Positions 1 to 64,000 of a DNA stretch of 64,000 bases are shown here, piece after piece. Location of the stretch: positions 196,890-260,889 of the forward strand of contig JAAYDC010000014.1 in NCBI GenBank assembly GCA_012729455.1. Direction: 5' to 3'. Made by a program: the position numbers and the translations under genes. Every line of letters begins with the position of its first letter. The first letter of the stretch is position 1. The notes under the pieces are model-generated. The model saw nothing but the letters and a program-made list of their open reading frames with translations. It did no database searches and was not told the DNA's origin. This DNA comes from Chloroflexota bacterium. Its GTDB lineage: Bacteria > Chloroflexota > Anaerolineae > UBA1429.

Positions 1-9
1 TGGAGGCAT

Positions 10-1290
10 GTGATGCCCAAGCAAAGTGAGTTCCGGAGAGTTCTGGCGCATACCGAGCGCTACCTGCAGGATTCCCTGCTGCCGTTTTGGCTCGAGCGCT
101 CCCACGATCCGGAATATGGCGGGTTCCTGACTTATTTTGACCGTCACGGGCGCCCCACCGGCAAGACCGCCAAGACCTTTTTGATGCAGATCCGCATGCT
201 CTATACTATGGCGAGCGCCTTTCGCAGCGGTTTTGGCGGAGCGCGCAGCCTCGAGCTGGCCAGAGCCGGTGCCGAGTTTATTATGGCACATTACTGGGAT
301 GCCGCCCATGGCGGCTGGAACTGGATCGCCGACCGCGCCGGTGCCATCACCTACGACGGCAAGGTGGGCTATGGCCAGGCTTTTGGGCTGTATGCCATGA
401 GCGAATATGCCCTTGCGAGCGGTGACCCGGCCGGACGCCAAGCGGCCGATGCGACCTACCGCATGATCTGCGAAAAGATGGCCGATTCGCGCTACGGCGG
501 CTATTACGAGATCATGCAGGCTGACTGGCAGCCCGAGCGCCCTGGCGTTTATGGCGGTGATCGCAAGAGCCTGGATGTACATATGCACATCATGGAGGCC
601 CTGACGCGCTATTATGAGTTGACCGGCGAGGCCACCCATCGGCGCCGCCTGCTTGAGGTGATCGACCTGATCTGCGCACGCATGCTGCAGCCCGGCAACG
701 GAACCGGTTATATGCAGTTTGCACTGGATTTCACGCCGATCGAGGCGATCGATTTCGCGGTCGAGTGGGGCTCTAATGAGCCGCCCGAAGCAGGCGCCAA
801 ACCGCTCGATACCACCTCGTATGGCCACAACGTTGAGTTCGCCTGGCTCTTGCTGCACGCTGTGGATGTACTCGGCATCCTGCGCAACCAATATGAACCG
901 ATAGTACTGCCGATCTGCGAGCAGTGCCTTCGTTATGGCATCGACTGGCAATATGGCGGTGTGTACATCGAGGGGCCGGCTGAGGCCCCCACCAGCAACA
1001 CCCACAAACAGTTCTGGCAGCACGCCGAGGTGCTGGTGGGCATGCTGGATGCATTTGCCCTCACCCACGACGAACGCTACTGGCAGGCCTTTAGCAACGT
1101 GTATGACTTTGTGATGGAAAAGTTCGTCAACCTGCCGGCGGGCGGCGAGTGGTATGCCCTGCTCGATCGCGACGGCACCCCCATTTGGGACTACCTCGGC
1201 CACGCCTGGAAGATTAGTTACCACACCGTGCGCTCAATGATCCAGGTGATCCTGCGCCTGCGCGCCCTGGCGGAATCTGCCGGCAGTTGA
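10..1290 (+). CDS. AGE family epimerase/isomerase (N-acylglucosamine/cellobiose 2-epimerase-like)
   Basis: 426-aa ORF; full-length alpha/alpha-barrel epimerase-like sequence (GGFLTYFDRHG, VYGGDRKSLDVHMHIMEALT, TSYGHNVEFAWLL, EWYALLDRDG). Confidence 0.85.
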   Translation: MMPKQSEFRRVLAHTERYLQDSLLPFWLERSHDPEYGGFLTYFDRHGRPTGKTAKTFLMQIRMLYTMASAFRSGFGGARSLELARAGAEFIMAHYWDAAHGGWNWIADRAGAITYDGKVGYGQAFGLYAMSEYALASGDPAGRQAADATYRMICEKMADSRYGGYYEIMQADWQPERPGVYGGDRKSLDVHMHIMEALTRYYELTGEATHRRRLLEVIDLICARMLQPGNGTGYMQFALDFTPIEAIDFAVEWGSNEPPEAGAKPLDTTSYGHNVEFAWLLLHAVDVLGILRNQYEPIVLPICEQCLRYGIDWQYGGVYIEGPAEAPTSNTHKQFWQHAEVLVGMLDAFALTHDERYWQAFSNVYDFVMEKFVNLPAGGEWYALLDRDGTPIWDYLGHAWKISYHTVRSMIQVILRLRALAESAGS

Positions 1291-1341
1291 CACGCGAGCG
1301 CCCTGCGGTAGAATTGGACCAGCTAGTTGGAGGTCGCGTGG

Positions 1342-1503
1342 ATGGCACGGCGCAGCGCTTCTCGGCCGGGAGCTGCAATTGCAGAATGGGTGGTCGTCAC
1401 GATCATCCTGACGATCGCGACCTTTGCGCTCCTGCAGGCGGTCGGCCCGGAGCTGGTCGGCTTTATCCAGCAGGCACTGGAAAAGATCAAAAGCATCTTT
1501 TAA
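1342..1503 (+). CDS. Small Flp/TadE-like prepilin candidate (53 aa)
   Basis: Own translation MARRSASRPGAAIAEWVVVTIILTIATFALLQAVGPELVGFIQQALEKIKSIF*; basic leader, G-AAIA-E prepilin-peptidase-like motif, single hydrophobic helix; below the size limit of the ORF track. Confidence 0.55.
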   Translation: MARRSASRPGAAIAEWVVVTIILTIATFALLQAVGPELVGFIQQALEKIKSIF

Positions 1504-1555
1504 CAGCCGTCCACGTTTGACGCCGCTCCCGGATTCTCTATACTGGCAAACAGGG

Positions 1556-1629
1556 CGGGGTGTAGCGCAGCCCGGTAGCGCGCAGCGTTTGGGACGCTGA
1601 TGTCGGAGGTTCAAGTCCTCTCACCCCGA
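1556..1629 (+). tRNA. tRNA-Pro (anticodon TGG)
   Basis: Acceptor CGGGGTG/CACCCCG, anticodon loop gtTTGGGac, T-arm GGAGGTTCAAGTCCTC. Confidence 0.9.
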
Positions 1630-1633
1630 CTGT

Positions 1634-1706
1634 GCGGGCGTAGCTCAGTTGGCAGAGCTCCTGCCTTCCAAGTAGGTTGTCGCGCGTTCAAATCGCGTCG
1701 CCCGCT
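1634..1706 (+). tRNA. tRNA-Gly (anticodon TCC)
   Basis: Acceptor GCGGGCG/CGCCCGC, D-arm GCTCAGTTGGCAGAGC, anticodon loop CTTCCAA, T-loop GTTCAAATC. Confidence 0.92.
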
Positions 1707-1708
1707 CT

Positions 1709-1743
1709 GAGCCTCCCACGCGTTGGGAGGCTCGGTTTTTTTC
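1709..1743 (+). terminator. Rho-independent terminator after the tRNA pair
   Basis: GAGCCTCCCA-cgcg-TTGGGAGGCTC followed by GGTTTTTTTC. Confidence 0.9.
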
Positions 1744-1772
1744 TTGACCATAGCCTGCCATCATGATATGAT
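1744..1772 (+). promoter_or_regulatory. Sigma-70-type promoter for the 1795 operon
   Basis: TTGACC (1744-1749), 17-bp spacer, TATGAT (1767-1772). Confidence 0.6.
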
Positions 1773-1794
1773 GGTGGGCAAGCGTTAGCAGGAG

Positions 1795-2013
1795 ATGGGT
1801 AAAGGAAGCGATATGTTTAAATCGTTAAGATATCTCATGGGCATCTGGGTGGGAGCCAATATCATTGCCCTCCCGCTTGTGTTCTTGGGCTTGCTGATGT
1901 CGACCGGCAAGATCCCAGTGCCGACCCGTGCCGGCGGTGAGTTGCTGGAAGTAGACGAGGCTGTGGCTCAGGCCAAGCTGTTGGTCAAGCAGATTCCAGG
2001 AGACTTGCGATGA
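1795..2013 (+). CDS. Small hypothetical membrane protein
   Basis: 72-aa ORF with one hydrophobic segment, overlapping the next ORF by 4 bp. Confidence 0.5.
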   Translation: MGKGSDMFKSLRYLMGIWVGANIIALPLVFLGLLMSTGKIPVPTRAGGELLEVDEAVAQAKLLVKQIPGDLR

Positions 2014-2282
2014 ACAAATCACCGTTAAAGGGTTTTGTACTGGGCTTGTTAGGACCGATCTTTTTCATCGCCGCCGTCGTGTTGTGGGTGCGGCGCTTTA
2101 CCGGCAAGGTGCCTTTCCCGGTCTCCAAGCCTTCTGATGGCGAGCTGACCTGGCGGTTGGTACCGCCCGAGCAGGTGTCCAGCCTTGTGGATCGGTGGAA
2201 AAAGGACATGCAGGTCCCGCTCAGCAAACTGCAGCAGGGCGTTGCCGATATCCGAGCTCAGATCCTCGGCGATACAAACTAA
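2010..2282 (+). CDS. Small hypothetical membrane protein
   Basis: 90-aa ORF, N-terminal TM helix; followed by a terminator. Confidence 0.55.
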   Translation: MNKSPLKGFVLGLLGPIFFIAAVVLWVRRFTGKVPFPVSKPSDGELTWRLVPPEQVSSLVDRWKKDMQVPLSKLQQGVADIRAQILGDTN

Positions 2283-2297
2283 CCCGTAACGAAAGAG

Positions 2298-2320
2298 GCG
2301 GCCATTCGGCCGCTTTTTTT
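2298..2320 (+). terminator. Rho-independent terminator
   Basis: GCGGCC-attc-GGCCGC-TTTTTTT. Confidence 0.88.
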
Positions 2321-2425
2321 CTAGCCCGGGAGCTTGCTGCATCCAAACCAGGGTAAGTGTCCAAGACACTTGCGTTTTATGTACATCTATTGTAAACTTG
2401 CACAACCAACCAAGGGGTAACCGGC

Positions 2426-3466
2426 ATGGAAGCGGAAGGCAAAGTCAGAGCTCTGGAGACCACTGTCGCGCAGATTAAAAAGCGCTTTGGCGAGGGCTCG
2501 ATCATGAAGCTCGGCGATTCCACCACCATGACGGTTGAAGCGATCCCGACCGGCTGTCTGGCGCTCGATATGGCACTAGGGATCGGCGGGATCCCGCGCG
2601 GACGCATCATCGAGATCTATGGCCCAGAATCCTCTGGCAAGACGACCTTGTGCCAGCACATTATCGCCGAATGCCAGCGTCTGGGCGGTGTAGCCGCCTT
2701 CATCGATGTCGAGCACGCGCTCGACCCGTCGTACGCAGCCAAGTGCGGGGTAGATGTCGACCAGCTGTTCATCTCGCAGCCCGATACCGGCGAGCAGGGA
2801 CTCGAGATCACTGAGGCACTGGTTCGCAGCGGGGCGGTTGACGTAGTGATCGTCGACTCGGTGGCAGCGCTGGTGCCGCAGGCTGAGATCGAGGGCGACA
2901 TGGGCGATTCGCACATGGGACTGCAGGCCAGGCTAATGTCGCAGGCACTGCGCAAGCTAACCGGTGCGATCAAGCGTTCGAACTGCGCGGTGGTCTTTAC
3001 CAACCAGCTGCGCATGAAGATCGGGGTGCTGTATGGCAACCCCGAGACTACCAGCGGCGGCAACGCCCTAAAGTTTTATGCCGCCATCCGACTGGATATG
3101 CGCAAGATGGAAGCCATCAAGCAGGGCGGCGAGGTGATCGGCAACCGCGTGCGCGTGCGTGTGAAAAAGAACAAAGTCGCGCCGCCGTTTCGCGTGGCCG
3201 AGTTCGACATCATGTTTGACCATGGCATCTCCAAAGAGGGCAGCCTGCTGGATGTCGGCGTCGAGAGTGGCATCATCGAGAAACGTGGTTCTTTCTTTTC
3301 GTTCGGTGAGACGCGCCTTGGTCAGGGCCGCGAGAACGTCAAAGTGTTCCTGCGCGATAACCCAGAGATCGCTGCGCAGATCGAGCAAGCCATCCGCAGC
3401 ACCAGTGTGGCACTGAAAACCAGTGCGGCAGGCGAGTACGATGACCAGGGCGATTCGGAGAGCTGA
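2426..3466 (+). CDS. recA: Recombinase RecA
   Basis: [10 protein letters not shown] Walker [11 protein letters not shown], full RecA core. Confidence 0.98.
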
Positions 3467-3628
3467 GTAGCGCTGTATCGCTGCAACCTGTTTTAGTGTG
3501 TTCGCTTAACGACATAATGTCGGGAATTCGATCTAATTAACTGATCGTAAGCTCATAATGCGAGCCTGATGTCAGAACGCTGTCTGATATCTCGCACCAG
3601 AGTCGCCGAATCCGTCGAAACGCGTCAT

Positions 3629-3662
3629 ACACGGGCTGTAGCGATGTGGCTACAGCCCGTGT
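3629..3662. repeat. Perfect 14-bp inverted repeat between recA and recX
   Basis: ACACGGGCTGTAGC-gatgtg-GCTACAGCCCGTGT, no T tract. Confidence 0.85.
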
Positions 3663-3680
3663 GCTATCTGATAGGACATC

Positions 3681-4364
3681 ATGCAAGTAACGCATCTCGA
3701 AAGCCAGCGCGGCCAGCGCCGCAGCATGCGCGTCATATTAGACGATGGCAGCGAGCTGGTACTGACCGAGATTGTAGCGGCAGGTTTGCACGTTGGCCAG
3801 GAACTGGATGCCGCTGATCTGGAACAGCTGCGCCAACGGGACATGGTTGAGCGTGCTTATGAGCGTGCACTCTTTTATCTTTCGTTTCGGCCGCGCAGCC
3901 AGGCAGAGATCACCCGTTACCTGGCGGATAAACAGCTTGGGGCGGCCAGCGAGGCCGTCATCGAGCGGCTCAAACGCTATGGGCTGGTCGACGACGACGA
4001 TTTTGCCCGCCGTTGGGTCGAGCATCGCAGCGGTTCCAAACCGTTTGGGCGCTGGGCGATCGGCGCCGAGTTGCGCCGTGCCGGTGTAGACGCCGAGGTG
4101 ACCAAGCGAGCTCTTGCCGAGATCGACGAAGAGGATAACGCGAAAAGAGCCGGTGAACACAAAGCCCGGCAACTGGCTAATTTGGAGCAGTACGAGTTTA
4201 GGGCCAAACTGAACGCCTTTCTGCAGCGTCGCGGCTTTGGCTTTGATGTGATAAATACCGTTGTCAGCGAGCTTTGGGCGCAGATCAGTGCCCGGCAAAA
4301 CGAAGAGCTGCACGGCAACAACGGGCAAGACCCGTATTATATAAATCGAAAGGACGAACAATGA
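3681..4364 (+). CDS. recX: Regulatory protein RecX
   Basis: Downstream of rec[20 protein letters not shown] and [17 protein letters not shown] motifs typical of RecX. Confidence 0.92.
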
Positions 4365-5890
4365 CTCCAGGGATTTGGATCGCATTGATTCTGGCGGCTG
4401 CACTGGTTAGCCTCGCGATCGGCTATGTGGTGCGTGGGCGCCTGGTAACACGGCGAGATACCCAGCTTGAGGAAGAAGCCCAAAAGCGCCTGATGGAAGC
4501 CCGCACCCAGGCGATGGAGATTGAGCTGGCTGCCAAGGATGCTGCTCTGCAGTTGCGCCAGGAAGCAGAAGCCGACGCCAAAAAGATGACCCAGGAATTG
4601 AACCGCCAGGAAAACCGCCTGGTACAGCGCCGCGAAAACCTCGACCATCGTCTGGATGCCCTCGAGGCACGCGAACGCAAACAGGATGAACGCCGCCACA
4701 GCATGGATCAGCGCCAGTCGGAACTGGACAAGGCCTGGCAAAAACAGATCGCCGAGTTGGAGCGCATCGCCAACCTGACCCAGGAGGAAGCCAAGGCGCT
4801 GCTCCTGCAGGAAGTCGAGCAGAATGCCCGTATCGACGCCGCGCGCATCATCCGCGAGATCGAGGGAGAGGCAAAGATCGAGGGCGAACGCAAGGCGCGT
4901 GAGATCGTCACCCTGGCGATACAGCGCATCGCCTCCGACCAGGTGGCCGAAACCACTGTCTCGACCGTCGAGTTGCCCAGCGACGAGATGAAAGGCCGCA
5001 TCATCGGCCGCGGCGGACGCAACATCCGCACCATCGAGAGCATGACGGGTGTCGATCTGGTGATCGACGACACCCCCGAAGCAGTGGTGGTCTCCTCCTA
5101 CGATCCAGTACGCCGTGAAGTGGCGCGCCTGGCGCTCTCCAAACTGATCCTGGACGGGCGCATCCATCCGACGCGCATCGAAAAGATTGTCGAAAAGGCG
5201 CAAGAAGAAGTGGATGCCAAAATGCGCGAGGAGGGCGAGCGCGCCGCCTACGAATTGGGCATCCACGGCTTGCACCCGGATTTGATCAAACTGCTCGGGC
5301 GTCTCTATTACCGCACCAGCTATGGCCAGAACGTGCTGCAGCATTCGATCGAGAGCGCCCGCCTGGCCACCATCATGGCAGCCGAGATGGGCGCCGATGT
5401 CGAACTCGCCAAAGTAGCCGGCTTGCTGCACGATATTGGCAAGGCTATCGACCACGAGGTCGACGGGCCGCACGCCATCATCGGCGCGGATGTGCTGCGC
5501 CGTTATGGCATGCCTGAAGGGGTGATCAACGCCGTCGGCTCACACCACGCCGAGATGGAGCAGGCCAGCCTGGAGGCTGTGCTGGTGCAGGCCGCCGACG
5601 CCATCTCGGGTGCCCGTCCGGGGGCACGCCGCGAATCGCTCGAGAACTATATCAAGCGCATCAAGGCGCTGGAGCAGGTTGCCAACTCATTCCAGGGGGT
5701 CGATTCGTCCTTTGCCATCCAGGCGGGGCGTGAGGTACGCATCATCGTCAAGCCCGAAGAAATTGACGATATGGGCGCCATCGAACTCTCGCGCGGCATC
5801 GCTAAAAAGGTCGAAGAGAGCCTGCAATACCCCGGCCAGATCAAGATTACCGTGGTGCGCGAAACACGCGCCGTCGAATACGCCAAATAG
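4361..5890 (+). CDS. rny: Ribonuclease Y
   Basis: N-terminal TM, coiled coil, KH ([12 protein letters not shown]), HD domain ([12 protein letters not shown]); ATG at 4361 preferred over the ORF-track start. Confidence 0.97.
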
Positions 5891-5899
5891 GGTTTACAT

Positions 5900-5933
5900 A
5901 TTGGGCCGGCGATCAGCCGGTCCAATTAGTTTT
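5900..5933 (+). terminator. Terminator-like hairpin after rny
   Basis: ATTGGGCCGGC-gatca-GCCGGTCCAAT (one G.T) followed by TAGTTTT. Confidence 0.6.
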
Positions 5934-5947
5934 AGCAATGGATCGGC

Positions 5948-6784
5948 ATGACGAGTCAGCCCAGCATCCGCGCTGATCTACACATCCATACAACATGCTC
6001 CGACGGACTGCTCACCCCCGAGCAGGTGGTCAGCCAGGCCATTGCTCAGCATCTGGATGTGATAGCCATCACCGATCACGACGCCCTGGATGGCGTTATC
6101 CCCGCCCAGAATGCCGCGCGCGGCAGCCAGCTGCGCGTGCTCTCAGGGATCGAGCTTTCTGCCCAAACACTCGGCAGCGAGGTGCATATCCTGGGGTACT
6201 TTATCAATCCGCTGGATGAGGGTTTACAGGGTGCCCTGGCAGGGCTGCAACAGGCGCGTCTGACACGCGCTCAGGAAATGCTTGAGCGCCTGAAAGCCCT
6301 GGGGTTACCGCTCAATTGGCAAGCCCTGCTGGAGGAGACGCCCGGACAGGCTTTGGGGCGCCCGCACATCGCGGCAGCCATGCAACGCGCCGGCTATGTA
6401 GATTCGATCCAGCAAGCTTTCAGCGTCTACCTGGGGCGAGGGGGCGCTGCCTATGTGCCGCGCGCCAAGGTCAGCCCCGAAGATGCCATTCAACTGATCG
6501 AGCGCGCTGGTGGGCTGGCGGTACTGGCGCACCCCTGGTACGACCAGCATCTGGTACCCAGCCTGCGCGAGGCGGGGCTGCGCGGTCTGGAAGCCTACTA
6601 CTCGGGGTACACGGGCGACATGAGCGCCGCTCTAATGCTCCTGGCCAGGCAGCAGGGCTTGTTGGTGACGTGCGGCAGCGATTTTCACGGCCTAGAGCGC
6701 ACCCCTAATAACCTGCTGGGCGGTGTGGCAATGCCTCCGGACGCCTTCGAAGCATTCCTGGCGGCAGAACCAGCTCGCCCGTAA
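5948..6784 (+). CDS. PHP-domain phosphoesterase
   Basis: DLHIHTTCSDG, ITDHDALDG, GSDFHG motifs. Confidence 0.9.
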   Translation: MTSQPSIRADLHIHTTCSDGLLTPEQVVSQAIAQHLDVIAITDHDALDGVIPAQNAARGSQLRVLSGIELSAQTLGSEVHILGYFINPLDEGLQGALAGLQQARLTRAQEMLERLKALGLPLNWQALLEETPGQALGRPHIAAAMQRAGYVDSIQQAFSVYLGRGGAAYVPRAKVSPEDAIQLIERAGGLAVLAHPWYDQHLVPSLREAGLRGLEAYYSGYTGDMSAALMLLARQQGLLVTCGSDFHGLERTPNNLLGGVAMPPDAFEAFLAAEPARP

Positions 6785-6790
6785 CGCGCC

Positions 6791-7975
6791 TTAACTCTCC
6801 TGCGTCGGGGGCGGAGTTCCCGGTTTACGATGCTGCCGGCCCCCGCGGCGGCGCGGACGGCGTGGCCCCTTTGTGTTAGCGCCCTGCGGTTGTTCAGTAG
6901 CCTCTCCCTTGGTTTGGGCGGGACGCGGCTGAGCATTGGCGGGCTGCGACGCGCGCGGTTGGCGCTGGGCATCTGGCTGGCGCGGCGGACAGCGGTTGCT
7001 GCTGCGTTGCGCCGGCGGCCGGTTGCCGGGTTGATAGGCCGGCTGGTCACCGCCAAAAGCACGGCTGTCGCTCAGCGATTGGCGTGCCTTTTCACCCAGG
7101 GTCGCCAGCACGCCATCGAGCACATCATGCGGTTCATCTGCCGCTGGATCTTCCTCGACAGGGTAATCCAGGGGGGCCTCCCCGCTGATCTGTTCAGCCG
7201 TAAGCTGGCGGATGGTGCCATCTTCGAGCAGCACCGAGGCCATCTCGGTCAGCACATCCACCTTGAGCACCTTGACGGGACCACAGGCGATCTGCACCGT
7301 CTTGCCTACTTTGGGGAAACGTGCCTTGACCTCGGAATATTGCTCGTTTTCATAGCTCAGGCAGCATAACAGCCTACCGCAGCATCCCGAGATCTCCATC
7401 GGCGAGAGGGGCAGATCCTGCAGTTTGGCCATGCGGATCGAGACCGCCGAAAATTCGGGCAGCCAGGTGGCACAGCACAGCGCATAGCCGCATTTGCCGA
7501 TCCCGCCGATTACCTTGGCCTCATCGCGCACACCCACCTGGCGCAGCTCGATACGGGTGCGAAACAGGTGCGCCAGCTCGCGCACCAGATCGCGAAAGTC
7601 GACGCGCTGTTCCGAAGTAAAGAAAAAGGTCAGGTTTGAGCCATCAAAGTTATACTCGGCCCTGACGACCTTCATCGGCAGGTTGGCGCGCCTCACACAC
7701 TCTTTGCAGTGCAGCAGAGCATCGGGCTCACGCTTGCGCAGGTTCTGGGCAATGTTGAGATCATCGGCGGTTGCCAGACGCACAATCGGCTTGAGCTCGC
7801 CCACCACGGCGCTATCAACCACTTCCTGCTCGGGCACAACCACTTCGGCCAACTCTCGGCCACGCGCCGTCTCCACCACAACCTGGTCGCCGACCTGCAG
7901 CGGGCCAAGGTTGCTGGGGGAGAAATAATAGGTTTTGAAACTACCGAGAAACTTACAACTGGTAACCGTGGGCAT
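6791..7975 (-). CDS. ricT: PSP1-domain protein, RicT/YaaT-like, with basic low-complexity C-terminal tail
   Basis: CHKECVRRANL, IGKCGYALCCATWL, ISGCCGRLLCCLSYE motifs; adjacent to holB. Confidence 0.9.
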   Translation of the reverse strand: MPTVTSCKFLGSFKTYYFSPSNLGPLQVGDQVVVETARGRELAEVVVPEQEVVDSAVVGELKPIVRLATADDLNIAQNLRKREPDALLHCKECVRRANLPMKVVRAEYNFDGSNLTFFFTSEQRVDFRDLVRELAHLFRTRIELRQVGVRDEAKVIGGIGKCGYALCCATWLPEFSAVSIRMAKLQDLPLSPMEISGCCGRLLCCLSYENEQYSEVKARFPKVGKTVQIACGPVKVLKVDVLTEMASVLLEDGTIRQLTAEQISGEAPLDYPVEEDPAADEPHDVLDGVLATLGEKARQSLSDSRAFGGDQPAYQPGNRPPAQRSSNRCPPRQPDAQRQPRASQPANAQPRPAQTKGEATEQPQGANTKGPRRPRRRGGRQHRKPGTPPPTQES

Positions 7976-7992
7976 AGATATCCTCTGGGTTC

Positions 7993-8949
7993 TTAATCCC
8001 AGGCCAGCATCAGGGCTTCCAACGCCAGCCGTGGGTTCACATTCTGGTCGATCATGATCAGGGCATCCGACACCGCCCGATAGGCCTGAGCAGCGCCCGC
8101 TTCACCGCTTAACCGCGCATTCTGGCGCAGCGCTGTCGTCTGACCGACATTCATCACCAGCGCCTCGTGGCCGGTAGCCGTCAGCAGCACATCTCGCCAC
8201 CACAGCTGCCAAAGCTCGAGCGTCTGGCGCAGGTCGTCGCGCTTGGCCAGCTGTTCGGCGGCTCGAATCTGAGCATACCGCGGCATACTGAGCAACTCAG
8301 CCAGTGACGAGGCCCGGCGCGCCTTTTCATCTACCAGACTGGCATCGCGCGCGGCTTGTATGGCCCAGCCGATCTGCCCACTGGCCCAGCGGCTGATCTC
8401 GGCAGCCCGCTCGGGCGTCTGGCCCTCGTGGGTAACGAGGTGGTTGATCACCAACTCACTCGCCAATGGGCGCAATGCCATCACCTGGCAGCGCGAGACC
8501 ACTGTGGGCAAGAGCGCCTCTGTAGAGATGGCCGTCAGCAGCAACACCACGCGGCTGGGCGGTTCTTCCAGCGTCTTTAAAAGCGCGTTGGCTGCTTCGG
8601 TACTCGCCAGGTGCAGATCGGTAATGATGCAGACCTTGAACTTGCCCTCATAGGGCGAGAGCGCCAGCTGGCGCTGCAGGTCACGGATCTGCTCGATCTT
8701 GATCTTGTTCTGGCCATCGATCAGGATCACATCGGGATGGTTGCCCTCAGCCGTCGCCCGGCAGGCGCGGCATTCACCGCAGGGCACATCCTCAGCCTGG
8801 CAGTTCAGCGCGCCGGCAAATTCTAGCGCCAGGGTACGTTTGCCGATCTGCGCTTCGCCGGTAAACAGGTAGGCGTGTGCCAGGCGCTCAGCCGCCAGGG
8901 CTCGCGCCAGGATATCCACCGCCCAATCGTGCCCAACTAAACGCCACAT
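7993..8949 (-). CDS. holB: DNA polymerase III subunit delta'
   Basis: AYLFTGEAQIGKRTLALEFA, C-x2-C zinc motif CGECRACR, LLKTLEEPPS; start set to MWRLVGHDWAV. Confidence 0.9.
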   Translation of the reverse strand: MWRLVGHDWAVDILARALAAERLAHAYLFTGEAQIGKRTLALEFAGALNCQAEDVPCGECRACRATAEGNHPDVILIDGQNKIKIEQIRDLQRQLALSPYEGKFKVCIITDLHLASTEAANALLKTLEEPPSRVVLLLTAISTEALLPTVVSRCQVMALRPLASELVINHLVTHEGQTPERAAEISRWASGQIGWAIQAARDASLVDEKARRASSLAELLSMPRYAQIRAAEQLAKRDDLRQTLELWQLWWRDVLLTATGHEALVMNVGQTTALRQNARLSGEAGAAQAYRAVSDALIMIDQNVNPRLALEALMLAWD

Positions 8950-9064
8950 GCTCTTGAGTACACCTTGAACAGTTATATTACCATAAGAAAGAGGCGCAGC
9001 CAAAAGGTGCGCACTTTTGGCGAGTGTGCTATCTTGCAGGCACTAGGCTGAGCGAGGTTTTTTG

Positions 9065-9568
9065 ATGGAAACACCCACAGAACTGGTGATCCTGATAGGC
9101 CGTTATCTGGTGGAGCGCGGCTGGATGATCGCCACTGCCGAATCGTGCACGGGGGGTCTGCTGGGCCACACCCTCACCAGCGTATCGGGCAGCTCGGAAT
9201 ATTACCAAGGCGGGGTGATCTCCTATTCGAACCGCATCAAGCACGAGCTGCTGGGCGTGCCCGAAGAGGTGCTTACCACAGTAGGGGCCGTCAGTAAGGA
9301 AACGGCATTGGCGATGGCACGCAGGGCGCAGCAGATGTGTGCGGCACAGGTTGCTCTGGCGACCACCGGCATCGCCGGTCCGCTGGGGGGCACGCCCACC
9401 AAGCCGGTCGGCACGGTATACATCGCCTATGTCGACGGTTGCACATCCGAGGTACTGCACCTGTGCTGGAATGGCGATCGCGCGGCCAACAACCGCGCCA
9501 CCGTCCAGGCCGCCCTGGAGCTGGCTTTAAAGCACCTCAGCCGTGCTGAGGGCACTATACCAGGGTAA
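9065..9568 (+). CDS. CinA C-terminal domain / nicotinamide-nucleotide amidohydrolase PncC
   Basis: TAESCTGGLLGHTLTSVSGSSEYYQGGVISYSN. Confidence 0.92.
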   Translation: METPTELVILIGRYLVERGWMIATAESCTGGLLGHTLTSVSGSSEYYQGGVISYSNRIKHELLGVPEEVLTTVGAVSKETALAMARRAQQMCAAQVALATTGIAGPLGGTPTKPVGTVYIAYVDGCTSEVLHLCWNGDRAANNRATVQAALELALKHLSRAEGTIPG

Positions 9569-10313
9569 GCGGCTCGCGCAGCGACTCGTCGCTATCGATC
9601 GTCGGGGCGTATTCCAGCCCGATATACTTTTGGTAGCCAGCCTCATCAACCGCCTTGAAGATGGCGCGATAGTCGAGCTCGCCGCCCACCAACTCATGGC
9701 GGCCCGGCACACCGGCGCAGTGCATATGCCCGATGCGCCCGATGTATTGGCGCAGGTTGGCGATCAGGTTGCCCTCCTGGACCTGTTGATGGTACAGATC
9801 CATCAGGATTCTCACGGCCGGTGAATCGACCTCGTCAATGATATCAACCGCCTGCGCCATCTTGGTCAGCCAGTAGCCGTGATGATCGGCCAGGGTGTTG
9901 AGCGGCTCCAACACCAGGGTGATGCCATGATCAGCCGCGACCTGACCTACCAGCTTGAGATGGCTCACCACGCGCCGCCGGCTGGCCTCGAACGACTCGT
10001 CGTCATAGGTGTTGCCGGTAGTGGCGATCATCGTGCGGCACCCGAGCTGTTGGGCCACGTGCACTGATTCCTGCATGCCCGCCACCAGCTCATCGGCGGC
10101 GTCGCGGCGGATCAGCGAAAAGTTGGGCTCGATGCACATCGCAGCCAGGGTCAGGCCGGAATCGTCCATCGCGCGGCGGATGCCGGCGATATCCTTGCCC
10201 TTCCAGCCCCAGAACTCGAACGCCGAATAACCCAGCGCCGCGGAGCGCGCGATGCGTTCGGGGATACTCAAACTTTGCCAGAACATTTCTACACAGACCG
10301 AAAGCTTTGCCAT
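9555..10313 (-). CDS. Hydroxypyruvate isomerase-like TIM-barrel protein
   Basis: TIM-barrel sugar isomerase sequence (LVLEPLNTLADHHGYWL, GHMHCAGVPGRHE, YIGLEY); start set to MAKLSVCVEMF. Confidence 0.8.
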   Translation of the reverse strand: MAKLSVCVEMFWQSLSIPERIARSAALGYSAFEFWGWKGKDIAGIRRAMDDSGLTLAAMCIEPNFSLIRRDAADELVAGMQESVHVAQQLGCRTMIATTGNTYDDESFEASRRRVVSHLKLVGQVAADHGITLVLEPLNTLADHHGYWLTKMAQAVDIIDEVDSPAVRILMDLYHQQVQEGNLIANLRQYIGRIGHMHCAGVPGRHELVGGELDYRAIFKAVDEAGYQKYIGLEYAPTIDSDESLREPLTLV

Positions 10314-10323
10314 AGTTCCTCCT

Positions 10324-11100
10324 CTAGATGAGCGCCGCGGAATCGGCATCCAGGTAAAGGATCGCAGCGGGATGGTTGCGCAGGGCGGTTGCCGGGCAAG
10401 CCGTGCTGATCGGGTCGTGCAGGGTATGCGCCACCGCTGCCGTTTTGGTGACGCCGGGTACCATACAGTAGAGCCAGCGCGCCGAGAGCAGGGTGGGCAT
10501 CGTCAGGGTGATGGCCTGTTCGGGCACATCGCCCAGGGTGGCAAAGGCACCATCGTTGACCTGCTGCTGACGGCAGATGAGGTCCATGCGCACCACCTTG
10601 ACGGCCTCAGGATCGTTGAAATCCGCCACGGGCGGGTCATTAAAGGCCATATGGCCGTTTTCGCCGATGCCGGCACACACGATGTCGAGCGGTTTCTCGG
10701 CCAGCAACGCGGCATAACGCTGGCATTCGGCTTGGGCATCCGGCGCAGAGGCATCGATCTTTACGATGCGCCCAAAGGGCAGCCGGCTAAAGATGTGCGC
10801 ATCCAGAAAGGCGCCAAAGCGCTGCGGGGCATCGGGCGGCAGGCCGATGTATTCATCCATATGAAAAGCTTCTACACGCTGCCAGTCTATATTGCACCCA
10901 GCAGTGAGGGCATCGAGGAATTCGTTTTGCGAGGGGGCAGCGGCAAATACCATCCGCACTGTTTTTTGCTCCTGCAGCAACTGGCGCAGTCGAGCCAGCA
11001 CCGCCTTGGCAGCGGCATTGCCCATCTCGGAGCGGGAAGGGTAGACCTCTACTTGCAGGCGGTCTACCGTCAGACGGCGCAATGCAGAGCGATCAGTCAT
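10324..11100 (-). CDS. nagB: Glucosamine-6-phosphate deaminase / 6-phosphogluconolactonase family
   Basis: FHMDEYIGLP, AGIGENGHMAFNDPP. Confidence 0.88.
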   Translation of the reverse strand: MTDRSALRRLTVDRLQVEVYPSRSEMGNAAAKAVLARLRQLLQEQKTVRMVFAAAPSQNEFLDALTAGCNIDWQRVEAFHMDEYIGLPPDAPQRFGAFLDAHIFSRLPFGRIVKIDASAPDAQAECQRYAALLAEKPLDIVCAGIGENGHMAFNDPPVADFNDPEAVKVVRMDLICRQQQVNDGAFATLGDVPEQAITLTMPTLLSARWLYCMVPGVTKTAAVAHTLHDPISTACPATALRNHPAAILYLDADSAALI

Positions 11101-11119
11101 TGTCTGCCTCCTCGTGGGG

Positions 11120-11839
11120 TTACATCTTTAGTTCAAACCTCGGGGCCTCAATCGCCCCATTACGAATCAATAGATAGAGGGTAGCATTGTTGGCGATCAA
11201 CCCGATGATCGCCATATAGGCGACCATGAACGCCACCGAAAAGATGATGCACAAGCCGGTCAGCAAAAAGATAGCCAGCGCCAGGATCATGGCAAAGAGG
11301 GGTTCCTGCACCACCAAGATAAAGGCATTGCGCCAGGCGCGGATCATGTTTATTTTGGTCTGCAAAACAATAAGCGGCCAAAAATATATCTGCATCATGA
11401 TCCATACCAGCGCAACCGCCAGCCAAAAGCCGCCCACCAGGAACTCCAACGGTCCCTGCACCAGGTTGGTATAAAAACCCAAGCTGATGTACACCAGTGC
11501 CAGCACCACCAGGTTGGCGAGCAGCCACAACCAGCTGATCCAAAAGCTGCGCCGAATGCCGGCGAACAGGTCGCTGAGGTGTACGGCGTTGCCATGCGCG
11601 GTACGGCTGGTCACGTGCATCATGCCCGACGAAGCCAGCGGCAGCGAAAGCAGCGCCAAGATTGTCGAGACCCATACCAGCACTGGCTGGGGATAATACG
11701 TCCACACCAGGTAAGCTAGTATTGGCCCGACAATCGAGAGGAACAGCCACACCACGTTGGTTAGCGCCAATTGAAAGGCGTCTTCCCAGACGTCTTTCAA
11801 ACTGCGAAAGACAATACGGAAAGCTGCACCAAACAGCAT
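11120..11839 (-). CDS. Membrane protein, DUF624/YesL-like
   Basis: Multi-TM 239-aa ORF. Confidence 0.55.
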   Translation of the reverse strand: MLFGAAFRIVFRSLKDVWEDAFQLALTNVVWLFLSIVGPILAYLVWTYYPQPVLVWVSTILALLSLPLASSGMMHVTSRTAHGNAVHLSDLFAGIRRSFWISWLWLLANLVVLALVYISLGFYTNLVQGPLEFLVGGFWLAVALVWIMMQIYFWPLIVLQTKINMIRAWRNAFILVVQEPLFAMILALAIFLLTGLCIIFSVAFMVAYMAIIGLIANNATLYLLIRNGAIEAPRFELKM

Positions 11840-11884
11840 GTCCGCTAACTCCTTCAGGCCCGGCAGGCGGCGTAAAGACCGTGT

Positions 11885-12589
11885 TTAACGGCGGTTGGCG
11901 TTGGACGGCCTGCGCTGGCGAGCGCGGCTAAAGGCGAGTTCAAAAGCGGTCGGGAGCGGCTCATTGTCGGCCTCTTCGGCTTGGACGGACATCTCGGCCT
12001 CTTCCTGCACCTGGCGCATCGAAAGTGAGATGCGCTGGCGGCGTGTATCAACTTCGAGGATGCGAACCTGCACCTGGTCGCCCACTTTCATCACATCGCT
12101 GGGCTTGTTGACATAACCCCAAGGAAGCTCTGAGACGTGCAGTAAGCCATCGCTCTGCGCACCGATATCCACAAAGGCACCGAAATCCGCCAGGCGCACC
12201 ACAGTACCATCTACGGTGCTGCCAACTTTGAGGGCAGCCAGCGGCGTTTTGGATGAGCGATCCTCCACCTGACCGCCGGGCAACACGAGGCTGATGCGGT
12301 TATCCTCGGGGGCGATACGGCGCACCACCACCTCGATCGAATCCCCCACCTTGATCGTCTTATCGAGACCGCCGCGCTTGAGTGCCGAAATATGCAGCAA
12401 ACCATCGCGCCCGGCGCCGATATCGACAAAAGCCCCGAACTCGACCACACTGCGCACGCGCCCTTTAAAGGTGGTGCCTACTGCGGGCGGTTTGGCCGCC
12501 TGGCGTGCAGGGGCTTCGGCAGGAGCTGCGCTTTCAGCCGGCTGGATAGTGGGCTCTTCCTGGACGGCCGGCGCTTGATCGTTCTCCAT
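11885..12589 (-). CDS. S1 RNA-binding-domain protein (two S1 domains)
   Basis: Two repeats of VEFGAFVDIG-GLLHISAL / ADFGAFVDIG-GLLHVSEL. Confidence 0.88.
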   Translation of the reverse strand: MENDQAPAVQEEPTIQPAESAAPAEAPARQAAKPPAVGTTFKGRVRSVVEFGAFVDIGAGRDGLLHISALKRGGLDKTIKVGDSIEVVVRRIAPEDNRISLVLPGGQVEDRSSKTPLAALKVGSTVDGTVVRLADFGAFVDIGAQSDGLLHVSELPWGYVNKPSDVMKVGDQVQVRILEVDTRRQRISLSMRQVQEEAEMSVQAEEADNEPLPTAFELAFSRARQRRPSNANRR

Positions 12590-12647
12590 CGTATCCTTCT
12601 CCTTACAAGCAGATCGTTCGCCATTATCCTACAACGAGGCTGGCTGG

Positions 12648-14174
12648 TCAAATGCTCTTGGTAGCTAGCTCCAAATAGCAGTGACCGGAGAGGCTCCCGA
12701 GCATGGCAGCCTTCTCCCGCAGCTTGATGATATAGCCCTCATAAAGCTGATCGTAGCGCGCCTGGCGTTCGGGTTCGGGCTGATAGCGCGACTCTGCTTG
12801 CCGGATACGATCAACGGCGCTGACGGCATCGGCATACACGCCCGCGCCGAGCCCCGCCAGCAGAGCGGCGCCCTGCGCGACGGCCTCGCTCTGCTGCGGT
12901 ACCGTCAGAGCATGCCCGGTGACATCCGCCTTGAGCTGGCTCCACGCTGCGCTGCGGGCACCCCCGCCCACACCTACCACATGCTTGATCGGCACACCGC
13001 TATAGGCTTCGAGGGCTTGCCACAATACTCGCAGCTCATATGCCAGTCCTTCGAAAGCAGCGCGTGCTAGATCAGCCCTGCGGTGGCTGAGCGTCAGGCC
13101 TACCAGTATCCCTCGCGCGCCAGAATCCCGATCCGGCGAGCCAGCCCCTGCCAGATGCGGCAGCAGGTAGAGCCCTTCTGCCCCTGGCGAGCTGGTTTGT
13201 GCCAGGGAGAGCAATTCATCGACATTCGTCAGGCCCAGCAGATCGACCAGCCACGCCAACAGACCGCCAGCGCCGAGGATCGCACCGGTGGCGTAATAGG
13301 TATCGGGCACCACATGGCAACCCAGGCAAAAAGCCTGGTTGGCGGCAGCCAGGTGCTGCTGCACTGCGGCGATCGCCGTCAATTGTGCTTCGGTGGTGCC
13401 GGTAGAATCCAGCACCGCGCCGGGGCTCAAGACGCCGGCGGCCAGCGCGCCGCAGACGTGGTCGTGTCCGCCTAGGAAGATGGGTGTGCCGGCCAGTAAG
13501 TCAGTCTGTTGGGCGGCTGCGGGCGTCACACGGCCTGTCGGCGAGCCTTCGGGCAGCAGTTGGGGTAATATCGAGCCCGGCAGGCCAAGTGCCTGCAGAC
13601 CCTCCTGCCACCAGCAGCGCGTCTCCAGCTTCATGAGCATGCTGCGCGAAGCCTGCGAATAGCCCATCGCCGGCTGGGCGCCCAGACATGCGGCAACATA
13701 GTCGCACACTGGCAACCAATGCGTGGTATGTGCCAACACGTCTGGGTGCACCTGCTGCAGCCACAGCAGTTTGAGCGCTGTGTAGGTGTGGCCGGGCGGC
13801 AAACCGGTTGCCTGGTAGATCCGCCGGCTGCCCAAAAGCGCTTCAACCGCCTGCGCCTGCGGGAGGCTGCACTCGTCGTACCACGCCAGCACCTTACACA
13901 ACGGTTCGCCGCGGGCATCCAGCGCCACGCCCGTTTCCCCGATGCTGGCAACCGCCACACCGGCCACGTCACTCGGGTTGAGCTGCGCTGTTAGCGTGCG
14001 CAGGCACTCGGCAGCCGTTGCCCACAGGGCACTGGCATGGGCATGTGCTCGGCGCGGACCAACAGCGCGCCAGGGGGTCGGCTGGGTGGCACTTGCCAAC
14101 AGACTGCCCCCTTCATCAAATGCGCAGACTTTTGTGTTGGTTGAGCCGATATCGATCCCGATCAGACAAACCAT
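12648..14174 (-). CDS. FGGY-family carbohydrate kinase
   Basis: LIGIDIGSTNTKVCAFD, GGHDHVCGALAAG, VVGVGGGARS; ATG at 14174 preceded by AGGAGG. Confidence 0.88.
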   Translation of the reverse strand: MVCLIGIDIGSTNTKVCAFDEGGSLLASATQPTPWRAVGPRRAHAHASALWATAAECLRTLTAQLNPSDVAGVAVASIGETGVALDARGEPLCKVLAWYDECSLPQAQAVEALLGSRRIYQATGLPPGHTYTALKLLWLQQVHPDVLAHTTHWLPVCDYVAACLGAQPAMGYSQASRSMLMKLETRCWWQEGLQALGLPGSILPQLLPEGSPTGRVTPAAAQQTDLLAGTPIFLGGHDHVCGALAAGVLSPGAVLDSTGTTEAQLTAIAAVQQHLAAANQAFCLGCHVVPDTYYATGAILGAGGLLAWLVDLLGLTNVDELLSLAQTSSPGAEGLYLLPHLAGAGSPDRDSGARGILVGLTLSHRRADLARAAFEGLAYELRVLWQALEAYSGVPIKHVVGVGGGARSAAWSQLKADVTGHALTVPQQSEAVAQGAALLAGLGAGVYADAVSAVDRIRQAESRYQPEPERQARYDQLYEGYIIKLREKAAMLGSLSGHCYLELATKSI

Positions 14175-14192
14175 ACGAGCCTCCTGAGCCTG

Positions 14193-14221
14193 ACGATAGG
14201 CCAGGCATGCGGCGATGTCAA
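14193..14221 (-). promoter_or_regulatory. Sigma-70-type promoter for the FGGY kinase
   Basis: Minus strand TTGACA (14221-14216), 17-bp spacer, TATCGT (14198-14193). Confidence 0.55.
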
Positions 14222-14742
14222 TCGCATGCTGTGCTATAGTGACCCGGAGGAACCAGCGCACTTTACTGGGTAGCGCACGAGCGGTTGCGCATCACCCGCG
14301 TCTCGGCGGGTAGACGTGAGCAAGCCCGCGGCGAGCCAGTTATGGGGCGAGATCGTGAACCTGACAGCAGCCATCGATGGCGGTTTGGCGCTGGCTACCA
14401 TCCAAGCAGCTATAGCACGCTGTCGGCTCCGTGTGCGTGGTAGTTGCACGCGAGCTGGCCGAGATGGCTGCCTAGAGATGGCGCTCCTCAACCGCGCAGC
14501 CAAGAGGCTGGCAGCAACAGGTTGAGCAAAACTGTCTGTACCCGTGGGCATACGACGAGCTCGCGGGGGCACTGGCTCCACAGTTCAAGGTAATCCAGAC
14601 AGCGGGGAGTCTGGGACAAGGCATTCAATGATGCTGCCAACAGCGACCTTTGCTTGCCGGTACATCGCGCAGGTTGAACAGCACTCGCAACACAGACCCT
14701 GCCCGAGAACCCAGGTTCTCGAGCAGGATCATACTGTTGTGG

Positions 14743-14943
14743 CTAGTTTTCCTTTGCTGCCCAATCGGGGCAGGTCATCTCACGCGGACAGGGCGGGCAC
14801 TGCCGGCGAATGGCATCACCCGAAAGCAGCCTAAGGTTGGTGGATGGGTCTACCGCCTTGGCGCAATAGCCGTGTCCTTCGACCATGAGGTAATAACGAC
14901 ATTCCGGACAACGGTTCGTGACCTTTTTCTTGAACAAACACAT
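14743..14943 (-). CDS. Small Cys-rich (putative Zn-binding) hypothetical protein
   Basis: 66 aa with CPEC, GYC, CPPCPREMTCPDW cysteines. Confidence 0.5.
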   Translation of the reverse strand: MCLFKKKVTNRCPECRYYLMVEGHGYCAKAVDPSTNLRLLSGDAIRRQCPPCPREMTCPDWAAKEN

Positions 14944-15042
14944 TTCTGGCGCTCCTTCTAAGGCACATTATTGGCATAATCGCCTGATATAGCGAATAAT
15001 GTAGTACATGCAGCATACGATTGCAAGTAGGAGGATAATAAC

Positions 15043-16137
15043 ATGCAAGCTAGCGCGGTAGTGCTGCAGCGCTTTAACCAGCCCCTGGTGATGGAGCACA
15101 TCTCAATCCCTCAGCTGCGCGACGGCGAGGTGCTGGTCCGTGTCGAGGCAGCCGGCATCTGCGGGTCAGATGTACACATGTGGCGTGGACAAGATCCGCG
15201 CACCCCACTGCCGATCATCCTCGGCCATGAGGGCGCCGGTCGCATCTGCCAGTTGAATGGCCCTCGCCGGGATATTAACGGCCGTACGCTCGAGGTAGGC
15301 CAGCACGTCTTGTGGGAACGCGGCGTGAGCTGCGGAATGTGCCACTATTGCCAAGTGCTGCATACGCCTTCCCTCTGCCCAAAGCGCTGGGCGTATGGCA
15401 TCCATCGCAGCCGCAGCCAACCACCCTACCTGGTGGGCGCCTATGCCACCCACATGGTGCTGGATGCCGGCACAGTATTTTTCCCGCTGGATGAAGCCGA
15501 CGATCCAGCGGTAATGGTGATGGCCAGCTGCTCTGGTGCCACCGCCGCACACGCCTTTGATATGACACTGCAGCGCCCCGGTGACACCTGCATCATCTTT
15601 GGACCGGGGCCTTTGGGAGCCTTTGCGGTTGCCCTTGCCAGGGCTGGCGGTGCCGAACAGATCATGGTGGTGGGCGGCAACCATGCCAGGCTCGAGCTTT
15701 GCCGCAGTCTGGGCGCAACGCATCTGTATGACCGTCACCAGCTCAGCACCGCCGACCTGACGGCAGCCGTACGCAAGGCCACCCATGGCCGCGGGGCCGA
15801 TTTGGCGGTGGAAGCCTCCGGCAGCGTGGATGCCATGCTGGCAGGCCTTGAGGTGCTGCGTCCGGGCGGCACACTCTTGATGCCTGGGATGGGTGAACCA
15901 GTTGGAGATGCCACCCTGCCGCCTTTTGAGCTAATCGTGCGCAAAAACGTGACGGTGCAAGGCTGCTGGGTGAGCGATACGCGTCATACCCACCAGGCGA
16001 TCAGCCTGATTCGCCAGCAGCCCGAGGCGATGGCCGCGCTGGTTACCCACCGGTTCCCCCTCAACGAGGCGACCCAAGCCCTGCAGGCGGTGAAAGAACG
16101 CCGCGCACTCAAGGCAGTCTTGTTGCCGCAGGAGTAA
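15043..16137 (+). CDS. Zinc-dependent alcohol dehydrogenase (MDR family)
   Basis: GICGSDVHMWRG, GHEGAG, CGMCHYC, FGPGPLGAFAVALARAGG. Confidence 0.9.
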   Translation: MQASAVVLQRFNQPLVMEHISIPQLRDGEVLVRVEAAGICGSDVHMWRGQDPRTPLPIILGHEGAGRICQLNGPRRDINGRTLEVGQHVLWERGVSCGMCHYCQVLHTPSLCPKRWAYGIHRSRSQPPYLVGAYATHMVLDAGTVFFPLDEADDPAVMVMASCSGATAAHAFDMTLQRPGDTCIIFGPGPLGAFAVALARAGGAEQIMVVGGNHARLELCRSLGATHLYDRHQLSTADLTAAVRKATHGRGADLAVEASGSVDAMLAGLEVLRPGGTLLMPGMGEPVGDATLPPFELIVRKNVTVQGCWVSDTRHTHQAISLIRQQPEAMAALVTHRFPLNEATQALQAVKERRALKAVLLPQE

Positions 16138-16141
16138 TAAG

Positions 16142-16166
16142 CATCTGGCACTATTCGTGCCAGATG
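16142..16166. repeat. Perfect 10-bp inverted repeat downstream of the ADH gene
   Basis: CATCTGGCAC-tattc-GTGCCAGATG, no T tract. Confidence 0.8.
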
Positions 16167-16209
16167 GAGCCGATTGGTCAATATTAAACTGACTTGATCA
16201 GGAAGCGCG

Positions 16210-18051
16210 ATGCACTGTAACGAAAAGGTCACCGCACGCCTGGCGGGGCTGCCGCTCAAGCCGGGCGTTTATATCATGCGCGACGCCAACCGACGCATTA
16301 TCTATGTCGGCAAGGCCCTCATGCTGCGCCACCGGGTGCGCTCCTACTTTCAGGATGGCGCCCTGCATCCGCCCAAAACGCAGCGCCTGGTGGCCGAGGT
16401 CGACGACCTGGAATGGATCGTCACCGGCAGCGAGCTCGAGGCGCTGGTGCTCGAATGCGAACTGATCAAACGCCACAAGCCGCGCTACAACGTGCGCCTC
16501 AAAGACGACAAGCACTACCCCTACATCATGGTGACTCTGCAGGAAGATTTTCCGCGTATCCTGATGGTGCGCTCGATGCAGCGCGATGGGGCGCGCTACT
16601 ATGGCCCGTTTACCTCCAGCCAAGTAGTCTATCAGAGCCTCGAGTTGATTCGACGGCTCTTTACCTATCGGAGCTGTAACCGGGTGATCACCGGCAAGGA
16701 CCGCAGCCCCTGCTTGTATTATCACATCAACCTGTGCTTGGGGCCGTGCATCGGCGCGGTCGATAAAGAGACATACCGCGCCGCTATTGAGCGCGCCTGC
16801 CTGTTCCTGGAGGGCAAGCAGGAGGAAATCATCGACCGGCTGCGCGCCGAGATGGACCAGGCCGCCGAGGAGCTCGAGTATGAGCGCGCCGCTAAACTGC
16901 GCGATTCGGCCGAGGCGATCACGCGTGTGGTCGAGCGCCAGCGCATCGTCTCGGGGCATTTGCAGGATCACGATTTTATAGCCTTTGCGCGCGAGGATGG
17001 CCAGGCCTGCGTACAGGTGTTCTTTGTGCGCAATGGCAAGCTCATCGGTCGCGAATACTTTGTGCTGACGGGCACGCAGGATGAATCCGAACAAGAGATC
17101 CTCAGTTCGTTCCTGACCCAGTTCTATGACGAAGCCGCCTCAATCCCGCCCGAAGTGCTGCTGCAGAGCGATCTTGACGAGTTTGCCATCATCGAACAAT
17201 GGATGCGCAGCAAACGCGGCAAGCGCGTGGTGCTCAAATCGCCCAAACGCGGCGAAAAACTGGCGGTAATGCAGATGGTGCGCGAAAACGCCGTCGAGAC
17301 GCTCGCCAAGCTGCGCGCCGAGTGGGAAGCCGATGTCGCCAAGCAGACCGAGGCGATCGACCAGTTAAAGCAGGCCCTGCAACTGCCCGAGGCGCCAGTG
17401 CGCATCGAATGCTATGACATCTCCAACACTCAGGGCACCTCGTCGGTGGGCAGCATGGTGGTGTTTAACAAGGGGGTGCCCAGCAAGCAGGATTACCGGC
17501 GGTTTCGCATCCGCACCGTGCAGGGCGCTAACGATATCGCCTCGATGGCTGAGGTGCTGCGGCGACGCTTTACACGCTACGGCGAAAAGATGGGCAAATC
17601 CGTGGACGGCAAGGTCAATCGCTGGTCGCTCAAGCCCGATCTGGTGATTGTGGATGGCGGGCGCGGACAGCTGGCCGCCGCGATGGAAGTCTTCGAGGAG
17701 CTGGGCATCCAGATCCCTCTGGCTGGTCTGGCCAAGCAAAACGAGGAGCTCTTTTTGCCAAATCAGCCCGAATCGGTGCTCCTACCGCGCGATTCGCAGG
17801 CCCTCTACCTGGTGCAGCGCATCCGCGACGAAGCACACCGCTTTGCCGTCAGCTACCATCGTAAACTGCGCGAAAAGGCTGGCACGGCCTCGATCCTCGA
17901 AGAGGTCGAGGGGATCGGCCCGCAGCGCCGCAAAGCGTTGCTCACCCGCTTTGGATCGCTGGAGGCCATCCGTCAGGCCAGCGCCGAAGAGCTGGCCAGC
18001 GTGCCGGGCATGACCCTGGCTGTCGCGCAAAGGCTGCTGAGCAGCCTCTAG
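16210..18051 (+). CDS. uvrC: Excinuclease ABC subunit C
   Basis: KPGVYIMRDANRRIIYVGKA GIY-YIG domain, UvrB-binding region, IECYDISNTQGTSSVGSMVVF, C-terminal HhH. Confidence 0.97.
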   Translation: MHCNEKVTARLAGLPLKPGVYIMRDANRRIIYVGKALMLRHRVRSYFQDGALHPPKTQRLVAEVDDLEWIVTGSELEALVLECELIKRHKPRYNVRLKDDKHYPYIMVTLQEDFPRILMVRSMQRDGARYYGPFTSSQVVYQSLELIRRLFTYRSCNRVITGKDRSPCLYYHINLCLGPCIGAVDKETYRAAIERACLFLEGKQEEIIDRLRAEMDQAAEELEYERAAKLRDSAEAITRVVERQRIVSGHLQDHDFIAFAREDGQACVQVFFVRNGKLIGREYFVLTGTQDESEQEILSSFLTQFYDEAASIPPEVLLQSDLDEFAIIEQWMRSKRGKRVVLKSPKRGEKLAVMQMVRENAVETLAKLRAEWEADVAKQTEAIDQLKQALQLPEAPVRIECYDISNTQGTSSVGSMVVFNKGVPSKQDYRRFRIRTVQGANDIASMAEVLRRRFTRYGEKMGKSVDGKVNRWSLKPDLVIVDGGRGQLAAAMEVFEELGIQIPLAGLAKQNEELFLPNQPESVLLPRDSQALYLVQRIRDEAHRFAVSYHRKLREKAGTASILEEVEGIGPQRRKALLTRFGSLEAIRQASAEELASVPGMTLAVAQRLLSSL

Positions 18052-20414
18052 CTATCCGGGTGGCGCTTGGCCAGGGTGATGACTGTCACCCCGTCATCGC
18101 CCTCACCACGCTGGCCCGGGCGATGGCTGGCAACCAGCGGATGGAGCTCGATCTGCTGGCGCACCACCTCGCGCAGGATGCCCATCCCGCGCCCATGGAT
18201 GATGCGCACCCACGGCAGCTCAGCCAGATAGGCATCGTTGAGGTATTTATCCAGCTCGGGCGCCACTTCCTCGGCGCGCCAGCCGCGCATATCCAGCTCC
18301 ATTCCCGGCGAGGCCGCCGCACCTTTGGTCGTCACGCGTGTCGGCTGCGGCTCGGGGGCGGGGCGCTCATAAAAGCGCAGACCGGCCGGGTCGGTACGCA
18401 GTCTGAATCCGCCCACTCTGACCTCGGCTCCCTGCGGGCTGAGGCTGAGGAGCTCACCCGTCTGTTGGAGCGAATTGACAAACACCGTGTCGCCCACCTG
18501 CAAAGGGCGTTCGGGCATCGCACCTGGCGTGGGACGGGGCCGCTCGGGGGCGACCGCGCGCGCCATGCGCACCAGCTCGCGTTCGGCCTCCTGAGTTGAC
18601 GCCGCCGGCGTGTGCCCCTGGTTTTGCCAGGTTGCCCGGATCTGGCGCAGCTCGGCACGCGTGCGCTCGATTTCCTCCAGGCTTTCGCAGCGCGCCGCGT
18701 TGAGTACCTCGAGGCGCTCGGCTTCGACTGCCGCCAGACGCCGCATCAGGTCCTGCTCAAGCCTGGCAGCTGTTCGGGCATGTTCCGCGGCACGTGCACG
18801 ATCCGCCTCGGCCGCTTGGCTGGCAGCCTTGACCTGGGCGAGGATGGCATCGGTTTCGGCAGCCTCGGCTGAGATCCTTTCGCGCGCCATGGCGAGGATA
18901 TCCTCCGGCAGGCCAAGACGCTGAGCGATCGCCAAAGCGTTGCTGCGCCCCGGCAAACCGATCACCAGTTGATAAGTAGGCGAGAGTGTCTCGATATCGA
19001 ACTCGACGCTGGCATTGCGCACGCCCTCGCGGTTGAGCGCAAAGGCCTTGAGCTGGCTATAGTGGGTCGAACAAAACACCAGGCAGCCGCGCTCGAGCAA
19101 CTCCTCCAGCAGGGCCTGCGCCAAGGCAGCGCCCTCGGTCGGGTCGGTGCCGGCGCCCAACTCATCTAATAGCACCAGCGAGTGCGAGCTGGCCAAGCGC
19201 AGGATATCGATGATGCGCGTCATATGCGACGAAAAGGTCGAGAGGCTGGCTTCGATACTCTGCTCGTCGCCGATATCTGCATAAATGCCGTCAAAGATCG
19301 GGAGGCGGCTGCCCTCGGCGGCAGGGATGTGCAGTCCGGCCTGAGCCATGGCAGCCAGCAAACCAACCGTCTTGAGCGCCACCGTCTTGCCGCCCGTGTT
19401 GGGGCCCGTCACCAGCAGCACGCGGAACGCGCCCCCCAACTGTACATCGATCGGCACACAGGTCTCTGGCGGCAGCAGCGGATGGCGGGCGCGCACCAGC
19501 TGCAGCGGCGGCCAATCGCTGGCTCGCGGTGGGCTGATCTCGGCGGGTGCTGCATGCTGGGCATAGCTGTAGCGCGCTTTGGCGGTGATCAGGTCGATTT
19601 CAGCCAGCAGCGCCACGTCGCGCGCGATCGTCTCAGCCTCATCGCCGACCATCCTCGAGAGGGCATACAGGATACGCTCGACCTCTTTGGCCACCTGGAT
19701 CTGCAGGCTCTGCCAGTTGTTGTTAAGCTCGACAGTATCGAGTGGTTCGATAAAGATGGTCGCGCCCGAAGAGGACTGGTCGTGGATAATGCCAGGAATG
19801 CGCCCCTTGTACTCGGCCTTGAGCGGGATGACATAGCGGCTGCCGCGTTCGGTGATGATCTGCTCCTGCAGGTAACGCGCTCCGCTGGCAGAATTCACCA
19901 GACGGCGCAGGCGCTCCATCAGGCGGCTGCGGGCTAATTCGCTTTCGGCGCGCAGCCGCATCAGCTCGGGGCTGGCAGTATCCAGCACGCGGCCGTCGTC
20001 ATCCAGGCAGCGCCCGATCTCTTCATAGATGAGCTCCAGCGGGTCCAGCCCCTGAGCCCAGTCCGCCAGCAGAGGATATTCGGCCTGTACGCGCATAAGG
20101 GTGTGATGCACGTTGCGCGTAGCATGCAGGGTGTCGCGCACATCCAGGAGCGATTGCACATCCAGCAAGCTACCGATAGCGGCGCGTTCGAGCTGTGCGC
20201 GCACATCGTGGGCGGCGCCCACACCAAAATCGGGCCGGTGCGCCAGCAGCGCCTTGGCCTCGCTAGTCTCCGCGACCATCTGGGCAACCACGTCACGTTC
20301 TGAAGAGGGACGCAGCGCCAGAGCCAGCTCGCGTCCAGCCGAAAACGAGGTATGCTCGGCCAGCTGGGCTATGATTTTGGTAAACTCGAGCTCTTCCAGG
20401 TAACGTTCGTGCAT
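18048..20414 (-). CDS. mutS2: Endonuclease MutS2
   Basis: TGPNTGGKTVALKTVGL Walker A, LLDELGAGTDPTEGAALA, C-terminal Smr domain (LDMRGWRAEE...IIHGRGMGILR). Confidence 0.96.
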   Translation of the reverse strand: MHERYLEELEFTKIIAQLAEHTSFSAGRELALALRPSSERDVVAQMVAETSEAKALLAHRPDFGVGAAHDVRAQLERAAIGSLLDVQSLLDVRDTLHATRNVHHTLMRVQAEYPLLADWAQGLDPLELIYEEIGRCLDDDGRVLDTASPELMRLRAESELARSRLMERLRRLVNSASGARYLQEQIITERGSRYVIPLKAEYKGRIPGIIHDQSSSGATIFIEPLDTVELNNNWQSLQIQVAKEVERILYALSRMVGDEAETIARDVALLAEIDLITAKARYSYAQHAAPAEISPPRASDWPPLQLVRARHPLLPPETCVPIDVQLGGAFRVLLVTGPNTGGKTVALKTVGLLAAMAQAGLHIPAAEGSRLPIFDGIYADIGDEQSIEASLSTFSSHMTRIIDILRLASSHSLVLLDELGAGTDPTEGAALAQALLEELLERGCLVFCSTHYSQLKAFALNREGVRNASVEFDIETLSPTYQLVIGLPGRSNALAIAQRLGLPEDILAMARERISAEAAETDAILAQVKAASQAAEADRARAAEHARTAARLEQDLMRRLAAVEAERLEVLNAARCESLEEIERTRAELRQIRATWQNQGHTPAASTQEAERELVRMARAVAPERPRPTPGAMPERPLQVGDTVFVNSLQQTGELLSLSPQGAEVRVGGFRLRTDPAGLRFYERPAPEPQPTRVTTKGAAASPGMELDMRGWRAEEVAPELDKYLNDAYLAELPWVRIIHGRGMGILREVVRQQIELHPLVASHRPGQRGEGDDGVTVITLAKRHPDS

Positions 20415-20539
20415 GTGGCTCCAAAACGGCACTATAGTCTGCTATTATAGCATAGTGTGCTCGCGAGCCCTTGTTCAGGCGTGGCTTGACAGCGCGCCCA
20501 CTTGCGCCCATGCTGATCGGGTTATCCAGAGGAGTTTAC

Positions 20540-21571
20540 ATGACCAGCCTGACGAGCCAGCGGCGTTTGTGCGCCGATTGCGCCATGATCATCCCAGTGT
20601 ACTTTTCGCGCGGCACCGAGCGCAGCCTGGCGCGCAACCTGCTAAGAATGACCCTGCAGGATACCCCGGACTATATGGCCTGGGAACAGGTCTGGCTGGT
20701 GGTGGATGGCGACCCGTCTTCGGCGGAGCTGGCTGCCGAGTTGCGCGATGAGTTGGGCGCCTATCATTTGCTGGTAGAGCCGACCAACCGCGGCAAGCTG
20801 TGGGTGATCGGCCAGGGGATACGTGCCGCGCTGGCGGCGAATACTGACAGCCAGTCTTTTGCCATCCGCGATTGTGACGCCGACCATGCCCTCAGCGACC
20901 TGCCGGCCCTGCTGCGCGCCGCAGAGCATCTGCACACGGCAACCGGCTCGACGAACTGGCTGGTAATCGGTGCACGCCGCTCGCGTTCGCGCCCGATGGG
21001 CTGGGTGCGCGGCGAGCTCGAGTACCTGCTCGATCAGGTGACTCTGGAGGCGCTGCGATACAGCCTCGCCCAGCAAGGCCGGGCTCTGCCGCTGGGCTTG
21101 TGTACTAGCCCGAATCAGGCTGATATCAACAGCGGCTACAAGGTCTATGGCCGTCAGCTGGCAGAATACCTCTTTAGCGAGCAGACGCGCCAGCTGGGGG
21201 CGATCAGCGAATCTGATTACGACCATTTTGGCTGCGAGACGGGGCCAGTGGTCGAAGCGCTGCTTGCGGGCGCCCTGTTGGCCGAGGTGCCGCGCCTGAC
21301 CCTGGATGGTCAGCCAACAACTTCTTTTGGCCAGTATGACCACACCAGGCTGTACGGCAGTATCCTGACCTGGCTGTTCACGCGCCTGGAGATCCCAGCA
21401 GAGGCAGCAGCCGTGTGGTTCGATAGCCACGCCGCGCATCTGGAGCTCAACACCACTGCCGAGGGGCGCGAGCTGCTTGGTCGTCTGCGCCGGCAAAGTT
21501 TAGAGGCGGCAGTGCGTTATGGCCTGGGCGATGCTGTGCCTGTGCCCTTGCCCAAGCTGCCGACGCTATGA
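20540..21571 (+). CDS. Glycosyltransferase family 2-like protein
   Basis: MIIPVYF..., LVVDGDPSS, RDCDADHALSD; start set to MTSLTSQ after AGAGGAG. Confidence 0.6.
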   Translation: MTSLTSQRRLCADCAMIIPVYFSRGTERSLARNLLRMTLQDTPDYMAWEQVWLVVDGDPSSAELAAELRDELGAYHLLVEPTNRGKLWVIGQGIRAALAANTDSQSFAIRDCDADHALSDLPALLRAAEHLHTATGSTNWLVIGARRSRSRPMGWVRGELEYLLDQVTLEALRYSLAQQGRALPLGLCTSPNQADINSGYKVYGRQLAEYLFSEQTRQLGAISESDYDHFGCETGPVVEALLAGALLAEVPRLTLDGQPTTSFGQYDHTRLYGSILTWLFTRLEIPAEAAAVWFDSHAAHLELNTTAEGRELLGRLRRQSLEAAVRYGLGDAVPVPLPKLPTL

Positions 21572-23556
21572 GCCAGATGACAGCACAGGCTTTGCGACAA
21601 CGCCTGGTGCGGCTCTCCGCCTCCCAGAAGGCTGCGTTGGTAGTAGTTGGCTTTACCATTGCAGGCGCGTTGCTGCGCCTATGGGCACTCGCCGACCTGC
21701 CGCCGGGAATCTATCGCGACGAGGCTTTCGAGGGCATTGCAGCACAGGGCATCCTGCGAGGTGAGATGCCCCTCTTTCTCACCGCCAATAACGGCCGCGA
21801 AGCACTGTACGCCTGGTTGTTGGCGCCCTTTATCGCCTTGTTTGGCAACATTGCCCTGGCATTACGCTTGCCTGGCACCCTGGCGGGCATCGCCCTGATC
21901 CCGGCCAGTTATACCCTGGGGCGCGAATGGTTCAGCGAGCGCGAGGGCGTGGCGGCAGCCGGCCTGGCGATGGGCTCAGTATGGGCGCTCAGCCTGAGCC
22001 GTTTTGCGGTGCGCGCCAGCATCCTGCCGCTGGTTACCGCGCTGCTGCTGACGGCGCTCCTGCGCGGCTTACAAAAGAGAAGGATCCTGCCGATGGTGGC
22101 CGGCGGTGTGCTGTTGGCGGCAGCCTTTAACACCTATTTACCGGCGCGCTTTATGGTGCTGGCGATCCTGCTGTACGCACTCTATCAACTGTTGTCTGAG
22201 CGGCGAGCTTTTTGGTGGCGCGGCTGGCTGGCCTTTTGGGGAGCAGCCCTGCTGGCGGCTATACCGCTGCTGGTCTACTTTGCGGTGCATCCGACCGACT
22301 TTTGGGGACGCAGCAGCCAGGTGTTGCTAACCAGCCCAGCGATCAGCGGCAGCTACCAACTGCACGCCCTGGCGGAGAGTGCCTGGCGCACACTGCTGGC
22401 GCCTTTTTACCGCGGGGATTTTATCCCGCGCCACAATGTGCCCATGCGGCCCTGGTTTGAACCGCTGATCGCCCTGGCGGCACTGGGTGGGCTGGCGGTG
22501 CTGGCGCACAGCCCGCAGCAGCGCGAGCGTAGCGTGCTGCTTGGGATCTGGCTGGTACTGCTAAGTCTTCCGACCATTCTGGCAGAGGGCGCCCCGCATA
22601 TGCTGCGGGCCGTCGGTCTTTTGCCGGTGCTCTATCTGGTGCCGGCACTGGGGCTGGCCTGGCTGAGCCGTAAACTCGCACCCCACGGGGCTCCTTGGCT
22701 GGGCCGGGCGCTGGTGCTGACAGCTGTGCTGCAAAGCGGAGCCACCTCGTTCATCGCCTATCGGCAGCATCTCCAGTCGGAGGCGGTCTACTATAACTTT
22801 GAGGCGGGCGTTAGCCAGATGGCGGAGGAGATTCGTGCTTACCAAACCACCGCGGATGAGGCAGCTCCGGTGCTGCTGGCGCAGAGATTGTGGGATACCT
22901 GGCCCAGTCTGCACTACTATTTTCCGCAGGGCGCCGGGCTAACTTTGTTAGGCAGCGACGGCAGCCTGCCGCCAGCTGCGGCAGCGCCCAACGATTCCGG
23001 GGCGCTTGTCATCCTGTGGCCCTATGAGGATAACCGCACCACCCTGAGTCTCCTACCGGCCGGCATGCGCATCAGTGCCCAGTCTGGCGCGCTGGAACGC
23101 GGCGATCTGGAAGCCGATGCCAGGCTGCTGTATATCAGTTATCTGGTTGAACCGGCTGCCGTTAACCCAACGCCGGTAGCGCAGTGGAAAAAGGGCATTG
23201 GCCTGCTGGATACGCAGGTAGAGCGCACAGCCGCCGACCGCCTGCGCGTGACGCTTACCTGGCGCGCACAGCAGGCTCCCGGCGAACCGCTGGTAGCCTA
23301 TGTGCACCTCCTGCAGGGCGGCGAGATGATTGCCCAGCATGACGGAACGCCGGCTGAGGGCTATTATGGCACTGAGCTGTGGCGTGCCGGCGATGTGGTG
23401 GTGGATCCCCACGAGCTGGTTGCCGGCCAGCCCCTGCCAGCCGGTGAGGTGTTGCTCGTTATCGGCTGGTATCGCTGGCCGCAGATGGAGCCGCTTACGC
23501 GCCAGGGTGAGCTGGATACACTGGAGCTGCCCATTACCCTTGAGGCCTTGCCATGA
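21568..23556 (+). CDS. GT39/ArnT-like polytopic glycosyltransferase
   Basis: GIYRDEAFEGIAAQGILRGEMPLFLTANNGREALYAW; multi-TM; 4-bp overlap with the previous gene. Confidence 0.75.
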   Translation: MSQMTAQALRQRLVRLSASQKAALVVVGFTIAGALLRLWALADLPPGIYRDEAFEGIAAQGILRGEMPLFLTANNGREALYAWLLAPFIALFGNIALALRLPGTLAGIALIPASYTLGREWFSEREGVAAAGLAMGSVWALSLSRFAVRASILPLVTALLLTALLRGLQKRRILPMVAGGVLLAAAFNTYLPARFMVLAILLYALYQLLSERRAFWWRGWLAFWGAALLAAIPLLVYFAVHPTDFWGRSSQVLLTSPAISGSYQLHALAESAWRTLLAPFYRGDFIPRHNVPMRPWFEPLIALAALGGLAVLAHSPQQRERSVLLGIWLVLLSLPTILAEGAPHMLRAVGLLPVLYLVPALGLAWLSRKLAPHGAPWLGRALVLTAVLQSGATSFIAYRQHLQSEAVYYNFEAGVSQMAEEIRAYQTTADEAAPVLLAQRLWDTWPSLHYYFPQGAGLTLLGSDGSLPPAAAAPNDSGALVILWPYEDNRTTLSLLPAGMRISAQSGALERGDLEADARLLYISYLVEPAAVNPTPVAQWKKGIGLLDTQVERTAADRLRVTLTWRAQQAPGEPLVAYVHLLQGGEMIAQHDGTPAEGYYGTELWRAGDVVVDPHELVAGQPLPAGEVLLVIGWYRWPQMEPLTRQGELDTLELPITLEALP

Positions 23557-26168
23557 GGCAGATCAACTGGCTCAAGCGCCATGCCGCGTTCATCATCGTG
23601 ATCGCGGTCGCCCTGGCGGCGGCAGCCCCGCTCTTTATCGATAGCGGCCTGTTGGCCACCCGTGCGGGCGGCGACTCGCCCTTTTTACTGCAGCGTGTAC
23701 AGCAGATGGCCGAGAACCTGCGCCAGGGGGTCCTTCCGGCGCGCTGGATGCCCGATGGCGCCCTGGGGTATGGCTATCCCTTTTACGACTTTTACGCCCC
23801 TCTCCCCTTTTACTTGGCCGGGCTGCTCAGCCTGGCTGGCTATGGCACGGTGCTGGCGATCAAGCTGACCCAAGCCGTCGCCATGCTGTTGGGGGCAATC
23901 GGCACCTGGCTGCTGCTGCGCGAGCTAGAGGTGCGCCCGTGGGGAGCCGCGCTGTCTGCCATCCTCTTTACCCTGGCGCCTTTTCATCTGGTCAACCTCT
24001 ATGTGCGCGGCGACGCTCTGGGCGAGTTCTTTGCCATGGGGTACTTCCCTTGGGTGCTGTGGAGCCTGCTGAGGCTGCGCAGCCGAGCATCTGCCACCAA
24101 CCTTATTCTGGCAGGGACCAGCTATAGCTTGCTGGTACTCAGCCACAACGTCTCGGCGATGCTCTTTACCCCGCTGGTTTTGCTGGTGCTGGTCATCTGC
24201 GCCTTTGAGGGCGGTTGGAGCCCCAACTACCGCTTTTTAGTGCGCGGGCTGGGTGCCCTGGCGCTGGGGCTGGCGCTCAGCGCGTGGTTCTGGCTGCCGG
24301 CTATCCACGAACAGTCTCTGGTGCAGCTGCAGGAGCAGACTACCGGCTATTTTAGCTATGCCGGCCACTTTCGCCTGTTCGACCTGGTACAGATTGAGCT
24401 GCCCTTTAACTATAGCATCGATGCCCAGCGCAACCCCTTCCAGATGAGTGCCTGGCAAGTTCTCGCTGCGCTGGCGGGATTGGCTGTGATCGTGGCGGAT
24501 GTCCTCAGACGTCGGCGCCTTTGCGCCTGGCAGCTGGCTTTTGCGGCGGGTGCCCTCGGCACCACCTACCTGATAACACCCTATTCGGCTTGGATATGGG
24601 AGCACATCCCCTTGCTGCAGCTGGCGCAGTTCCCGTGGCGGCTGCTTTCGCTGCAGGCGCTGTGCATCGCTGTGCTGGCCGTGCCAGCCGTGAACTGGCT
24701 ACCTGAACGCGCGGCGCGCGTCACGGTGCCGATCCTTGCACTGTCCCTGAGTCTCTACGCTCTGGCCGGCTTGCGGCCAACTTTTCTCCCGCTGGGTGAG
24801 GGTGACATCACCCGCGAGCGTCTGATGCTTTACGAGGCCTATTCGGGTAACCTCGGCAGCACAGTTCGAAGCGAATACCTGCCTCGCTGGACCATCCCGC
24901 GCCCCTATACCTCGCCCGAGTTGCTGGGATCGGCGCCGCAAGTACGCGCGCTGGAAGGCGTCCTTGCCCACGCTGAACGCCTGCAGATGCGCTCAAACGC
25001 GCAAGAGTGGCGCGTGCTGGTCGAGTCGGACGGTTTGTTCGCCTTCCCCACCAGCTTTTACCCGGGCTGGCAAGCCCTGGTGGATGGCGCCGCGCAGGGC
25101 GTCGAGCCGCTTGAGGGGCTCGGCTGGCTGGCGCTGCGTCTTCCGGCTGGCGAACATACCGTTGCATTCCATTTTGAGCCCACCCCAACGCGGCGCACCA
25201 CCGGTTGGATCTCGCTGGCAGCTGCGCTCGTCTCGCTGGCCTGGCTGGGTTGGGCGGCTGCACGCCGTCAGGGACGCAGGCAAGCGTGCCTGGCTGGCGG
25301 GGTGCTGCTGATGCTGCTTGGCGTTGCGGCGGTTGGCCAGATCCTGCCGCCACCGCAGGCGATCCCTGGTCCGCTGGTGCAGGATTTCGTCTGGGCGCCC
25401 TACCTGCATCACGAGCCCGGCGGTTTGCGTCTGGGCAACGCGGTGGTACTCACCGATTACCGTTTTACCAGCGGTGAGTTGGTGCCCGGGGGCACTTGCG
25501 AACTGCAGCTGGATTGGAGCGCCGCAGCCGAGGACGTGATGCTGCGCGGAGAACTGGTGGCCATCAGTGCTCACCACAGTGAGCCGGCGCCGGTGTGGGC
25601 ACGCTCCCAAGCGGCAGCCGGAGCCGCCAGCATGGTTTTGGCGGTACCAGGCGATCTGCCTCCGGGCATGTATGTGGTGCGCCTCTCAGCCGTTCGCGGC
25701 GAAGAGGCCCTCAGTATCACCAATGCTCAGGGCGTCGAGCTGGGGCTGGTGGCAACTTTACCGCTGACGGCAAGCAAGGCCACGCTGCCCGAGACGGAGC
25801 CCTCCGCGCCGCTGGCCAGCTTTGGCCCGGCGGATCTCGAGCCGGTCATCACGTTGCTGCAGGCTGAGCTCGAGAGTGTGGATGCCGGGATAGCGCTCGT
25901 GCGGCTGATATGGCGTAGCGAGCGCCAGGCACCGCTCAACTATTATCTCTCGCTGCGTCTGCTGGATTCGAACGGACAGCGCATCGCCGATCGCGACCTG
26001 GAGCCGCTGGCTGGCAGCTGGCCGACGGTGCTATGGCGCCCGGGCGAGGTACTGAGCGACCAGGTGCTGATTCCGCTGCCGCCGGATGCCGTCACGCCCA
26101 CCCAGATCGAGGTAGTCCTCTATGATCGGCGCACGCTCGCGAGCATCGGCAGCGTCAGGGTGCCGTGA
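23553..26168 (+). CDS. Large polytopic membrane protein (YfhO / 6-pyruvoyl-tetrahydropterin synthase-related type)
   Basis: GGDSPFLLQRVQQMAENLRQGVLPARWMPDGALGYGYPFYDFYAPLPFYLAG; multi-TM then extracytoplasmic domain. Confidence 0.7.
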   Translation: MRQINWLKRHAAFIIVIAVALAAAAPLFIDSGLLATRAGGDSPFLLQRVQQMAENLRQGVLPARWMPDGALGYGYPFYDFYAPLPFYLAGLLSLAGYGTVLAIKLTQAVAMLLGAIGTWLLLRELEVRPWGAALSAILFTLAPFHLVNLYVRGDALGEFFAMGYFPWVLWSLLRLRSRASATNLILAGTSYSLLVLSHNVSAMLFTPLVLLVLVICAFEGGWSPNYRFLVRGLGALALGLALSAWFWLPAIHEQSLVQLQEQTTGYFSYAGHFRLFDLVQIELPFNYSIDAQRNPFQMSAWQVLAALAGLAVIVADVLRRRRLCAWQLAFAAGALGTTYLITPYSAWIWEHIPLLQLAQFPWRLLSLQALCIAVLAVPAVNWLPERAARVTVPILALSLSLYALAGLRPTFLPLGEGDITRERLMLYEAYSGNLGSTVRSEYLPRWTIPRPYTSPELLGSAPQVRALEGVLAHAERLQMRSNAQEWRVLVESDGLFAFPTSFYPGWQALVDGAAQGVEPLEGLGWLALRLPAGEHTVAFHFEPTPTRRTTGWISLAAALVSLAWLGWAAARRQGRRQACLAGGVLLMLLGVAAVGQILPPPQAIPGPLVQDFVWAPYLHHEPGGLRLGNAVVLTDYRFTSGELVPGGTCELQLDWSAAAEDVMLRGELVAISAHHSEPAPVWARSQAAAGAASMVLAVPGDLPPGMYVVRLSAVRGEEALSITNAQGVELGLVATLPLTASKATLPETEPSAPLASFGPADLEPVITLLQAELESVDAGIALVRLIWRSERQAPLNYYLSLRLLDSNGQRIADRDLEPLAGSWPTVLWRPGEVLSDQVLIPLPPDAVTPTQIEVVLYDRRTLASIGSVRVP

Positions 26169-29133
26169 GCTCTGCCAGGCGCAGCCGGGTCCCCTGACCC
26201 TCACGTACACGGCGCTCGTCCAGTACCTGAAGCGGCGCGAGGGTAAAGGCATCATACAGCTCCAGGGTTGTCACCAGCGTGCTGCCCGAAGGCGCCCCCT
26301 CCAGGCTGATGTGCTGGATATCCTGCACGAGCCAGCCCCATCCCCACTTGAGAGCAGGGATCGCCCCCATCGCCGGCGTGCTGTCAGCTTTGCGCTCCGT
26401 GCCATCCGGCGACACCGCTCCCCACGAAAGCGACAGGTCGCGCGTGATAGGCTGGTCGGCGCGCAGCCACCCGCTCAGCCGCAGTGACTTGCCGGCATCA
26501 ACCTGGCTGCCCACCAGGGTAATCCCGCCCGCCAGCGGAATACAGGTCTGCGGCTCGGAGGGCAGGACCAGCGCCAGGTCGCGCGGCTGCGCCAGATGCC
26601 AGGCGCCTAAAATCGGCACAGGCTGGCCATCATCGCCCAACACACGCACACTGAGCGCACGGCTGCCGGCTGGCAGATCGAATGCGACCAACTGATGTGC
26701 CCCAGGCGACAGGACCGCCAGCGCCTTGGCGGCTGCCACCTGCCCATCTGTCACGATCTGCAGCTCCGCAGCTTGCCCATCTGTGCCGGCGTCTGACCAG
26801 CCTTGCGCCAGATGCAGATAGAGACGGCGCTGCTGGGCAAACGAGTCGTCGACATCATACCCGGTCAGCAATAGACCGTTGGCCCAGGCGGCCGACTGGT
26901 GATTCGCAACAGGCCGCTGCGCCGTGACGGCTGGCAGCTCGATCATCGTCAGAGCCAGCGCGTCCTGGCCGTTAACCATCAGGCGCGTGATCTCTCCGGC
27001 GCTGTTGGTATAGAACCCGCAGATCAGCTGATAGTTGTCGGCCTGCGCGTGCGGCAGCAGGGCGAGGATCACCTCTTCCAGCTGCACGCTGCCGGGCAGC
27101 AGACGGCTGGCAGGATAGGTGACATCAGCCTGTCCGACCGGCCCCTCCGGCCCTACCAGTTGGATAAAGAGGGTCAGGTCCTGCTCCGATGGCTTCAGTG
27201 CCTCAAAGGCCAGGGTGACATGCAGGTTCCGCTGGGCTTGATAGATCTGTAGCGCCTGCCGGTAGCCGACCATTCGGATACTCGGTTCAAACTCAGCGTC
27301 CAGTGGTTGTAGCTCGGAGAGGCTGGCCGCATCAATATCCTGACCAACCTGCCAGGCACCGGCAATCGGCGTAAAACGCTCTGGCAGACGCTCATAGGCG
27401 TAGAACCAATTAGTCACCACCACCGGCCGGCCCTCGGCCTGCCAGGCAGCGATGCGTTCCAGCCAGGTCTGGTCGTTGGGGTTGGCACCGCGCGGGTAAA
27501 CATATTCGACATGCACATCCGGACGCTGCCGCTCGACAAGCTGCAGGTACCACAATGGGGTCGCCTGATGCCAGTTTGAGAGGATCACGCCGTCGCGCGG
27601 AGTTTGCTGCAAGAGTGCCAGCGCCTGGACGCGGGTGGTATCATCCTGACGCATCACCTGCGCAGTTTGGGCACTCTGCCAGCCGACCTGCAGCGTAGCC
27701 AGCAGCACCAGCGCGGTGATCAGAGTCGACGGCCAGGCATGCACCAATCTTTTCAGCGCGGCCAAACCCATCGCCAGAAGTATAGCAGCGGCCACATAGC
27801 TGGGCAGGAGGTACTCGACAGTCTGTGGCGCGCGATAGGTGAGGGCCGCCAACAGGTTTACCAGCAGCACGCCCATCACCAGCGCGGCGCGCCCGGGTTT
27901 GAGCCACAGCGCCAGCAGGGCTGCCAATGGCAACAGCCAAGGCAGATATGTGCCAAACTGTAACCGCGCGATCTGCCAAGCCACGCCTGCCCGGGCTGCC
28001 AGCTCACTGGCGGTTCGGTAGTAGAGCATGTCTCCGCCAAAGCCGCTGGCACTGATATGCCCCCATAAGGCCGCCCAGCTGCGAATCGGGGCGGGGTCAA
28101 AGGCTGGCTGCATGGCACTGCGGATGGGCAGGTAAAGCAGCACCAGAAATGCCGCCAGGAAGGCGCCCAGAGCCGGTAGCCATCGTCGCGGCCGGCAGAT
28201 TAAGCGCGGATCATGCGCCAGAATAAACACGGCAAAGGGCAGCCCGAGCAGGGCGATCGAGGCGTGATGCCCGATGCCCAGCCCAAACAATAGTCCAAAG
28301 ATCGCCAACCGCCGGCTGGTGGGCGAACGCGCCCACGCCAGCAGGCTGGCAAGACAAGCCATGCTCAGCAATGCCACCAGGCTGCGGATATTGGCCGTGG
28401 TGCTGATAACCCAGAAAGTTGGCGCCAGGCCCAGCATCAGCACGCCTGCCAGGGCGGCGATGCGGCTGTGCACCTCATGGACGATGGTGTGGTATAGGAG
28501 CGCCAACGTGAGGGCCGAGAAGACGGCACTCAGCAGGTTCAGCCGCCAAGCGGGGCTTCCGAGCGGTGCCAGAGTCGCCAGCTTACCCAGAAGGGTATAA
28601 AACGGATATCCCGGCGGATGCGGGATGCCCAGCACGGAGCTGGTAATCTGGAACTCGCCGCTATCAGCCGGCAGGAGACCCGGTGCGGCGGTGATGCCGT
28701 ACAGCACCAGGAACGATACAAAGACCAGCAATGCCTCCCGTTTGTGGCATACCCAGCGCGGCCCATGCAGCAGGAGCATCCACACGACGATGAGCACTGC
28801 CAGCCAGGCGCCTGCCACGGGCTGCGTGCCGGGCCAAAGCACATAGACGCCGGCACTCAGCAGCGGATACCAGCACAAATGCGGCAGTTTGCTCAGCGCC
28901 CAAATTCCCAGGAGCGCCGCTGCCAGTGCAGCAACCATTACCCAGAGAAGCACACAGGCACTCGGCAACCACTCACAGACCAGCCGCACGATGAACACCC
29001 CAGTCAGTGCGCCTGCTGCACCGCGCAGCCAGCTCTCCTGAAAAAACACGCGCGGGAATGGAATACGAGGCAAGGTCATCCCATGAGGGCCTTTTGATAG
29101 ACAGTCAGGGTCTCGGCTGCCGAACGCCGCCAC
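26155..29133 (-). CDS. DUF2723-family membrane protein (protein O-mannosyltransferase-like)
   Basis: APGLLPADSGEFQITSSVLGIPHPPGYPFYTLLGKLATLAPLGSPAWRLNLLSA. Confidence 0.85.
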   Translation of the reverse strand: MAAFGSRDPDCLSKGPHGMTLPRIPFPRVFFQESWLRGAAGALTGVFIVRLVCEWLPSACVLLWVMVAALAAALLGIWALSKLPHLCWYPLLSAGVYVLWPGTQPVAGAWLAVLIVVWMLLLHGPRWVCHKREALLVFVSFLVLYGITAAPGLLPADSGEFQITSSVLGIPHPPGYPFYTLLGKLATLAPLGSPAWRLNLLSAVFSALTLALLYHTIVHEVHSRIAALAGVLMLGLAPTFWVISTTANIRSLVALLSMACLASLLAWARSPTSRRLAIFGLLFGLGIGHHASIALLGLPFAVFILAHDPRLICRPRRWLPALGAFLAAFLVLLYLPIRSAMQPAFDPAPIRSWAALWGHISASGFGGDMLYYRTASELAARAGVAWQIARLQFGTYLPWLLPLAALLALWLKPGRAALVMGVLLVNLLAALTYRAPQTVEYLLPSYVAAAILLAMGLAALKRLVHAWPSTLITALVLLATLQVGWQSAQTAQVMRQDDTTRVQALALLQQTPRDGVILSNWHQATPLWYLQLVERQRPDVHVEYVYPRGANPNDQTWLERIAAWQAEGRPVVVTNWFYAYERLPERFTPIAGAWQVGQDIDAASLSELQPLDAEFEPSIRMVGYRQALQIYQAQRNLHVTLAFEALKPSEQDLTLFIQLVGPEGPVGQADVTYPASRLLPGSVQLEEVILALLPHAQADNYQLICGFYTNSAGEITRLMVNGQDALALTMIELPAVTAQRPVANHQSAAWANGLLLTGYDVDDSFAQQRRLYLHLAQGWSDAGTDGQAAELQIVTDGQVAAAKALAVLSPGAHQLVAFDLPAGSRALSVRVLGDDGQPVPILGAWHLAQPRDLALVLPSEPQTCIPLAGGITLVGSQVDAGKSLRLSGWLRADQPITRDLSLSWGAVSPDGTERKADSTPAMGAIPALKWGWGWLVQDIQHISLEGAPSGSTLVTTLELYDAFTLAPLQVLDERRVREGQGTRLRLAELTAP

Positions 29134-30221
29134 GAGAACATCCTGGCACGTTCCAAACCCGCGGCACGCATCGCCGCGCGAAGCTCGGGGCGCGTGGTCA
29201 CCTCCAGGATCGCCTCCGCCAGTGCGCCGGCATCATCAGGCGGTACATAGCGGGCCGCCTGCCCTCCTACCTCGGGCAGCGAGCTCGCCAGAGTGGTGAT
29301 GACCGGACAGCCGCACGCCATGGCCTCCAGCACCGGCAGTCCAAAGCCCTCATAAATCGAGGGGAACACCAGCGCGTCAGCGAGCGCATATATGGCGGCC
29401 TTGTCCTCCTCGGCAATGCCGCCCAGCAAAAGGACCCGCTCATCCAAGCCAAGCGCCTGAATGATCTCGCGCGGATCGCTGGCGACGGCCGAGCCAGGCG
29501 CCGGCAGGCGCCCGGCGATCACCAGCGGAATACCCTCCAGCTGCTCGTGCAGCTGTGCATATCCCTGCAGCAAGAGCTCGACACGCTTGCGTCGGTCGAA
29601 TCCACCCAGATAAAGCAGATAGCGCTGCGGAAGCGCCAGTTTTTCGGCGGTTTGCTGCAGCTGTTGCTCAGAGGGCGGCACCAGGTTGGGTGACACAGCG
29701 TTATAAACCGTCTGCACGCGTTCAGATCTCACGCCCAGATGGCTGCGGATATCCTGCGCGGCACTGTGCGAGACGGCAATGATCTGCTGGCTGCGCCGAC
29801 CCGACCAATCCGCCAGATGCATATAGGCGCGCATCCCCAGGCTGCGGCGGTAATCCGGAAAGAGCTGGTGGATCATGTCGTGGATCGTCACCACCACCGG
29901 CACGCGGTGCAGCGCGGGCGCGCCCTGGTAGGGGACGTGCAGCACATCCAGCCGGTCGTGCGCGGCTGCCCGCGGCAGGCTGATCTGCTCAAACCACACC
30001 TTGGCCAAACGCGGACTGCTGGCATCAAAGGGCGTGTACAGGCGGGTGGTCGGCATTGGGGAATCGTCCTGAGCGGTATCGGCATCTCCAAAGGCCGGCA
30101 GGTAGAGGCGAAACTGGTCCTGCGGGGCAGCCGCGACCAATGCCGGCAGCAGTCCGCGCAGATGCTGTCCGCTGCCGGTAGTGATCGATCCCCAAAAGGC
30201 GCCGCTGATGCCGATTTTCAT
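29076..30221 (-). CDS. Glycosyltransferase family 4 (GT1-type)
   Basis: VFPSIYEGFGLPVLEAMACGCPVITTLASSLPEVGG. Confidence 0.93.
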   Translation of the reverse strand: MKIGISGAFWGSITTGSGQHLRGLLPALVAAAPQDQFRLYLPAFGDADTAQDDSPMPTTRLYTPFDASSPRLAKVWFEQISLPRAAAHDRLDVLHVPYQGAPALHRVPVVVTIHDMIHQLFPDYRRSLGMRAYMHLADWSGRRSQQIIAVSHSAAQDIRSHLGVRSERVQTVYNAVSPNLVPPSEQQLQQTAEKLALPQRYLLYLGGFDRRKRVELLLQGYAQLHEQLEGIPLVIAGRLPAPGSAVASDPREIIQALGLDERVLLLGGIAEEDKAAIYALADALVFPSIYEGFGLPVLEAMACGCPVITTLASSLPEVGGQAARYVPPDDAGALAEAILEVTTRPELRAAMRAAGLERARMFSWRRSAAETLTVYQKALMG

Positions 30222-30263
30222 ACTCGTGCCACGATTGTAGCGGCGGAAGCTTTGGCAGGCAAC

Positions 30264-30292
30264 TTGCAGCGGCTGGGGCGGGGCATTATAAT
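30264..30292 (+). promoter_or_regulatory. Sigma-70-type promoter of guaA
   Basis: TTGCAG (30264-30269), 17-bp spacer, TATAAT (30287-30292). Confidence 0.65.
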
Positions 30293-30330
30293 CCGAAAAT
30301 CACCCCTTACCATAACCGTGAGGTTAAGAG

Positions 30331-31884
30331 ATGCCGCAGCCCAAACCATCCCATCACGACGTTGTTGCGATCATCGATTACGGCTCGCAGACCAGTCAGC
30401 TGATAACCCGCCGAGTGCGCGAGGCAAACGTTTATGGCGTGCTGGTGCCCTGGGATATTGCCGCCGAAGAGCTGCGCCTCCTAAAGCCGGCCGGCGTGAT
30501 CCTTTCCGGCGGGCCCAGCTCGGTCTATGACGAGGATGCTCCCACGCTGCCCGGCGTGGTGCTCGAGCTGGGCGTGCCGGTGCTGGGGATCTGTTACGGC
30601 ATGCAGCTTCTGGCTAAAGCTCTAGGGGGGCAGGTGGCGGCGGCGCAAAACCGCGAATATGGCCAGGCAGAGCTGGTGAACGAGCAGAATTCGCCCCTCT
30701 TTGAGGGTTTGGGTGACCGGCTGCAGGTGTGGATGAGCCACGGAGACCGCATCGAAACTTTACCGGATGGGTTCGGCGTGCTGGCGCATTCAGCCAATAC
30801 GCCCATAGCAGCTATGGCGGATGAAACCCGCCGCCTGTACGGCCTGCAGTTCCACCCCGAGGTGGCGCATACCCCGCGCGGCAGCGAGATCCTGGCGAAC
30901 TTTATACGCATCTGCGGCTGCCGCGGCGACTGGGGACCCGGCTCGTTCATCGAAGAGCACGTCGCCGATATCCGCCAGACGGTGGGCGACGGCAAGGTGG
31001 TCTGCGGGGTATCGGGCGGGGTCGATTCGAGTGTGGTGGCGGCGCTGGTACACCGCGCCATCGGCAAGCAGCTCACAGCCGTGTTTGTGGATAACGGCCT
31101 GATGCGCAAGAACGAAGTCGCCGAGACCAACGCGCGCTACAGGGCCATGCTGGGCGAGAGTTATATCTCGGTAGATGCCAGCGAGCGCTTTTTGCGCGAA
31201 CTGGCGGGCGTGACGGATCCCGAAGAAAAGCGCAAGATCATCGGGCGCGTGTTTATCGAGGTGTTTGAGGAGCAGGCCCGCCAGATCGGCGGGGTCGATT
31301 ATCTGGCGCAGGGCACGCTCTATCCTGATGTGATCGAGAGCGCCTCGACGACCAAGTCGGCAGCACGCATCAAGAGCCACCACAACGTGGGCGGCTTGCC
31401 CGAACGCATGCACCTCAAACTGATCGAACCGCTGCGTTTTTTGTTCAAAGATGAGGTGCGCCAGGTCGGCCTGGCACTCGGCCTGCCCGAGGAGATGGTC
31501 TATCGCACGCCCTTCCCGGGTCCGGGCTTGGCGGTCAGGATCATCGGCGAGATTACCCGCGAGCGCCTGGCAACGCTGCGCGAGGCGGACGCGATCGTGC
31601 GCGAAGAGATCGCCGCGGCCGGGTTAGGGCGCGAGATCTGGCAGTATTTCGCGGTACTGACTCCCCTGCGCAGCGTGGGGGTCATGGGCGACAGCCGCAC
31701 CTATGCCGACGTCGTGGCCGTGCGGGCTATCACCAGCCAGGACGCCATGACGGCGGACTGGGCCAGGCTGCCCTATGAGGTGCTGGCGCGCATCTCGAGC
31801 CGCATCGTCAACGAGGTGCAGCAGGTCAACCGCGTGGTCTATGACATCACCACCAAACCGCCCGCGACGATCGAGTGGGAGTAG
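30331..31884 (+). CDS. guaA: GMP synthase (glutamine-hydrolysing)
   Basis: GAT domain ([17 protein letters not shown]), ATP-PPase loop [16 protein letters not shown]-terminal KPPATIEWE. Confidence 0.98.
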
Positions 31885-31897
31885 CTGAATAGAGTTT

Positions 31898-32057
31898 GGC
31901 ATTTACCAGAGACCCAAGCAGTGAAAAAGGTTTGCTAATCCCAATCCGTTCAGACTATTATGGCCCCATAGGTTTATTGAAACCAATCATCCATATTGAC
32001 CTCTTTTGGATAGATGAAAAAGAGGCAATAAATAGACTGAAGCAGATTAACATATAA
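31898..32057 (+). pseudogene. Decayed fragment of a second TIR domain
   Basis: In-frame FTRDPSSEKGLLIPIRSDYYGPIGLLKPIIHIDLFWIDEKEAINRLKQINI*, co-linear with FTRDPSSEKGLFIPIRIDDYQPEGLLAPIIYVDLFGVEESEAKERLMQI of the downstream gene (DNA 32372-32523). Confidence 0.85.
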
Positions 32058-32065
32058 GGCTTACC

Positions 32066-32095
32066 TTGACAAAAGCCTGTCTTTGTAAATACAAT
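32066..32095 (+). promoter_or_regulatory. Promoter of the TIR-NB-ARC gene
   Basis: TTGACA (32066-32071), 18-bp spacer, TACAAT (32090-32095). Confidence 0.55.
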
Positions 32096-32135
32096 AGTAC
32101 ACCAGTCCTTAGTAGCAAGGGGTGAGGTTGTCCAA

Positions 32136-33863
32136 ATGCAAAAAACGGACTTCTTTATTAGTTATACTGAAGCAGACAAAAAATGGGCAACCTGGATCGC
32201 TTCAGTACTAGAGGCCAACGACAAAACCACATATTTAATGGCTTGGGATTTCAAGCCAGGGGATAATTTCGTTAAAAATATGCATGATGCACTAAGAAAC
32301 TGTGAACGATTCATTGCGGTTCTATCCGCTAGATACATGGGAAAGGTATATTGTCAGGCTGAGTGGACAGCGGCATTTACCAGAGACCCAAGCAGTGAAA
32401 AAGGTTTATTTATCCCAATCCGTATAGACGATTATCAACCTGAAGGTTTATTAGCACCAATTATCTATGTTGACCTCTTTGGGGTAGAAGAATCTGAAGC
32501 AAAAGAAAGACTGATGCAGATAACCGAAAAAGGCATACCAAGAACCAAGCCTGGCTTTCCCGGCACAAAGAAGCCGAGGTTCCCGGGGCAACTTCCTTTT
32601 AACAATATACCCTATACCAAGAATCATCACTTTACAGGACGAAAAGAAATCCTTAATGAGCTGATGGGATTCTTAAAACCTGGTGAGAGTAATCCTAATT
32701 CCATCGTCCTATGTGGTATGGGAGCTGTTGGGAAAACACAGATTGCACTTGCCTATGCACTAAACAATGGATATTTGTATGACACCATCTGGTGGGTCAA
32801 TGCAGAATATACGATTGCGTTGCTGAATTCATATCAGGACCTATTGTTGCAAAAAGGTATTATAAAGAAGAACATTTCATATGAAGAATCTGACATATTG
32901 CAATCTATTTGGGGATGGATGTCACAACAGCCAAACTGGCTGTTTATCTATGATAATGCGGAAAGCGAAAAGGAATTAGCAAAGTACCTCCCGCGCAGCA
33001 ATACGGGGCACATTCTGATTACCTCAAAAAGTCCGGAATGGCGTAATGTGGAAAAGATAAAAGTGGACGTATTTCAGCCACAGGAGGCAGTGGACTTTTT
33101 TAGTAGTTTCAAGCTAGAACAAAGTATTGACGATGCAAAAAAACTTGCCAAGGAACTGGGATATCTGCCGCTGGCTCTGGACCAAGCGGCAGCCTATATG
33201 TTGGAAAATGACAAGTCCTATCAAGAATATACTGATCTTTTCAAAAAATACCGGCTTGTATTATTTGAAAATGTTGAATATAAGTCCATTTCCTACGAGC
33301 AAACTGTTGCTACGACTTGGAATATTTCCCTAGATAAAATAAATAAAAGTGCGAAACAACTGCTCAAGCTTTTCGCTTTTCTGGCGCCTGATCATATTCA
33401 TAAGGATATGTTCCTCCAAAGCAGTGAATATCTGCCTGAACCATTGGCAAGCGTTGTTAGAGACGAACTGAAATTCGACGAGACTACGAGAGACCTTACA
33501 CGATATTCGCTGATCCAAACCGATAAAGGCCAGTTCCGCATTCATCGTTTGCTTCAGGAGGTAATCCGACAATCCTTAAAAGATAAAGTCCAATGGTTTC
33601 ACCATTGTGTAGGGATTCTATACAAGCTGTTTTCATATGGTCAGTATGATATGGAAACATGGGATATATGTGCCAGGCTGATGCCCCATGTACAATCGGT
33701 CTTAACACACGAAGAATTGAAAACAGAAACAGAAGAAATAGCCGGCTTGTATGCAGCAGGGGCACAATGGTTACATCATACCGCGCAATATGAAGAATCG
33801 CTCGAATGGCACAAAAAGGCATTAGCGATTCGAGAACAAGTCCTGGGTCCTGACCATCCGTAA
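32136..33863 (+). CDS. TIR-NB-ARC-TPR STAND NTPase, C-terminally truncated
   Basis: TIR: DFFISYTEADKKWATWIASVLE, CQAEWTAAF; NB-ARC: GMGAVGKTQIALAYA, WLFIYDNAE; start of TPR ending ALAIREQVLGPDHP*. Confidence 0.9.
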   Translation: MQKTDFFISYTEADKKWATWIASVLEANDKTTYLMAWDFKPGDNFVKNMHDALRNCERFIAVLSARYMGKVYCQAEWTAAFTRDPSSEKGLFIPIRIDDYQPEGLLAPIIYVDLFGVEESEAKERLMQITEKGIPRTKPGFPGTKKPRFPGQLPFNNIPYTKNHHFTGRKEILNELMGFLKPGESNPNSIVLCGMGAVGKTQIALAYALNNGYLYDTIWWVNAEYTIALLNSYQDLLLQKGIIKKNISYEESDILQSIWGWMSQQPNWLFIYDNAESEKELAKYLPRSNTGHILITSKSPEWRNVEKIKVDVFQPQEAVDFFSSFKLEQSIDDAKKLAKELGYLPLALDQAAAYMLENDKSYQEYTDLFKKYRLVLFENVEYKSISYEQTVATTWNISLDKINKSAKQLLKLFAFLAPDHIHKDMFLQSSEYLPEPLASVVRDELKFDETTRDLTRYSLIQTDKGQFRIHRLLQEVIRQSLKDKVQWFHHCVGILYKLFSYGQYDMETWDICARLMPHVQSVLTHEELKTETEEIAGLYAAGAQWLHHTAQYEESLEWHKKALAIREQVLGPDHP

Positions 33864-34399
33864 ACTGTAACAGTGTATAACAATATCATCAGAGTCTACG
33901 AAAGACAAGGCTAATAGGATACATTAGCATGATGATAGGAAGGTTTATATAGTTAATTGATAATAATTGATTATTTTTAAATATTTTGTTCATAATAATA
34001 CAAAAACAGACAGGCATGTGCACGGGCTTTTTAAGTGGCAATACTCAGTTTCGAACTATAATTTAAGACTCATTCAAGGTTAAATCGGGTTAAGCTAGTT
34101 AGTTTAGAATAGTCACATAATTAATATTGAGATGACTCCATGTCACCTTGGACTGTTAAAAAACTAATTGAGTTAGAGTGACCGTAACAAATACGTTGCC
34201 GTTCGTAGCCCATGCAAATACTGACCTGTATGGCTATCGCCTTCAAGATGTTCTCTGGTTACTCTTTTGACACCAAAAGGAGAAACAGCACCCAGAAAAG
34301 GGAGTTGTAGAATTTTTATGTTTTTTAAAGCCCTCCTTCGTCTTGATGGAAGGCTCTTGAGATAATAGCACTTGTATAGAAAATTCGGAGGCACACAAA

Positions 34400-35032
34400 A
34401 TGGCTTTTGATTTTAAAAAGGAATACAAGGAATATTATATGCCAAAGAATAAGCCTTGTATTGTCAGTGTTCCGAGAATGAATTATATCGCGGTGCGGGG
34501 GCAAGGAAATCCTAATATTGAGGATGGTGAGTACAAGCAGTCAATAGGTTTACTGTATGGTGTCGCATTCACGATTAAAATGAGCAAATTGGGTGACCAT
34601 CGGATCGAAGGATATTTTGATTACGTTGTCCCTCCGCTGGAAGGGTTTTGGTGGCAAGATGGTATTCGTGGAATCGATTACGGGCAAAAGGCAAAATTCA
34701 AGTGGATTTCAGTCATCCGCTTGCCTGACTTTGTAAAAATAGCCGACTTCGACTGGGCTGTTTCTGAAGCAACGAGGAAAAAGAAAACAGACTTTTCCAA
34801 GGTAGAGTTTATGACTTATGACGAAGGGCTGTGTGTCCAGTGCATGCACATCGGTCCCTACGATAATGAGCCTGCAACTGTTTCACTTATGCACGAGTAT
34901 ATGGAAAGTCAGGGATATGCTCTGGATATTACGGACAAGCGTATGCATCATGAGATTTACCTAAGTGATGCACGCAAGGTGACTGCTGAAAAACTAAAAA
35001 CCGTAATTAGACATCCGATAAAAAAGGTATGA
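34400..35032 (+). CDS. GyrI-like small-molecule-binding domain protein
   Basis: IVSVPRMNYIAVRGQGNPN...GLLYGVAFTIKM...CMHIGPYDNEPATVSLMHEYMESQGY; AT-rich composition. Confidence 0.85.
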   Translation: MAFDFKKEYKEYYMPKNKPCIVSVPRMNYIAVRGQGNPNIEDGEYKQSIGLLYGVAFTIKMSKLGDHRIEGYFDYVVPPLEGFWWQDGIRGIDYGQKAKFKWISVIRLPDFVKIADFDWAVSEATRKKKTDFSKVEFMTYDEGLCVQCMHIGPYDNEPATVSLMHEYMESQGYALDITDKRMHHEIYLSDARKVTAEKLKTVIRHPIKKV

Positions 35033-35357
35033 CAAATTCCAGTCGGCGCCCCGCTCGATCTAGGCTGACGCTCCAGCGCGTAACTGGGAGCGGCAGTATC
35101 CTGTTATGAGGTACGGTATAGAATCCACTCCGGCGTGACTGCACAATCAGGCGTATGCCTGCCATGTAGCCATAGTCAGGAGCGCCGCTATGCTCCGCAT
35201 TTACACCATCGGACCCCCCGTCGGTACGATCAGACCTGATCCGCCTCTGCACTGGCGCACCCGCCAGGTCGGTGTTTTGTGGGCTGAGGCGCCCAGTGTG
35301 TTATACTGAGAGCCACAAGGGGGCATTCTGTATAACCACTCTGGAAAGGACCAACCC

Positions 35358-35696
35358 ATGACAAAATATCTTTTTTATGGCATGACGGGCGAGAAAATGT
35401 GCTTTCAGCACATCCTGCTCAACGCTCTGGACCTGGCCAATGCCGGCGAGCAGGTCCGCATCGTTTTCGAGGGGGCGTCCGTCAAACTGGTGGCGACCTT
35501 TGAGGCCGACAACCACCCGCTCTATCGGCGCGCCAAAGCGGCTGGCATCATCGCTGGGGTGTGCAAGGCCTGCTCGATGGCGCTGGGCGTCTACGACGCC
35601 AACCTCGCCTCAGGTCTGACGATGCTTGAGGAGATGTCGGGACATGCCGGCATGAAACCCTTCCTGGCAGAGGGTTACACCGTCATCAGCATGTAA
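35358..35696 (+). CDS. DsrE-like small cytoplasmic protein
   Basis: 112 aa; HILLNALDLANAGEQVRIVFEG..VCKACSMALGV. Confidence 0.6.
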   Translation: MTKYLFYGMTGEKMCFQHILLNALDLANAGEQVRIVFEGASVKLVATFEADNHPLYRRAKAAGIIAGVCKACSMALGVYDANLASGLTMLEEMSGHAGMKPFLAEGYTVISM

Positions 35697-35702
35697 CAGG
35701 TC

Positions 35703-35736
35703 TGGCGCGGCTGATGCAATTCATGCAGCTGCGCCA
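35703..35736 (+). repeat. Intergenic hairpin after the DsrE-like gene
   Basis: TGGCGCGGCTG...CAGCTGCGCCA, one G.T and one unpaired position, no T tract. Confidence 0.5.
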
Positions 35737-35794
35737 ATCGTTATCGTCCTCCCCGATCACCAAATTATTCCATTTTGTGCCTGGCATCTTAAAG

Positions 35795-35824
35795 ATGCAT
35801 TAAAACAGGGCTCTCATGCATTAA
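35795..35824. promoter_or_regulatory. Phased 9-bp direct repeat upstream of the ECF sigma gene
   Basis: ATGCATTAA at 35795-35803 and 35816-35824, centre spacing 21 bp. Confidence 0.45.
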
Positions 35825-35847
35825 CCTGGTGAGAGCAGGAGATCGAG

Positions 35848-36429
35848 ATGGCCCTCAGCCTGACATCAGCAATCGAATACCGCCATGATACGGATCCGCG
35901 TTTACTGGATGTCTTCCTGGAAGCGATCGCCCGGGGTGACAAGGCAGCACTCACGGAACTGTATCATCGCACGAGTGCCTCGGTCTATGCTTTTGCGCTC
36001 TCTATCTTGCGCAACGCGAGCGACGCGGAAGATGTGTTGCACGATACTTTTGTGACCATCTTTACAGCCGGCGCCACGTATCGTTCGCAGGGCAAACCGA
36101 TGGCCTGGATCCTGACGATCACACGCAACCTTAGCTTGATGAAGCTGCGTCAGGAATCCAGAACCAGCGAGTTGTCGCAAGATGAGTGGGCGCTGATGGC
36201 AGACGAGCACCAGGGGTTGACCGCCGATGATGCGCTGGTTTTGCACAAAGTGATGCAAAACCTGTCGGATCAGGAACGGCAGATAGTCGTACTCCATGCT
36301 CTGGCAGGCTTCAAGCACCGCGAGACGGCCTCGCTGCTGAAGATGCCGCTGCCGACCGTGATTTCCAAGTATAATCGCGCAGTCAAAAAGCTGAGGGGAC
36401 TGCTCGTGAGAGGAGAGCGACAGTCATGA
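35848..36429 (+). CDS. ECF-type RNA polymerase sigma factor
   Basis: Region 2 (ALSILRNASDAEDVLHDTFVTIF) and region 4 (LSDQERQIVVLHALAGFKHRETASLLKMPLPTVISKYNRAVKKLR). Confidence 0.93.
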   Translation: MALSLTSAIEYRHDTDPRLLDVFLEAIARGDKAALTELYHRTSASVYAFALSILRNASDAEDVLHDTFVTIFTAGATYRSQGKPMAWILTITRNLSLMKLRQESRTSELSQDEWALMADEHQGLTADDALVLHKVMQNLSDQERQIVVLHALAGFKHRETASLLKMPLPTVISKYNRAVKKLRGLLVRGERQS

Positions 36430-37829
36430 AAAACAGCGAGATCGAAGCGCAAGTTCGCCGTGCGTTCACCCGAGCGACACCGGACGTCCTGGATGCTGTC
36501 CTCTCCGATTGCCAGGCACAGAAAGGGAGAGTGATCATCATGCCAGTCGAAAAACCAAGCAATCCGTGGGTGTTCCGCTTTGCAGCCATCGCCGCAGCCT
36601 TTGTGTTCCTGTTCCTGGGGGCCGCCGGCTACTTTATCTACAACCGCGATAACGCCGTAGCATCGACCGTCTCGCTGGATGTAAACCCCAGCATCGAGAT
36701 TACCGCCAACCGCAAGGAACGCGTGCTGGCAGTCCGCGCGCTCAACGAAGAAGGGCGCACTGTGATCGGCGATATGGACCTGACAGGCAGTAGCCTGGAT
36801 GTCACCGTTAACGCTCTGATCGGCTCAATGGTGCGTAACGGGTATCTCAATGACCTCGCCAACTCGATCCTGGTCAGCGTGGATAACGCCGACCCGACGG
36901 TTGGGGCGGCGCTCGAGGAAAAGCTCGCCAGAGAAATTAACAAGCTGCTGGCCAACTCGGCCTTTGATGGCGCTGTGCTCTCACAGACGGTGCATCCCAG
37001 CTCCGAGCTGCGCAAACAAGCCGAGATCTATGGCATTACCTTGGGCAAGGCCCAACTGATCAAGCTGATCATCGACAAGAATCCGAATTATCGTTTTGAG
37101 GACCTCGTGCCGCTCTCGATCAACCAGCTCAGCCTGCTGGCCAGCTCGCAAAAGCTGCAGTTGGATAGCGTTACATCGATCGGCCGCGCCAGTGAAAAGG
37201 GCCTCATCGGTGCCGACCGCGCCCGCGAGATCGCCCTGCAGCACGCCAATGTGTCCGCCTCGGATGTGGTCAAGGTCGAGCTGGATTACGAAAACGGTGT
37301 GCTGGTTTACGAGGTGGATTTTGTGGCGGGCGGCTTTGAGTACGAGTACGACATCAACGCCACCAACGGCACTGTTATCAAGCACGACAAAGATACCATT
37401 GTCGATATCAAGAGCAGTGACGGCACCCGCACTCCGCGTGCGACGCCCACCGCCTCGGCTTATATCACCGCCCAGCGTGCCAAAGAAATCGCCCTTGCAT
37501 ATGCCGGCGTCAGTACCGAAGACGTGCGCGAGTTTGAGATTGAGCTGGATGATGACGACGATGACGACGACGAGATCGGCGTTTATGAGATCGAGTTCAA
37601 GGCCGGCGGCGACGAGTACGAGTTCAAGATCGATGCGCGCAACGGCACGATCCTGAAATTCGAGCGCGATCGCGACGACGACGCTGCTCGGTCGGCTTCC
37701 AGCCATGATGACGATATGGATGACGACGATGATGGCGATGACTACGATGACGACCATCATGACGATGACCATGATGACCATGATGACCACGATGACGACC
37801 ATCACGATGATGACGATGACGACGACTAG
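36426..37829 (+). CDS. RsgI-like anti-sigma factor with two PepSY-like repeats and Asp/His-rich C-terminal tail
   Basis: One TM (FAAIAAAFVFLFLGAAGYFIY), VSLDVNPSIEITANRKERVLAVRALNEEG, repeats RAREIALQHANVSASDVVKVELDYENGVLVYEVDFVAGGFEYEYDINATNGTVIKHDKD and RAKEIALAYAGVSTEDV...YEIEFKAGGDEYEFKIDARNGTILKFERD, then D/H tail. Confidence 0.88.
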   Translation: MKNSEIEAQVRRAFTRATPDVLDAVLSDCQAQKGRVIIMPVEKPSNPWVFRFAAIAAAFVFLFLGAAGYFIYNRDNAVASTVSLDVNPSIEITANRKERVLAVRALNEEGRTVIGDMDLTGSSLDVTVNALIGSMVRNGYLNDLANSILVSVDNADPTVGAALEEKLAREINKLLANSAFDGAVLSQTVHPSSELRKQAEIYGITLGKAQLIKLIIDKNPNYRFEDLVPLSINQLSLLASSQKLQLDSVTSIGRASEKGLIGADRAREIALQHANVSASDVVKVELDYENGVLVYEVDFVAGGFEYEYDINATNGTVIKHDKDTIVDIKSSDGTRTPRATPTASAYITAQRAKEIALAYAGVSTEDVREFEIELDDDDDDDDEIGVYEIEFKAGGDEYEFKIDARNGTILKFERDRDDDAARSASSHDDDMDDDDDGDDYDDDHHDDDHDDHDDHDDDHHDDDDDDD

Positions 37830-37845
37830 AATCTAGTCACGTAAT

Positions 37846-37880
37846 AAAACAGGGGCAGCTTTCGCTGCCCCTGTTTTTTG
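37846..37880. terminator. Bidirectional rho-independent terminator
   Basis: AAAACAGGGGCAGC-tttc-GCTGCCCCTGTTTTTTG between convergent genes. Confidence 0.9.
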
Positions 37881-37896
37881 TTGCTTGGAACTGTGC

Positions 37897-39111
37897 CTAG
37901 ACCAGGTAATCACGCAGTTGGCGGCTGCGGCTGGGATGGCGCAGGCGATCGAGCGCCTCGTGCTCGATCTGGCGGATACGCTCACGGGTCAGCCCAAATT
38001 TTTTACCGACCTCTTCAAGCGTATAGCTGCGGCCATCATGCAGGCCAAAGCGCAGGCGCAGGATCCTGGCCTCGCGCGGGGTGAGGGTTGTCAGGATATC
38101 CTCGAGCTTTTGCTGCAGCAGGTGCTGGTAGGTCGAATCCGATGGCGTAGGCGCCTCATCATCGGGGATAAAGCTGCCCAGCTCACTGTCTTCTTCCTCG
38201 CCCACCGGCTTTTCTAGCGAAAGCGGGCGCTGCGACACTTTGAGCATCCACTGTACTTTTTGTGCCGGCAATGCCAGCTGGTCGGCGATCTCTTCAGGCG
38301 AGGGCTGGCGGCCCCAATCCTGCTCGAGCTGCTGCGCCACCTGATACACCTTGCGGATGCGGTCGCTCAGATGCACCGGCAGGCGGATGACGCGCCCCTG
38401 GTCGGCCAGCGCGCGGGTGATCGCCTGGCGAATCCACCAGGTCGCATAGGTACTAAAGCGGTGCCCGCGGGTATAGTCGAACTTTTCGACAGCTTTGATC
38501 AGCCCCAGGTTGCCCTCCTGGATCAGGTCGAGGAACGGCACTCCCTGCCCGAGGTAACGCTTGGCAATGCTCACCACCAGGCGGGTGTTGGCCTTGATCA
38601 GGTGCGTGCGCGAGGCCTCGCCGCGCTCGATCACCAGCGCAAGCTCGTCTTTTTGGTCCTCTGTCAGCGAGTGGTTAGTCTGAAACTCTTTTTGGGCCAG
38701 CAGCCCCTGCTCAAACTGGCGCGCCAGGCTGACCTCTTGTTCGGCGGTCAGCAATGGCACACGCGCCATCTCTTTAAGGTACAGGCTGATGGTATCGTCG
38801 CTGGCGATCTCGGAAAGGTCGAAACGCTTGTCCGACTCGACATCGGGCTCGAGCGACTCAACCTCAAGCGTCTCCTTGTCGTCCTCGACCGGCTCAGCCG
38901 CCTCAGATTCTTCCTTCTTGGCGTCTTCGTACATGACCTGTACGCCCTCTTCGCTGAGGTGGATGAACAGGTCCTCCAACTCGGGCATGTTCTCCTCGAC
39001 TTCGGGGAAAACGCCCATAATATCATCCAGCGTCACATAGCCCTGCTCTTCAGCTTTGACGAGCAAGAGCTGTAACGCCTTGTTATCCTTATCGTTGATG
39101 TTCAGTGCCAT
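37897..39111 (-). CDS. rpoD: Primary RNA polymerase sigma factor
   Basis: [72 protein letters not shown]; start at [11 protein letters not shown] (39111). Confidence 0.96.
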
Positions 39112-39131
39112 CAAAACTACCCTCAGTTCTA

Positions 39132-39166
39132 ACAAAAAAATAAATCCGCCGGCTAGCTTGGCGGAT
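39132..39166 (-). terminator. Terminator-like hairpin in the rpoD 5' leader (putative attenuator)
   Basis: Minus strand ATCCGCC-aagctagcc-GGCGGAT-TTATTTTTTTG, about 20 nt before ATG. Confidence 0.65.
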
Positions 39167-39253
39167 CGACTCTACATTAGCCTGGCATCCTACCCTGATC
39201 TCACCGGGTTCACGTACCGATGCGCCGTTGCATGTAGGAGGATCAATCTTCCT

Positions 39254-39282
39254 ATTCTAGCAAAACAGGCGTGCTATGTCAA
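39254..39282 (-). promoter_or_regulatory. rpoD promoter
   Basis: Minus strand TTGACA (39282-39277), 17-bp spacer, TAGAAT (39259-39254). Confidence 0.75.
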
Positions 39283-39403
39283 GTCAGTTTTTGGCCCTTC
39301 CCCAAATTTATATCGGCTCTTTTTCGGACGATCCGTATCATCTTGACGAAGCGTTCGGAAGCAAGTATGATGCCCAGAGAAAGCTGAGAGGTATTGTGCC
39401 GTC

Positions 39404-40297
39404 GTGGCAGATATCGGCAATAAACTCAAACAAGCGCGCGAAGCGCTAGGGATCAGCCTGGTTGAGGCCGAGCACGAGACGCGTATTCGCCGTGCTTTTT
39501 TGCAGGCACTCGAAGAAGAGCGCTTTGCGGACCTGCCCGGCGATGTGTATACGCGCGGGTTTCTACGCAACTATGCCATGTTCCTCAACCTGGATCCGCA
39601 GTCGATCCTGGATGAATTCGACCAATTGCGTACCGGCTACGTTCGGCAGAATAGCCCTGATGTGCTCGATGAACCGCTCCTGCCCGAAAAGCCCGTCAAC
39701 CTTGGCGCGCTGATCTTTTTAGCGGTTGTCGGGCTGCTGGTCGCGGCATTGGCGGGCTGGTACATCTATGGCGAAGTGACGGGCAGCGGCGGCCCGGGAG
39801 ATGCCGTGCGCCGGCTGATCCACGGCTCCGGCACACCTCGGGTGCAGGCTTCGGCCATCCCGCACGCTACTCTGACGGCCGACCCGACCAATGCGCCTGC
39901 CAGCACACAGACCGCCCCTGCGAAATCGACTGCCCAGCCGGCTAACACGGTTACCCAGCAGCCGGCAGATTCAGCCACCGCAGCGCCTACGGCAGAACCT
40001 GCCGCCACCACAGCACCCGCTCCCACCGCCATTCCGGCGGATGGCATCGAAGTGGTGGTTGATGTGCTCGAAGAAACCTGGTTTTACGTCCTGGCCGACC
40101 AGGGGGTCATCTTTGACGGCGTCCTGCAGGCGGGCGATCGCAAGGTATGGAACGCCGACTCGGTGATCTATATCAGCATGGGCAACGGCGGAGCCGTCAC
40201 TCTTACCGTCAACGGCGTCGAGGTGGGGATGCCGGGTGCCAGCGGCGAGATTACCGAAATCAACTATACCATCGACACCTTGCCCGGCGGCCAATAA
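39404..40297 (+). CDS. RodZ-like HTH/TM/DUF4115-type protein
   Basis: IGNKLKQAREALGISLVEAEHETRIRRAFLQALEEERFADLPGDVYTRGFLRNYA, TM, Ala/Pro/Thr linker, C-terminal beta domain. Confidence 0.88.
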   Translation: MADIGNKLKQAREALGISLVEAEHETRIRRAFLQALEEERFADLPGDVYTRGFLRNYAMFLNLDPQSILDEFDQLRTGYVRQNSPDVLDEPLLPEKPVNLGALIFLAVVGLLVAALAGWYIYGEVTGSGGPGDAVRRLIHGSGTPRVQASAIPHATLTADPTNAPASTQTAPAKSTAQPANTVTQQPADSATAAPTAEPAATTAPAPTAIPADGIEVVVDVLEETWFYVLADQGVIFDGVLQAGDRKVWNADSVIYISMGNGGAVTLTVNGVEVGMPGASGEITEINYTIDTLPGGQ

Positions 40298-40303
40298 ACC
40301 CGG

Positions 40304-41623
40304 ATGCGTTGCTACCTGGTCACGCTGGGCTGCGCCAAAAACAGCGTTGATAGCGAAATGGTGGCCGAACTGCTGCGGCAGGACGGCCACGTTTTTGTGG
40401 ACGCCCCCCGCCGTGCAGAGCTCTTGATCGTCAACACCTGTGCGTTCATCGCCGATGCGCGCGATGAGTCGCTGCAGGCAGTGCGTGAGCTGGCGGAGCG
40501 CAAAAAGCACCACCAGCACCTGCTGGTGATGGGTTGCATGGCCGAGCGCGATGTTGCCCTCATCCAACGGTTGGTGCCGGGGGTAGACGCCTTTATTGGG
40601 GCGCGCGCCTGGCCGCTGGTGCGTCAGGCAGTGGCTGAGCTGGCTGCCACCGGCAAGCTGCGGGGTGCCCGGGTCAGCTCGGACGCCGACCGTTTGCTGG
40701 TGAGCTCGGTCACACGCAGCCAACCCGAGGGCGCCAGCGCCTATCTAAAGATCGCAGATGGCTGCGATGCCAGTTGCGGTTACTGCGCCATACCGCTGAT
40801 CAAAGGGCCGCAGCACAGCAAGGAACCCCACGAGGTGCTGCACGAGGCGCGCGAGCTGGCCGATTGGGGCGTGCACGAGATCAGCGTGATCGCCCAGGAT
40901 ACGACAGCCTATGGGCGCGACCTGGGTTTGCGCGACGGGCTGGCGGCTTTGCTGTGCGACCTCTCGCGCACGGTACCCGAGGTTGCCTGGCTGCGGGTGC
41001 TGTACGCCTATCCCCAGCACATCACCCCCGGGTTGATCGAGTGGCTGGCAACAGCCCCCAACGCCTGCCATTACCTCGATATCCCCCTGCAGCATGGCTC
41101 AAGCGCGGTGCTCAAGCGCATGCGCCGCCCGTACGATACCGACGCAGTGTTCAAGCTGGTGGATGACCTGCGCCGCGCCATCCCCGATATCGCGCTGCGC
41201 TCGACCTATATTGTCGGGTACCCGGGTGAAAGCGAGGCCGAGTTCGACGAGCTACTTGAACTGATGCGCGTGCTGCGCTTTGACCACGTGGGCGTCTTTC
41301 GTTACTCACGTGAGCGCGGCACCTATGCCGACACCTTGCCCGACCAGGTGACCCCCGAACTTGCTCAGGAGCGCTTTGAACGCGCCATGGAGCTGCAGCA
41401 GGGCATCTCGTACGAGTGCAACCAACTGCACGTCGGCCGCGAACTGCCCGTGCTGGTGGAGGGGGTGGGCGAGGGGCTGGTGATCGGCCGCTGCTACCGC
41501 CAGGCACCCGAGATTGACGGATTGACCGTGGCCAGCGGCACCGCCCAGGTCGGTGAGCTGGTGAGGACGTGCATCACCGGCGCGCAGGAATACGACTTGG
41601 TGGGTCAGCTGCTGGGCAGCTGA
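40304..41623 (+). CDS. rimO: Ribosomal protein S12 methylthiotransferase RimO
   Basis: YLVTLGCAKNSVDSE, CDASCGYCAIPLIKG radical SAM motif, IVGYPGESEAEF. Confidence 0.96.
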   Translation: MRCYLVTLGCAKNSVDSEMVAELLRQDGHVFVDAPRRAELLIVNTCAFIADARDESLQAVRELAERKKHHQHLLVMGCMAERDVALIQRLVPGVDAFIGARAWPLVRQAVAELAATGKLRGARVSSDADRLLVSSVTRSQPEGASAYLKIADGCDASCGYCAIPLIKGPQHSKEPHEVLHEARELADWGVHEISVIAQDTTAYGRDLGLRDGLAALLCDLSRTVPEVAWLRVLYAYPQHITPGLIEWLATAPNACHYLDIPLQHGSSAVLKRMRRPYDTDAVFKLVDDLRRAIPDIALRSTYIVGYPGESEAEFDELLELMRVLRFDHVGVFRYSRERGTYADTLPDQVTPELAQERFERAMELQQGISYECNQLHVGRELPVLVEGVGEGLVIGRCYRQAPEIDGLTVASGTAQVGELVRTCITGAQEYDLVGQLLGS

Positions 41624-42246
41624 GCGTTTACGGTGCGCCAAAAGGGCTCGCTGAGCAGAGTACGCCGCAGGTGGCGCTCCAACAGGGGATGCTCACGGTT
41701 GAGCTCGGCAGGGGCATGCACCGCCAGCGCCAGGCACATCGCCCAATAGTCAGCCTTGCTCTGCACCCCCCAGGCTTCGGCGCCGTATCCTAACCCCGCC
41801 AGTTCGTTATACAGCTCGGCTGCCCTGGCCAATTCCGGTGTTGCCCCAAAACCCTCTGAAAACATCTGCGGTGCCGCTCCTGCGGCGCTCCCCAGCAGGA
41901 TATCCAGCATTACGGCGGATGCCCGCAGCGCCGCCAACGGCTCCAGCACCTCTGCCCAGCGCAGCACCACGCAGTTCTGCAACGGGCCGGCGCGCCATAC
42001 GAGCGTCTCTGCATAACCGGGCGGCAGGTTCGGATCCACCAACAGGTGACCATCCGGCCGCGCCAGCCAGTAACGCAACATCCCCTCTGGCAGAGCCGCA
42101 TGGGCATTCATCAGCTCTTGAGAGAGATTAAGGCTGCTCCCAATACGCTGCTGCCAGGCGCGCGGCAAGCCCTCAGCAGCATTGGGTGCCACGTGCAGCT
42201 TGTGCTGCCAAATCAGCTTCAAGGCAGTGTCGCGCAGGGTGGTCAT
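41605..42246 (-). CDS. Hypothetical protein
   Basis: 213-aa ORF, 4-bp overlap with upstream gene. Confidence 0.6.
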   Translation of the reverse strand: MTTLRDTALKLIWQHKLHVAPNAAEGLPRAWQQRIGSSLNLSQELMNAHAALPEGMLRYWLARPDGHLLVDPNLPPGYAETLVWRAGPLQNCVVLRWAEVLEPLAALRASAVMLDILLGSAAGAAPQMFSEGFGATPELARAAELYNELAGLGYGAEAWGVQSKADYWAMCLALAVHAPAELNREHPLLERHLRRTLLSEPFWRTVNAQLPSS

Positions 42247-44144
42247 TCGCCGATAACCTCGATCGTACCCAGATCGATATGGTCACTCAGCGCTTGGCTC
42301 TGTTGGCTGATCTGCAGGCGCTCGAGGGTAAACATCTGGTACATCCCGATGCGCAGCGTCAGCGTCTGCGGCGGCAAGTCTGCCGGCAGGGCGATGCCGT
42401 AGCGATCGATGACTGCCTCTTCGGGGTGCCAGGCATCGGTGGGCTGAGCGCCGCCGGAAGGCTCACTATCGCGCTGCGCCACGATCTCGCCGTTTGAGCC
42501 TACCAGATGCACAAACACCTTGTAGCGCCCTGTAATCGGAGCAAGCGCCTGCCAGAATAGCGTAAGCTGGGCGATCTCGCCCGGCCTGAGGCGCGGCGTG
42601 CTGAGGGTATAGCCCCTGAGGGTAATCTGCGTGCCCAGGGTGTACTCGAGCGGCACCTGCGGGGTTTGCTCTAGCTTGGCCGGCACGGCATAGATCACCA
42701 ATCTCAGCGCACCGAACCAGCGATCCTCGGCCTTGTAGGTATGCTGGTCAAGCCAGGTCTCAATAAAGCGCTGGGGATCGCTCTCATCGGTGGCCCAGAA
42801 GAGACCATAGATGCGCGGATGCGTTGCTACCAGCTCCTCCAGCTGTGCCTGCACTGTGGCCGGATCCAGCGGCCGGCTGAGGGGCAACGGCACCAGCTCC
42901 TGCGGACCGTGGTGATAGTAACCAACCGTCTCGATCTGGCTGGGGGCGTTGATCAGGATGGCGTCATCGGGGCCGGCTGTGCGCTGGATCTCGGCGATCA
43001 GTCCTCGATAATCGTCGCGCTGGTAAACCGGGTCGGTATATAAATGTCCAAGCGAGACGCCTGCCACACCAAGCAGGCCCACCAGCAACAAAGCCGGCAC
43101 GACGCGCGCGAGCGCCTTGGACTGGAAGTATCTCCAGCAGCCCTGGATGAACGCTGCCAAACCCAACACATAGGCGGGATGTACAAAGAGCAGGAACTTG
43201 TCCTTGAAAAACACCCGCCACAGCGAGGCAACCAGGACAAAACCCAGCGTCCCTGCCAGCCAAAGCAGCGTTGGCCAGGCCTTTTGGCGGCCCACAAGCA
43301 GCGGACCCAGCAGCGCCATCGCCAGCACCAGCCAGCCAACCACGCGTATCAGGTAGGAAGGCGGCATGGTCACGCCCCAGGTCAGCACCTGCGCGAATTG
43401 GCTCATCAACGCAAGGCTGCCGAGGCGCGCACCCACGTCCGGCCAGCCCAGCATCGAGCGCCCGGCAACCACCAGCCAAGGGATGTATAGCGCCACCAGC
43501 ACCAGCAGAGCGGCTATCCACACCAGCAACCAACGCCAACGAAATGGCCTTTGCCGCAGAGCCGCCACCAAAACAGTCACGCTCTGCATGGCAATCACCA
43601 TCATGGTGACATAATGCGAGTAAACCGCCGCGCTGCTGACCAACAGCCACAGCAGCGCATCCCTCCAGCTCCATCGTGTCAGATTCTGAGAACGGCGCAA
43701 TAAGCAAATAAAAGCCCCCCACGACAGGGCTGCCAACAGGGCTGCCCACATATACATACGCGCTTCCTGGCTATAGTAAACCTGCAGAGGGGCGATGGCA
43801 GCCAGCAATGTGGCCAGGATAGCACCGCCTGGCATAAGCAGCTGGCGCCCCAGAAGGTAGGTCACCGCTACCAGTGCTACACCGGCCAGCGCCGAAAGTG
43901 AACGCGCGGAGGCCTCGCTGGTGCCAAACAGGCGCACCCAGCCGCCCAGCACAAAATAATAGAGGGGTGGATGAATATCAGCCGAGGCGTTGCGTACGAT
44001 TGTGGCCGCGTCGCGCTGCACCAGTGCCACGGTGGTGCCCTCGTCGTTCCACAGGCTCTGGCTCCCCAGTCGGTAGAAGCGCAGGCCCGCCGCCAGTATG
44101 AGGATGACCAGGAGCGGCAGCCAGCGCTTAACGCGGGTTAACAC
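42243..44144 (-). CDS. GT39/PMT-like polytopic glycosyltransferase
   Basis: GLRFYRLGSQSLWNDEGTTVALV, ADIHPPLYYFVLGGWVRLFG; multi-TM. Confidence 0.88.
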   Translation of the reverse strand: MLTRVKRWLPLLVILILAAGLRFYRLGSQSLWNDEGTTVALVQRDAATIVRNASADIHPPLYYFVLGGWVRLFGTSEASARSLSALAGVALVAVTYLLGRQLLMPGGAILATLLAAIAPLQVYYSQEARMYMWAALLAALSWGAFICLLRRSQNLTRWSWRDALLWLLVSSAAVYSHYVTMMVIAMQSVTVLVAALRQRPFRWRWLLVWIAALLVLVALYIPWLVVAGRSMLGWPDVGARLGSLALMSQFAQVLTWGVTMPPSYLIRVVGWLVLAMALLGPLLVGRQKAWPTLLWLAGTLGFVLVASLWRVFFKDKFLLFVHPAYVLGLAAFIQGCWRYFQSKALARVVPALLLVGLLGVAGVSLGHLYTDPVYQRDDYRGLIAEIQRTAGPDDAILINAPSQIETVGYYHHGPQELVPLPLSRPLDPATVQAQLEELVATHPRIYGLFWATDESDPQRFIETWLDQHTYKAEDRWFGALRLVIYAVPAKLEQTPQVPLEYTLGTQITLRGYTLSTPRLRPGEIAQLTLFWQALAPITGRYKVFVHLVGSNGEIVAQRDSEPSGGAQPTDAWHPEEAVIDRYGIALPADLPPQTLTLRIGMYQMFTLERLQISQQSQALSDHIDLGTIEVIGE

Positions 44145-45864
44145 GGTGTTTGCGCCGCAGAATCAGGCTGGTGGCGACCAGCAGCATCACCGCCCCGAGC
44201 GCCAGGCCGACCCATTCGCCCGCGCGGCTCGGGACCGGGTAGACCAGCAAGCCATCCAGGTTGAGGGTGCCGCTCACGACCCGCAGCGCCAGGGTGTGCT
44301 CGCCGGGGCGCAGTCGGTCGGCCAATACGACGGTGCGCGACGGCTCGCTACCGGCTGCCAGCTCAATCGTGCGCGAAGACGCACCATCGACGGTTACCTC
44401 CAGCACGGCCGCCTGGGCCGGCTGCCACAGAATTACCTCGACCCTGCCGCCGTTGGTACGCAGCGTTACAGCCGCATCCTGGTCGCCGCGCTGGTAAGCT
44501 CCTAATACTGCCTGCGGCTCGGTCTGCAGCTGCCAGCTGCCGGTATACTGCAGCACCCAATGGTCTTCCTGCCAATAGCCGGGCGGGATATAAGCGGGTG
44601 TCTGCATCAGAGCGCGCATGCTCTCCGCCACCGGCAGGGGAGTAAAGTCAGGCTCGAACATGCGAAAGTAATACCAGGGCTGGTTGACCTCGGCATCAGA
44701 GGCACGCCGCAGGAACCAGTAGTTCATTACGCCCATCCAGGGCCACTCATCGCGAGCACGTTGGTAAGCCTGTACAGCATAGCGCGCCTGCTGTTCGAGC
44801 GTCACCCGGCCATATGGCACCGGGCCTTCGAGCGTCTCGGGTTGGGCATTCCAGCCCACCTCGCTGGCCCAGATCGGCACAGCCGCGTCGTCGTTTCGCA
44901 CCATTATCTCGCGCAAAAGCTGCACCCGGGCATAGTTGGCGCGATCACGGCTGGTGCGCTGGTCGGCCGGACCAGTCCACAGCCCGTAAACCATCGCCCC
45001 CATGATATCAAAACTGCCGCGCGCACCTGCCTGATACATCATCTCCAGATAAGTAAGGTCGCTGAGGTTGCGCGGTTGATATATCATCGGGGTTTCTTCG
45101 GTGGTCTGGGCGAGGGCTGCGGCGATGATCACGCAATTCGGGTCAGCTTCTTTGGCGCGCCGATACGCGATCTGCAGCAGTTTTGTATAAGCCGCCGGGT
45201 CGGTAGCCTGGTCGCCCCATTCCGGGTAGATGTTGGGCTCGTTCCAGATCTGATAGTACTTTATTCTTCCCTTGTATCTGCTCACCACAGCATAGACGAA
45301 ATCGCCAAAATCATCATAGTTATCGGGCGGCGCCATGGTCCAGCCCTCGGCCGAACCCACGACACGGCTCCAAGCTGGCGGGCGATCGAGGCGCGCAATG
45401 ATCTCGATATCATAGCGCTCCGCCAGATCGACAATACGGTCGTACTTGGCCCAGGCGTCGATATCCCACTTGTGGTCCCAATAGTCGCCCTTGGCAGAGA
45501 TCTCGATATCCTCCCAAGGGAATTCCTGTCGGATCCAGCAAAAGCCGGCATCACGTATCAGCTCGAGCGAGCGCTCGACCTTGGCCACCTCAGCTTCCTG
45601 CTCCAGAAAGGTGTTGACGCCGTACGGGCACACCCCGGTATAGGGCATGGGGGTATATGGCGCGGTTTGCGGGGTTGGCTGGCTCAGCTTTAGGAGGGCC
45701 AGCGCGGCAGTGCCCTTGAGCTGTTCAACCAGGGTTACCTCGCCGGTCCATGATTCGAGCAACCCGCTGCGATGCCCCGCATAGGTCAGCCCGACCAGCA
45801 AGAGGACCAGTACCAATACGGCTATCCCCACGCGGCGGATTAAGATCGGGTAGCTGGGTTTCAC
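44128..45864 (-). CDS. Membrane-anchored glycoside hydrolase-like protein (cellulase/GH39-like TIM barrel)
   Basis: ICWIRQEFPWEDIE-type, YYQIWNEPNIYPEW, IWASEVGWN; GTG at 45864 (VKPSYPILIRR + TM) preferred because 46023 overlaps the upstream gene by about 130 bp. Confidence 0.75.
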   Translation of the reverse strand: MKPSYPILIRRVGIAVLVLVLLLVGLTYAGHRSGLLESWTGEVTLVEQLKGTAALALLKLSQPTPQTAPYTPMPYTGVCPYGVNTFLEQEAEVAKVERSLELIRDAGFCWIRQEFPWEDIEISAKGDYWDHKWDIDAWAKYDRIVDLAERYDIEIIARLDRPPAWSRVVGSAEGWTMAPPDNYDDFGDFVYAVVSRYKGRIKYYQIWNEPNIYPEWGDQATDPAAYTKLLQIAYRRAKEADPNCVIIAAALAQTTEETPMIYQPRNLSDLTYLEMMYQAGARGSFDIMGAMVYGLWTGPADQRTSRDRANYARVQLLREIMVRNDDAAVPIWASEVGWNAQPETLEGPVPYGRVTLEQQARYAVQAYQRARDEWPWMGVMNYWFLRRASDAEVNQPWYYFRMFEPDFTPLPVAESMRALMQTPAYIPPGYWQEDHWVLQYTGSWQLQTEPQAVLGAYQRGDQDAAVTLRTNGGRVEVILWQPAQAAVLEVTVDGASSRTIELAAGSEPSRTVVLADRLRPGEHTLALRVVSGTLNLDGLLVYPVPSRAGEWVGLALGAVMLLVATSLILRRKHRVNPR

Positions 45865-45892
45865 GGCATCCTTTCGCGCGGATGTACGCGGC

Positions 45893-47227
45893 TCAGATTT
45901 CGCGCCGGCGGGTAGAGCGCCGTACGGGCTGTTTGGGTTTGCGCGAGCCGCGGAAGCTGGGCAGGTCGAGATCGAGGGTGGTACAAACGGTGGTGTCTTC
46001 CAGACGGCTGCGTAAGCGCTCATCGAGGGATTCCCAATCTGAGTGCGAAATCGTCAGAACCGTTGCCGAGCCGCTCACATAACGGTAGTTGAGGATCTGT
46101 ACCAGCTTTTCGCGCGCCCAGGGCGAGGCATTCTGGGTACTGAGGTCATCCAGTACCAGCAGCCAGGCACGGCGGATCTCGTTAAAGCGCTGATCGTAGC
46201 TGACGGCACTGCCCGGCTGAAAGGTAGCGCGCAGGTAATCGAGCAGATCGGCCGCCACCACAAACAGCACCGATTTGCCGCCATGCGCCACGCGGTTGGC
46301 GACTGCTGCCGCCAGATGGGTCTTGCCCGAGCCATAGGTGCCGCGGATCAGCAGCCAGTTGGTAGGCTGCTCGGCATAACGCCGGGCAGCGGCAAGTGCC
46401 TGCCTCAGGCTCGCCTGCTGCACAGCATCCAGCTCATTGGGACGCTCCTGGAAACTCTCCAGGGTCATGTTTTGATACGCCCCCAACGAGCCAAAATAGT
46501 CGGTAGTGCCGCCCAAACGCTTGTCGGTGCCATACAGCGGGATGGTGGCCACCAGCTGATGATCGCGCAGGCGCGAGGCCAGACGCGGGTCGAGGTCATC
46601 GATCGACTGGTTGGTGGTGATGACCGTCGGCAGTGCCGCGTTGTAGCGATAGTTGAGCAGCTGATAGAGTTTTTCGGCCGCCCAAGGGGTGGTGTTTTGG
46701 GTGCCGAGGTCGTCGAGAATCAGCATCGGTACGTTGCGCACTTTATCAAAGCGCTCATCGTACGTCGAGGGGCTGTTGGGCGCATAGGTAGCGCGCAGGT
46801 AATCGAGCAGATCCGGCACCACCACAAACAGCACCGGATGTCCCTGCGAGAGGCGATAGTTGGCGATAGCAGCCGCCAGATGGGTCTTGCCCGAGCCGTA
46901 TGAACCGGTAAAGACCAGCCAGCCGCTGGGCTGCTGGGCAAAGGCCAGCGCCTCGTTGCGTGCCATCGAAAGCGACATAGCCACTTCGCTGGCCCGGTTA
47001 CTATCGATGACGAAACTATCAAAGGTCATATCTGCCAGATGCTGCAGGTTACTCGTCTCGCGCAGGGCTTCGACGTGGCGCCTGGCGATATCCTCTTTGC
47101 GGCAGCTGCACAATATCGCCTTGCCAAAACGCGGATCACCGACCGGCACGTTCACGCGGTAATAGCCCAACCCACGGCAGATTTGGCAGGATTGTGACGG
47201 GGCGCTTGCTTGGCTATCTTTAGGCAT
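45893..47227 (-). CDS. Tandem AAA+ ATPase, DnaC/DnaI helicase-loader-like, with N-terminal Cys motif
   Basis: CQIC...CSC; FTGSYGSGKTHLAAAIAN/LILDDLGTQN and IRGTYGSGKTHLAAAVAN/LVLDDLSTQN. Confidence 0.9.
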   Translation of the reverse strand: MPKDSQASAPSQSCQICRGLGYYRVNVPVGDPRFGKAILCSCRKEDIARRHVEALRETSNLQHLADMTFDSFVIDSNRASEVAMSLSMARNEALAFAQQPSGWLVFTGSYGSGKTHLAAAIANYRLSQGHPVLFVVVPDLLDYLRATYAPNSPSTYDERFDKVRNVPMLILDDLGTQNTTPWAAEKLYQLLNYRYNAALPTVITTNQSIDDLDPRLASRLRDHQLVATIPLYGTDKRLGGTTDYFGSLGAYQNMTLESFQERPNELDAVQQASLRQALAAARRYAEQPTNWLLIRGTYGSGKTHLAAAVANRVAHGGKSVLFVVAADLLDYLRATFQPGSAVSYDQRFNEIRRAWLLVLDDLSTQNASPWAREKLVQILNYRYVSGSATVLTISHSDWESLDERLRSRLEDTTVCTTLDLDLPSFRGSRKPKQPVRRSTRRREI

Positions 47228-47864
47228 AGGTATCCATCTTGCCGGCTACATCCCAGCGCTGCAGGATGGCGTTGATATAGCGCCAGTTGCGCGCATTACG
47301 CTCCACAGCAATGCGAAAGGCGCTGGTGATCCACTCTTCCGGATAAGTCTCGCTGGCCTCCTTCAGGGTGTCGGCCATCAGAGGCGTCAGCAGGCCGATA
47401 TTATGCTCATAGAGCGTATAGATGTTGGGGCGCTTCTGTCGGATGACGGGCTCCACCACACGCCCCTGGCTTTCCAGCTGCAGCCGCCCAGCACGCACCT
47501 CGCGTACCCAGCGCCGCCCGGGCGCCGAATTGATAAACAGATAGACCTCCGAACCGTCAGCATCCTCCAGCTCCAGGCGGAGCAAGAGCTCGTGGTCAAC
47601 TGCCAGCTCAACCGCACGCTGCAACTCGGCGCGCTTGTCCTCGATGTCCTCACCCGGCAGCGCAGAGAGCAGCACACCGCAATCCGCCAGCTCGCCGAGT
47701 GTGATATAACGCGGCGACCCGCGCTGATGGTAGAACTCCCAAAAGAGATACAGCACCAGCTTGAGCTCGGACGCGTCGTCGACCAGTGCCAGCACGTCCG
47801 AAAAAAAGAGATCGGGGACAGGCGTATAGCTGGCCCCCTCAGGGTATCCTGTAAAGCCGCTCAA
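47220..47864 (-). CDS. DnaD-domain replication protein
   Basis: C-terminal NIYTLYEHNIGLLTPLMADTLKEASETYPEEWITSAFRIAVERNARNWRYINAILQRW. Confidence 0.85.
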   Translation of the reverse strand: MSGFTGYPEGASYTPVPDLFFSDVLALVDDASELKLVLYLFWEFYHQRGSPRYITLGELADCGVLLSALPGEDIEDKRAELQRAVELAVDHELLLRLELEDADGSEVYLFINSAPGRRWVREVRAGRLQLESQGRVVEPVIRQKRPNIYTLYEHNIGLLTPLMADTLKEASETYPEEWITSAFRIAVERNARNWRYINAILQRWDVAGKMDTYA

Positions 47865-49207
47865 TTGATGTACCCACCCACCTCCTCACTTGGCGTGTGC
47901 AGGTCAGCAAACCAGGTGAGTTTAGGATTGAAATACAGCGAGATGGTGCCCAATGCCCCATTACGGTGTTTGGCTACGATGATATCGGCGATGTTGTTGC
48001 GGTCGGTGGGCTCACCGAGTATGTCTTCGCGATAGATAAACATGACGATGTCGGCATCCTGCTCGATCGAACCGCTCTCGCGCAGGTCCGAGAGCTGCGG
48101 GCGCTTATCGGGGCGGTTTTCGACAGCACGCGAAAGCTGCGATAGAGCGATCACTGGTACATCCAGCTCACGCGCTAACGACTTGAGCGAGCGGGTGATG
48201 TACGAAATTTCCTGCACGCGGTTTTCGCTGCGCCGGTCGCCGGCCTGCATCAGTTGCAGATAGTCGATAATGATCAGATCCAGGCTGTATTCGGCCGCCA
48301 GACGGCGCGCCTTGGAACGAATCTCCATCGGCGTCAGCGAGGACGAATCGTCGATAAAGATCTGAGTACCCGCCAACTGGGTGCTGACACGCGTAAAGTC
48401 GTCCCAGCGATCGAGCACCCGACCGGTGCGCAGGTCTTTGGAATCGATCCCCGACGAAGCCGAGATCATGCGCTGTACGAGTTGCTCGGACGACATCTCC
48501 AGGGTAAACATGGCCACCACGGCATGTTGGCGCGCGGCATTGCTGGCGATGGTGGTGGCAAAGCTGCTCTTGCCCACTCCTGGGCGCGCCGCCACAATCA
48601 GCAAGTCGGAGCGCTGCATATTGCCCAGAAGCGCGTCGAGATCGGCAAAGCCGGTCGGCACGCCGGACGAACGGTCGGGATGCAGCGACAGGTCCTCGAC
48701 CTGGTCATAGTACTCGCTGATGATGTCGGCGATCGGCGTCAAGTCGCGCGCGCCGCGCCGCTGGGAGATGTCAAAGATGATGCTTTCGGCCATGTCGACC
48801 ACCTCGGCGATATCCTCGCGGTCTTCATAGGCCAGGGCAGCGATTTCGGCAGAGGCCTCGATCAGCCGGCGCATCACGCGTGTGCGCTCGACGATGTGGG
48901 CATAGTATTCGACATTGACCGAAGTCGGCACTGTATTCACCAGCGATGTCAGATACGAAGCCCCACCGATGGTGCCAAGCGCGCCCAGGCGCTCAAGCTC
49001 ATCCGTCACCGTCACCAGATCGGCCGGCGAACGGCGTTCGTGCAAGTCCATGATAGCACGATAGATCAGCTGATGGGTCTCGCGGTAAAAATCCTCCGGC
49101 TTGAGTACACTGCTGACGCGCACGATCGCGTCCGGGTCGATCAGCAGGCTGCCAAGCACCGACTGTTCGGCCTCGATATTCTGGGGCGGTAAGCGGTCAG
49201 TTGCCAT
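47861..49207 (-). CDS. dnaB: Replicative DNA helicase DnaB
   Basis: PPQNIEAEQSVLGSLLIDPDA, VAARPGVGKSSFATTIA, ALSQLSRAVENRPDKRPQLSDLRESGSIEQDADIVMFIYRED. Confidence 0.97.
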   Translation of the reverse strand: MATDRLPPQNIEAEQSVLGSLLIDPDAIVRVSSVLKPEDFYRETHQLIYRAIMDLHERRSPADLVTVTDELERLGALGTIGGASYLTSLVNTVPTSVNVEYYAHIVERTRVMRRLIEASAEIAALAYEDREDIAEVVDMAESIIFDISQRRGARDLTPIADIISEYYDQVEDLSLHPDRSSGVPTGFADLDALLGNMQRSDLLIVAARPGVGKSSFATTIASNAARQHAVVAMFTLEMSSEQLVQRMISASSGIDSKDLRTGRVLDRWDDFTRVSTQLAGTQIFIDDSSSLTPMEIRSKARRLAAEYSLDLIIIDYLQLMQAGDRRSENRVQEISYITRSLKSLARELDVPVIALSQLSRAVENRPDKRPQLSDLRESGSIEQDADIVMFIYREDILGEPTDRNNIADIIVAKHRNGALGTISLYFNPKLTWFADLHTPSEEVGGYIN

Positions 49208-49209
49208 CG

Positions 49210-49704
49210 TCAGTGTGCCTCGGGATGGTCGTCATCAAGGGTATCAAAGAAGTCGCGAAAGAGCTGCAGCGAATCATCCTGTCCGGCAGAAAGCGGAATC
49301 GCCGCCGATTCAGCAATAGCAGCCTTTTCCATCACGCCTTCATCGGCATACAGCGGTACACCAGCGCGCAGCGCAAGGGCCATCGCATCGCTGGGGCGGG
49401 CATCCACCATCTGCAATCTCCCGCCTTTTTGCAGCGCCAGGCGGGCATAATAGGTGCTTTCGGTAAAGTCGTTAACGACCACGTAGGCCAGCTGTCCGCC
49501 CAACTCGTTAATGGCTGTCAGCAGCAGGTCGTGGGTGAGGGGGCGCGGCACCGAAGCATTCTGCAGGCGCATTACGATCGCTTCCGACTCGAAATCGCCA
49601 ATCCAGATCGGCAGATAGCGCTCGCCATGCGTCTCCTTGAGCAAGACGAGGCGGTGGCGGTCGAGCATGCTGTAGAGAACGGAATAGATGTCCAGCTCTA
49701 TCAC
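49210..49704 (-). CDS. Bifunctional nuclease family protein (DUF151)
   Basis: HRLVLLKETHGERYLPIWIGDFESEAI, DARPSDAMALALRAGVPLYADEGVMEKA. Confidence 0.9.
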   Translation of the reverse strand: MIELDIYSVLYSMLDRHRLVLLKETHGERYLPIWIGDFESEAIVMRLQNASVPRPLTHDLLLTAINELGGQLAYVVVNDFTESTYYARLALQKGGRLQMVDARPSDAMALALRAGVPLYADEGVMEKAAIAESAAIPLSAGQDDSLQLFRDFFDTLDDDHPEAH

Positions 49705-49765
49705 GACGAGATTCCTTGGGCGAGTACCGCTATTATAGCATCCCCCGCTCGATGATCAAGCTGTT

Positions 49766-50587
49766 TTAAAGCGAACGGCTGATCATCGCAAGAACGACGA
49801 ATCCAAGCACGGCAAAAATGCTATATTCGAGCATGATGCGGGCTGTCAGGCGCCGCTGCAAGCGCACGCGCACCAGACCAACCATGAAATAATAAAAGAG
49901 CAAGAGCGCGGTGCCCTCGATGCGTGCGTCGGCGCGGATATAGTTCATCACCCAGCGGAATTCGGCCATCATCAGGCCGACTAGCAGAGCATAGAGCCAG
50001 ACGCGCACTGCTCTCGTTTCCAGTTCGCGCACCAGTTCCAGTGCCAGCAGCGAACTCACCAGCCACACCGCTGTCGACGAGACTATAGCGCGCAGCCCGG
50101 CGCTCGAGATCTGCACCATGAACACCAGCACCGCCAGATAAGCGGTGGTCTGCAGCACCAGGCGTGCCAGCCAACTCGACTTGCCGTCCCGATCGAGGCT
50201 GTGATACTGGGCTGAGAAGACTAGGTACAGGAGCAACCCCACTCCCAGGATAAAAACTCCGCGCAGCGGCCAGCCCGAGATCAAGATCAATGGCAATGTC
50301 GTGTAAGAGGAGATTGTCACGATCGCCGGCAACACCCAGAACGTGACCGTGTAGGCGATTGAGCGGTCGGGCAAATCGGGGTGAGATCGGATCGAAAACT
50401 CGCTCCCCAAGCACACCAGCAGGGTGACCACCAAAGCGAACTGGACGTTGGTGCCTATATGCAAGGCCAGCTCGGACCCGAGCACCGTCAAGGTCACCGA
50501 ATAGGTCGGCAGCGTCACCAGGATAGTGAGCAGCAACCCAAGGACCACGAATCCCACCGTAGCCCATAACTGTTCGCGTCTGGACAT
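49766..50587 (-). CDS. Hypothetical polytopic membrane protein
   Basis: 273 aa, multiple TM helices. Confidence 0.6.
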   Translation of the reverse strand: MSRREQLWATVGFVVLGLLLTILVTLPTYSVTLTVLGSELALHIGTNVQFALVVTLLVCLGSEFSIRSHPDLPDRSIAYTVTFWVLPAIVTISSYTTLPLILISGWPLRGVFILGVGLLLYLVFSAQYHSLDRDGKSSWLARLVLQTTAYLAVLVFMVQISSAGLRAIVSSTAVWLVSSLLALELVRELETRAVRVWLYALLVGLMMAEFRWVMNYIRADARIEGTALLLFYYFMVGLVRVRLQRRLTARIMLEYSIFAVLGFVVLAMISRSL

Positions 50588-50613
50588 GCGTCGCTCTTTA
50601 GGTAGACTGTCTG

Positions 50614-51996
50614 TTGATTCTAGGTATGGGCCTAAAGGCTGTCAAAAGCGGTTGGCCCGGGAGCAAGCCATTGTCACGACCTCTCGACCGCCATGTGCAT
50701 ACGCAATTTCGCTATCGGTCGCTAGATGACCTCCAGCATGCAGCTCAAGCCCTGGGGCTTGAGCTGCCCACGCCTGGCCCGTCCGAGTCACTCGCCGAAC
50801 CGCTCGCTACTACGTTGCATGTGATCCCCAACCGCTTTGCCCTGCAACCCATGGAGGGTTGTGACGGCACTATGGCCGGGGCACCCGGTGCCCTCACCGT
50901 GCGCCGTTATGAGCGCTTTGCGCGCGGCGGGGCGGGGCTGATTTGGTTCGAGGCCACTGCGGTGCTGCCAAAGGGACGCGCCAATCCGCGCCAGTTGATG
51001 CTTGATGACACTACCGCACCAGCCTTTAACGACTTGGTGCACATCACCCGCCGTGAGGCAAGCCAGCGCCCATACCTGATGCTGCAATTGACGCATTCGG
51101 GGCGCTACAGCCAACCGAGCGTGATCGCCCACCGCGACGGTGTGCTGGATGCCCGCCACAACCTGCCGTCCGATTACCCGCTGATCGGCGATGCCGAATT
51201 GGCGGCCATGCCCGAAGCATTCGTTCGGGCTGCCCGTCTGGCGCAGCAAGCTGGTTTTGACGCGGTCGACATCAAGGCCTGCCATCGCTACCTCTTTAAC
51301 GAGCTGCTGGCAGCCCACACCCGCCCCGGGGTATATGGCGGTGATTATGCCAACCGCAGCAGGATACTGCTTGAGACCTGCCAGGCAGTCCTACGGGAGT
51401 GCCCGGGGCTCGAGGTATGGGTGCGCCTCAACGCCTATGACGGGCACCCGTATCCGTGGGGTTGGGGCATCGAGGCGGATGACCCCAGCAAGCCCGACCT
51501 GTGCGAGCCGTTGCGTCTGGTGGAGCAGCTGGCAGCCCTCGGCGTAACGGGCATCAACGTAACGGCCGGCAACCCTTACTTTACACCGCACATCAACCGG
51601 CCTTATGACCAGACCTTGCGCGGTGCCAGCCTGCCAGAGGAACATCCGCTGGTGGGTGTGGTGCGCCTGTTGCACCTTACCCGCGCACTGAAACAACACG
51701 CCGGCAGGATGCTGGTGATGGGTTCGGGCTATTCGTGGCTGCGCCAGCACTGCGTGCCGATCGGTGCGGGCGCTGTGGCGGATGGCTGGACTGACCTGAT
51801 CGGCCTGGGACGCCTGGCGTTGGCTTATCCTGACCTGCCCGCCGACGTGCTGGCCGGGCATGGCGCTGATGTGCGTAAATGCTGCACAGCCTGCAGCCGC
51901 TGCAGCCAGATGATGCGCAACCATACCGAGTCCGGCTGTGCCGTGTTTGACCGCAAGATCTACCGGCCAATCTATGAGGCTGGCTTTGAACACTAG
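50614..51996 (+). CDS. NADH:flavin oxidoreductase (Old Yellow Enzyme-like) with C-terminal Cys cluster
   Basis: NRFALQPMEGCDG, LMLQLTHSGRYSQ, CCTACSRCSQMMRNHTESGC; start uncertain. Confidence 0.85.
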   Translation: MILGMGLKAVKSGWPGSKPLSRPLDRHVHTQFRYRSLDDLQHAAQALGLELPTPGPSESLAEPLATTLHVIPNRFALQPMEGCDGTMAGAPGALTVRRYERFARGGAGLIWFEATAVLPKGRANPRQLMLDDTTAPAFNDLVHITRREASQRPYLMLQLTHSGRYSQPSVIAHRDGVLDARHNLPSDYPLIGDAELAAMPEAFVRAARLAQQAGFDAVDIKACHRYLFNELLAAHTRPGVYGGDYANRSRILLETCQAVLRECPGLEVWVRLNAYDGHPYPWGWGIEADDPSKPDLCEPLRLVEQLAALGVTGINVTAGNPYFTPHINRPYDQTLRGASLPEEHPLVGVVRLLHLTRALKQHAGRMLVMGSGYSWLRQHCVPIGAGAVADGWTDLIGLGRLALAYPDLPADVLAGHGADVRKCCTACSRCSQMMRNHTESGCAVFDRKIYRPIYEAGFEH

Positions 51997-53337
51997 CTAG
52001 CGTTTAGAGCGCTCGGTCTCGTCGTCGTGGCCGCGAAATATCAGACGGATCGGGGTGCCCTCAAAAGGATAGCGTTCTCGAATCTGGTTTTCGAGGTAGC
52101 GCTGGTAGCTAAAGTGCACCAGCTCTGTATCGTTTACAAAAAAGACGATCGTGGGCGGGTTGCTGCTGGCCTGCGAGCCATAGTAAAAGCGCAGCTTTTT
52201 ACCCGCCTGGGTGGGCGGCGAGTGCTTAGCGGTGGCATCGCGGATCATGGCGTTGATCTCGCTGGTGGAGAGGCGTGTTTGCGCGCTTTCGTGGATGCGC
52301 AGCACCAGCGGCATAATGCGTTCGGTGCGTTGGCCCGTTAACGCTGAGATGTACAGGATCGGGATAAACGACAAAAAGCGCAGCTCTCCGCGCAGCTTGG
52401 CCTCGAATTCAGCCTGCGTGTTGGTCTCTTTGGGCACCAGATCCCACTTGTTTACCAGCACTGCGGCGCTCTTGAATTGCTCCATTACATAGCCAGCGAT
52501 GTGAGCATCCTGCGCGGTGATGCCGGCGCTGGCATCGATAACAAACAGCACCAGGTCGGCGCGGTCGATCGCTCGAAAGGCGCGTAAGACGCTGTATTTT
52601 TCGATGCCGCGCGCGATGCTGCCGCGGCGGCGGATGCCGGCTGTGTCGATCAGCACGATATCCTTGCCATAGTAGCGCAGATGGGTATCTACCGCGTCGC
52701 GCGTGGTGCCCGGCACGTCGGAGACGATCACGCGCTCTTCGCCGATCATGCGGTTGAGCAGCGATGACTTGCCAACGTTGGTCTTACCCACCAGGGCGAT
52801 GTGCAGCACCTGATCGTCTTCGTCAGCAGTGCCTGATTTGGGCAGAACCTCAATGACCTGATCGAGCAGGTCGGCCACGCCCTGACCGCGCAGGGCCGAT
52901 ACTGGAAACGGCTCGCCCAGGCCTAGTTGGTAAAACTCGGCCAACTCGAGGCCGCGTTTGGGGTTATCGACCTTGTTGACCGCCAGCACGATTAGTTTAT
53001 TGGTGCGCCGCAGCAACTCGGCGATCTCGAAATCGGTGCCGATCAGCCCTTCGGTCACATCGACCACAAAGACGATCACATCGGCTTCTTCGATGGCCAG
53101 CTGAGCCTGCACGCGCACCTGCTCGGTAATCGAATCGCTGCGCTCGAGCACCAAGCCGCCGGTATCGACGACCGCAAAGTTTCTGCCAAGCCACTCGCTT
53201 TGGCCATACAGCCGATCGCGGGTGGTGCCAGGCAGATCCTCGACGATCGCGCGGCGCTCGCCGATCAGATGGTTGAAAAGGGTTGATTTACCAACGTTAG
53301 GGCGCCCAACCAGGGCGACCAATGCTTTATATGCCAT
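51997..53337 (-). CDS. der: Ribosome biogenesis GTPase Der
   Basis: Two GTPase domains: GRPNVGKSTLFNHL and GKTNVGKSSLLNRM. Confidence 0.97.
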   Translation of the reverse strand: MAYKALVALVGRPNVGKSTLFNHLIGERRAIVEDLPGTTRDRLYGQSEWLGRNFAVVDTGGLVLERSDSITEQVRVQAQLAIEEADVIVFVVDVTEGLIGTDFEIAELLRRTNKLIVLAVNKVDNPKRGLELAEFYQLGLGEPFPVSALRGQGVADLLDQVIEVLPKSGTADEDDQVLHIALVGKTNVGKSSLLNRMIGEERVIVSDVPGTTRDAVDTHLRYYGKDIVLIDTAGIRRRGSIARGIEKYSVLRAFRAIDRADLVLFVIDASAGITAQDAHIAGYVMEQFKSAAVLVNKWDLVPKETNTQAEFEAKLRGELRFLSFIPILYISALTGQRTERIMPLVLRIHESAQTRLSTSEINAMIRDATAKHSPPTQAGKKLRFYYGSQASSNPPTIVFFVNDTELVHFSYQRYLENQIRERYPFEGTPIRLIFRGHDDETERSKR

Positions 53338-53371
53338 GACGAATTCCTGACGTTACAAGTTGCGCTGTGGA

Positions 53372-54649
53372 TCAGGGCGTGGGCGTGGGTGCGCTTTTTG
53401 TGATTTTGACCTCGATGGATTCCGGCGAGATGCTCGTCACAAGCAGGTCGCGCAGCGCTGCATCCGGCGTGTTGCGCACCAGCACCACCGGCCTGACCTG
53501 ATACTTGCCAACATCCAGACCGGAAAGGTCGACATAGGCCTCCATCAGCGCAGGGGTGAGGTTATCGAGAGCTGCTGTCGGCCCGGTGATGATCGCATCC
53601 ACCGAAGGCACTGAGAGGTGTGCCGAGAGGCCTTCGCCCAGCTTACGTACCTCGAGTGGCAGCTCCATGGTCGAGCCGCCCATCACCGGCGCGATCTGGA
53701 TGGTCACAAACACGTTTTGGCGTGGCGTACCGTCTTCGGTATAGATGCTCACTCCGCTGGGGAGCTCGAGCGGCATATACTGCACTACCGTTTTGGTAGC
53801 ACCGGTAATGTCGATGACTCCCTGGGTGGCGATCAGCCCGGGCATGTCGGCTACCACATTGGGCGGCCCCACCAACGTTACGGTGCCCGGGTCGACCGTG
53901 ACACCGGCGATATAATAACCGCTGGCAGGATGCCCGGTCGTCAACGCACGCACGGCCACATCACGATAGTTCAGCTGGCGCTCGATGGTTACCTCGACCA
54001 GGACGGTTGACGGCGCAAACTTGACGCCGCTGACCTCCTCGCCGTCGGCGTTAAACGCGCGCACGTCGACAGTATGCGCTGACGAACTGCGCTGGCCATT
54101 CAGCGGCACCACGGCCTGCAGCTCGGTGATTGCGTTCACCAGGCTGACAGGTCCTTGCACGCTGATGGTACTGGGCGTGACATGGCTGATGGTGGCTGAA
54201 TACCCCAGCGGCAGATCCGTGACGTTTTGCAGATTGGCGGTTACCGTCATCTCGCACGTCGCCAACGCTTGCAGGTCGACATAGACCGTCGCGGGCTGCG
54301 CCTCCAGCACCGACACCATACGGTCCGAGCTGGTCACTCGCACCGGCGCGGTGCCGGTGCCGAGATCAAAGCCTTCCAGATCAACCACGGCGCGAAAGCT
54401 GCTGGCCGTTAACGATCCCCAGCTGGTCTCAAAGGCGCGTATGCGCACGCGCGCGGTTTTCTCCAACTCAGTGGTCAGTATCATGCCCTCTGGCAGGTTG
54501 ATCACCTCGATTGGAATAGCCTGCGGAAAATAGTCGACGCGCGGGCGGTCGTTAGCCAGCGAGGCGCTCACCCACACCACCACCGCCAGTAAGAGTGCCA
54601 GCAGTGCAGAGATGAGGTTATCCCAGCCGCGTTTGCTCATGAGTCGCAT
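53372..54649 (-). CDS. cdaR: CdaR/YbbR-like domain protein
   Basis: N-terminal TM, repeated YbbR-like beta modules, immediately downstream of cdaA. Confidence 0.85.
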   Translation of the reverse strand: MRLMSKRGWDNLISALLALLLAVVVWVSASLANDRPRVDYFPQAIPIEVINLPEGMILTTELEKTARVRIRAFETSWGSLTASSFRAVVDLEGFDLGTGTAPVRVTSSDRMVSVLEAQPATVYVDLQALATCEMTVTANLQNVTDLPLGYSATISHVTPSTISVQGPVSLVNAITELQAVVPLNGQRSSSAHTVDVRAFNADGEEVSGVKFAPSTVLVEVTIERQLNYRDVAVRALTTGHPASGYYIAGVTVDPGTVTLVGPPNVVADMPGLIATQGVIDITGATKTVVQYMPLELPSGVSIYTEDGTPRQNVFVTIQIAPVMGGSTMELPLEVRKLGEGLSAHLSVPSVDAIITGPTAALDNLTPALMEAYVDLSGLDVGKYQVRPVVLVRNTPDAALRDLLVTSISPESIEVKITKSAPTPTP

Positions 54650-55509
54650 TATGACTTTCCCTGCCCGGTGGGCGTCTGCGGGCCAAAGCGATCTTTGATG
54701 CGCTCCCAGAATACCGCCAAGCCTGTCTTGTTGGGCTGATCGGGTTTTAGGAGTGAGAGCATCAGCGTCACCAGGCGGCGCTCATCCAGGTGGCGCACCA
54801 TGCGTCCGTTGTGGGCGATCGAGATGATGCCGGTTTCCTCCGAAACCACGATCGCGATCGCGTCGGACGCCTCGGTAATGCCAATCGCTGCGCGATGGCG
54901 CGTGCCCAGGTGCGATTCGGCTGCTACCGCCTCGGAAAGGGGCAGCAGACAGGCGGCCGCTATAATCTGGTTGCCGCGGATGATCACGGCGCCATCATGC
55001 AGGGCAGTGTTGGGGAAAAAGATCGTCTGCAGCAGCTCGCTGTTGACGGCGCTGTTGATCAGCACGCCAGTATCGATATAATCCTGCAGACCGGTCTCAC
55101 GTTCGATCACAATCAACGCGCCATGGTGCACCCCCGAGAGGTGCGCGCAGGCGCTGGCGATAGCACGAGCGGTGTGGTCAACCCCCGAACCGGTGGTCGC
55201 CCAATAGGTCAACCCGCCGGCGCGCCCTAGGCGATCGAGCACGCGGCGCAGCTCAGGCTGCAGCACCACCGCTACTATAATCAGCAGGGCTTGTCCGGCG
55301 TTGCGCAACAGCCACGAAAAGGCAGTCAGACGCGCAATGCTGCCGATGATGGTGAGCGCCAGCGCCACCAGGATTGCCCCGCGAATCAGCTGAACAGCCT
55401 GGGTGCCACGCACGAGCTGCAACACCAGGTAGATCACTACTGCTACCAGCAGAATATCTACCAGGTTGGCCCACTCGAGCTTGGAAAGCACCCAAATGAT
55501 GTCTGTCAC
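54649..55509 (-). CDS. cdaA: Diadenylate cyclase CdaA
   Basis: Three N-terminal TM helices; FFPNTALHDGAVIIRG (DGA) and LGTRHRAAIGITE (RHR) motifs. Confidence 0.95.
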   Translation of the reverse strand: MTDIIWVLSKLEWANLVDILLVAVVIYLVLQLVRGTQAVQLIRGAILVALALTIIGSIARLTAFSWLLRNAGQALLIIVAVVLQPELRRVLDRLGRAGGLTYWATTGSGVDHTARAIASACAHLSGVHHGALIVIERETGLQDYIDTGVLINSAVNSELLQTIFFPNTALHDGAVIIRGNQIIAAACLLPLSEAVAAESHLGTRHRAAIGITEASDAIAIVVSEETGIISIAHNGRMVRHLDERRLVTLMLSLLKPDQPNKTGLAVFWERIKDRFGPQTPTGQGKS

Positions 55510-56435
55510 CCTGAATCTCCGAGTATACGCACCAGCACGGCTTTTTCGGCGTGCATGCGGTTCTCTGCCTGGTCAAACAGCCACGATTGAGCGCCGTCGG
55601 CCACCTCGTCGGTGATTTCTTCACCGCGATGGGCCGGCAGGCAATGCATCACGCCGGCGCCCGGCTTGGCCAGCGCCAACAGCTGGGCATTAATCTGGTA
55701 GGGCGGAAAGACCTGGCGGCGCACAGCCGCTTCGGCTTCCTGGCCCATGCTCGTCCAGGTATCGGTATAGAGCATATCGGCGCCCCGTACGGCTGAGCGC
55801 GCATCCTCCACCAGCTCAATTTGGGCACCCGTCTGTTGGGCGCGCGTTTGCGCCCAGGCCACTACCTCTGGCAGGGGCTTGTAACCGTCGGGCACCGCCG
55901 CGACGAGCTGCATGCCGGCATTGGCGGCCGCTGCCATCAGCGAATGCAGCACGTTGTTGCCATCCCCCAGGTAAACCAGCCGCACGCCACGCAGGGTGCC
56001 GAGGTGTTCGCGGATGGTCAGCAGGTCAGCCATCGCCTGGCAGGGATGATTGTAATCCGAGAGGCCATTGATCACCGGTATACTGGCCCACTGCGCCATC
56101 GTGAGCAGATCCTGATGCGAAAACACGCGTGCCATGATGCCATCCACATAGCGCGAGAGCACCCGTGCCACATCCGGCACACTTTCACGCTTGCCCAGCT
56201 GGATCTCTTCGGGGGCAATATAGAGCGCTTTGCCTCCCAACTGATGCATGCTGATTTCGAACGAGACCCTCGTGCGCAGGGAAGGCTTCTGAAAGACCAT
56301 CGCCAGGGTTTTGCCCGCCAGGCGCGGCTGCGCTTTGCCGGCACGCTGCTCAGCCTTGAGGGCAACCGCCAGATCGAGCAGGTCGGATTGCTCCTGCGGG
56401 CTGAAATCTGCCAGGCTGATGAAATCCTTTTTCAT
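55506..56435 (-). CDS. argF: Ornithine carbamoyltransferase
   Basis: FQKPSLRTRVSFE, HPCQAMADL, MHCLPAHRGEEITDEV; start at MKKDFISL. Confidence 0.94.
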   Translation of the reverse strand: MKKDFISLADFSPQEQSDLLDLAVALKAEQRAGKAQPRLAGKTLAMVFQKPSLRTRVSFEISMHQLGGKALYIAPEEIQLGKRESVPDVARVLSRYVDGIMARVFSHQDLLTMAQWASIPVINGLSDYNHPCQAMADLLTIREHLGTLRGVRLVYLGDGNNVLHSLMAAAANAGMQLVAAVPDGYKPLPEVVAWAQTRAQQTGAQIELVEDARSAVRGADMLYTDTWTSMGQEAEAAVRRQVFPPYQINAQLLALAKPGAGVMHCLPAHRGEEITDEVADGAQSWLFDQAENRMHAEKAVLVRILGDSG

Positions 56436-57151
56436 TGCGTCTCCAGACGGTTCGGATTCGGCTTGAACGCCCACACCAGGTCATAAAAAACTTGCCAATC
56501 TTGCCGGCGGACCTGTTCCATGCCCAGTTCCTGCAGATAAGCCTCCAGACGGCCTCGCTTGCACAGCCTGCCCAGAAAATACCAGCAGTCGTGCCCGATG
56601 CGGTTGCTTACCAGCAGCATCCCGCCGGGTTTGAGCACCCGCAAGAACTCGCGCACTGCCGTTTTCCCGTGCGGCATAAACTCCAGTGCCTCCAGACACG
56701 TTACCGCATCGACCGACTCTGAGGCAATCCCCAGATGCTCGGCATCCTGCTGGGCATAACACACCGCCAGCAGCGAATCGGCCCCGCGGCGGGGCGTCTG
56801 CTCCAGCATGCCCACGGCGTGATCTACCGCCACCAGCACGCCCGGTTCATCGATGCTGGCCGCCAATGCCGTGGCTACCCGCCCGGTGCCGGCAGCCACA
56901 TCCAGCACACGCCACGGCGCGCGCCCTGCCAGCCACTCAGCCAGGGGCAAGCCCACAAAGCGCTGCTCGTAATATGCTCGCACCCTTTTGACGCGATCAT
57001 AGCGCTTAGCATAGCGGTCATAGAGCCAGGCAACCGTGCTCTTGCCGAGATAGGTGCCCTCCGAAAGCACCAACAGCCAGTAAAGCAATCCGACGATGAC
57101 ACCGGCCAGCGGAATGAGCCACAACCATCGCCAGATACCCGTCAAGCCCAT
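56432..57151 (-). CDS. Class I SAM-dependent methyltransferase with N-terminal TM helix
   Basis: VLDVAAGTGRVATALA, LEALEFMPHGKTAVREFLRVLKPGGMLLVSNR. Confidence 0.88.
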   Translation of the reverse strand: MGLTGIWRWLWLIPLAGVIVGLLYWLLVLSEGTYLGKSTVAWLYDRYAKRYDRVKRVRAYYEQRFVGLPLAEWLAGRAPWRVLDVAAGTGRVATALAASIDEPGVLVAVDHAVGMLEQTPRRGADSLLAVCYAQQDAEHLGIASESVDAVTCLEALEFMPHGKTAVREFLRVLKPGGMLLVSNRIGHDCWYFLGRLCKRGRLEAYLQELGMEQVRRQDWQVFYDLVWAFKPNPNRLETQ

Positions 57152-58026
57152 TGCCCAGCCGCCAGCCCGATCAGCAACAGGGCGACTAACCATGGCGTTT
57201 GGGTCGAGAGGAACCCCAACGGTTGATCAATATCGTAACGCAAGCATAGCCAATCGGCAATTGCAATGCACCCCACCAGCGCCGCCGGTACCGGCTGACG
57301 CGTCCACAAGAGCATCGTGACAATGCCCGCCCAGACGGCTGCCATCATGCCTCCCAGACGGTAGAGCCGGGTGCGCAGCCAAACAGGGCGCAGCAGGGCG
57401 CCCGCCAGCAACAGAGCGGCCAACACCGCCAACCGCCCCGAGAGCCCACTCATCACCGCCGCGCCCAATAAAAATGCGATCGTGCTCTGCAATCCGCCTG
57501 CTAGGTCGATCTGCTCTACAGCATTATCTCCAGTGAGGATGGCGATCCATCCCAAGCCCAGCAGGCACAGGGCTGCCAGCGCGACCGCATATGGCCCGAT
57601 AAAGCTGGCTATCACCAGAGCAGCGATGGCAGTGGCCAGCGCCGCCAGGCTGTGGCCCAGCAATCCGGGAAAGGCAGTCAGATCCTTCCACAACTTTTGG
57701 GTAATGTCGCGCCATTTTTGGCCGTTAGTACGCGGCTCTGCGGGCAGGGGCTGGTTGCCCTCATAGGGCGAACTGACCAACTCGCGCACCAGGAGGCGCA
57801 TCTCACGCAGGGTTAACAAATGGCTGGCAACGGCGCCCATCAGGGGATCAGCCGCCAGCCAGGCAGCGATCAGGAGCGCGGGTGAAACGCTGAGGTTGAG
57901 TCGTGCGACGCCGGCAGCCAAAAGGCCGCAGATGAACGCCCAGGAGATTGTCACCCGCGGACGCACTCCATAAGCCGAAAAGTGCCAATCCCAAGTTCTG
58001 CCTGTGGTGGGCTCACTGGCATGCAT
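57142..58026 (-). CDS. Hypothetical polytopic membrane protein
   Basis: 294 aa, multiple TM helices. Confidence 0.6.
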   Translation of the reverse strand: MHASEPTTGRTWDWHFSAYGVRPRVTISWAFICGLLAAGVARLNLSVSPALLIAAWLAADPLMGAVASHLLTLREMRLLVRELVSSPYEGNQPLPAEPRTNGQKWRDITQKLWKDLTAFPGLLGHSLAALATAIAALVIASFIGPYAVALAALCLLGLGWIAILTGDNAVEQIDLAGGLQSTIAFLLGAAVMSGLSGRLAVLAALLLAGALLRPVWLRTRLYRLGGMMAAVWAGIVTMLLWTRQPVPAALVGCIAIADWLCLRYDIDQPLGFLSTQTPWLVALLLIGLAAGQWA

Positions 58027-58094
58027 GACGTTCGCTCACTTTTGGTGCAGAGATTATAACACACTCCCGCGCCAGAGTTGAATTGCACCAACAA

Positions 58095-58124
58095 ATAAAC
58101 AAGCCAGAGCAATGCTCTGGCTGT
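58095..58124 (-). terminator. Terminator of rpsA
   Basis: Minus strand CAGCCAGAG-cattg-CTCTGGCT followed by TGTTTATTTGTT. Confidence 0.65.
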
Positions 58125-58142
58125 ATTAACAGGAGCGCAGCC

Positions 58143-59258
58143 TCAGTCTTCGGCTTCAGGCTCGGAACGCAGGCTCAGGCTGAGATGATGCTGCTCTGGC
58201 GCAACCGCCAGGATGATCAGCTTGACGGGCGTGCCCGAAGGGAGCTGCTCCTGCGGCGTGCTAAAGCTGCCATCCGCCAGCTCAGTCTGATGCACCAGTC
58301 CTTCGATGCCCGGCTCAATCTCGACAAAGACGCCGAAATCGACAATGCGGGTAATCACACCGTTGACTTCCTGCCCAACACGATACTTATCGCCCAGGGT
58401 CTGCCAGGGATCGGGCGTGGTGCGCTTGATCGACAGGCTAATGCGCTGGCGTTCGAGTTCCAGACGCAGCACCAGCACTTCCACCTGTTGGCCGACGCTC
58501 AGCATCTCGCTGGGATGCTGGATGCGCGACCAGGATATTTCCGAGATGTGTACCAGGCCATCGATACCGCCCAAGTCTACAAAGGCACCAAAATCGCGCA
58601 GGCTGCTGACCGTGCCAGTACGCAGCTGGCCTTCCTGCAGCGATGCCAGCAACTGTTCGCGCAGGTGCGAGCGCGATTCGCGCCGTGCTGCTCGCTCCGA
58701 CATGATCAGGCGGCGCCTGCGGCGGTTGACTTCGATGATCTTGACGGTCAGTTCCATATCCATGTAGGCTGCCAGAGCATCCTGCGAGGAGGTATCGCGA
58801 GAGCCCAGGCCCGAGATCTGCGAGAGCGGGATAAAGCCCTGCAGACCGCGCCAGTTGCATACCAATCCGCCCTTGTTGCTCCCCGTCACCGTGCACTGCA
58901 CCGGCTCGGCCGATTCCCTCAGCTTTTCGGCTTCCTGCCAATCGGCATAGGCGCGCGCCAGGTTGATCGAAACAACCAGCTCACTATCGCGATCTTCGCT
59001 GCGCGTCACATACACATACAGCTTTTTGCCCACCTGCAGCTCGCGGCGCTCTTCGTTGGACATGTGCTGCAGATCATAAGATGAGACGACGGCGTCTTCT
59101 TTGGCACCGATATCGACCAAGATCTCGTCACCACGGGCACTGATGATGGTGCCCTCGCGGATATCTCCTTTTGAAGGGACGGCGATGGATGAATCCTGAC
59201 CCATTGCTTCCCAAGCCGAGGCGAAATCTTCCTCGGGCTCTATTTGCGTGTTATCCAT
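58143..59258 (-). CDS. rpsA: 30S ribosomal protein S1-like (four S1 domains)
   Basis: Repeats with EGTIISARGDEILVDIGAKEDAVV, VSSLRDFGAFVDLGGIDGLVHISEISW, ITRIVDFGVFVEIEPGIEGLVHQTEL; start at MDNTQIEPEED. Confidence 0.92.
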   Translation of the reverse strand: MDNTQIEPEEDFASAWEAMGQDSSIAVPSKGDIREGTIISARGDEILVDIGAKEDAVVSSYDLQHMSNEERRELQVGKKLYVYVTRSEDRDSELVVSINLARAYADWQEAEKLRESAEPVQCTVTGSNKGGLVCNWRGLQGFIPLSQISGLGSRDTSSQDALAAYMDMELTVKIIEVNRRRRRLIMSERAARRESRSHLREQLLASLQEGQLRTGTVSSLRDFGAFVDLGGIDGLVHISEISWSRIQHPSEMLSVGQQVEVLVLRLELERQRISLSIKRTTPDPWQTLGDKYRVGQEVNGVITRIVDFGVFVEIEPGIEGLVHQTELADGSFSTPQEQLPSGTPVKLIILAVAPEQHHLSLSLRSEPEAED

Positions 59259-59383
59259 CTTGAGTATGGTGACCGCCTTGTATATTAGAGTGTGTTTTAT
59301 CGCAGAATACGCAAAGCTTTTTTGCGGCAAGCGCAAATTACGACCTAGTCTATATTGGATAATTCGGAACGTCAAGAATGTGT

Positions 59384-61264
59384 TTAGGGTCCGACCAAAT
59401 AACGCGCTGGCCAGGGCACGTAACGCGAAAAGAACTCCTCGCGGGAAACAACTTGGCCATCCTGCTCGATCACCCGCGTCAACACCGCATCGATTCCATC
59501 ATGGGCTCTCTCGACGAGGATGCGTTCGCCGGGCGCAAGCTTGTCGTCGACCTGGGTAATCGGCTCACCCGCCGGCACCGGGTTGGAAAGCTCCTCGCCC
59601 TCGATGCGCACCGAGCGGTTGGGCGGCATCCCATAGATAAAAAAGGTGATCGCTCCGCCCGGGTCGATCGAGTTCATGATGATGATGGGGGTATCGAGGT
59701 CGTTGGTGAACTTGAGGTCCGTGCTGGGTGAGAAAACCGCTGCATCCAGGCCTACCGGCGGTTCGTAACGCGCGATGCGATAGCTGTGCGGGGTGCGCTC
59801 GACGATCGGGAATCCACCGTAAAAAGCCGCCCTGAAGAGCGTGGTAGCCACCTGGCAAACCCCGCCGCCCGGACCCCTCACCGTCTGGTTGCCATAGATC
59901 ACCCACGACTCACTATAGCCGTTAGCGATCGTCACCGCTCCCAGGTTGGCCAGGAACGAAAAGGTCACCCCGGGTGCCACGACCACGAATTCGAAATCCT
60001 CGGCCGCGCGGCGGATGTTCTCGAGGCGCTCGGCCGGGTAGAGCTCAAAGACGGTGTGCCCCGAGCTGATTAGCTCCAGCGGCAGAAGCGCCTGAAGGTC
60101 ATCAAGGGTAATGTTGGGCTGCACCGAACGCAGCGGGATCTGCCCGGTACGCTCTTGAGAAAATGCCAGCTTTTGCACCAGTTCCACAGCAGCCGGCACA
60201 TCCAGCGAATAGCCCACCTGGGGCGGTTTCTGAGTGATAATCTGCCCGGAGCCGGTATCGTAGTGGTAGCTGCCCTCCATAGGCGGGCGTGAGATCTGGG
60301 TATTGAGCCCCTGTAAATAGGCACTCACCATTTCGATATTCAGGCTCACCTCGGATTTCACCGCCTCCGCGGTTTGCGCGTCGTCGAGCTCTAGCCAGGA
60401 TGCCAGCATAGCCTGGTCGATCACCCAGGTCTTGGTCACGATCGAACGTTCGCCCAGCAGCCCGATCTCTTCAATGCCAGCCTGCAGCGTAATTGGGCTC
60501 GACATCAGGATCTTGGCCCGGTCGGCAGCGAACTCGTAATCTGTCAGGCGCGGAATGATCGAGCAAAACACCAGGTTGACAGAGAGCGGATCGGGGTTGA
60601 GCGCCGCCGCCGCGACATTCTCCCGCTGAGCAACCCAGCCCTGCTGGCCCAGGCTATTGATGAATGCCTGCTGGATAGCTTGCTGGGTGGCAATATAGTC
60701 GATCTCGCGCCCAGCGCTCTCTTTTTGGGCCTCGATCTCGATGCCGCTCAGCACCACCTGAGCGGCGCGCGATGAGTGCACCTCTTCCGAGGCCAGCTCG
60801 CGCACATATACCATCATGCGCGAAGTATCCATCTGCACCGGTGTGATGATAGCGTAGCATCCCAAGTAGAGCTTGATCTGGGTGATCAGGTCCTGCCGGA
60901 ACCCACGGTTGCGCCCCATCGCCAGAGCCTGCGCCACGGCTGGCTCCACCAGCGGGGTAATGCCCAGTTGTGAGGGGGCCACCAGCCAGGTGCGTTCGCC
61001 AGCACTGAGCGCCAGAAAGGGCAGGCGGTCGGCCTGGGTGCTATCCTCGAGGGCTGCCACCGCCTGCGAGGCCGTCATGCCGGAGACGTCGACCCCGTTG
61101 ATGGTGATGTTGCGGTAGATGCGCCCGGCATAGCACTGCTGATAGACCAACCACAGGATGCCCAGCACGAGTACAGCCGCCAGCAGGCCATATACCACCA
61201 CGCGCCCGAGGCGCTGCAGCATGGTCTGCGGGATGCTATGACTTGAATCTGGGTTTGCTTGCAT
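59384..61264 (-). CDS. VanW-family protein with peptidoglycan-binding-like domain
   Basis: N-terminal TM; FSFLANLGAVTIANGYSESWVIYGNQTVRGPGGGVCQVATTLFRAAFYGGFPIVERTPHSYRI; start at MQANPDSSH. Confidence 0.92.
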   Translation of the reverse strand: MQANPDSSHSIPQTMLQRLGRVVVYGLLAAVLVLGILWLVYQQCYAGRIYRNITINGVDVSGMTASQAVAALEDSTQADRLPFLALSAGERTWLVAPSQLGITPLVEPAVAQALAMGRNRGFRQDLITQIKLYLGCYAIITPVQMDTSRMMVYVRELASEEVHSSRAAQVVLSGIEIEAQKESAGREIDYIATQQAIQQAFINSLGQQGWVAQRENVAAAALNPDPLSVNLVFCSIIPRLTDYEFAADRAKILMSSPITLQAGIEEIGLLGERSIVTKTWVIDQAMLASWLELDDAQTAEAVKSEVSLNIEMVSAYLQGLNTQISRPPMEGSYHYDTGSGQIITQKPPQVGYSLDVPAAVELVQKLAFSQERTGQIPLRSVQPNITLDDLQALLPLELISSGHTVFELYPAERLENIRRAAEDFEFVVVAPGVTFSFLANLGAVTIANGYSESWVIYGNQTVRGPGGGVCQVATTLFRAAFYGGFPIVERTPHSYRIARYEPPVGLDAAVFSPSTDLKFTNDLDTPIIIMNSIDPGGAITFFIYGMPPNRSVRIEGEELSNPVPAGEPITQVDDKLAPGERILVERAHDGIDAVLTRVIEQDGQVVSREEFFSRYVPWPARYLVGP

Positions 61265-61311
61265 GGCTCCATTATAATGCACATCCTGTCATTGTCATGA
61301 AAAGGTATACG

Positions 61312-61340
61312 TTGCACGAATCGAACATTTGTACTAGACT
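61312..61340 (+). promoter_or_regulatory. uvrB promoter with embedded SOS-box-like site
   Basis: TTGCAC (61312-61317), 17-bp spacer, TAGACT (61335-61340); spacer contains GAAC-ATTT-GTAC. Confidence 0.55.
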
Positions 61341-61345
61341 ATGGA

Positions 61346-63397
61346 GTGCACCTCCAGGGTACAAGCATGGATTTTAAACTCGTCTCTGACTTTCAACCCA
61401 CCGGTGACCAGCCCGCCGCCATCGCCAGCCTGGCTGAGGGCGTGGCGCGCGGCGACCACTACCAGACCCTCAAGGGTGTGACAGGTTCCGGCAAAACCTT
61501 TGTGATGGCGCAGATCATCGAAAAGGCGCAACGTCCGACCCTGGTGATCGCGCATAACAAGACTCTGGCTGCCCAGCTGTACACCGAGTTCCGCGAGTTC
61601 TTTCCGCAGAACGCCGTGGAATACTTTGTCAGTTACTATGATTATTACCAGCCCGAGGCGTATCTGCCGCGCACCGATACCTATATCGAAAAGGACGCCC
61701 AGATCAACGAAGAGATCGAGCGACTGCGCCTCTCGACCACCGCCTCGCTGTTCTCGCGCCGTGACGTGGTGATCGTCGCCTCGGTCTCGTGCATCTATGG
61801 TCTGGGCGACCCCGAGGAATACGGCAAGGTAGTCGTCAAACTGCGCCTCAACGAGCCTTACTCTCGCGAACGCCTCCTGCGCCAGCTGGTGGGCATCTAT
61901 TACGAGCGCAATGACATCGCCCTGTCGGCCGGCAAGTTCCGCGTGCATGGTGATACGGTCGAGGTGCTGCCGGCTTACGGCACTACCGCCTATCGCATCG
62001 AGTTCTGGGGCGATACAATCGACCGCCTCAACGAGGTGGACGTGCTCACCGGCGAGGTGCTGCGCGAGCACACCAGCCTGGATATCTTCCCGGCCAAGCA
62101 CTTTGTTACGCCAGCGGAAAAACTCGAGGTGGCGCTCAAGAGCATCGAAGAAGAGCTGGAAGAGCGCCTAACGGTCTTGCGAGATGCTGACAAACTGCTG
62201 GAAGCCCAACGCCTTGAGCAGCGCACCCACTATGACCTCGAGATGCTGCGTGAGGTGGGTTACTGCACCGGCATCGAGAACTATTCGCGCCACCTCACCC
62301 AACGGTCGGCCGGCGAGCCGCCCTGGACGCTGCTCGATTATCTGCCGCACGACTATCTGATGTTTATCGACGAGTCGCACATGACGGTGCCGCAGATCCG
62401 CGGCATGTACAATGGCGACCTGGCGCGCAAGCAGGTGCTCGTCGATTTCGGCTTCCGCCTGCCCTCGGCCATGGATAACCGCCCGCTGACCTTTGCCGAG
62501 TTCGAAGACCATATCAACCAGTGCATCTTTGTTTCGGCCACGCCCGCTCCCTTTGAGCTTTCCATCAGCACCCAGGCGGTCGAACAGGTTATTCGCCCGA
62601 CCGGTTTAGTGGATCCTCATATCTCGGTGCGCCCCACGCGTGGGCAGATCGACGACCTGATCGGCGAGCTTAGACGGCGCGTGGCGCGCGGCGAGCGCGC
62701 CCTCGTAACCACTCTTACCAAACATATGGCCGAAGACCTGGCCGAGTACCTGCGTGACGCCAACATCAACGTGCATTACCTGCACTCTGAGATCGAGACC
62801 CTCGAGCGCGTCGACATCCTGCAAGACCTGCGTGCCGGCATTTATGACGCGGTAGTTGGCGTCAACCTGCTGCGCGAAGGCCTCGACCTGCCGGAAGTCT
62901 CGCTGGTGGTGATCCTGGATGCGGACAAGGAAGGCTTTCTGCGTTCGGGCACCTCGCTGATCCAGACCATCGGGCGTGCCGCCCGGCACGTCAATGGCGA
63001 AGTGATCATGTATGCCGACAGCATGACGGATTCGATGCGCCGCGCCATCGACGAGACCCAACGGCGCCGCGCTATCCAGGAAGCCTATAACCGCGAGCAT
63101 GGCATTATCCCCAGCACGATCATCAAGCAAGTGCGTGACCTGACGGCCTCCTTGCATGCCGGCGCCGAGATCAAGCCGGCTGAGCGCGCCTATGCCAATG
63201 TGCCCAAGTACGAGGCGACGCGCCTGATCCAGGAGCTGGAAGCCCAGATGCGCACCTTTGCGCAAAACCTCGAGTTCGAACAGGCCTCGCTCCTGCGCGA
63301 CCAGATCCTCGAGCTGCGCCGCACCCTGCGCGAAGAGGACGACATCCCCGAGTGGGAGCAGTTCCGCCGCTTTGAACGCGTAAAGGCGCACAAGTGA
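61346..63397 (+). CDS. uvrB: Excinuclease ABC subunit B
   Basis: [52 protein letters not shown] motif near C-terminus; likely start ATG at 61367. Confidence 0.98.
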
Positions 63398-64000
63398 GCG
63401 CTCCTCACGCGTCCAGCTACCTGGCGCTGGCCGCCAGCGGCGAGCTGCGGCAACGCGCGCGTCTGGCACAGCGTGCCCTGGCCGATTGCTGCCTGTGCCC
63501 GCGCCAGTGTCATGCCAACCGCACCGGCGGTGTGCTGGGCTACTGCCGTGCGGGTATCTTGCCGAGGGTAGCCAGCTGTAATGTGCATCGCTGGGAAGAG
63601 CCGCCCGTCAGCGGCAGTGAGGGCTCGGGGACAATCTTTTTTTCGCACTGCACGGCGCGCTGCCGGTTTTGCCAGAACTATCCCATCAGCCAGCTGGCGT
63701 CGGGCAAGGAGGTCACCCCCGAACGCCTGGGAGGCATGATGCTCGAGCTGCAGCGCATGGGCTGCCACAACATCAACCTGGTGACGCCCACCCACTATGT
63801 GCCGCAGATCCTGACGGCAGTGGCTGAGGCGAGTGCCCATGGGTTGCACATACCGCTGGTCTATAACACCAGCGGTTATGACAGCGTTAAGACGCTGCGC
63901 TGGCTGGATGGTATCGTCGACATCTACCTGCCCGACAGCAAGTACGCCGATGACGCCGCTGCGCGGCGGCTGTCGGACTATGTGCGCTATGTCGAGCACA
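63394..64000 (+). CDS. Radical SAM protein (PflA / AmmeMemoRadiSam-type), partial at window edge
   Basis: Own translation from GTG: ...[23 protein letters not shown]...[19 protein letters not shown] (CxxxCxxC); 4-bp overlap with uvrB. Confidence 0.88.

Follow-up and report, generated by a model that had tools for sequence, protein, structure and literature searches.

We describe a two-gene operon of a Chloroflexota bacterium, which is probably a self-regulated transmembrane signalling switch: an ECF sigma factor of the ordinary stress type is probably kept in check by a membrane protein whose RsgI-type domain cleaves itself. The operon lies in a window of 64,000 nucleotides (the whole stretch of DNA that was analysed) and its features are collected in Table 1. 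Operons of the same kind, in which an ECF gene is followed by a gene for RsgI_M, mostly with one to five PepSY repeats, recur across Bacillota. This suggests that the self-cleaving domain of RsgI, studied mainly as a sensor of SigI and cellulosome systems, also serves a broad ECF family in that phylum.

The product of the upstream gene matched Sigma70_r2 (3.9e-14) and Sigma70_r4_2 (4.7e-10) in a profile search, contains regions 2 and 4 only, has a length of about 190 residues and is encoded beside a membrane anti-sigma gene, as is characteristic of ECF sigma factors; the original prediction had named an ECF sigma rather than SigI as the partner, and both matched regions are of the ECF type. 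Its stop codon and the start codon of the following 467-residue ORF share the four bases ATGA (36426-36429), precisely the overlap that had been claimed. Since a strong intrinsic terminator lies just behind the second gene, the transcript most likely ends there and the unit is most likely bicistronic. The Rfam search gave no match near the operon.

Table 1. Features of the sigma/anti-sigma operon (positions in the window)
Feature	Position	Strand	Basis and remarks
Bipartite promoter-like element TGCATTAAAA-N11-TGCATTA, proposed -35/-10 of a sigma autopromoter	35796..35823	+	conserved upstream
ECF sigma factor gene, regions 2 and 4 only	35848..36429	+	193 aa; profile matches
Putative membrane anti-sigma factor gene, RsgI_M + 2 PepSY + acidic tail	36426..37829	+	467 aa
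Cytoplasmic N-terminal segment, residues ~1-46, proposed sigma-binding part	36426..36563	+	two predicted helices; without RsgI_N
Single TM helix, residues ~47-76	36564..36653	+	hydropathy and structure model
RsgI_M domain, residues 80-213	36663..37064	+	Pfam, 4.3e-28; Foldseek
Predicted autocleavage bond Asn87-Pro88, in the turn that joins beta1 and beta2	36684..36689	+	alignment
Two PepSY repeats, residues ~250-324 and 345-415	37173..37670	+	profile and structure model
C-terminal 41-residue Asp/His tail	37704..37826	+	composition; degenerate GAY/CAY repeat (TRF)
Intrinsic terminator closing the operon	37846..37877	+	14 pairs, strong; directly after anti-sigma stop

The position of the 467-residue protein in the operon and its RsgI_M homology make it a putative anti-sigma factor. 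One transmembrane helix, the motif VSLDVNPSIEI and two PepSY-like repeats had been read from the sequence and all are present where they were placed; profile searches returned both RsgI_M and PepSY, the latter in two stretches (1.7e-23). An RsgI-type central domain with an Asn-Pro site, likewise part of the original prediction, is supported by the RsgI_M profile and by alignment to RsgI2 of C. thermocellum: DVNPSIEI forms residues 85-92, and Pro88 aligns in phmmer with residue 1 of the RsgI2 chains 8heq_B and 8hdj_B, in agreement with the autocleavage reported for RsgI (PMC12203970). In an AlphaFold model, built from six sequences and reaching a mean pLDDT of 72.7, the bond Asn87-Pro88 is placed in a turn between strands 80-85 and 89-94, the N-terminal segment is modelled as two helices at low confidence (pLDDT ~40-57) and the acidic tail is unstructured. 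Foldseek matched the periplasmic domains of RsgI from B. subtilis and C. thermocellum (8t9n, 8hdj and 8hep, TMt 0.63-0.71) as well as the PepSY structures 4exr and 5boi. The transmembrane helix contains the XAA motifs FAA, IAA and GAA.

Searching with the 467-residue protein after removal of its tail, we found relatives of some kind in 149 of the 292 sampled genomes from the class of the Bacillota MAG G566, many of these matches being weak or confined to one domain; members were present in 7 of 296 genomes from the order of G567 (E <= 1e-30) and in 14 of 298 from the class of G569 (E <= 1e-25). In most loci examined, an ECF gene lies directly upstream, often with the ATGA overlap, so that the pairing is no one-off, and the idea that it is new or atypical was not borne out. 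All 15 ECF-type members scanned contain RsgI_M and 13 of them PepSY; the residues D85, N87, P88 and S89 are invariant in a 15-member alignment, and the N-terminal segments of the family members align with each other. RsgI_N (PF12791) is the known SigI-binding domain. The window protein showed no match to it at E <= 1, nor did any of the 15 scanned members at E <= 0.1, a result to be read against a weak control, in which one of two SigI-type RsgI proteins matched, and that one below the cut-off. Given that RsgI_N was not detected and the partner is not SigI, we regard the window protein as a variant of the RsgI kind and not as a classical anti-SigI factor. Two loci, L004 and L005, hold SigI-RsgI pairs, likewise with polyAsp tails; together with the ECF-type members they reveal two branches, ECF-type and SigI-type, which both use RsgI_M. 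In the CC-licensed papers to which the literature search extended, and in which absence carries little weight, nothing combined PepSY and RsgI and no description of an ECF + RsgI_M family was found. One cluster of L004 (1064-7154) contains, apart from its SigI-RsgI pair, an RsgI_M-PepSY lipoprotein bearing DTDYGPN repeats, and presumably also a CotH-like protein and VTC-like and DUF4956-like genes. PepSY-less RsgI_M genes of L010 and L093 adjoin small secreted proteins with DxDGDGxCD motifs.

The compared upstream regions yielded the consensus TGCAATAAAA-N11-TGCATTA, in which the spacer of 11 bases is fixed, and which mostly stands 20-25 nt before the ECF start codon, just ahead of the ribosome-binding site. 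It occurs in 13 of 39 upstream regions with at most one mismatch and in 17 with at most two (these regions are not independent, as close relatives share ancestry), and a good copy is lacking in over half of the operons sampled. At up to two mismatches it was found in none of 390 mononucleotide shuffles, and it was absent from every one of 100 shuffles of the 64-kb window. The copy in the window is the only one at <=2 mismatches in its own 2.6 Mb genome, no other target being found there at this threshold. In seven Bacillota genomes, each element with 0-1 mismatch precedes the ECF gene of that genome's own operon, and sites with two mismatches mostly fall inside ORFs or lack a clear gene. Exceptions are L093, where such a site stands directly before a gene for a small secreted protein and an RsgI_M gene, and L100, where it directly precedes a histidine kinase gene in a cluster of two-component and PepSY-polyAsp genes as in L006; both are near the chance level (0-2 per genome in the reversed-pattern control), and the one in L100 may be due to chance. 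The scan counted strict matches only and could miss looser targets. ECF sigma factors commonly, not universally, transcribe their own operon, and judging by its sequence and placement, the element may well be the autoregulatory promoter of this one. Such a motif lets ECF + RsgI_M systems and their targets be found.

The occurrence of this operon in Chloroflexota calls for an explanation. RsgI_M was detected in a single one of the 299 genomes searched from the host class and of the 300 from the host phylum, in both cases the window's own. Family- and order-level searches around G603 matched G603 alone. A tree built from the joined sequences of sigma and anti-sigma places the window pair as sister to L015 (support 0.963) inside the Bacillota set, and each of the two proteins shares 49% identity with its L015 counterpart. 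With RsgI_M otherwise missing from the sampled class and phylum and the pair nested in Bacillota, horizontal acquisition is likely, although not proven, since the tree was midpoint-rooted without an outgroup. In composition (GC 0.56-0.58, GC3 0.68-0.73) the operon comes close to the host window (0.60) and differs widely from L015 (0.44), so the transfer, if real, was not recent. The view that the operon is instead a contaminant or a vertical relic has in its favour that no donor was identified, that the tree had no outgroup and that composition alone is no proof of transfer. Against it stand the position of the operon deep within contig C10 (of 260 kb or more) between ordinary housekeeping-type genes on both sides, its approach to the host GC and the solitary occurrence of RsgI_M, and we hold this reading to be very improbable. 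The same solitary occurrence bears on the upstream element, whose attribution to the sigma factor we infer and which contains a near-repeat, TGCAWTA ... TGCATTA, as might an operator of another regulator. Yet the fixed spacer and the distance of about 20-25 nt from the start codon are promoter-like, and element and operon occur together in a genome whose sampled phylum is otherwise devoid of RsgI_M, so that a Bacillota regulator is unlikely to be present; an operator is thus a decidedly poor candidate compared with the sigma autopromoter. That operon and promoter apparently crossed into another phylum suggests a switch that is portable and self-sufficient. Upstream of the operon, in an AT-rich stretch (GC 0.41), a STAND/defence-like protein with TIR, NB-ARC and TPR parts is encoded at 32136-33863 (+); its TPR part stops early and same-frame codons beyond are TPR-like, so a premature stop has probably cut the protein short. 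The GC content falls to 0.37-0.43 between 31900 and 35000, across this gene and a GyrI-like gene (34400-35032), which suggests that a small acquired island lies near the sigma operon.

The acidic tail needs to be weighed in a similar way. The claimed count of 30 Asp and 8 His in 41 residues is exact, the others being one Met, one Gly and one Tyr. Tails rich in D/H or D also end the proteins of L003 and L016, and D/E-rich tails those of L055 and L069, while tree neighbours of tail-bearing members have none, some of them carrying extra PepSY repeats instead. The original prediction was to fall if all close orthologs lacked the tail; it is missing in L015 and similar in L003 and L016, which makes it an optional accessory rather than the defining sensor. 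We conclude that extracytoplasmic PepSY/RsgI_M proteins repeatedly carry such a tail as an accessory, and its composition renders binding of cations or polycations plausible. That the tail itself would be the sensor, gating autocleavage-dependent sigma release by putative binding of cations (Ca, Zn, Ni) or polycations, draws on this extreme composition, on the similar tails found in L003 and L016 and, in L004 and L005, on RsgI proteins of the SigI type and on RsgI_M-PepSY lipoproteins, and on the stretch HDDDMDDDDD common to the window and L003, which may reflect common descent, low complexity making this a weak argument. We consider it unlikely, given that the nearest relative found, L015, has more PepSY repeats and no tail, that members with a tail do not group together in the tree and that the number of His residues varies (window 8, L003 5, L016 1). 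Alternatively, GAY codons may have expanded with little or no selective effect at a C-terminus that tolerates it, the tail then having no signalling role. This would agree with the degenerate GATGACGAC repeats reported by TRF and with the patchy distribution; it is doubtful too, if a little less so, for the longest perfect repeat has only 18 bases and GAT and GAC are evenly mixed, so that the tail is not a product of recent slippage, and several proteins of the RsgI_M/PepSY type end in comparable tails. Two extracytoplasmic-looking proteins ending in D/H/E/K-rich tails are also encoded at 1483-2208 (-) and 2836-3303 (-) of L002, a locus that the query matched through its PepSY-tail portion and that belongs to G047, a genome of the same class in which RsgI_M was not found; tails of this acidic kind may be more widespread among such proteins.

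Taking the tail as an accessory and the upstream element as the autopromoter, we propose a two-gene switch of self-cleavage, proteolytic cascade, sigma release and autoregulation, a scheme that we regard as probable. The N-terminal helical segment (residues 1-46) would hold the ECF sigma at the membrane, and the extracytoplasmic RsgI_M would cut itself at Asn87-Pro88 and stay together as a clipped beta-sheet. Engagement or pulling of the ectodomain, that is, of the PepSY repeats and here also of the acidic tail, by a cation, a cationic polymer or a surface might then free the first strand. An M50 protease of the RseP type, a gene for which is present in the same genome (1e-55), could subsequently cut the transmembrane helix, and a Clp-type protease could digest the sigma-binding fragment, favoured by the XAA motifs; in RsgI, the XAA motif is recognised by ClpXP (PMC12203970). 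The freed sigma would finally transcribe its own operon from TGCAWTAAAA-N11-TGCATTA. This cascade is modelled by homology on RsgI of C. thermocellum, the later steps on RsgI6, and it is in the RsgI proteins of that organism alone that the chemistry of Asn-Pro cleavage has been tested. It is conceivable, if very improbable, that the module is self-contained and senses and sheds: with its own promoter as the one strict site of the sigma in the genome, activation would chiefly yield further anti-sigma ectodomain, the self-cleaved PepSY-polyaspartate/histidine part of which would itself be the effector, for example as an anionic buffer of cations, either released or kept at the surface.

Among known systems, the SigI/RsgI pairs of B. 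subtilis and C. thermocellum (RsgI1-9) share with the window protein a single transmembrane helix with XAA motifs, RsgI_M with its Asn-Pro and a variable C-terminal sensor. They differ in that SigI takes the place of the ECF sigma, that RsgI_N was not detected in the window protein, and that a carbohydrate-binding module serves as sensor in place of PepSY and an acidic tail. The nearest precedent found is Sigma24C-Rsi24C of C. thermocellum (Cthe_1470-1471), which is listed together with the SigI/RsgI pairs and in which, too, a sigma not named SigI is paired with a membrane anti-sigma bearing an extracellular module (PMC3990059); its sensor, however, resembles GH5. RsiV/SigV and RsiP/SigP also lose their membrane anti-sigma through regulated intramembrane proteolysis, but require a separate site-1 cut, which self-cleavage of the window protein, by analogy with RsgI, would replace. 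The Bacillota operons (L003, L015-L018, L020-L023, L053 and others) are of the same family; they agree with the window in gene order, N-terminal segment, RsgI_M and PepSY, and in many cases in the upstream element, and vary in the number of PepSY repeats and in the acidic tail.
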